A DNA stretch of 27,771 bases from positions 1 through 27,771 of IMG/VR virus record IMGVR_UViG_3300032770_000082. One strand, written 5' to 3'. This DNA is from a virus. Position numbers and translations under genes: made by a program. A model generated the notes under the pieces. The model ran no database searches and was not told the origin of the DNA. It saw nothing but the letters and a program-made list of their open reading frames with translations. Of this stretch, positions 1 to 27,771 are shown in pieces; the stretch's first letter is position 1, and the number at the start of each line of letters is the position of its first letter.

Positions 1-1488
1 AAAGCCGGAATGAATGAAATCGCTGTCTTTGTGCTTGGGATTGAAGACCGCGTCGATATGACGAATGCCGGCCTGATTCCAGATCATGGCCTGGCGATTA
101 GGCCCATCGCCGGAAAGAAATACCCCATCATAGCCAAGCTCGGAAAGCGCCTCCTGAACCGCCGGATCATGGAACGCATCTTCAAAAGCCCAATGCGGAT
201 GAGGGCCGTGCTTGCCCTTGATCGGAATAGGCTGGTGCCCGTGCTTAACTAAAATATCGTTGACGGACTGCGTAATTTTCGGGTCTCGCAAATCCAAGAT
301 GCGATCGGTGCGCAAATGCACTGGCGTGCCCTTGGAACCAAAAGCCGAGGCTGTCCCCGGATCGGCCGAGAAATAAGTCACACCCGGATATTGGCCCTTC
401 TTTGAAGGATCGAAGCGGTCAATGTTGGAATGATGGCCATGCCACCAAACCTCATTGGTATTGTAGCCTTGCGCCTTAGCCCTCGCCATGCGGGCGGCTT
501 CTGAAAGATCCAACCCCTCCGCCTTGGCCTCGGGATGAAAGCGGTTATCGGGGCCGCGCTGAATCCGAAACTCCCGCGCCGCTTTACCGGTGGGAATATC
601 ACCTCTGGCGATGCGATCGACGTCTTCCGGGTGAGGCTGCGGACTATAGTCCCACTCAGGCGCCATGAAGGCCGGCTTAACCTTGCCGGACATATCCATC
701 ATATCAGCCAGTTTGGGCTTTTTCTTCGGCACCATGTATTTGAGCGGGCGCATCTGGTGCAAAGGCTCAAGCCCGGAAACCTCCGCAACCTTGGTTGCCG
801 CCTTAGCCGCCTCCCCGGCGCTGACACCTTCCTTGAAAGCAGAGCCCGCCGCCTTGGCCGCATTACCCAGCACTTTGGCAGCGCCGCCTACCGTCTTGGC
901 GGAAGCTACCGCGCTATCCACTACCGCGCTTGCCGGCACTGGCAGGCTGGAGAGAACAGAACCCACCATTTCTTTGGATAGCCCGGTCTTGGCCTCGATA
1001 TATTTGCCGGGGATCTGCTCAAGAAAGGATTGAGCAGGGGAAAGCAGTGTGCCCACAACGTCGCCCGCGCCACTAAGGCTATCCCAGAGCACACGCGGCA
1101 CGCTCATGGGATCTTCATTGCCCTTGGGATCACGCAAGGTCCGGCCCAAATCGGCAAAGCTTTGTCCGGCGTCGTTCCAATCTTCCTTGGCAATGGCGTC
1201 GGTGCGCTTGGCCCACTCATCAAGCGTGGGACGTGTCCACATTTCTTGGGGGTCCCGGCCCTCCCAGGCCTCACGCCGCCCCCGCATGCCCTCGCCTAAA
1301 TTATGGATGTCGGTAACACGGCGCTCCAGCCAGCCGGCTCCTTCGCCATATTTCTGAAAATCGAGCGGCCGCGTAGGCTTTACCCTTAGATTATCGGACC
1401 ATTGAGAGGCATGCGCGACCGGCTCACCCCATTCGGAAATCGGGTGTTTCTTATCATCGGTCGGGATTGGCTCTCCCCATTCACTCAT
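1..1488 (-). CDS. ADP-ribosyltransferase-like late protein, C-terminus beyond window
   Basis: An open frame of 496 codons starts at ATG 1488 and has no stop before the left edge, so the C-terminus is missing. The N-terminus carries a repeated SEWGEP motif (residues 2-7 and 18-23). Residues about 140-240 are Ala/Gly-rich and probably helical. Residues 347-490 resemble the ART fold seen in phage polyvalent proteins: VWWHG (H350), then TYFSADPGTASAFG (Y372), then ELGYDGV (about 450-456), then an IRHIDAVFNP segment typical of the end of such domains. The family transfers ADP-ribose from NAD to target molecules; this activity is inferred here. The start overlaps the previous stop by 8 bases (ATGAGTGA), so it is the promoter-distal known gene of the late operon. 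It could instead be an inactive structural relative. I am fairly sure of the gene and moderately sure of the fold. Confidence 0.72.
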   Translation of the reverse strand, partial: MSEWGEPIPTDDKKHPISEWGEPVAHASQWSDNLRVKPTRPLDFQKYGEGAGWLERRVTDIHNLGEGMRGRREAWEGRDPQEMWTRPTLDEWAKRTDAIAKEDWNDAGQSFADLGRTLRDPKGNEDPMSVPRVLWDSLSGAGDVVGTLLSPAQSFLEQIPGKYIEAKTGLSKEMVGSVLSSLPVPASAVVDSAVASAKTVGGAAKVLGNAAKAAGSAFKEGVSAGEAAKAATKVAEVSGLEPLHQMRPLKYMVPKKKPKLADMMDMSGKVKPAFMAPEWDYSPQPHPEDVDRIARGDIPTGKAAREFRIQRGPDNRFHPEAKAEGLDLSEAARMARAKAQGYNTNEVWWHGHHSNIDRFDPSKKGQYPGVTYFSADPGTASAFGSKGTPVHLRTDRILDLRDPKITQSVNDILVKHGHQPIPIKGKHGPHPHWAFEDAFHDPAVQEALSELGYDGVFLSGDGPNRQAMIWNQAGIRHIDAVFNPKHKDSDFIHSGF

Positions 1489-2557
1489 TCTGCCCGTCTT
1501 CCTCCTCTCCGCCCTCCGATTCATCTAAATCGGCGGGGTAAGCTATGCCGCTCTTGACCGTGAAATACCCACCCGTTTTGTTGTTTTTGCGCACAAAGCC
1601 GGGCGGGGTATCGGGAAGCGGATTGCCTTTGCTATCGAGCGCGGGCCGTGCCTTCGGGACCTGCTCAAGCCCACCCGGCACATTGGGATTATAGCGATAA
1701 CCATACTGCGCCATGAACCGCTCCGGCGTCATATCGCGCTTGCCTACCGCGTCTTTCGGATGAGCTAGATTATATTCCGTCTCCAGCCCCTTGCGAATCC
1801 CGTCCATTTGCTTAAGCACGGCCGCCCCATGCTTCTCCAATTCCCGGCCCTGCCTTTCCTGATGTTCGACCAGACGAATTGCATCGGAGATCTCACCGCG
1901 CTTGATGTGCTCCATCATCACATCATTGCGGGTTTCCGCCGCGATGATCTGCATTTCGTTCATGCGCTCCTGCATGGAGAGGTGATAGCCCTCCATCGCG
2001 CTTTGATATTTCTGAACCTCAACATGGTTTTGCTCGATCGCTGCTGAGAGGGCGTCCTTATATTGCTGACGCGCTTCATCCATCTTCTGCCTGCGCCCGC
2101 CTGCATAGCCCTGCATAAATCCCGTCATTGCTATCATCGCGCCCCGGGCATGATTCTTCATCATCATGGAGCCGAGAGCGATAATGGGCACAAGAAGCAT
2201 GCCGAGCTGCTTCCAATTGGGCTTGAGCTGCTCGGGACCTTTCTTGGTGAGATCCGCCAAAGCCTGGGTGGATTTCTCCATTCCCTCCTGTGCCTTGGTT
2301 AAGGCACTGGTATCAATGGGTTTACCCATCAAGGCCCGCATCTGCCGCTCACGAGCACCGATCTGGCCTTCGGCTTCTTGCGTCACCGCATGGGAGCGAT
2401 TCAAAATAGCCGAGAGCGGGTCCTGAGGCTGAACCGGCTGCGCCTGCTCTTTGGTTTTCCCTCCCAAGCGCGCGAGAAGATCGAGCGATGGACTATGGCC
2501 GGTATTGTGAATGCCTAAGCCCAAATCCTCGGTTAAGATATTGCGATCATCGGCCAT
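1481..2557 (-). CDS. Hypothetical coiled-coil late protein (possible internal virion protein)
   Basis: This 358-aa protein matches no family I recognise. Residues about 50-115 and 150-260 are rich in Glu, Gln, Lys, Arg and Ala with few prolines, so long helices or coiled coils are likely. Between them, residues about 115-145 (QLGMLLVPIIALGSMMM, then an Ala/Met-rich stretch) are hydrophobic and could be one membrane-associated helix. The C-terminus is acidic (ESEGGEEEDGQNE). The gene lies between a small C-terminally hydrophobic protein and the ART-like protein, downstream of the tail genes, where podovirus-like phages often keep proteins carried inside the head and ejected with the DNA. That role is inferred from position and composition only. 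Confidence 0.8.
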   Translation of the reverse strand: MADDRNILTEDLGLGIHNTGHSPSLDLLARLGGKTKEQAQPVQPQDPLSAILNRSHAVTQEAEGQIGARERQMRALMGKPIDTSALTKAQEGMEKSTQALADLTKKGPEQLKPNWKQLGMLLVPIIALGSMMMKNHARGAMIAMTGFMQGYAGGRRQKMDEARQQYKDALSAAIEQNHVEVQKYQSAMEGYHLSMQERMNEMQIIAAETRNDVMMEHIKRGEISDAIRLVEHQERQGRELEKHGAAVLKQMDGIRKGLETEYNLAHPKDAVGKRDMTPERFMAQYGYRYNPNVPGGLEQVPKARPALDSKGNPLPDTPPGFVRKNNKTGGYFTVKSGIAYPADLDESEGGEEEDGQNE

Positions 2558-2565
2558 GCTTCACC

Positions 2566-3258
2566 CTAAACAATGAAAAGCGCTCCTATTGTCGCTAGCG
2601 CTGATGCAAAGCCGCCGATTTCCGAGGCGCTCTGATTATCTTGGGCCAAGCGCTGTTGAGCCAGGGATGAATAATTCGAGCCCGCAAGACTGCCAGCATT
2701 GAGCGCCGTATTGGTGAAAGAGGTATAAATCCCCGCATCGGTCTGGAGCGCGCCTTCGGCCAATTGTGCATAGGCAGACTGAATATCCTGAAACGATGTC
2801 TCCGCCGAAATGCCGAGCTGAGAGAGGTTTTCGGCAAGCTGTCCCCTAAGTGCTGCCCCGCGCCCCTCCACCGCGCCCCGGTCCTGCGCCGCCATGGTGG
2901 AATCAGAAAGCCCGAGCGCCGCATATTTCCCCGCAACACCAGCCTCGGCATCGCCCACATAATTCTGCACATATTGCTCAAGGCCCGGCGTCAACTGTCC
3001 GGTTTGCGCGGCCGGGATAGCGGCCCTGCCCAGCTCATCCAAAGCCGCCACCGAAGAGCTATTAGCGGGCGATTGCGGGTTCGTGGCACCCGTTCCTGTC
3101 ACCGGAGAATATTTGTTAAAGAGTGCCATGGCATCATTAGATAGCGGCACCAAGGGCGAGTTGGGGTTAGTGGGCGAGAGCTGGGTAAGAATATTGTTCT
3201 CGGTTGATGCCAACGCCTCTTGCTGCGAATTATCGCTTTTGCTGCCACCGCCGCCCAT
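2566..3258 (-). CDS. Hypothetical virion-type protein with Gly-rich N-terminus and hydrophobic C-terminus
   Basis: A 230-aa protein begins with MGGGGS and a Ser/Gln/Asn-rich stretch. Residues about 95-200 are low in charge and rich in Ala, Gln, Leu and Ser (for example GLEQYVQNYVGDAEAGVAGK), predicting helices. It ends in a hydrophobic segment (IGGFASALATIGALFIV). Small Ala/Gln-rich proteins of this style commonly sit between tail and internal virion genes of short-tailed phages, so an ejected or internal virion role is plausible but unproven. The start at 3258 lies directly beside the stop of the upstream GNAT-like gene at 3259, consistent with coupled translation. No enzyme motif is visible. 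Confidence 0.75.
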   Translation of the reverse strand: MGGGGSKSDNSQQEALASTENNILTQLSPTNPNSPLVPLSNDAMALFNKYSPVTGTGATNPQSPANSSSVAALDELGRAAIPAAQTGQLTPGLEQYVQNYVGDAEAGVAGKYAALGLSDSTMAAQDRGAVEGRGAALRGQLAENLSQLGISAETSFQDIQSAYAQLAEGALQTDAGIYTSFTNTALNAGSLAGSNYSSLAQQRLAQDNQSASEIGGFASALATIGALFIV

Positions 3259-3687
3259 TTAGATCGTCCTCCGCAAGTAAACCGGTGCAACCTCGGTGAA
3301 GCCATTGCGCTTGGCCATCAACCCCAATTCCGGGAATTCCGGCGGGGGGTTGAAGATATGTTCCTTGGCGCGCTGGCTAATCGCCCATTGCACCGCAGCA
3401 CCCAGCATCGCATCCAGCATGTGAATGCGCCCCGTATGCGACCAGATGAACTTTACCACATGCTCTTTATTGGAAGGATCATAGAAATAAGGAAAGACGC
3501 TAGCCACGAGCACGGTCTCCCCCGGCGCTTCGTCGGCGCCGGTCAAGACAAGGCTCTGTGAATCCGAAAGCCTTGCAACCGCCCATTGCGCTGCACCTTG
3601 AAGATCCCTGATCCGCGCGCCATAAGCCCGCAATGCGCCGCAGAGAAGCGCGTCATAATCCTCGGGGCCTGCGATCCTAAATCTCAT
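3259..3687 (-). CDS. GNAT-like acetyltransferase-fold protein
   Basis: A 142-aa protein that fits the size of a single GNAT domain (usually 140-160 aa). The start MRFRIAGPEDYDALL matches the usual first strand and helix. A central strand (TVLVASVFPYFYD) is followed by a helix (MLDAMLGAAVQWAISQRAKE), and the end (LGLMAKRNGFTEVAPVYLRR) matches the usual closing helix, GF turn and strand. The acetyl-CoA loop (Q/RxxGxG/A) is not clearly conserved, so catalysis is uncertain. Phages often carry GNAT-like proteins in the tail or internal-virion region, as in the N-terminal domain of T7 gp13, and a structural role is possible. It starts inside the stop of the upstream gene (ATGA at 3684-3687). Confidence 0.62.
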   Translation of the reverse strand: MRFRIAGPEDYDALLCGALRAYGARIRDLQGAAQWAVARLSDSQSLVLTGADEAPGETVLVASVFPYFYDPSNKEHVVKFIWSHTGRIHMLDAMLGAAVQWAISQRAKEHIFNPPPEFPELGLMAKRNGFTEVAPVYLRRTI

Positions 3688-4019
3688 ATGAGCAGCGACC
3701 GATGCGCATTGAGATGCTCGGTGTAATGGATCCAGAGCCAGGATTGCAATTGCTTGGCGTCCTTCATATTGACGTTTTCAAGATCAAGGCTCGGGAAGTT
3801 GATCACATTGTTGAACGCGATATGGGCGTTATGATGATCCTTGAGCCAGCGCTTCTGATCAATACCGGTTACGGGGTCAAGCGGATATTCGACCAAATTG
3901 CCGAGGTTGAGCGCATTGATCCTGTTTTTGATCAGCATGTGATCAGTACGGTTATGCCAAAACCAATTCTCCCAATGAGAGTTGGAAGAAGGTAGCTCCA
4001 AGAGATTGGCAATACCCAT
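3684..4019 (-). CDS. Conserved phage hypothetical, His/Asn/Leu-rich
   Basis: A 111-aa protein rich in His, Asn, Trp and Leu. It has an N-terminal helical stretch (NWFWHNRTDHMLIKNRINAL), a middle with HHNAHIAFNNVINFPSLDLE, and an end with LQSWLWIHYTEHLNAHRSL. Small proteins with this pattern (a His-bearing helix, a short acidic linker, a closing Trp/His helix) are frequent beside GNAT-like and tail genes of short-tailed phages. I know no function for them. The several histidines could bind metal, but no fixed motif is seen. It is coupled by ATGA overlap to the GNAT-like gene downstream and to the 52-aa gene upstream. Confidence 0.7.
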   Translation of the reverse strand: MGIANLLELPSSNSHWENWFWHNRTDHMLIKNRINALNLGNLVEYPLDPVTGIDQKRWLKDHHNAHIAFNNVINFPSLDLENVNMKDAKQLQSWLWIHYTEHLNAHRSLLI

Positions 4020-4177
4020 CAGCGCTTTTCCTTAGGATCTCCGTGCTTGACGGGATGAATAGGGATGGAGCGCTGTCCTTCCACCTTATCCCCCATGGCA
4101 ATATCGCGATCAGACGTTATTTGCTTAAAAGCAGGGCCGGTTTGATAGTCACCAAGAAAGGGCTTTGGGTCTGCCAT
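4019..4177 (-). CDS. Small 52-aa hypothetical protein
   Basis: This short gene is supported by a textbook ribosome site (AGGAGG five bases before ATG 4177) and by a TGA stop that overlaps the next ATG (ATGA at 4016-4019 region). The product starts MADPKPFLGDYQTGPAFKQ and ends in a basic tail (HGDPKEKR). It has no membrane helix or recognisable motif. Its place between the last fibre-associated gene and the GNAT-like cluster suggests a small structural or accessory tail protein. Confidence 0.72.
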   Translation of the reverse strand: MADPKPFLGDYQTGPAFKQITSDRDIAMGDKVEGQRSIPIHPVKHGDPKEKR

Positions 4178-4186
4178 GAAGTCCTC

Positions 4187-4510
4187 CTATAGCCTGCGCG
4201 CCAATATACAGAGAATTTTTGCCATAGTCTGTAGAACTGGAATTGCAGTGGCTAGACTTGTGACATTATTACTAATGAACGCCGCAGCCTGGGCCGGTGT
4301 GAGCTGCTTTAACGCCTTGACCGCACTATCTGCAGTGGCGGCGTTCGCATCAACTTGGTCTTGCGTAAGCGCACGCTGGGCGGTCAGGAAGGCCTGCAGT
4401 TCGCCTGAAACTGCATCGTCTAATTGCTCATCAGCATAGCCTGGCTGCTGATACTGTCCCGCCCAGATTATAGCATTGCTGTTGTCGCGGTGGATAAACC
4501 AGATCGTCAT
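4187..4510 (-). CDS. Hypothetical tail-associated protein downstream of fibre
   Basis: The frame is open from 4543, but the start at ATG 4510 is preferred because it makes an ATGA overlap with the upstream fibre stop and begins MTIWFIHRDNSNAIIWAG. The product is 107 aa. The N-terminal half looks like a small beta domain, and residues about 55-100 form an Ala-rich helical region with LTPAQAAAFISNNVTSLATA. Short proteins placed straight after phage fibre genes are often fibre assembly chaperones or fibre-bound subunits, and this ending pattern is common in such phage proteins. Role inferred from position. Confidence 0.68.
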   Translation of the reverse strand: MTIWFIHRDNSNAIIWAGQYQQPGYADEQLDDAVSGELQAFLTAQRALTQDQVDANAATADSAVKALKQLTPAQAAAFISNNVTSLATAIPVLQTMAKILCILARRL

Positions 4511-6201
4511 GCAGCAATCTCTTCTATTGTTAGATGGGAACAAAAAGTCCCACCAAAAAACCGCCCCCCCGACGCACCGTTAAAGGTATTTGTCCCTGAT
4601 CCATTCGTTCCCATTCTAATCTTAAACGTCGTGCTAGAAACAGTACCAGCTAATATCATATGATTAATAGGCACAGCGTTAACAATTGTACCTGTCGTTT
4701 CACCTGAATAACCAACAGCCAATGCATTAGCTGTCGAATCTTGAAATAATGCGGCGGTCAGCGCTCGCGTAGCTGTAGCAGACGAGTAATATCCTACGTG
4801 GGTAATATACAAAATATTAGCAGCAGAGCTTGGCGTAATAGCCTGCGAAAGATATTGGTCTCCCTCGGTATTCTGAGGGATTGTATCGTCCAGTGGAATT
4901 TGAGTAGAGCCAGTGGCTACCGCTCCCGTTTCATTACGCTGGACCTGAATAGCTGTTGTAGGGAGCGCCACATCTGGGCCGAACACTTGAATCTTTGTCG
5001 GTGTACTTGCCCAAGTTCCTGCAGTGGCAAGCCCTGATCCATATTCAATATAGCCGAGCACCCGGTAAGGCTTCGAGGTCTGGCCGCTCGTCGTGTAGAA
5101 AACCTGTGCGGAATTGCCGGGTGTAGCAGTCGGAGAAATAATTCCATCCGCACGCAGGGGATAGATCGAGAAGCTAGGCGCTGCGCCCGCCAAGCAATTG
5201 ATCACGCCAAGCTCGACACCAGAACCGGTATCCACCACAACAATCCAAATTTTAAACGGTGTCGAATTTGATGTGCCCAACGTCTTTGTAGACGCCACCA
5301 CAATGGTGGTTGACGCTGTGACAGTGCGAATAGTGAGCGAACCCGTTGCAGCGGTCGCACTACGAAACGGTATAGTAACGGGAGAAAGTGCTGATGGTGT
5401 ATTACCCAAAGCAGTAGTAAGAGAGACCGTCAGCGCATTCGCATTAACCGATGCAGATAAAGCAAAATTCGCGGGCTCGGCACTGCGACCGATAACAGCG
5501 GCGGTGAAATAACCAACGCAAATCCAATTGCCTGACCCCAAATAAAGAAAATAGGCAAAATCATTTGCTGCTGTAGTGATATTGGCGCCACCCGGTAAAA
5601 TCAGTGAGGTCGCATTATAGGTCAGCGTCAGCGCACCATTGAACTCTACCAGCCAAACCGGTTGTGAAGTCGAGGCCGAAGAACCTAACGATGTAATTGT
5701 GGTCGTGCCGGTAACGAGTGCGTTATTGGTGGTGAGCGCCCCGAGATCGGTAGTCGTCGCAGAAGCAATTGAGCTCTGCGCACCAAACCCCGGCGTGGTC
5801 GAGCTAGGCAGAATCGAAGACGTAATGACAAAACCGCCAGCCCCGGAATTAAGCGCAAGATTGTAGATAATCGTGTAAAGCTGATTGGCAACGATGTCGC
5901 CAGAGCCTGCCTGCGTTACCCCGCCTGCCTTATAAAGATTGAGCGCGGCAAGTCCTGACACCTGCACGGTGACGGAATTTGTGGAGTTGGACCCCGCCAC
6001 AAAGGTGAAGCAAAGATAATTGGAATAGGCGGCAATAGCAGGGGCGGTATTGGTGATAGGGGTCAAGACAATGGCATTTACCCCCGTCGCGGTGCAGGGG
6101 ATCATCCCCAGCAATCCAACCGCCGTAAAATTGGTATCGAGATCCGCGCCTGGGCGTTGTGCTCCTGCCGGTGTTGACGCGAAAATATTGGGCAGAGTCA
6201 T
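4507..6201 (-). CDS. Tail fibre protein (paralogue of 6920-7813)
   Basis: A 564-aa protein very rich in Ser, Thr, Ala, Gly and Asn and poor in charge, as expected of beta-structured fibre shafts. Residues 1-125 begin MTLPNIFASTPAGAQRPG and contain DTNFTAVGLLGMIPCTATG and YSNYLCFTFVAG. This region is clearly related to the start of the protein at 6920-7813, so it is probably the virion-anchoring domain. The rest is unrelated to that protein and includes many short Ser/Thr-rich strands, with a possible receptor-binding C-terminal domain (about 430-564). It starts by ATGA overlap with the Gly-rich gene upstream. Fibre identity is inferred from composition, paralogy and position after the tail hub gene. 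Confidence 0.75.
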   Translation of the reverse strand: MTLPNIFASTPAGAQRPGADLDTNFTAVGLLGMIPCTATGVNAIVLTPITNTAPAIAAYSNYLCFTFVAGSNSTNSVTVQVSGLAALNLYKAGGVTQAGSGDIVANQLYTIIYNLALNSGAGGFVITSSILPSSTTPGFGAQSSIASATTTDLGALTTNNALVTGTTTITSLGSSASTSQPVWLVEFNGALTLTYNATSLILPGGANITTAANDFAYFLYLGSGNWICVGYFTAAVIGRSAEPANFALSASVNANALTVSLTTALGNTPSALSPVTIPFRSATAATGSLTIRTVTASTTIVVASTKTLGTSNSTPFKIWIVVVDTGSGVELGVINCLAGAAPSFSIYPLRADGIISPTATPGNSAQVFYTTSGQTSKPYRVLGYIEYGSGLATAGTWASTPTKIQVFGPDVALPTTAIQVQRNETGAVATGSTQIPLDDTIPQNTEGDQYLSQAITPSSAANILYITHVGYYSSATATRALTAALFQDSTANALAVGYSGETTGTIVNAVPINHMILAGTVSSTTFKIRMGTNGSGTNTFNGASGGRFFGGTFCSHLTIEEIAA

Positions 6202-6923
6202 CCTGCGGTTCCCCCAAGAATGGTTCCGCTAAACCCTGACCAATCGCCTAGAGAGTAGCCCTGCACGCCAAGACCATTGGCGCCGCCAGATCCTCCGTTA
6301 TGAATATCATTGCTTCCCGCCGTTCCAGAGGCGCCGGAATTTCCACCATTGCCGCCAGTGCCCCAGAGTGACCCGCCCGTTCCTCCTGTCGTAGTGCCGC
6401 CCGTATTGCCGGGATTACCGGGCGTGCCATTATTCCCTCCCGCACCGCCCGCGCCAGGAGACTTTCCCGCACCGCCGCCACCACCGGCACCGCCGGGACC
6501 GGGAGTATTATTAGCTCCGGCACCACCGCCACCGCCACCGCCACCAAAAATAGATCCATTGCCTGTGATGATGGTCGCGCTTTGGAGAAGAAGTGCCGGA
6601 CCGCCCGGAGAACCGTTAGCTCCTATTGTAAAGGACCCACCCGCGCCGCCCGCACCACCTTGCCCATGAATACTCCCCAAGACAGAAAGCGTAGGCACCG
6701 AACCCGAAGGAAAGGCGCCCCCCTGGGTAAGGCCATAATTTCCGGTCGAGGTCGCGTAGACATAGACCCCGGTGTTGATTGTCAGTGTACCAACCACCGG
6801 CGTAATACCATCCCAACCAAGACCGGTTAGAGCGGTTGTCCAATTATAATTGGTAGTATCGGCCGCGATGACGATCGAAAAAGAAAAAGCACAAAGCCCC
6901 ATAACATTGACAGCGCCGGTCAT
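6198..6923 (-). CDS. Glycine-rich fibre-tip or adhesin-like protein
   Basis: ATG 6923 is chosen because it overlaps the upstream stop (ATGA at 6920-6923); the frame is open to 6950. The product is 241 aa. Residues about 1-20 are hydrophobic (MTGAVNVMGLCAFSFSIVIA). Residues about 20-85 look like a beta domain. From about residue 85 to 225 the protein is dominated by glycine: repeated GGAGG, GGTGG and GNGG blocks, and one run of nine or more glycines. Such Gly-rich blocks with variable loops form polyglycine-II sandwiches in T-even gp38-type receptor adhesins. Sequence identity to gp38 was not tested. Its place between two paralogous fibre genes supports a receptor-recognition role. Confidence 0.7.
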   Translation of the reverse strand: MTGAVNVMGLCAFSFSIVIAADTTNYNWTTALTGLGWDGITPVVGTLTINTGVYVYATSTGNYGLTQGGAFPSGSVPTLSVLGSIHGQGGAGGAGGSFTIGANGSPGGPALLLQSATIITGNGSIFGGGGGGGGAGANNTPGPGGAGGGGGAGKSPGAGGAGGNNGTPGNPGNTGGTTTGGTGGSLWGTGGNGGNSGASGTAGSNDIHNGGSGGANGLGVQGYSLGDWSGFSGTILGGTAG

Positions 6924-7813
6924 GAGATACCCACCCCGGTCGCATACCAAATATTTGTATCCTCCATGACGATCGCGCCAGCGCTATATTGCGCCATGGC
7001 TAGATCCTTCGATGTTCCCGAGCCAGCAAGCCGCAAAGTCACCCCAGACCCACGTGTTAGCGTGACCGTGCCAGCACCTATATTCCGTACCGGGATAACG
7101 GTGCCGATCGGAAAAGCAACAGAAGCAACAGGGGGGATCGTCCAAGCATGAGCAGAGCCGGAGTTATGCCTGAGAAGCCCGCCGCAATCGGAAAGCGCTA
7201 GCGTGTAATTGCCGTCCTGCTCATTGCGTGGGGCGCCGCGATAACCAAGCTCCAGGTTTGAATAAACCGAATCGGATAGCTCATAGCGCTGTGTCCCACC
7301 CGCCGTGAGCCCTACGCGATTACCTGTGACACGATACCAACCCGTGGAAGTAGCATTGGCAAAGGAAAAGGATGGCGCGGCGGCACTGCCATCAACGGCC
7401 TGCCATACATTTTGAGCAACCGCGAAGGCGCCGCCAATAATCTCAAAACCGCCGGAGCCCATATTGAGGGCGGAAGAATAGAGAATGACGAGAGGGGCTG
7501 TACCGAATGCACCCGTTCCGGCTTGCGCCAAGCCGCCCGGCATATAGAGCGGAAGCAGCGGCAAGGCTCCCACTTGCACCGTGACGTTACCGGTTGGCGT
7601 CGCAGCAGGGGTAAAAGAAAAGCAAAGATAGTTGGAATAGACCGTGACGTTAGGCGAGATCGAAGGAATTTGCGTCAGCGTGATCGCATTGGTTCCGGCC
7701 GCCGTGCAGGGAATAATGCCGAGCAACCCCACCAAATTGAAATTGGTATCGAGGTTAAGCCCCGGCTCCTGCGTGCCGCCGGTAATGGTAGCGAAGATAT
7801 TGGGGAGCGTCAT
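6920..7813 (-). CDS. Tail fibre protein, short paralogue
   Basis: A 297-aa protein whose first ~125 residues (MTLPNIFATITGGTQEPG, DTNFNLVGLLGIIPCTAAG, YSNYLCFSF) match the start of the fibre at 4507-6201. The remaining part differs. Residues about 130-200 (AVDGSAAAPSFSFANATSTG, GGTQRYELSD) look like the trimeric head-like repeats often seen in fibres. Residues about 200-297 include a segment with HNSGSAHAWTIPPVAS and a VTLTRGSGVTLRLAG turn, a pattern common in phage tail proteins. It overlaps the hub gene upstream and the Gly-rich gene downstream by ATGA. It is probably a short fibre or the adaptor for the Gly-rich adhesin. Confidence 0.75.
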   Translation of the reverse strand: MTLPNIFATITGGTQEPGLNLDTNFNLVGLLGIIPCTAAGTNAITLTQIPSISPNVTVYSNYLCFSFTPAATPTGNVTVQVGALPLLPLYMPGGLAQAGTGAFGTAPLVILYSSALNMGSGGFEIIGGAFAVAQNVWQAVDGSAAAPSFSFANATSTGWYRVTGNRVGLTAGGTQRYELSDSVYSNLELGYRGAPRNEQDGNYTLALSDCGGLLRHNSGSAHAWTIPPVASVAFPIGTVIPVRNIGAGTVTLTRGSGVTLRLAGSGTSKDLAMAQYSAGAIVMEDTNIWYATGVGIS

Positions 7814-9615
7814 CCCGGCACCACCGCGATCCCGCGTATGCCAATGCCATAGGCGACGATAGTAAAATCAAGTGAGGTCGAAGTTTCGACAAGGCCGATG
7901 AGCCGCCCTGCTACGGACATAATACCCATATTGACGAGCCCAACACCGGCCGTTCCCCAAGTAAAGGCTTGCGCAGAATTATTCTGCCAGGTGAAAGTCT
8001 GCCCGCTATTATTCACCCAGGTGAAGGGGGTCCCGCCCTGCAGGGTGAGGATCGAAGAAGTGTTCTCGGTATCGAACTCATCGGTAATGGTGTAGCCGCC
8101 GCCGGAATTATCGACGATGTGCGAGCCGAACCAGAGCGCTTGCTTGTTCTCCATGAAGTTGCCGACATCATAGAGCTTGGTCTGTAGCTTTTTGGTAAGG
8201 CCCGTTGAAGCCTGCGCAAAGAGCTTATAGAGGCTCGTGCCATCCGTGCCCCAAGCCTGCGGCTGGGAATAGGTGGTCTGTGTAGCGATATAAGTGAGCG
8301 TCTTCGATTGGCTCAACATAAAGGCATGACGGCCATCCCAAGCCAGCATGGCGGGACGGGTTTGCCCGGTGAAAGGATCAGTGATCGTCAGCAAGAGCAG
8401 ATAGACGGTAAGGCTGTAAATCGTGCTTACCGCTGCAGACGGGAGCACTAGACCGGTAAGCGGCAGGCTGGCGCTGGCAAAGACCCCATCGAATTTCTCG
8501 GAGATCTTTTCGGCCGTGCCGCCATACATGGCGTAAATCCCGGTGGGATTGGCATAGAAGAGCGCGCGCCCGAAGGCTTGCACCGAATCGCGCCAAGGCG
8601 TGCCGTGCTGCGGCTCGGTATTGTTGAGGTTAAAGGTGGTTGAGGCCGGAGAGCCCGAGGTCTGCACATTGGAGATTACCGAAACCGATGAATCGCCATA
8701 GGGATAGAGATAGCCATTGGCTTGACGTGCCGCCGTGTAAGCCACTTTAAGGAGCGAATCAGTCGAAGAAAAAGCACCACCGCCGCCCGCCGTGGCAAAA
8801 TTATCCACTACCCCAGGCTCGGAGAGCACGCCGGTAGCATTATTGAATATCCAAACATGGGAATTGAAGACTTCGATCGCCGTCCCCGATAGTCCAAAGG
8901 GCATAATGTAGCCCGTAGCGGTCGCTCCCGAACCGCCGCCGCCCGAGAATCCGATGGTAATGGTATCGCCCGCGACATAGCCCGAGCCTGGGTTATTGAC
9001 CTTGATTGAGACCACGGCGCCGGCTGATACCGTGGCGGTGAAGGTAGCCCCTGATCCCGAGCCTCCCGATGCCGATACCGTAGGGGCAGAGCTATAGCCC
9101 GAGCCTCCCGCCGTTACCGTGATGGTGGGGGCAAGCGTGCCGGCGCCAAAGAGATGGGCGCCATCCCAAATCCAATAGCCATTGGCAGAAGCATTGCCGA
9201 CGATCAAAAGATATTGGCTTCCCCATTGTGAGCAGCCGGGCCAGGACGAGCCGATGAACGTGCCGGGCGTGGAGGAGATGTTGGTCGTCGCCCCATCAGA
9301 AATGCGTACCTGGACGGCCGTGCCATTATCCAGAAACACCGCGTGATAGGCGGTAGCGCCGATATTGAAGGGGAAAAAACAGGAGATCGTGCGCCCGCCC
9401 GCAGCGGTATAAAGCGCAGTCCCTACATCCCCAGTCGCACGCAAGCCGCCATTGCCGAAGGGTATAAGATTCTCTTGCCAGGAGGCTTCATTGTCAGCGA
9501 TGGCGGGCCTTGCATCCTTGGTATTCATGCCTGCCCATTCGCGCATCTGGATGAGGCGAAGATCAGGGGGCGTGCCGGGAAGGCCGGTTTGCTGCTGCTG
9601 GCGGGGTGCGGGCAT
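7810..9615 (-). CDS. P22 gp10-like tail hub/stabilisation protein with GSGY insert
   Basis: A 601-aa protein. The N-terminal region has REWAGMNTKDARPAIADNEA followed by WQENLIPFGNGGLRATG, the usual opening of proteins that close the DNA channel below the portal adaptor in short-tailed phages (P22 gp10-type). The rest has many Trp/Tyr-rich strands (YWIWDGAHLFG, TPWRDSVQAFGRALFY) expected of a beta-propeller-like tail protein. An apparent insertion near residues 165-235 holds two GSGY repeats rich in Gly, Ser and Ala that also occur in the protein at 10323-11489. It lies straight after the adaptor gene, as in P22-like order. Assignment rests on motif memory and synteny. Confidence 0.75.
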   Translation of the reverse strand: MPAPRQQQQTGLPGTPPDLRLIQMREWAGMNTKDARPAIADNEASWQENLIPFGNGGLRATGDVGTALYTAAGGRTISCFFPFNIGATAYHAVFLDNGTAVQVRISDGATTNISSTPGTFIGSSWPGCSQWGSQYLLIVGNASANGYWIWDGAHLFGAGTLAPTITVTAGGSGYSSAPTVSASGGSGSGATFTATVSAGAVVSIKVNNPGSGYVAGDTITIGFSGGGGSGATATGYIMPFGLSGTAIEVFNSHVWIFNNATGVLSEPGVVDNFATAGGGGAFSSTDSLLKVAYTAARQANGYLYPYGDSSVSVISNVQTSGSPASTTFNLNNTEPQHGTPWRDSVQAFGRALFYANPTGIYAMYGGTAEKISEKFDGVFASASLPLTGLVLPSAAVSTIYSLTVYLLLLTITDPFTGQTRPAMLAWDGRHAFMLSQSKTLTYIATQTTYSQPQAWGTDGTSLYKLFAQASTGLTKKLQTKLYDVGNFMENKQALWFGSHIVDNSGGGYTITDEFDTENTSSILTLQGGTPFTWVNNSGQTFTWQNNSAQAFTWGTAGVGLVNMGIMSVAGRLIGLVETSTSLDFTIVAYGIGIRGIAVVPG

Positions 9616-9619
9616 GAGG

Positions 9620-10303
9620 TTAGCCCGCGTAAGGATTGACGGTCATGTGTGGGCCGGTCACGCGCCTGGAATTGAGCCCGCGCGCGGTATAGCGCTGCAT
9701 CATGGCTTGGGCGTCTTGCTGGCGCTGGGCAAAGAGATAGGCGAGATAGGCCGCATAATATTGCACCATGCCGTCCCAAGGCGAAGGAATGGCGTCGGTA
9801 TCGCTATCGGAGGCGAGATTGATGGGATAGCAGACGCAATCCCAATCCATGGCTTGGGCCGAAGAAGGGGTCGGCCAAAGATAGATCGTCCCTGAGGCGC
9901 CCTCGCCATATTGCGACCAAGCGACGGGAAAGCCCTGCACCGTGGTGGCGTAGGATAAAAGCTCGGCATTGAACCGCGTCCAAGGCATATAAACCATGGC
10001 GGGTTTCATGGAGCCCCAGCTCACCGCCACCTGCCGCACCCAAGCGATACCGGAAACCCCGGGATTAGCGGCTTGGATCAGGGTGTTACGCGAGGAAAAA
10101 GTATAGATCTGCTGATTGGCCGCCGTTTGGTTCTGATTGGTTCCCTCAGGCGGGAGCACGCGGATGCATTCAGTGTCGAAAGCCACGCGCTGGCGGCCTT
10201 CATTTACCCAGCCCTGAATCGAAGTCAGGGGGTAAAATGCCCCCGTAGTGTCGTGAAGCAGGGATTGTACTTGCGCGACATAGGCGGAAAGGACTTGCGC
10301 CAT
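9620..10303 (-). CDS. Head-to-tail adaptor (P22 gp4 / tail tubular A-like)
   Basis: ATG 10303 is chosen over TTG 10309 because GAAAGGA lies at a suitable distance from the ATG. The product is about 227 aa. It begins AQVLSAYVAQVQSLLHD, then has TSIQGWVNEGRQRVAFDTEC, the helix pair typical of phage adaptors that dock under the portal. The centre is beta-rich (FPVAWSQYGEGASGTIYLWP), and the C-terminal helix has YYAAYLAYLFAQRQQDAQAM. Size and order (after capsid, before the tail hub) agree with P22 gp4 or T7 gp11-like adaptors, whose role is to join the portal to the tail and retain packaged DNA. Confidence 0.75.
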   Translation of the reverse strand: MAQVLSAYVAQVQSLLHDTTGAFYPLTSIQGWVNEGRQRVAFDTECIRVLPPEGTNQNQTAANQQIYTFSSRNTLIQAANPGVSGIAWVRQVAVSWGSMKPAMVYMPWTRFNAELLSYATTVQGFPVAWSQYGEGASGTIYLWPTPSSAQAMDWDCVCYPINLASDSDTDAIPSPWDGMVQYYAAYLAYLFAQRQQDAQAMMQRYTARGLNSRRVTGPHMTVNPYAG

Positions 10304-10322
10304 CCGCAAATCCTTTCTCTGT

Positions 10323-11489
10323 CTAGTTACCCATCGGCATTAGATAGAAATAATCATTCTGCCCACCCACGGTCGCGGTTGCCACGGCCTGGGTAGTCGG
10401 TGGCGCAATACCGCCGGTGCCGCCGAAATCCACCACGCAGGTCGGGATCTTCTGAAAACCGATACCAGCATCAACTACAACCGCGCCGGTTGCAGTAATA
10501 GCGCCGCCCGCCGTCGAAGAGCCATTGACGAGCGCCATGCGCCCGAAAGTAAGACCCTTTTCGATCGCGGGATTGGTGTTGGCCGCCGTTGCCGAAGTAT
10601 TGGCGTATTCAATGGTCCTAACCGCGAAAGGCTGGGCATTGCCATAACCCGCGCCGCCCGTAGTCGCCGTGAAACCCGTCACCGTCCAATTCATGAGCAC
10701 GGTAGCCGCAGCCGATGCGCCGCCGCCGCCGGTAAAGGAAAGCGTCGGGAGCGCGGTACGCACGAGCCCCGGATCGGTGCAGACCACCGCGCCGATCGTA
10801 CCCGAGCCCGTGAGTGTCGCGGTAGCCGCCAAGGCACCCACCTGATAAGTCCCCGACTGCGAGGCGACGCCGATGGGGGTGATCGGGGTTGTGGTGGACG
10901 GAAAAGTGATGGGGTTGTTAGGATCACGCGGATCGGTAACGAAGTAGAAAGTCGGGGCCGTGGTATAGCCCGCGCCCTGATCGGTGATCGTCACCGCATT
11001 GACCGCACCGGCTGAGATGGTGCAGGTGGCTGTGGCCTGTACACCACCGGCCGGAGGAGCCTGAACCACAATGGTGGGGGCATAGGTATAATTCGAGCCC
11101 TTGGCAGTAGGGAGCGTGAAGGTGGCATTAACGAGACCGCCAACAATCGCCTTCCAAGTTGAGCCGCCGGCCGATGCGGTGACAACCGGAGCCGAAGTAT
11201 AGCCCGTGCCGGCATTGGTGACGCAAGCGCCGATCGGGCAACCCGAGAGATTAGCAATGCGGTAGCTCTGCCCATCCGAGGCGATGCAGGTCACATTGTT
11301 CTGAAAGGCCTGCATGCAAGAGCGCCATAGACCCGAGACCGGATCCAAGAATTGGAGCGTGCTATAGGGGCCGATATTGACGAACCATTGCCCAGGCGGG
11401 ATCAAATAAGTCGAGGCCGGGAGCAAGAGCTTGAAGTTGGTCACCTCTTGCTTAAGGGAAAGCGGGATCCCTAATCCACCGATAGCCAT
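10323..11489 (-). CDS. Head-module protein with GxGYxxAPT repeats (possible decoration or head fibre)
   Basis: A 388-aa protein coupled to the capsid gene by TAATG at 11487-11491. Residues 1-75 (MAIGGLGIPLSLKQEVTNFK, PPGQWFVNIG, LQFLDPVSGLWRSC) look like a small folded head domain. From about residue 85 onward there are at least four imperfect repeats of the form G-x-G-Y-x-x-A-P-x-(hydrophobic), for example GTGYTSAPVV, GAGYTTAPTF and GGAGYGNAQPF, separated by Ala/Thr/Gly-rich strands. The repeats resemble the insert in the gp10-like protein. Such repeats are common in surface-exposed phage proteins. Position straight after the capsid favours a capsid-bound decoration or fibre protein. Confidence 0.7.
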   Translation of the reverse strand: MAIGGLGIPLSLKQEVTNFKLLLPASTYLIPPGQWFVNIGPYSTLQFLDPVSGLWRSCMQAFQNNVTCIASDGQSYRIANLSGCPIGACVTNAGTGYTSAPVVTASAGGSTWKAIVGGLVNATFTLPTAKGSNYTYAPTIVVQAPPAGGVQATATCTISAGAVNAVTITDQGAGYTTAPTFYFVTDPRDPNNPITFPSTTTPITPIGVASQSGTYQVGALAATATLTGSGTIGAVVCTDPGLVRTALPTLSFTGGGGASAAATVLMNWTVTGFTATTGGAGYGNAQPFAVRTIEYANTSATAANTNPAIEKGLTFGRMALVNGSSTAGGAITATGAVVVDAGIGFQKIPTCVVDFGGTGGIAPPTTQAVATATVGGQNDYFYLMPMGN

Positions 11490-12517
11490 TAGAAGGCACC
11501 CCCTGTAATACCGGTCACCTGGGCGCCCGAACCGGGCTTGGCGCAGATGACGTTGAAGACGACAATCAGCACCCCGACATTGGCGATCTGCATATTGGGA
11601 ATTGCCGAATAGAAACCCGAGAAGGCAAAGGGCGCATCTTCCGAGAGATAGAGCGCCAGATAGCGCGTATTAATGAAATACGCCGTGCCCTTGGGACAGA
11701 AAATATCCGCGAATATCATGGTGTCCGCGATGGAAAGCCCACGGAAACCAGCATTGATCACATCGTCGCGGCCATATTTGGAGCCCGGCGTGGTGTGGAA
11801 TTGCTCCGCCCCCATATAGTCCCCGAGCAAGGTCGCCCAATCGGAAGGCGACATGATGATCAAATCCTGCGTTTCACCGCCGGCCGATCCCTGTGTCGAG
11901 AATTGGGTCAAGAGCTTTGCCATGCCTACGCGGGTATTGGTGGCAGAGCCTGCCGAGGGCTTGAGCTGACCCGCCCAAGCCGGGGTTGCGGTACGCGAGA
12001 CCCCGCCATAGGTGGCCACATTGGTGCCGTCATCATAGGCATCGACGAGCGAATCGGGCTTTAAGGGTGTAGCGGTGTTATTGGTGTAGAGATCGCCCGC
12101 CATTTGCTGCAGCGCCACCGTCTTGGCATCGGTGAGCCGTGCCTTGCAGAGATTGATGATTGTTTCTGAACTCTGAACAATCGCCTCCATCCCTAAGAAG
12201 GGAATGGGGATCACACCCAAAGAAAGATTGAACTGAGCATTTTGCACCGCCGGGGTGACTTGCGGCTGGGGGAAGCCGCCATCATAGCCGGCATAGGTGA
12301 AGGAAACGAAGCTATTGCCCTGGATTGGCACCGTCACCTGATTGAGGCCGCCCTTTGCCCGCTGCGCATTGCGCAAGAGATAGGACAGCATCGGGTTCGA
12401 TTTATAGAGCTGCACGAATAAATTGGGCACGAAAGCGCGCCGCACCACGGATTGCAGCTCGTTATAGATCGAGCCGGTTGATGGGACTATGCCGGTCCCC
12501 GCTACAGGCAATGGCAT
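11489..12517 (-). CDS. Major capsid protein
   Basis: A 342-aa protein of the size usual for HK97-fold capsids without a long delta domain. An N-arm (residues 1-30) is followed by FVPNLFVQLYKSNPMLSYLL and GGLNQVTVPIQGNSFVSF (E-loop region). A long helix region has DAKTVALQQMAGDLYTN. The C-terminal domain has TQDLIIMSPSDWATLLGDY, TMIFADIFCPKGTAYFINTR, FAFSGFYSAIPNMQIANVG and VLIVVFNVICAKPG. These blocks are typical of capsid proteins that assemble T=7-like heads. It follows the scaffold gene directly. The family call comes from pattern recognition and from its place between scaffold and adaptor. Confidence 0.88.
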   Translation of the reverse strand: MPLPVAGTGIVPSTGSIYNELQSVVRRAFVPNLFVQLYKSNPMLSYLLRNAQRAKGGLNQVTVPIQGNSFVSFTYAGYDGGFPQPQVTPAVQNAQFNLSLGVIPIPFLGMEAIVQSSETIINLCKARLTDAKTVALQQMAGDLYTNNTATPLKPDSLVDAYDDGTNVATYGGVSRTATPAWAGQLKPSAGSATNTRVGMAKLLTQFSTQGSAGGETQDLIIMSPSDWATLLGDYMGAEQFHTTPGSKYGRDDVINAGFRGLSIADTMIFADIFCPKGTAYFINTRYLALYLSEDAPFAFSGFYSAIPNMQIANVGVLIVVFNVICAKPGSGAQVTGITGGAF

Positions 12518-12534
12518 TTAAAGGCTTCCTCTCT

Positions 12535-13107
12535 CTAATTCCCCAAACCGATCGGCAGACCACGAACGCGGTTGCGCTCTTCGGCTATGACCTTGGCCGC
12601 CGTGCGGTCGAACCAACCATCGGGATCGGAGACGATGGCCTCCAATTCCTTCTTCTCATCCTCGGTATCATGATCGAAGAAGCCGAGCCGCGTGCCGATG
12701 CCATTGGGCGTGACGGGGGCCGGCGGCTGCTCATGCAGCAATAGCGCGGCAACCGCTCTAGCATCCGGGTTTCTGCGCTCAAGCATGGTCTTCTTGACGA
12801 GATCCATGCCCTCTTCGGTTAGATTGAACTCGCGCCGCACCGCCGCGAAGCTGCGCGAAAGATCGGAATCCTGGCGCTCATTGGTAAGTTGAGTCCTTAA
12901 ATCCGTGACGTTCTTTTCGAGCTGATCGAGACGCTCGACATGGGGCGCGGCTGCGTCGATTTCGGGGATGTTGAAGCTGGGATCCTTTTCCTTCAACAGC
13001 TTCTTGAACTTCATCCCTATCTTGCCGTCATTGTAGAGATCGTCCACGAGCTTGCGCGCGTTGACGAGCGTCTTCAAATCGGCTTCATCGATCTCAACCT
13101 TGGCCAT
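12535..13107 (-). CDS. Scaffolding-like capsid assembly protein
   Basis: A 190-aa, highly charged, helical protein. Residues about 50-90 (ERLDQLEKNVTDLRTQLTNE) form a coiled coil. Residues 90-120 contain FAAVRREFNLTEEGMDLVKK. The C-terminus has an acidic helix (EDEKKELEAIVSDPDGWFD) and a basic end (AEERNRVRGLPIGLGN), which suits docking on the capsid. Lying between portal-linked genes and the major capsid gene is the standard place for scaffolding proteins. No protease motif is seen, so the scaffold is probably released intact or remains. Confidence 0.72.
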   Translation of the reverse strand: MAKVEIDEADLKTLVNARKLVDDLYNDGKIGMKFKKLLKEKDPSFNIPEIDAAAPHVERLDQLEKNVTDLRTQLTNERQDSDLSRSFAAVRREFNLTEEGMDLVKKTMLERRNPDARAVAALLLHEQPPAPVTPNGIGTRLGFFDHDTEDEKKELEAIVSDPDGWFDRTAAKVIAEERNRVRGLPIGLGN

Positions 13108-13109
13108 GT

Positions 13110-13277
13110 CTAATTCTTCCCATTCACATGACGGATCGCCATGCCCTCATCCTGCTTTTTGGGCATGACGGAAGGACGGGCGGCAATTTCCATATTGTCG
13201 AGATCGACGCGCTTGATTTGCGGGTCGGTATCTTTGACCTGATCGTAAGAAGGGCCAGGAAACTTATCGCTGGGCAT
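13110..13277 (-). CDS. Small 55-aa head-module protein
   Basis: The frame is open to 13343, but the part before ATG 13277 would overlap the upstream Pro/Gly-rich gene, and GGAGAA precedes ATG 13277. The product begins MPSDKFPGPSYDQVKDTDP and has IKRVDLDNMEIAARPSV, then a Lys/Asp-rich end. No motif is recognised. Short proteins of this kind sit between portal and scaffold in related phage layouts. Coding is supported by tight spacing (2 bases before the scaffold start codon) and by a long unbroken frame. Confidence 0.6.
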   Translation of the reverse strand: MPSDKFPGPSYDQVKDTDPQIKRVDLDNMEIAARPSVMPKKQDEGMAIRHVNGKN

Positions 13278-13290
13278 GGGTGTTCTCCGT

Positions 13291-13695
13291 TTAGAGGCCA
13301 GGGGGAGCGCCGCCCGGGGGACCACCACCACCGGGCGGGCCACCCTGGCGCATCAGCGCTTGAAGAGGAGCTTGGTTCTGTGCGTTCTGGACAAGGCCGC
13401 GCAAGGCGGTTTGATCGACACCGGGCGATGCTTCCTGTGCCGGCGCAGCCTTTAAGAGCTTACCCATCGCCTCATGCACAGCCTTATAAACATCCGAGCC
13501 GATCGGAAGCATGGGCAAGGCAAGCTGCATCATTTCAATGGATTTGCGTACCATGGTCATGCCTTCGGCGGCATGACCGGGACCAGCCGTTTTCATTCCC
13601 ATCGGCGCTGCGCCCATGGGTGGTCTGCCGGATATGCCGGGCGGGGCTGGCCCGCCACCGGGAGGCATTAGCCCCGGAGGCATCATGTCAGGCAT
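13291..13695 (-). CDS. Pro/Gly/Met-rich portal-linked protein
   Basis: A 134-aa protein with low-complexity ends. Residues 1-45 are Pro, Gly and Met-rich (MPDMMPPGLMPPGGGPAPPG), residues about 45-105 are helical (RKSIEMMQLALPMLPIGSD and MGKLLKAAPAQE), and residues 110-134 are again Pro/Gly-rich (GGPPGGGGPPGGAPPGL). Proteins with this disordered-helix-disordered plan are often found just after portal genes, and may help capsid assembly or portal docking. No enzyme feature is present. Synthesis may be affected by the hairpin at 13714-13751 that lies between it and the upstream 13-aa gene. Confidence 0.68.
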   Translation of the reverse strand: MPDMMPPGLMPPGGGPAPPGISGRPPMGAAPMGMKTAGPGHAAEGMTMVRKSIEMMQLALPMLPIGSDVYKAVHEAMGKLLKAAPAQEASPGVDQTALRGLVQNAQNQAPLQALMRQGGPPGGGGPPGGAPPGL

Positions 13696-13713
13696 GCGTG
13701 ACCTTCACGCAAA

Positions 13714-13751
13714 AACGAACGGCCTCCCGGGTAAGGGGAGGCCGGTTCGTT
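13714..13751 (-). terminator. Strong hairpin, probable leftward (partial) terminator
   Basis: On the minus strand the arms ACGAACCGGCCTCCCC and GGGAGGCCGTTCGTT pair with one bulged base around a TTACCC loop, and the transcript continues GTTTTTGCG. The stem includes the stop codon of the 13-aa basic peptide. Because essential capsid genes lie downstream, it is more likely a partial terminator or RNA-processing and stability hairpin setting the ratio of portal to capsid mRNA than a full stop. Confidence 0.6.
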
Positions 13752-13791
13752 ACTTGCGCTTGTGCTTGCGACCCTTGCGGCCTCTACGCAT
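13750..13791 (-). CDS. 13-residue Arg/Lys micropeptide
   Basis: Translation of ATG 13791 gives MRRGRKGRKHKRK then TAA. AAAGGAG lies about six bases upstream, a near-ideal ribosome site. Nine or more of 13 residues are basic, so it would bind nucleic acid or an acidic partner. It sits between the portal gene and the hairpin at 13714-13751, and its stop is in the stem, so ribosomes finishing here could open the hairpin. It could be a real peptide, or a leader whose translation controls the hairpin. Confidence 0.5.
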   Translation of the reverse strand: MRRGRKGRKHKRK

Positions 13792-13809
13792 CTGAATTCT
13801 CCTTTGGAG

Positions 13810-13838
13810 GATGCCCAGGACGACTTTTACCGGGCATC
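13810..13838 (-). repeat. 7-bp inverted repeat after portal gene
   Basis: GATGCCC at 13810-13816 pairs with GGGCATC at 13832-13838 around a 15-base spacer. It begins four bases beyond the portal stop on the minus strand and ends just before the ribosome site of the 13-aa gene. No T-tract follows, so it is not a terminator. Its role is unknown. Confidence 0.35.
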
Positions 13839-13841
13839 AGG

Positions 13842-15554
13842 TTACCGCTTCTTGCCTTGCTTTTGCTGGAGTAGCTCGGGGTGATTCTTCATCATCTCGG
13901 CTTCCATCTCGGCACGCTCTTCTGCGGCTGCGATTAAGCTATCCTCGTGCGGTGGATGCGTCAAGCGGATGAGATCAACGGGGCCGATGGCGCCGGCTTT
14001 AAACAATTCCGCCGCTTTTTGCAGGTTCTCATCGCTAAAGGCGGGCGAAGCCGAATGCGAATCCACTTCGACCTGCGCGTCTTCGGGCAATTGGCTCAAA
14101 ATAAATTCCGCATCGCCCGCAGGATCCGCATCGACAAGCCGCAAAAGACCCGGGCCATGCTTGTCGGGCTTGACCGGCGCACGGTAGGGCGTGGCATCGT
14201 GGCGCTGCAGAAGGCGCAAATGAAGATCACCAACGGCTTCAAGCTGGTGCTCGACAATGAGGGCGCGGTTTCTAAGGCGCGGGGTCGCCATGCGCACCAG
14301 GGTTTCGGCATGACCCTGACTTCTAACCCCCGATTCGCCCCGGCCCTGGCTTACGTTCTTCATCCCGGCCATGTCGTCAAAATATTGAATCAAAGCGTTT
14401 AATGTCTCAAAGACATCTTGCGGCAGATCGGGCGCTAAGGATTTGATATCGGCGGTGGGGTTATCCTCGGTGATCCAGCCGCCGGGCTTATCAAAGGTAG
14501 CCATACGCTCATCGATATTGCCGGCAAAGCCTTTGAAGAAATGATTGGGGTTTTCCTGTAGACGCAGCATGCGCTGAATGCCGGCCATGCGCTCGGAAAT
14601 CGCGTCCTGGCAGAGATAAAGATCGGCAAACTCGCTCCGCCCCCAGAAATAGCCCGGCACCGGATTGGGGCAGATTTCACGGAAGGGATGCTCGCCCTCT
14701 ATGCCGGTCAGGTTAGAGCGCTGAATACCACCTTCGAGCACGGTCTCATCGCCCAAAAGTTGGATGGTAGACCAGTCCGAGCGCTCATCATCCAGCACCC
14801 ATAATTCATCTAGTCTGATCAATCCCGTCTTTACCGTGGGCGGAAGCTGGGGCTGGGGACCGTCTTGCCAATGAACGATACCGCCGGCCGGATTATTGAC
14901 CGGGGTGAGCGAGACCGGGTTTAACCCTCCTACGATCAGCTCCTTGAAATAATCATCCCGCGCCGTGGGATCGGTAGCCTCGGGCTTGGCATTATCGCGC
15001 ACTTGCGCCAGAATCTCGTCACCTCTGGGATTATTCACCAAAAGCCGCTTGATGGCGGAAGGCGTCAAATAAGTCGAATGAAAAAACGCCTCCTGCTGAT
15101 CGAGGCTATCTAAATCCTCACGCAACACGCCCATCATCTCGGGCTGGATCAAATGATATTCGACCCCGTCATGACCCCATATCTCCTTTAAAATCGTCTT
15201 GCCCTTGACGATCGCCCAGGTCACCCCTTGCGAGAATTGAAGGCCGCCGCCGCGTCTGCGGAAGTCGCGCGAAAGCACGGAGCCCGCCACATTGCAATTA
15301 GCCCGGTCCTGGGGTGCTGCGGATTTATTGGTGGTGACGGTAAAGCGTATATCGCCGGGCGAGAAGAGATGGGCGGATAAGGTCTTGGTGTGCTCGGCAC
15401 ATTTATTATAGGCAACACCAGGGCCTGACGCCGTGCCCCGCATAAAATATTCCCGCCAGCAAGCGCCTAGAGAAAAGCGCGATTTGCGTGAGGCCTCGCA
15501 TTCGGTGATCAGTTCGCGTGCCCAAGGGCCGATATTTCTGCCGGGAAGCTTCAC
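13842..15554 (-). CDS. Portal protein
   Basis: A 570-aa protein starting at GTG 15554, inside the stop of the zinc-ribbon gene. It is the usual length for short-tailed-phage portals. Visible blocks are the N-terminal helix with REYFMRGTASGPGVAYNKC, a clip/wing region (SQGVTWAIVKGKTILKEIWG and VEYHLIQPEMMGVLRED), and a long C-terminal part with ERMAGIQRMLRLQENPNHFF, DDMAGMKNVSQGRGESGVRS and a helix around RLRNRALIVEHQLEAVGDLH. This pattern is that of the dodecameric ring through which DNA enters the head. It follows the terminase module and precedes the scaffold and capsid genes, the standard order. Confidence is high from order and length, moderate from motifs alone. Confidence 0.85.
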   Translation of the reverse strand: MKLPGRNIGPWARELITECEASRKSRFSLGACWREYFMRGTASGPGVAYNKCAEHTKTLSAHLFSPGDIRFTVTTNKSAAPQDRANCNVAGSVLSRDFRRRGGGLQFSQGVTWAIVKGKTILKEIWGHDGVEYHLIQPEMMGVLREDLDSLDQQEAFFHSTYLTPSAIKRLLVNNPRGDEILAQVRDNAKPEATDPTARDDYFKELIVGGLNPVSLTPVNNPAGGIVHWQDGPQPQLPPTVKTGLIRLDELWVLDDERSDWSTIQLLGDETVLEGGIQRSNLTGIEGEHPFREICPNPVPGYFWGRSEFADLYLCQDAISERMAGIQRMLRLQENPNHFFKGFAGNIDERMATFDKPGGWITEDNPTADIKSLAPDLPQDVFETLNALIQYFDDMAGMKNVSQGRGESGVRSQGHAETLVRMATPRLRNRALIVEHQLEAVGDLHLRLLQRHDATPYRAPVKPDKHGPGLLRLVDADPAGDAEFILSQLPEDAQVEVDSHSASPAFSDENLQKAAELFKAGAIGPVDLIRLTHPPHEDSLIAAAEERAEMEAEMMKNHPELLQQKQGKKR

Positions 15555-16042
15555 GGTTGTCTGCCGATAATCTGCGTCATCTGCTTCGGATGAGGCAGCT
15601 TACCGGATTTGCCGAGCTTCTGGAACGTGTCGATACCGTGGCTCGCATTATTGGCCCTGGCGCCTTGAAGGAGCTGGGCCGGGGGCGGTAGAGCAAGCCC
15701 GCCTTGTGTCGTTACCCCCCGATTGGCATCCCAACCCGCCTTCATGCGCTCTTGCATGGGGGTGAGCTTAGGCGCCGCGATATCGCCTTCACGAAGGTTA
15801 TCGCGCATATCGGTGATCCCATATTGCGTTTCCATCGCCTTATAGGTCTCTTCCACCGCACGGGCCTTGGGTGAGCCAATATGGGCGGGAGGCGGGCCGG
15901 CTAGATCGAGCTTATTGACCATCTCGATCGGCTCTTCCCCGCATTGCGGGCAGGCCGGAATTTCATCGCCAGGCAAATAATTTCTAAGCCTTAGCTTGGC
16001 CGCGCAATGCCGACAACGAAAGGAGAAGACGCTATCCATCAT
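15551..16042 (-). CDS. Zinc-ribbon protein between terminase and portal
   Basis: ATG 16042 is chosen because it gives an ATGA overlap with the upstream membrane micropeptide; the frame is open to 16117. The product is 163 aa. Residues 10-34 hold two Cys pairs (C10-R-H-C13 and C31-P-Q-C34), forming a zinc ribbon. The remainder is hydrophilic and helical (AVEETYKAMETQYGITDMRD), followed by a Gln/Pro-rich stretch. The function is not known. Zinc ribbons here could bind DNA or the terminase during packaging. It overlaps the portal start (GTGA at 15551-15554), so the two are probably made together. Confidence 0.68.
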   Translation of the reverse strand: MMDSVFSFRCRHCAAKLRLRNYLPGDEIPACPQCGEEPIEMVNKLDLAGPPPAHIGSPKARAVEETYKAMETQYGITDMRDNLREGDIAAPKLTPMQERMKAGWDANRGVTTQGGLALPPPAQLLQGARANNASHGIDTFQKLGKSGKLPHPKQMTQIIGRQP

Positions 16043-16131
16043 GTCTGCGCCAGCATTTCCATAAGCCAGATCATACCGGTGACCACGGCAAGAAGAACCA
16101 AGAGCGCGACGAACCAAGGTGCCGGATACAT
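16039..16131 (-). CDS. 30-aa single-helix membrane peptide
   Basis: ATG 16131 follows the upstream TAA (16133-16135) by one base, and GAGAGGG lies at a usable distance. The product is MYPAPWFVALLVLL followed by AVVTGMIWLMEMLAQT, almost wholly one hydrophobic helix. Its stop TGA overlaps the zinc-ribbon start. Small membrane proteins here might be lysis helpers or inner-membrane factors, but position beside terminase and portal says nothing definite. Confidence 0.55.
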   Translation of the reverse strand: MYPAPWFVALLVLLAVVTGMIWLMEMLAQT

Positions 16132-16132
16132 C

Positions 16133-16339
16133 TTAGCCCTCTCTAACATAAAGAACATGGGCGCGGCGCAATTGCACATCCCCGATTTTGCAAAAGCCCC
16201 AGGGCTCGCGGTCCGCTCCGCTTGCAAAGAAGCGCTTACGCGCCTCGATGAAGTCTTGCTCCTCGGTAAATTCAAACACCAGCTCTTCATTGTTGATAAG
16301 CTTGAAGGTAAGCGATCTCGTCAGTTCAATTGCTGCCAC
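16133..16339 (-). CDS. 68-aa hypothetical protein, GTG start
   Basis: The frame is open to 16504, but most of that lies inside the terminase gene. GTG 16339, with TTGGAG eight bases upstream, gives 68 aa beginning VAAIELTRSLTFKLINNEEL, then VFEFTEEQDFIEARKRFF and ending AHVLYVREG. Alternating strands and one helix suggest a small alpha/beta domain. No family is recognised. The start lies inside the end of the preceding 29-aa membrane gene, so translation is probably coupled. Confidence 0.55.
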   Translation of the reverse strand: MAAIELTRSLTFKLINNEELVFEFTEEQDFIEARKRFFASGADREPWGFCKIGDVQLRRAHVLYVREG

Positions 16340-16410
16340 GGTATTAGCTCCAAAATGCGAACGACACAGCCAAAAGCGAAGAGATAGAAGAGAACGCGAA
16401 GGACACTCAT
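16321..16410 (-). CDS. 29-aa membrane peptide coupled to terminase
   Basis: ATG 16410 overlaps the terminase stop (ATGA at 16407-16410). Translation gives MSVLRVLFYLFAFGCVV followed by RILELIPWQQLN and TGA at 16321-16323. The first 20 residues form one hydrophobic helix with an Arg near the start. The coupling is the main evidence that it is translated. The next gene's GTG lies inside it. Confidence 0.45.
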   Translation of the reverse strand: MSVLRVLFYLFAFGCVVRILELIPWQQLN

Positions 16411-18275
16411 CTCGTATATTGCCCTTTCCAAGCGGCTTTGCGGGCTTCTTCCTTTGCCTTGGCCCTGATATCGCCAAAGGTCTGCCGCACAATGCCGCCC
16501 ACAAAACTATCGCCTATATCGGGAGAAACCCCCTTCGCCTCGGCTTCCTGGCACTTCGCCCAAGTAAGACCGCGCTGCAGCAAATTATTGCGCTGGCGTT
16601 CATACCAAGCCTTATGCGCGAGCGCGGCGGCAAATACCCGATCATCATGCTCATGCTCGGGCGCGCCGATATCCGAGCCCTCTTGGCGGATACCTTCCAT
16701 CTCGGTTAGAAGCGGGCCGGAGCGAATAATCATCTGCTTAAGGACGAATGAATCGCGCATCTGATTTAAGAGCGTCATCTTATTCATCTGGTTCGACACC
16801 CAGCCATAGGCAAAGCCCGCTTGGCCCATGGAATCGGGGCGGTGATAGAGATACCAGCGCGCTCCTTCTAGCGCGTTCATGAAATCCTTAGGTATTTCGG
16901 GCTCACCTAATTGCGGCGCCATCGCACGAAGCTGCTGCTTTAATTGCTTGAGCCCTTGCATGACGGCGGTCCCGGGGCCCTGCACCTCTATATTGATCTG
17001 ACAATCGCGGTAGATCGCAGCCAAATGGCCCAAAACCCAGGTCAAATGATAGGTTTCGCAATCGGGCGAGGCCCATTCTGCGACTTGAACAATGCGGTCC
17101 GCATAGCTCCGCCACACAGAAATGCAATGATTATCCTGGTGATCATTCCTGCCATAGGCGGGATCAACTCCAATACAGTACTCAGCCCCTAATTTCGGCG
17201 CCTCCCACATGCGCAAATGGGCATGCGAGGCATATTGCACCTGGTTTAGGTCCATCAAATCCGTGCGCGTGCCGGTGAAGGTATCGGAAAGCACATAGCG
17301 ATAGGCCTTGAACTTGACTTGGCCCGAGCCCAATACCGCCTTTAGATCTTCCGCCAAGCGCTTGGCCGGGAAGAAATGCGAGCCCGTCGAGATAAATGCC
17401 TCATGCTCATGCCACGGAAACTCCTGGGCAATCATGCCCTCACTCATTTCCGTCTTTTCTTCATTGCGATACCAAGCCAATTGCTCGGGCTTGATCTGAT
17501 AGTCATAGGCCTCGGATACCAATTCCGCCTTCTCACGCTCTTCATCCGTGGGCGGATCGATCATAAGCTCGGCATAACGCGGATCTGTTTTCGGGATCGA
17601 ATAGATTTCGGGCTTGGCCCACCAGCCGATGAAGGTCGCGCGCTTGGTGTGCACATCTTCTTGCGCGTTTACCCACATTTTCTGAAAATGATTGAAGCCA
17701 TTGGCCGTGCTCTCGAAAATATAGAGCCGATTGGGATGACTTTGCGCCATCGTCTTGAGCAAGGAATCAACGCCCTTGGGATCGCCCCAGAAGGCGCATT
17801 CCGTCGCGTGAATAAAATTATAGGCTTTGGAGCGGCCGAGATTGCCGCCACGCCGCACACCAGCCGCTAGATAATCAAGTGTGGAACCGTTCTCCAGCGA
17901 GAGCATGGAGCGATTATTGACCGCAACGCGCATCTTATATTTACGCGGCAGACTATCCAAAAACCGCGTCATGATATGGCGGAACTTATCCTTGTTCTCA
18001 GCGGTGTCGGCAATGAGCGCGCCTTGCAAACGGTCATGCATCAGCATCCAGAAAAGATCGATCGCAATGCCGATGGTGGACATGCCGAGCTGGCGGGCCT
18101 TCAAGAAGACAAAGAACCTAATGTCATCCTCAAGCCCGCGCGCCAATTGCTCCAAGAACAAAAGCTGCGCCGCATAGGGCACAAGCTTGCCGTCATCGTT
18201 CTCTTTGGAATCGATACGCAGATTTTCGATGAACTCCAGAAATAAGGGAAGCCAGTTGGCTTTCTTGCCGCTCAT
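16407..18275 (-). CDS. terL: Terminase large subunit
   Basis: A 622-aa two-domain packaging motor. The ATPase domain has a deviant P-loop KARQLGMST (residues 59-67; the usual Lys before Ser/Thr is Met), Walker B with FIHATE (154-159, catalytic Glu 159), and the coupling motif ESTANG (188-193). The nuclease domain begins EYCIGVDPAYG with Asp 371 as the first metal ligand, and a later acidic cluster, EHEHDDRVFAAALAHKAW, fits the last ligand region. The protein cuts concatemeric DNA and pumps it through the portal using ATP. Length and order agree with the family. The small-subunit partner should be one of the basic or HTH proteins just upstream, but none is recognisable by motif. Confidence 0.9.
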   Translation of the reverse strand: MSGKKANWLPLFLEFIENLRIDSKENDDGKLVPYAAQLLFLEQLARGLEDDIRFFVFLKARQLGMSTIGIAIDLFWMLMHDRLQGALIADTAENKDKFRHIMTRFLDSLPRKYKMRVAVNNRSMLSLENGSTLDYLAAGVRRGGNLGRSKAYNFIHATECAFWGDPKGVDSLLKTMAQSHPNRLYIFESTANGFNHFQKMWVNAQEDVHTKRATFIGWWAKPEIYSIPKTDPRYAELMIDPPTDEEREKAELVSEAYDYQIKPEQLAWYRNEEKTEMSEGMIAQEFPWHEHEAFISTGSHFFPAKRLAEDLKAVLGSGQVKFKAYRYVLSDTFTGTRTDLMDLNQVQYASHAHLRMWEAPKLGAEYCIGVDPAYGRNDHQDNHCISVWRSYADRIVQVAEWASPDCETYHLTWVLGHLAAIYRDCQINIEVQGPGTAVMQGLKQLKQQLRAMAPQLGEPEIPKDFMNALEGARWYLYHRPDSMGQAGFAYGWVSNQMNKMTLLNQMRDSFVLKQMIIRSGPLLTEMEGIRQEGSDIGAPEHEHDDRVFAAALAHKAWYERQRNNLLQRGLTWAKCQEAEAKGVSPDIGDSFVGGIVRQTFGDIRAKAKEEARKAAWKGQYTR

Positions 18276-18817
18276 CAGCTTGTCGGTGCCGCAGGCGCGC
18301 CAGCCGCCCCTTTGGCATAATCCTTCCGGTAGCGCGAGAAATCATAACCATGGCGCGCAAATTCCTTGGCAGCATCATCAAGCGCCATGCCGCGCGATCC
18401 CATCATTACCGCCGTCTGTCTCAAACCCTCTTCCACCTCAGCGGCAGAAAGCATCTCAACCTTGCCATTGCGGACATAAATCTTTGGCCCCGGCGGCCCA
18501 ACCTTAGCCCGTGATTTCTCCTCCCCCTTGCGCAGCGCCTCATTACCCGTGGCGCCACCACCCGCCCAACCCCATCCCGCATTAGAAGGAGCCGGCTTAC
18601 TAAAACTCTCCCGCTTGGGAGCCGCCGCCATGAACTCTTCCTCGGTAAGCTTACGCCCCTTAGGCCAGGACGTACCTTCCGGATCCGGCTTATATGTCAA
18701 TTTAGGCAGCGAGCCCGTCTCGCGCCACTTGCGAAACGCCCGCGCACCCCGCGTCACCTCATCCCCATAAGCCGCACGCGGCTCCGGCACTTGCCTGCCA
18801 ACCCGGTCAACCGGCAT
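18275..18817 (-). CDS. Hypothetical protein with MPxDxxG N-terminus, upstream of terminase
   Basis: ATG 18817 makes a TGATG overlap with the preceding stop and gives 180 aa beginning MPVDRVGRQVPEPRAAYGDE. That N-terminus resembles those of the two zincin-like proteins (MPVDVVGTP and MPTDVIGKP). The body is basic and probably disordered (SFSKPAPSNAGWGWAGGGAT, GEEKSRAKVGPPGPKIYVRN), with a C-terminal helical part (MALDDAAKEFARHGYDFSRY). It overlaps the terminase start (TGATG at 18273-18277). A small-subunit terminase role is possible because of position, but no HTH is evident. Confidence 0.65.
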   Translation of the reverse strand: MPVDRVGRQVPEPRAAYGDEVTRGARAFRKWRETGSLPKLTYKPDPEGTSWPKGRKLTEEEFMAAAPKRESFSKPAPSNAGWGWAGGGATGNEALRKGEEKSRAKVGPPGPKIYVRNGKVEMLSAAEVEEGLRQTAVMMGSRGMALDDAAKEFARHGYDFSRYRKDYAKGAAGAPAAPTS

Positions 18818-18999
18818 CAGCGCCACTCCTCTTGCCGCGAACCCGCCGCCATCTGCTCCGCCCGCAAACGCTGACGCCGCTGATGCGCATAAACCTGATC
18901 CAAATGCGTATAAAGAACCGGCCTTACCCCCACCACCGGAGCCCCGCGCAAATCATCCGCCCAGGCCTTCGTGTCATCACTGCCCCAAGTCGTCTTCAT
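18817..18999 (-). CDS. Small 60-aa hypothetical protein
   Basis: ATG 18999 is preferred because it overlaps the upstream stop (ATGA at 18996-18999). The product starts MKTTWGSDDTKAWADDLRGA and ends with a basic helix (YAHQRRQRLRAEQMAAGSRQ). The helix may bind nucleic acid or a partner protein. No family is recognised. Tight coupling on both sides supports translation. Confidence 0.55.
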   Translation of the reverse strand: MKTTWGSDDTKAWADDLRGAPVVGVRPVLYTHLDQVYAHQRRQRLRAEQMAAGSRQEEWR

Positions 19000-19253
19000 C
19001 CCTTGCGCTTCGCCTCCTTCTTCCTCTTCCGCCAAGCCCGCTGACGCTCCGCACCCGTCATCGCAACCCCATGCTTCGGCCGCCGCCCAACCCTACCCCT
19101 AACCTTCTTCTCAACTACCCCCTCCGCCTCAATCAACCTCACCGCCTTCGGTCCCAACCGAACCACCGTGCGCTGAGGCGCAGAAACCCGCACCACCATA
19201 CGCCCAATCTGAGGCGCACCCAGTGCCTTCCTCTGCTCTAGCTTCGAGGCCAT
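18996..19253 (-). CDS. Basic 85-aa protein, candidate terminase small subunit or DNA binder
   Basis: ATG 19253 is chosen over TTG 19259. The protein starts MASKLEQRKALGAPQIGRMV, then has VVRLGPKAVRLIEAEGVVEK, and ends in a strongly basic segment (MTGAERQRAWRKRKKEAKRK). Endings of the form MTxAERQRxxRxRRK are widespread in small phage and plasmid DNA-binding proteins. It is the first gene after a 73-base gap, and could bind DNA near that gap, for instance as a packaging-initiation factor. That is inference. Confidence 0.55.
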   Translation of the reverse strand: MASKLEQRKALGAPQIGRMVVRVSAPQRTVVRLGPKAVRLIEAEGVVEKKVRGRVGRRPKHGVAMTGAERQRAWRKRKKEAKRKG

Positions 19254-19326
19254 GGGCAACTATGGAGTTTCGTTACGAAGAGTGCAAATATTTTTGGGGC
19301 GGGGAGGGTGGGGAGGCTCCGAATTT
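19254..19326. promoter_or_regulatory. Intergenic element with G4-like tract and 11-bp palindrome
   Basis: The largest non-overlapping gap between 13842 and 22136 holds GGGGCGGGGAGGGTGGGG at 19296-19313 on the plus strand (four G-runs with single-base loops, an ideal quadruplex pattern) and the perfect palindrome TTCGTTACGAA at 19269-19279. On the minus strand a weak TTGCAC/CATAGT pair with 17-base spacing ends just before the next gene. It may be a local promoter or operator, or a packaging-start site. Confidence 0.4.
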
Positions 19327-19773
19327 TCACTCCCCCGTCCCATCCAGATCAGGCCAGACGCCATAATGCGCACGGTACTGGAGGGCCAGGTAGACGCGGT
19401 TAGGACAACGTGACCTACCCTCCTCCCAGGACTTGATCGTGCGGTGGTCGGAGACATGCAACACGCGCATGATTTCCGCATATCTAACACGAGATTTCTT
19501 AATCCAGGCCGCTATTTGCCTGCCATCCTGCTTACGCTGGAGCGCGGCCTGTAATTGCTTGAGCTTGCGGTTATCGCGGACACGGCGGCCCTGAAATCGT
19601 ATACCCGAGGGGGGGTATTTTTTGGGCTTCGGGTTGACTGAAACACCCTCCTCCCTAGTTTCCAATTTAGCCTTCGCCTTTGCCCTGCGTTGGTGTGTTA
19701 GCCAATCCCTTGGTGTCTCTTTGAGATTAGCCCATTCCTGCGGGTGTGTTTGGTTGCCCAGGGTTTCTGTCAT
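19327..19773 (-). CDS. HTH DNA-binding-like protein
   Basis: A 148-aa basic protein. Residues 1-75 are hydrophilic and Lys/Arg-rich, probably disordered (HQRRAKAKAKLETREEG). Residues about 85-135 look like a small helix-turn-helix domain: GRQIAAWIKKSRVRYAEIMR, then VLHVSDHRTIKSWEEGRSRC, then PNRVYLALQYRAHYGVWP, reminiscent of XRE-type and antitoxin HTHs where TIKSWEEG forms the recognition helix. The start at 19773 overlaps the zincin gene by 47 bases and lacks a clear ribosome site. It may regulate late genes or be the terminase small subunit. Confidence 0.6.
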   Translation of the reverse strand: MTETLGNQTHPQEWANLKETPRDWLTHQRRAKAKAKLETREEGVSVNPKPKKYPPSGIRFQGRRVRDNRKLKQLQAALQRKQDGRQIAAWIKKSRVRYAEIMRVLHVSDHRTIKSWEEGRSRCPNRVYLALQYRAHYGVWPDLDGTGE

Positions 19774-20452
19774 TTTGGCTTAGGGTTATGACCCTGTTTA
19801 TCATGGCGTCGGTGTTGATGTGATCTCTTAGCCATTTTGCGGCTTTTGGGAAGTCTTTTTTTGTGCCTTGGGGATCGATCATGTATCGGGCTAGGGCGTC
19901 GGCTATGGCTTCTCGCGCGTTTGGGGGGTTTTCGTAGTCGAAGTGCATGGAGTGGAATTCTTTGTTTAGCTGAGGGTCTTTCGTTACGTCCTTATCCAGG
20001 GTATCTGAGAGGAATTGTAGTTTAACATCAATGGCATGGCCAGTCTCGTGGGGAATGGCGCGGTTCGCCGTATTGATGTCTTTGGTGTTGAAATCGATCG
20101 CTGGTTCATAGGCTCCCTTGCCATGGAGCCAGTCTGATTTGTATTTCGTCTCCGATGAGGTTGTGTCCTCTCTTGTTACCCATTGGATATGGCCTTGGGT
20201 AAGGAGCGCGGCTAGATCCTTGATCTGCTGCATGGAGAGCGGAGTGCTGTGATCTTGACCACCCGCTATAAACCTAGAGTTGAGTTTGCGGCCTTCTGGG
20301 TCTGTACCGGTCTGGGGTCCTGTGGGGCCTGGCTGCGGGAAGGCGCGCTCTTCGGGTGTGAGCTGTGAGGGGTAACGGTTCCATTTCGCCCAGTCTGGAT
20401 AAGATTTAGGTGTCCATGTGGCTCTAGGCGTGCCGACAACATCCACAGGCAT
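19727..20452 (-). CDS. Zincin-like metallopeptidase 1 (HETGH)
   Basis: A 241-aa protein. It begins MPVDVVGTPRATWTPKSYPD. A DPEGRKLNSRFIAGG block lies at residues 51-65. The HExxH zinc site is AIPHETGHAID with H135, E136 and H139. A likely third ligand is in NAREAIADALARYMIDP (E181 or D185), placed about 40 residues later as in many gluzincin-like peptidases. The C-terminal block (FPKAAKWLRDHINTDAMINR) is shared with the next gene. Proteolysis is inferred from the motif; the substrate could be a host or virion protein. No signal peptide is seen. Its plus-strand sequence looks more T-rich than that of its neighbours. Confidence 0.7.
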   Translation of the reverse strand: MPVDVVGTPRATWTPKSYPDWAKWNRYPSQLTPEERAFPQPGPTGPQTGTDPEGRKLNSRFIAGGQDHSTPLSMQQIKDLAALLTQGHIQWVTREDTTSSETKYKSDWLHGKGAYEPAIDFNTKDINTANRAIPHETGHAIDVKLQFLSDTLDKDVTKDPQLNKEFHSMHFDYENPPNAREAIADALARYMIDPQGTKKDFPKAAKWLRDHINTDAMINRVITLSQNDRNPGQPNTPAGMG

Positions 20453-20457
20453 TAGAG

Positions 20458-21216
20458 CTAATCCACTATGCTTGCTTGAGGCTGGTTTGCTTGTGACAGC
20501 GTGATGATGCGGTTGAGCATTGCATCGGTGTTAACATGATCTCGCAACCATTTGGCTGCTAATGGGAATTTCTTTTTCGTGCCGGCTGGGTCCACGAGAT
20601 AAAGCGCCAATGAATCGGCAAGCACTTCGTCTGCGTTTGGGGGTTTTTCATAACCGTAATGCATGGAATCGAATTGGCGACGCAATTCTGGGTTGGCCTT
20701 TGCATCAGTATCCAGATTTTGTGCGATGGTGCGCTTGCCTTCCGACCAGATCCCGGACCAATGCGTCATATCAATTGCGTGCCCGGTCTCATGGGGCAGA
20801 TCACGCGCTAGCGTGCCCATCCACCCGCCGGGCTGCGTAACGAATTGACCAAGCTTAATCTTAGGTGGGCCTACCAAATAGCCATCAAGTGTGGCGCTTG
20901 CACTGCCCGATTCCGTTCGCGCCGCTTCATCAGAAGCAAGCTCAGAACGCGGCACCCATTCGATTTGGCCATGCGTAAGCATCATGGCGAGTTGCTTGAT
21001 CTGGTTCATATCGAGAGGCGTCTTGCCATCTGCTCCACCCGCGATATAGCGCGAAGAAAGCTTTCGGCCTTCGGGGTCAACCGCGGTTTGCATCGGCGCA
21101 TTGGCCGGTGGCATCGAGAACTTGCGCTGTTCGGGCGTCAGTAGATCATAATTCTTATCGTAGTCCCGCCAAATGTCATTCGCGGTTTTTGGCTTCCCAA
21201 TGACATCGGTCGGCAT
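20458..21216 (-). CDS. Zincin-like metallopeptidase 2 (HETGH), tandem paralogue
   Basis: A 252-aa protein parallel to the gene downstream along its whole length: MPTDVIGKPKTAND at the N-terminus, DPEGRKLSSRYIAGG (48-62), a longer middle insert (about 100-135), DLPHETGHAIDM with H142, E143 and H146, PPNADEVLADSLALYLVDP with E197, and FPLAAKWLRDHVNTDAMLNR at the end. Both proteins keep all candidate zinc ligands, so neither looks dead. The 5-base gap between them and their collinearity show a tandem duplication that has diverged strongly. The start overlaps the preceding gene by TAATG at 21214-21218. Confidence 0.72.
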   Translation of the reverse strand: MPTDVIGKPKTANDIWRDYDKNYDLLTPEQRKFSMPPANAPMQTAVDPEGRKLSSRYIAGGADGKTPLDMNQIKQLAMMLTHGQIEWVPRSELASDEAARTESGSASATLDGYLVGPPKIKLGQFVTQPGGWMGTLARDLPHETGHAIDMTHWSGIWSEGKRTIAQNLDTDAKANPELRRQFDSMHYGYEKPPNADEVLADSLALYLVDPAGTKKKFPLAAKWLRDHVNTDAMLNRIITLSQANQPQASIVD

Positions 21217-22067
21217 TACTCTTCCCCATATTCCGCCATGCGCTGCTGACGCTCAAAATCACGCAATGCATCATAAGGAGCAGCCGATGGGGTCCAAAGC
21301 TGACCCGGATGCGCGCCCCAATCCGTTGGGGCTTGGTCGGCTGGAGGTTGAGGCTCTGCGGCCGGCTTTGTGATCGGGCGCTTGCCCTTCTTATCCCTGT
21401 TGGCCAGCATATAGGCGGCAAGCCCACCTATAGGTAAGCCTGCCATCGCCAAATTGGCTGTATTCTCCCTTGATGCATCCGCGCGCACCTCATTGGGCGT
21501 CATCGCGAACTCATCGCCTGTGCCGGGCTCATTCGGCGCACCCGGGCGTGCTGCAAGCTTATAGCGGGCGCGCTCCATCGAAGCACGTGCACGCTGCTGT
21601 ACTGCAAAGCTATCGAGAATAGACTGATGAAAATCCCGCATTTCATTGCGCACGGATTCATGCCAATCACCGGCCTGATGATCCCAGGCCTCGCCAAAGC
21701 GCTGCTTCATCCAGTTATGCACGTGATCGCCGCGCACTGCACCGGGTACGTCCTGCAATTCCCCCATTAACCGCGCGATATCCTGATCAAGCGGGGTCTG
21801 ACGCATCTCCGAGGAGAATTCGCGCGCTGTAGTTTGGCTATGAGGTGTTGCAGCCGATACCGGCGGCTGCAATTGAGCGGGCGGGCGCAATTCATGTAGT
21901 TCCGCCGGAAGTTCGATATAAGGCGCATCGGCAACAGGCGCCTTCGCCTTGACGATATCGCGGCCTACACCCAGCGTATCGCGATAAAGAGCAGGCGCTT
22001 GCGCTGCCTCTTGACCAGCTCGGCCAAGCTCTTCGATGTCTTTGAAGATCTGGAGCGGATTAGCCAT
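21216..22067 (-). CDS. Hypothetical late protein with C-terminal hydrophobic segment
   Basis: A 283-aa protein starting MANPLQIFKDIEELGRAGQE, immediately after the stop of the 22-aa peptide (TAA then ATG). Residues about 50-80 are Pro/Ala-rich. Residues 80-175 are helical with many Trp, His and Met residues (HNWMKQRFGEAWDHQAGDWH). A hydrophobic stretch (NLAMAGLPIGGLAAYMLANR) near residues 205-225 followed by DKKGKR resembles a membrane helix with a positive-inside end. Function unknown. As the first large gene of the late operon it may prepare the envelope or be packaged. Confidence 0.68.
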   Translation of the reverse strand: MANPLQIFKDIEELGRAGQEAAQAPALYRDTLGVGRDIVKAKAPVADAPYIELPAELHELRPPAQLQPPVSAATPHSQTTAREFSSEMRQTPLDQDIARLMGELQDVPGAVRGDHVHNWMKQRFGEAWDHQAGDWHESVRNEMRDFHQSILDSFAVQQRARASMERARYKLAARPGAPNEPGTGDEFAMTPNEVRADASRENTANLAMAGLPIGGLAAYMLANRDKKGKRPITKPAAEPQPPADQAPTDWGAHPGQLWTPSAAPYDALRDFERQQRMAEYGEE

Positions 22068-22136
22068 TTAGCGCTGCCCACGACGAATGGTTCGCGTACG
22101 CTTTGATCGACCTCGCCCTTGAAAGCCACCGCCCAT
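22068..22136 (-). CDS. 22-residue Arg-rich micropeptide, first gene of late operon
   Basis: ATG 22136 has AGGAGG five bases upstream, the strongest ribosome site in the region. Translation gives MGGGFQGRGRSKRTR followed by TIRRGQR and TAA. About 8 of 22 residues are Arg or Lys, with a Gly-rich start. The stop is directly followed by the next ATG. Like the 13-aa peptide at 13750-13791 it is strongly basic, so it may bind RNA or DNA. It could also be a leader peptide that sets ribosome loading on the operon. Confidence 0.5.
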   Translation of the reverse strand: MGGGFQGRGRSKRTRTIRRGQR

Positions 22137-22152
22137 GGTTTCCTCCTGTTCT

Positions 22153-22181
22153 CCTATAAAAAGCATACTCCCTCTTCCTAA
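22153..22181 (-). promoter_or_regulatory. Weak candidate late promoter
   Basis: Reading leftward, TTAGGA, a 17-base spacer and TATAGG match sigma70 boxes only partly (3 of 6 and 4 of 6). The position, between the leftward terminator and the first late gene, is right for a late promoter, with a leader of about 12 bases. A phage-specific promoter is equally possible. Confidence 0.25.
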
Positions 22182-22189
22182 GCCTTTAA

Positions 22190-22229
22190 ATAAAAACCAG
22201 CGCGCGAAGCGCGTTCGCCCTCTTGGGCG
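22190..22229 (-). terminator. Leftward terminator upstream of late operon
   Basis: Reading leftward, two compact stems occur in a row: CGCCC-AAGA-GGGCG then CGCGC-TTC-GCGCG, followed by CTGGTTTTTATTT. This would stop transcripts arriving from the right, insulating the late promoter from the regulatory operon at 23804-25258. Confidence 0.55.
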
Positions 22230-22474
22230 GAATTTCCCCCCTACCCCCCATTCTCGCTTAGCGAGAGGGCTTGCCGGTGGGTAATGGCTATGAATGACGA
22301 ATTGTGAACGCGGTGGACCACTTCCGCTTAGTCGCTTTAACGCCCAGGCCGCTACTCGGAATTCACCTTTGGGTCCCCGGCGTCGGGCTGGCCCTGCGAT
22401 TCCTCGCCCCAGTACCCGATTTGGCTTTCCCGGTATATCGATCCGCTTGCGTCAGAGGCGGAAACCCGGTAGAA

Positions 22475-22550
22475 GGGGGCGTCGATTGGTAGACGCCTCA
22501 GGCCTTCGGGCCTATCTAAACCCCCGGCCACAAACCGGGGGTTTCTTTTT
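22475..22550 (+). ncRNA. Candidate structured RNA with alternative terminator pairing
   Basis: Reading rightward, GGCGTC (22478-22483) pairs with GACGCC (22492-22497), and AGGCC-TTCG-GGCCT (22500-22513) makes a stem with a UUCG-type loop. The terminator stem follows. GGGGG at 22475-22479 could instead pair with CCCCC at 22521-22525, which is also the left arm of the terminator, so two exclusive folds are possible. The segment GATTGGTAGACGC resembles a tRNA-Leu D-arm, but no acceptor or T-arm is present. The 5' end is unknown. Confidence 0.4.
22518..22550 (+). terminator. Strong rightward rho-independent terminator
   Basis: AAACCCCCGG pairs perfectly with CCGGGGGTTT around a CCACAAA loop and is followed by CTTTTT. 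It ends any rightward transcript from the 22260-22517 segment. It supports the idea that this segment is transcribed as a short RNA. Confidence 0.75.
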
Positions 22551-22598
22551 GCGCTGCACCTAAACCTTGACTTTCCGATGCATATGCGCTAAGTCACT

Positions 22599-22619
22599 TC
22601 TACATCGCCGCGATGTAGA
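22599..22619. repeat. 9-bp perfect inverted repeat
   Basis: TCTACATCG and CGATGTAGA flank a 3-base centre. The size and symmetry suit a dimeric repressor operator; the small loop also allows a hairpin. It lies between the two terminators. Confidence 0.4.
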
Positions 22620-22657
22620 TCCTCGCCCGGTGCTGCCAATCACCGCCGAGCCCTAAG

Positions 22658-22698
22658 AAACGGCCTCCCCATTGCGTAAGCTCAAGGGAGGCCGTTTT
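22658..22698 (+). terminator. Terminator hairpin, possibly bidirectional
   Basis: AAACGGCCTCCC (22658-22669) pairs with GGGAGGCCGTTT (22686-22697), followed by TTAC rightward. In the other direction the arm is followed by GTTTCTTAG. The core GGCCTCCC/GGGAGGCC stem is the same as in the hairpin at 13714-13751. Confidence 0.6.
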
Positions 22699-22756
22699 AC
22701 GCTCCTGCGCGCAAATCATGCGCCTAAGCTAAAGCATCGACAACTGCTGTTGTTTT

Positions 22757-22771
22757 GCAACACTGTGTTGC
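22757..22771. promoter_or_regulatory. 15-bp palindrome, candidate operator
   Basis: GCAACACTGTGTTGC is a perfect palindrome around a central T. It lies about 90 bases before the ATG at 22860, beside a TATTAT box (22782-22787) that could be a -10 element, although no good -35 is seen at 17 bases. It could be an operator for the membrane-protein gene. Confidence 0.4.
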
Positions 22772-22808
22772 TTTTTTGCGGTATTATGCAGCAAGCACAC
22801 CTAGTACA

Positions 22809-22822
22809 TTGATGATCATCAA
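22809..22822. promoter_or_regulatory. 14-bp palindrome, second candidate operator
   Basis: TTGATGATCATCAA is perfectly symmetric, and a further TGATCA copy follows at 22823-22828. It is about 38 bases before the start codon at 22860, where a bound protein would block transcription. Confidence 0.4.
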
Positions 22823-22859
22823 TGATCAACGGTGTACATGCCGCCAGACGACAAATCCA

Positions 22860-23783
22860 ATGCCTAGACGCAATTGGGGCGCAGTCATTGCGATTGTCGG
22901 ATTAGTTATTGGTGCTATAGCACTTACAGCATCAACCAAGCCCCCAAACGCGGAACGGGTGCCCAACCCAGGCCCATCCGTAAAAAAACATGGTTCCTGC
23001 GAAGCCTGCACCAGCAAAAAACCAACCAACGATTCGCCGCTTCCTGTTCGAATTATAGAAAGCCCGGATGACACCGCACGCGCTCAGGAGCGCGAAGCTA
23101 AGTCCGATAAGCATGATGCAGAAGATCTGAAGGCTCAGCAGGATGCGGCTAACGCTGCTCAGCGTGCGGCTGCATCCGCTGAACGGGAGGAAGTACCTGC
23201 AATTGTCCAGATCATTCTGGCTTCGTTTGGTACGGTTATCGCGCTCATCGCTTTGATAACGAGCATCTGGACTACTATTAGAGCTGATCGAACCAGTCGA
23301 GCTGAGTTGCGCGCTTACGTTTCTGGCGAACCGAACTTCATTGTTGCCTTTGACGCCACTAACTTTTCTGGTGGACGTTTCGCCATTAAGAATGTCGGGC
23401 AAACCCCGGCTCTCAAGGTGAGAAGTCGGGCAACTGTAGAGATCTTCCCCGAACCGTTGCCCCCCAACTATGCCTTTCCTGAAATAACCAACCCATTTTT
23501 CCCCGCAGGAACGGTTTTCCCAGGTAGTGACTTTACCGGGACAGTTCGTGCAACGCGCCTTTTTACTCAGAATGAGATCGACGCCGTACGGGCATTTCAG
23601 GCCTCTCCCTATATTTATGGGACCATCGAATATATCGATATTTTCGGTACCCCGCACGAAACCAGATTTAGTCGAAGAGCTGTTGGCGATCAGCAAAACG
23701 TCGATAAACTGGTGCAGGCCTGGAAACCATCCGACCTTGAGATTCGCTTCGCCACAACCGAACAGCACAACGAAACTACTTAG
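22860..23783 (+). CDS. Two-helix membrane protein, accessory gene
   Basis: ATG 22860 gives 307 aa beginning MPRRNWGAV; upstream in-frame ATGs exist but cross the palindromes. Helix 1 is at residues about 6-25 (GAVIAIVGLVIGAIALTA). A charged coiled-coil-like linker is rich in Ala, Glu and Lys (EREAKSDKHDAEDLKAQQDA). Helix 2 is near residues 112-135 (IVQIILASFGTVIALIALIT). The C-terminal 170 residues form a beta-rich domain with RAELRAYVSGE, KNVGQTPALKV, a PFFPAGTVFPG turn and a YIYGTIEYIDIFG strand pair. Proteins with this RAYV...NVGQTPA...YGxIxYxDxFG domain are frequent in Rhizobiales genomes and, to my knowledge, uncharacterised. It is isolated and opposite in direction to its neighbours, suggesting an accessory gene such as superinfection exclusion or lysogenic conversion; this is inference. 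Confidence 0.75.
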   Translation: MPRRNWGAVIAIVGLVIGAIALTASTKPPNAERVPNPGPSVKKHGSCEACTSKKPTNDSPLPVRIIESPDDTARAQEREAKSDKHDAEDLKAQQDAANAAQRAAASAEREEVPAIVQIILASFGTVIALIALITSIWTTIRADRTSRAELRAYVSGEPNFIVAFDATNFSGGRFAIKNVGQTPALKVRSRATVEIFPEPLPPNYAFPEITNPFFPAGTVFPGSDFTGTVRATRLFTQNEIDAVRAFQASPYIYGTIEYIDIFGTPHETRFSRRAVGDQQNVDKLVQAWKPSDLEIRFATTEQHNETT

Positions 23784-23803
23784 CAGCAATCCAGCTATTT
23801 GAT

Positions 23804-24277
23804 TCACTCATCCCTGCCCCCGGTATTTGCAGCGATGAGCTTGGAAATTCTCCAAGGTGTCGTTGCTGCATAATACCGCTTTTTTGCAACTCCTTTGAGG
23901 TCCCAGAGCTGCTGGCGCGTCATATTGAGCATTGCAAGCGGCACCTGGCAGCCCTGATAGCCGGGCTCCGGCCCATAAGACCAATCCCAGCGCTTGGTGC
24001 AGCGATAGGCCAAGAGCACAGAAGCCCAAACTCTGTGATCGAACTTAGGAGCTATAGGAAGCTGCTTGATTTGATCCAGGATAATGGGGGTGACATCGCC
24101 CTCGAATAAACCTGCCCGCTCACCAGCGATCGCATAGCGCAGCGCCAAGAGGCACTGAAGCGCATTGCCGTTTGCCTTCTTGAGATAAAAGCCGATCTTA
24201 CGACGAGCCAGCTTAGTATTGCCCCAGGCCGCCAATCCCTCCCGCCAAAGCGTGGCGCGGGCTTCCTCCTCGCTCAT
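23804..24277 (-). CDS. Hypothetical protein, last gene of regulatory operon
   Basis: ATG 24277 is chosen because it overlaps the DnaA-like stop (ATGA at 24274-24277); the frame is open to 24385. The 157-aa product starts MSEEEARATLWREGLAAWGN, has LKKANGNALQCLLALRYAIA, KFDHRVWASVLLAYRCTKRW and a helical end (MTRQQLWDLKGVAKKRYYAA). It is helical and Trp/Tyr-rich. No family is recognised. Coupling to the DnaA-like gene suggests a related regulatory or replication role. It faces the membrane-protein gene head-on with a 20-base gap and no visible terminator. Confidence 0.65.
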   Translation of the reverse strand: MSEEEARATLWREGLAAWGNTKLARRKIGFYLKKANGNALQCLLALRYAIAGERAGLFEGDVTPIILDQIKQLPIAPKFDHRVWASVLLAYRCTKRWDWSYGPEPGYQGCQVPLAMLNMTRQQLWDLKGVAKKRYYAATTPWRISKLIAANTGGRDE

Positions 24278-24582
24278 TGGCGTAGGATCTGAGCAAATTG
24301 CGGCCGCGCCGCCATACGCTGGCAAGCATGAATGGCCGTGGAGTGGTCTTTGTTCATAAACTTGCCGATTCGGGGGTAAGACCACCCAAGCTCATGACGC
24401 AGGCGCCAAAACACTTCCCATCGCGCCTCGACAATCTCCGCGCTACGACACTTTCCCAAGATTAGATTTGAGCATAGCCCATGCCGCGCTGCTACTTGCT
24501 CCAGAATCCGATGCCCGGTCTGTGACGATGGGGAAATAATGAGGGCCGCTTGCGAAAGTGGACCGGTTGCGCGCGCATTCAT
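24274..24582 (-). CDS. Stand-alone DnaA domain IV-like protein
   Basis: ATG 24582 gives 102 aa; the frame is open to 24702, but that start has no ribosome site and would overlap two other frames. Residues 24-92 match DnaA domain IV: HRILEQVAARHGL, then LGKCRSAEIVEARWEVFWRL, then LGWSYPRIGKFMNKDHSTAIHACQRM split over 65-90. The DHST-IHA signature (D79, H80, S81, T82) contacts the DnaA box in true DnaA. The AAA+ ATPase domain is absent, so it can bind but not unwind DNA. Such proteins could occupy host or phage DnaA boxes and change host replication or gene expression. The family match is strong; the role is inferred. Confidence 0.8.
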   Translation of the reverse strand: MNARATGPLSQAALIISPSSQTGHRILEQVAARHGLCSNLILGKCRSAEIVEARWEVFWRLRHELGWSYPRIGKFMNKDHSTAIHACQRMAARPQFAQILRQ

Positions 24583-24679
24583 AATCCCAGCCTTCTTGCC
24601 ATGGTTTTTCTTGACGCTCTTCTCTGTCCATACCCTTACGGAAGCCGCAGCGCCCGGCGATGAACCAGGGCTCAGCCAT
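24443..24679 (-). CDS. Possible Rmf/CrpP-like small protein overlapping DnaA-like gene
   Basis: ATG 24679 overlaps the GcrA-like stop by 8 bases (ATGGCTGA). The first 40 residues are MAEPWFIAGRCGFRKGMDRE then ERQEKPWQEGWDYECARN. The pattern G-x2-G-x3-G followed by W-x2-GW resembles ribosome modulation factor and CrpP-type small proteins (usually 50-70 aa). The last 38 residues run through the DnaA-like gene in another frame and look like low-information Ser/Ala sequence. A 140-base overlap is unusual, so either both are translated or the true product is shorter through a missed frameshift. If real, it may bind ribosomes or a nucleotide-related partner. Confidence 0.45.
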   Translation of the reverse strand: MAEPWFIAGRCGFRKGMDREERQEKPWQEGWDYECARNRSTFASGPHYFPIVTDRASDSGASSSAAWAMLKSNLGKVS

Positions 24680-25091
24680 AGATCGTCTTGCGCTCCAGCC
24701 ATTCGAGACGGGGAATCGATACCGGCCGATGGGACTCCCGCTGCGTTAATACCATGCGAATGAAGGCACGCTTGTCCGGACCCTTATGCCTCGGAAAAGC
24801 ACCAATCGAATAACGCGGCTTCTTTTCGGTCTTGGCCTTTTTGGGCCGGGGATGCTTCATCCAATAATCTTGCAAAAGCTCCGCGTGCTTCCGCCGTTGT
24901 TCCGGGGTCCAAAGCGTGACCCCACACTTTCCATGCGGCGGATCGATCTTATGCCGCTTGCATATGCCGACGATGCAGCTCTTGGTGACCCCAAACGCTT
25001 GGGCGAGCTGAGCCCGGGTAAGGCTGCGGTCATTTTCCCAAGCTGCGATAACAGCCTTAGAAAGCGCGGAAGGCCCTGGCGATCCCGTCAT
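24672..25091 (-). CDS. GcrA-like HTH regulator
   Basis: A 139-aa basic protein coupled to the RHH gene by ATGA at 25088-25091. Residues 12-48 (SKAVIAAWENDRSLTRAQLA then QAFGVTKSCIVGICKRHKI) match the N-terminal HTH of GcrA-type proteins (W, then SxxQIAxxLG, then VxRNAVIGKxHRLGL), the alphaproteobacterial cell-cycle regulators that work with sigma70 on methylated promoters. The canonical RNAVIGK is TKSCIVGICKRH here, so it is divergent. Residues 60-80 form a WTPEQRRKHAELLQDYW helix, and the rest is basic. It may recognise the same or related promoters to switch host or phage genes. Confidence 0.65.
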   Translation of the reverse strand: MTGSPGPSALSKAVIAAWENDRSLTRAQLAQAFGVTKSCIVGICKRHKIDPPHGKCGVTLWTPEQRRKHAELLQDYWMKHPRPKKAKTEKKPRYSIGAFPRHKGPDKRAFIRMVLTQRESHRPVSIPRLEWLERKTIYG

Positions 25092-25258
25092 AGCGGCTCT
25101 ATACGCCTCTTTTCTTCCTCGACAGCCTTCCTTAAGGCATCGCGGATAACCAAGCTTACCGAAATCTCCCGCCTGCGCGCAATACGTACCGCATCGCGGT
25201 AAAGATCAGGCGCCAAGCGCAGAGAAATAATCGTGTTGAGCGGCTTGCGTTTCATCAT
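25088..25258 (-). CDS. Ribbon-helix-helix (Arc/CopG-type) regulator
   Basis: ATG 25258 gives 56 aa; the frame continues to 25339, but that part crosses the divergent promoter. Residues 6-15 (PLNTIISLRL) form the DNA-contacting strand, followed by two helices (PDLYRDAVRIARRREISVS and LVIRDALRKAVEEEKRR). This is the full length of a typical RHH protein. It is first in its operon and next to the divergent promoter region, so autoregulation and control of the rightward early genes is likely. No toxin partner is evident. Confidence 0.75.
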   Translation of the reverse strand: MMKRKPLNTIISLRLAPDLYRDAVRIARRREISVSLVIRDALRKAVEEEKRRIEPL

Positions 25259-25338
25259 GATGTTGACATAACACGTCATACAAACGGTTGACAAGAGGTA
25301 TTTTAGTGTGCATGTTGCTCCCATCGAAGGAGGCGCCA
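25259..25338. promoter_or_regulatory. Divergent promoter/operator region
   Basis: Rightward, TTGACA occurs at 25263-25268 and again at 25288-25293, an exact 25-base direct repeat of the box, but convincing -10 boxes are weak (CATGTT at 25311-25316 with 17-base spacing). Leftward, TTGTCA with TATGTC at 18 bases faces the RHH gene. The rightward gene has GAAGGAGG at about 25326-25332 before ATG 25339. Repeats suit control by the RHH protein. Confidence 0.4.
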
Positions 25339-25674
25339 ATGGACGATGTTCTAATCGCTCTGCACGAAACCCCCGAAGTCATCCGCCAGCGCATCATGAC
25401 ACAAGTGCGCGAGAAGCTAGACAAGCTTCCCTCAACCTATGTCGTGATGACGGACTATGAAAATGCCGATTGCTTTCTCATCATGGGCATAAGCAAGAAC
25501 CGCGCTGATTCGCGCGGTAAGATCGGGTCTTGCGATCACGCGCTATGGCATTTCGAGCCGATACCGGGGCACTATCTCGAAAGTGTTTTCCAGGATATCT
25601 GGCCGGATTTGCGGGCAGGCGAGGACATTTTCCGCTTCCAAATTCGCTACCGGATTATAGAGCAACCAAAATGA
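25339..25674 (+). CDS. Hypothetical early protein
   Basis: ATG 25339 is chosen over TTG 25288 because AAGGAGG lies six bases upstream. The 111-aa product begins MDDVLIALHETPEVIRQRIM, then has LDKLPSTYVVMTDYENADCF, LIMGISKNRADSRGKIGSCD and WHFEPIPGHYLESVFQDIWP. It is an alpha/beta protein with aromatic C-terminus. No family is recognised. As the first gene of the rightward operon with a strong ribosome site it is probably made early and well. Confidence 0.68.
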   Translation: MDDVLIALHETPEVIRQRIMTQVREKLDKLPSTYVVMTDYENADCFLIMGISKNRADSRGKIGSCDHALWHFEPIPGHYLESVFQDIWPDLRAGEDIFRFQIRYRIIEQPK

Positions 25675-25754
25675 GGCCGATTGCGTATTTCAATTGGTGG
25701 CTCTTGATACCGGCCATTCTCCTTTGGGTTCTTATTTTATGGGCAGCGCTATGA
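25671..25754 (+). CDS. 27-aa membrane micropeptide
   Basis: ATG 25671 overlaps the upstream stop (ATGA at 25671-25674), and its own TGA overlaps the next ATG (ATGA at 25751-25754). The product starts MRPIAYFNWWLLIPAI and continues LLWVLILWAAL, one hydrophobic helix rich in Trp and Leu. Coupling on both sides argues that it is translated. It could be a phage inner-membrane factor, but no function is evident. Confidence 0.62.
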   Translation: MRPIAYFNWWLLIPAILLWVLILWAAL

Positions 25755-26398
25755 ACGCCAGGCTATGGAATTCCCTTGAAAAGACCGATCCCGCTTACAC
25801 CAAGCCATTCTCGCGCGGCGGCGGGTTCAAGGGTACGGCCATCAATTCCACCTATATCTTAAAGCGCTTAACCGAGGCGTTCGGACCTTGCGGCAAGGGC
25901 TGGAAGTTTGTCCTAGAAGACGAGCAAATCCACGAAGGTCACAAGCTCAAGAGCGGCGATGTCGCCAAACTGCACGTGGTGCGCGGGCATATCGAGTACC
26001 GCATTGACGACACGTGGTATTCCACCTCGCCACAATTCGGGCAGACCATGCTTGTGGACGCCAACAAAAACGGCACATTTATGGACGAGGAGGCGCCCAA
26101 GAAATCGATCACAGACTGTATCAGCAAATGCGCGGTGCTCTTAGGCCTTGCCGCCGATGTGCATCTTGGTCTCTTTGATGACAATAAGTACGTGAACCAG
26201 CGCAAGGAGGAAGAAGAAAGCAATGGCGAGGTGATCAGCGAGGCGCAGTTCAAGGAGTTGCAGACGCTGATCGAGGAGACCAAATCCGATATAGAGCTAT
26301 TCCTCGATTATGTGGGAGCGCCGAATCTGGCCTCTATTCCGTCCGCGTCCTTCCCGCGTGCCAAGGCAGCGCTCATGGCAAAGAAGAAAAAAGCATGA
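25751..26398 (+). CDS. Rad52/Sak-like single-strand annealing protein
   Basis: ATG 25751 gives 215 aa. Residues 7-55 (NSLEKTDPAYTKPF, INSTYILKRLTEAFGPCGKG, WKF) and residues 117-147 (KKSITDCISKCAVLLGLAAD then LFDDNKY) match the conserved core of phage Rad52-like annealing proteins, where the closing D-D-x-K-Y is typical. A linker and a small C-terminal domain (EAQFKELQTLIEETKSD and FPRAKAALMAKKKKA) follow, as often seen in phage annealing proteins. It would coat single-stranded DNA and anneal it to complementary strands. The next gene is the partner exonuclease, overlapping by ATGA at 26395-26398. Confidence in the exact family is moderate. Confidence 0.65.
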   Translation: MNARLWNSLEKTDPAYTKPFSRGGGFKGTAINSTYILKRLTEAFGPCGKGWKFVLEDEQIHEGHKLKSGDVAKLHVVRGHIEYRIDDTWYSTSPQFGQTMLVDANKNGTFMDEEAPKKSITDCISKCAVLLGLAADVHLGLFDDNKYVNQRKEEEESNGEVISEAQFKELQTLIEETKSDIELFLDYVGAPNLASIPSASFPRAKAALMAKKKKA

Positions 26399-27021
26399 TC
26401 CATACCTTCCCCCAGCGCGGCCCCGAGTGGAACGCTTATAAGATCGGCCGCATCGGCGCCTCACGCATTTCCGATATCATCGCAAAGACCAAGAGCGGCT
26501 ATTCCACATCAAGGGCCAATTACCGCGCGGAATTACTCTGCGAACGTCTCACCGGCATAGCGCCGGAGCGTTACCGCAGCAACCATATGGAATGGGGCAT
26601 CGAAACCGAGGCGGAGGCCCGCGCTGCCTATGCTTTCTATTCTGGGAACAATGTGACGGAAGTGGGATTTATCGATCACCCCACCATCGAAATGTGCGGC
26701 TGCTCCCCTGACGGCCTCATAGGCGAAGACGGCGGCTGCGAAATTAAGTCGCCTCTTACCGCAACGCACATAGACACACTTCTAGGCGCTCCCTTGCCTG
26801 ATAAATACATGGTGCAATGCCAGTGGGCCATGGCCTGCAGCGGTCGCGCGTGGTGGGATTGGGTTTCTTTCGATCCACTCTTGCCCGAGAACGCCCGCCT
26901 GTTCGTCAAGCGCATTGAGCGCGATGACCGCCGCATCCGAGAATTAGAGGGTGAGGTAAAGACGTTTGCCTTCGAGCTTGAGCGCCTTGTCGATCGGGTG
27001 AAGAACTATGGCCAAGCGTGA
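26395..27021 (+). CDS. YqaJ/lambda-type alkaline exonuclease
   Basis: A 208-aa protein with the YqaJ nuclease core. RGPEWNAYKIGRIGASRISD (8-27) is the usual start. MEWGIETEAEARAAY (65-79) holds the first acidic residue. EMCGCSPDGLI (99-109) has catalytic D106. GGCEIKSP (113-120) has E116 and K118. KYMVQCQWAMACSG (137-150) is the last conserved helix. All expected residues are present, so activity is likely. It digests 5' ends of double-stranded DNA to leave single strands for the Rad52-like protein, giving a two-component recombination pathway for replication ends or repair. Confidence 0.86.
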   Translation: MIHTFPQRGPEWNAYKIGRIGASRISDIIAKTKSGYSTSRANYRAELLCERLTGIAPERYRSNHMEWGIETEAEARAAYAFYSGNNVTEVGFIDHPTIEMCGCSPDGLIGEDGGCEIKSPLTATHIDTLLGAPLPDKYMVQCQWAMACSGRAWWDWVSFDPLLPENARLFVKRIERDDRRIRELEGEVKTFAFELERLVDRVKNYGQA

Positions 27022-27325
27022 AGAATTCGTGGAGGAGTTTCGTATTCGAGGCGAGCAAGTTGCCGAGGCCCATGGCGAAGCGGAAATGCTTGAGCACCGC
27101 GCCAAGCGCATCTTTGCGCAGATCGTCATTGCCTCTGATAAATCCGTGGCCCGAGCCGAGTATGAGGCCGCCGTCGATCCGCGCTATTGTGATGCCAAAG
27201 AGGCAGCGATAGAAGCCAAGACCAAAGCAAACAAGCTCCGCGCCCAGCTCAATGCAATGGAAGTCTCATATGAACTCTTTCGGACCGAATCAGCAACAAA
27301 CCGTGCACAGATGAACCTACGATGA
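27008..27325 (+). CDS. Coiled-coil hypothetical early protein
   Basis: A 105-aa protein whose start lies inside the exonuclease end. It is nearly all charged helix: AKREEFVEEFRIRGEQVAEA, then MLEHRAKRIFAQIVIASDKS, then AKEAAIEAKTKANKLRAQLN. It probably forms a coiled coil. No motif is recognised. Overlap with the exonuclease and HNH genes (ATGA at 27322-27325) places it in the recombination operon, perhaps as an accessory subunit. Confidence 0.65.
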   Translation: MAKREEFVEEFRIRGEQVAEAHGEAEMLEHRAKRIFAQIVIASDKSVARAEYEAAVDPRYCDAKEAAIEAKTKANKLRAQLNAMEVSYELFRTESATNRAQMNLR

Positions 27326-27669
27326 TCCGCGCTCATCTCACCTCGAAGCAACGCGCCGAACTGTTCCTCGCCCAAGGCGGACGCTGCGCCATGTGCAAGG
27401 AGAAGATGGAGAAATACGAAGATGATCACTGGCAGGCTTTAGGCAGAGGCGGGGGGAACGAACTCAGCAACCGCCGGTTGATCTGCATTCCCTGCCATAA
27501 GCTGAAAACCTTCGGCCGCAAGCACAACCGCAGGGGCTCGGACAATTACGAAGCCAAGAAGACGGCACGCATGGCGCGCGGGAAAAAAGAAAAAAAGAAA
27601 GTAATAAAATCCCCAGGCTTCACAGGCTGGCGTAAATTCAATGGAACCCTAGTAAGGAAAGAATCATGA
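27322..27669 (+). CDS. HNH endonuclease
   Basis: A 115-aa protein with a compact HNH domain. C22-x2-C25 and C55-x2-C58 make the zinc knuckle. YEDDHWQALGRGGG (32-45) carries the D-H pair (D35, H36) that binds the catalytic metal. NELSNRRLICIPCHK (46-60) holds N50 and H59. The C-terminal third is very basic (RGKKEKKKVIKS), suiting DNA binding. It may act in DNA processing, recombination or host DNA breakdown. HNH genes also act as packaging helpers, but this one is distant from the terminase. Confidence 0.8.
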   Translation: MIRAHLTSKQRAELFLAQGGRCAMCKEKMEKYEDDHWQALGRGGGNELSNRRLICIPCHKLKTFGRKHNRRGSDNYEAKKTARMARGKKEKKKVIKSPGFTGWRKFNGTLVRKES

Positions 27670-27737
27670 ATATCTCCTCCCCCCAGAAAGCCGTGGGGCT
27701 CCGTAGCGGGGGTGGGCACTTTGGAGGCGGATCATGA
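27666..27737 (+). CDS. 23-aa Gly/Ser-rich micro-ORF
   Basis: ATG 27666 overlaps the HNH stop, and its TGA (27735-27737) overlaps the next ATG. The product begins MNISSPQKAVGLRSGG and ends GHFGGGS. It is probably translated by coupling, or is only a bridge that delivers ribosomes to the next gene. No function is visible. Confidence 0.35.
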   Translation: MNISSPQKAVGLRSGGGHFGGGS

Positions 27738-27771
27738 GCGCTCTATCGAGGCATCAAGAGGCAATCCTGAA
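27734..27771 (+). CDS. Partial early gene at right edge
   Basis: TTTGGAGG lies six bases before ATG 27734, and only 12 codons (MSALSRHQEAIL) are in the window. It continues the rightward operon. Nothing can be said of its function. Confidence 0.55.
   Translation, partial: MSALSRHQEAIL

Follow-up and report, generated by a model that had tools for sequence, protein, structure and literature searches.

Gene organization of the locus

The window, meaning the whole stretch of DNA that was analyzed, is an IMG/VR virus record of 27,771 bases, and the record is probably incomplete. Two adjacent genes in it, here called A and B, encode zincin-like proteins. The genes from the large terminase subunit up to this pair and its neighbors are as follows.

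16407..18275, minus strand: large terminase subunit (TerL), downstream of A and B in the same direction (Pfam Terminase_6N/6C, phrog_2)
18275..19259, minus strand: small orphan genes of 87, 72 and 183 aa, between the A/B cassette and TerL
19327..19773, minus strand: 148 aa protein with a weak helix-turn-helix signal (HTH_19, E 0.0059, below the cut-off)
19727..20452, minus strand: zincin-like protein A, 241 aa, open reading frame, paralogue of B (E 6e-71)
20458..21216, minus strand: zincin-like protein B, 252 aa, open reading frame, paralogue of A
21216..22067, minus strand: orphan protein of 283 aa, probably with one hydrophobic segment, no family or phage match

The order on the minus strand is the 283 aa gene, B, A, the 148 aa gene, and then the run toward TerL. 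The genes are tightly packed. The stop of the 283 aa gene shares one base with the start of B, five bases separate B from A, and the last 47 bases of A are shared with the start of the 148 aa gene. TerL, an SU10-like portal, a scaffold-like protein and the major capsid protein (MCP), recognized with Pfam and PHROGs, follow downstream in the same direction. The coordinates, lengths and strand of A and B in the preliminary description were correct by the list of open reading frames. Its placement of the pair in a putative late operon agrees with the orientation, the spacing and the downstream TerL, portal and capsid genes.

A strong hairpin resembling a terminator lies upstream of the A/B gene run (22518-22544; consensus match only). 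A 25-nt inverted repeat (92%) at 22778-22802 and 23855-23879 has its arms around the gene at 22755-23783 on the plus strand. RYYAAST is encoded by one arm, near the TTG start of this gene, and RYYAATT by the other, at the C-terminus of a 193 aa gene on the minus strand, which hints that an accessory gene was inverted or inserted. Three other minus-strand genes of the window carry recognizable features. The small protein at 24274-24702 has a DnaA C-terminal DNA-binding domain (PF08299, E 2.6e-13) and is too short for an ATPase; 25088-25339 encodes a ribbon-helix-helix, antitoxin-like protein with CopG/HicB-like PHROG matches; and the 142 aa protein at 3259-3687 looks by eye like a GNAT acetyltransferase, with no supporting Pfam match.

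Predicted active-site motifs of A and B

Each protein consists of one domain and a short leader. The positions of the putative active-site residues, assigned from motifs, are listed below.

20036..20050, minus strand: HETGH of A, residues 135-139
20779..20793, minus strand: HETGH of B, residues 142-146
19910..19912, minus strand: candidate third zinc ligand of A, Glu181, in REAIAD
20626..20628, minus strand: candidate third zinc ligand of B, Glu197, in DEVLAD

Nine consecutive residues, PHETGHAID, are identical between A and B. An ExxAD motif lies 46 residues (A) or 55 residues (B) beyond the first His of HETGH, and an Asp is found three residues past HExxH (D142 in A, D149 in B). Upstream of the Glu there is a Tyr in both proteins, Tyr173 in A and Tyr189 in B; that of A is a candidate transition-state residue. 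Under the definition of a gluzincin as HExxH plus (E,H)xx(A,F,T,S,G) (PMC7213743), the motif layout of both proteins would be that of a gluzincin-type (clan MA) zinc metallopeptidase, with a predicted active-site helix and predicted ligands.

The six frames of the window contain HExxH three times, once outside the frames of A and B. Since the motif arises by chance, HExxH alone is weak evidence, and the zincin claim rests on joint conservation. What stands above chance is that PHETGHAID and the Glu motif are kept together in two paralogues that agree at only 40% of third codon positions. AlphaFold models built from a two-sequence input had pLDDT of 35.8 and 37.8, both unusable for judging a zincin fold, and the proposed fold has the sequence motifs as its sole basis. 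A proline directly preceding HExxH, as in both proteins, is unusual in the classic zincin helix motif.

A and B might not be zincins at all, and HETGH might be a conserved structural motif of some phage protein family. The chance HExxH in the window, the missing family match and the unusable models are in line with such a view. It is nevertheless very improbable, given that PHETGHAID, ExxAD and the upstream Tyr are all kept despite saturated synonymous sites.

Divergence and selection between the two genes

The two proteins align over their whole length with 116 of 250 positions identical (46%; 205 bits, E 6e-71), which bears out the full-length shared architecture noted in the preliminary description. 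Identity is 51% on ungapped columns and 57% at the DNA level. For the 231 codons that could be aligned, dN is 0.46 and dS about 2.75, giving a dN/dS of about 0.17, an approximate value as dS is saturated. From the saturated dS, the 40% identity of third codon positions and the dN, it is concluded that the A/B split is old and that both copies have been retained under purifying selection; both copies therefore look functional. The motifs and the dN/dS likewise support the earlier claim of two intact zincin-like active sites under selection. The paralogues may stem from duplication in this phage or from separate acquisition.

The divergence is uneven. The pair had been described as strongly diverged, and this holds for the DNA and for two stretches of the protein, residues 93-138 (31% identity) and 153-175 (20%) of B, but less so for the C-terminal third, which is 81% identical. 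The two least similar stretches flank the HExxH helix predicted from the motif. This pattern would fit changed substrate contacts, and because the most divergent stretches flank the active-site helix, A and B probably differ in substrate. The suggestion of two different substrates in the preliminary description is compatible with it.

Related phages and distribution of the cassette

About 160 related contigs were recruited with TerL and capsid profiles. The closest relative is a 40.2 kb sister phage, G001 (MCP 77%, TerL 56% and portal 50% identical), whose structural module matches that of the window and in which the cassette from 18275 to 22067 is absent. In 46 related contigs the sequence upstream of TerL extends for 2.5 kb or more, and homologues of A, B or their neighbors are absent from all of them. 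An A/B profile matched none of 26 whole related records, a set containing no positive control; a search of the same kind recovers both genes in the window. Since the sister phage and the related contigs are without the cassette, the A/B pair is, on this genome comparison, accessory.

The accessory status argues against virion maturation, which the preliminary description had offered as one possible target of the peptidases. A/B homologues are missing from phages that share this head and terminase module, the closest one included, and a virion maturation protease was rejected as the main reading because A and B are absent in relatives with the same MCP and TerL. The sister phage also encodes a 901 aa protein (L165:10944-13649, minus strand) in which a weak glycine-zipper signal is seen and which may be an ejection protein.

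Searches for relatives of A and B

No family match to A or B was found in Pfam, PHROGs, NCBIfam or PADLOC, and none among PDB sequences. Searches by tblastn against phages and plasmids, up to E 10, gave only chance-level matches; weak plasmid matches and Vibrio phage matches were discarded on this ground. Peptide-pattern scans of IMG/VR and genome contigs found no relatives, though these scans require near-exact short peptides and distant relatives can escape them. The single match of a DNA-pattern scan proved to be a chance frame, and the pattern had omitted the common Val codon GTG. An alphaproteobacterial zincin-like domain was used as bait and retrieved nothing in phages or plasmids, a result that is not counted as evidence. 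The N4 virion RNA polymerase was rejected as a relative, its metallopeptidase (MPTase) region being visibly of a different type.

Gluzincins of the lethal-factor-like/M34 type have HExGH, a Tyr placed a few residues ahead of the Glu that is the third ligand, and a spacing similar to that of A and B. Neither A nor B has a match to Pfam ATLF.

Comparison with known zincins

Zincin-like MPTases are the commonest domain in phage and plasmid polyvalent proteins, where they have been proposed either to process the polyvalent proteins themselves or to cleave host proteins as effectors (PMC5512222, Iyer et al. 2017). In one phage MPTase type, HExxH is followed three residues on by an Asp, and several polyvalent domains are also found solo near structural genes (PMC5512222). 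A and B share with these domains HExxH, the Glu-helix motif, the Asp three residues after HExxH and the phage late-gene context. They differ in being solo proteins of 241 and 252 aa encoded by adjacent duplicated genes. The PF18818 (MPTase-PolyVal) profile has no match in the window, and the strand-2-terminal His of one polyvalent MPTase clade is not evident in A or B. A further likeness is an ART-PolyVal-like protein in the same phage, encoded at the left end of the window.

1..1524, minus strand: truncated large gene with an ADP-ribosyltransferase-like domain (ART-PolyVal; 24.2 bits, E 8.4e-7)

The match covers residues about 359-481 and falls below the curated ART-PolyVal cut-off of 31.2 bits; the same profile had no match in 24 related records. 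Because of this below-threshold signal the phage may deploy polyvalent-type effector domains.

A and B could process the phage's own multidomain or ejected proteins, such as the ART-PolyVal-like or the 283 aa protein, before or after packaging. It is mainly for such processing that polyvalent MPTases have been proposed to serve, P1 DdrB being the precedent (PMC5512222), an ART-PolyVal-like protein is present, and the 283 aa gene overlaps B. The reading is unlikely, however: on the contig some 18 kb separate the ART gene from A and B, one substrate needs no two separate peptidases, and in the sister phage a large internal-type protein exists without any such peptidase.

In some relatives of this phage, ArdC-type zincins that match solved ArdC (PF18818; PDB 6i89, 6sna) are encoded close to TerL on the other strand. 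ArdC has the same HExxH plus ExxA gluzincin layout as A and B, and the ArdC mutant E229A retains function, making the zincin site dispensable for the known function of ArdC (PMC7213743). By analogy with this antirestriction protein, A and B might bind zinc and act by binding rather than by proteolysis, and the ArdC-type zincins near the terminase region in relatives add to the analogy. However, comparison of A and B with 10 ArdC relatives by hhalign gave a probability of 1.3, that is, no detectable homology. A and B are also shorter than the relatives' ArdC proteins, have no recognizable ArdC-N domain and keep both active-site motifs, and a non-proteolytic use is distinctly unlikely.

ImmA/IrrE peptidases (M78) act on adjacent repressors and have HExxH plus ExxA in common with A and B. 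A similar regulatory role, in which A and/or B cleave the neighboring putative helix-turn-helix protein and relieve repression, is suggested by the 148 aa gene, which overlaps A and has the weak HTH_19 signal; IrrE is itself a gluzincin (PMC7213743). This role is quite improbable. Neither A nor B matched M78 in Pfam up to E 10. The HExxH-to-Glu spacing of IrrE is about 31, and that of A and B, 46-55 residues, exceeds it. The putative helix-turn-helix gene lies in a packaging and structural run, unlike the context of ImmA/IrrE, and its product could be a small terminase subunit or a different DNA-binding protein. Nor would this role account for two copies.

Proposed function

The reading that we favor, tentatively and at somewhat less than even probability, is that A and B are accessory zinc peptidases, act as conflict effectors with host or competitor proteins as their targets, are perhaps packaged and ejected, and probably have different substrates. 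They would be anciently duplicated single-domain gluzincin-type metallopeptidases, with His-His-Glu expected to hold the zinc and the HExxH Glu to activate water. Encoded in an accessory cassette just upstream of the terminase, within the structural-gene run, they would be made late and possibly packaged and ejected, and would then cleave host or competitor proteins. The analysis establishes that the genes are duplicated and under purifying selection, that their motifs are retained, that the gene order is as described and that the related phages examined lack the pair; we infer zinc binding, proteolysis, packaging and targets. Packaging is plausible from the gene position. The precedent would be the metallopeptidase domains of phage polyvalent proteins, with A and B instead being separate solo proteins, and the ART-PolyVal-like gene, located elsewhere on the contig, is in keeping with a phage that makes use of effector domains. 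Against the favored reading count the lack of detectable homology to known peptidase families, the unreliable fold models, the proline before HExxH and the ArdC precedent.

The kind of protein, a phage zincin that is probably conflict-related, is already known, and the A/B family is an orphan here. A and B would fit solo, duplicated members of an undescribed clade of polyvalent-type MPTases. No description of a tandem solo zincin arrangement was found in the literature searched. In a bolder and doubtful form of the proposal, they represent a new family of zinc peptidases that phages encode as solo proteins, here as two diverged tandem copies, which are carried into the cell or produced there and cut two different host defense or regulatory proteins.

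Zincin domains are common in the multidomain conflict proteins of phages, and substrates are known for very few of them. A solo pair of about 250 residues each would be far easier to purify and assay than the giant polyvalent proteins, and comparing the two paralogues could show what determines substrate choice.
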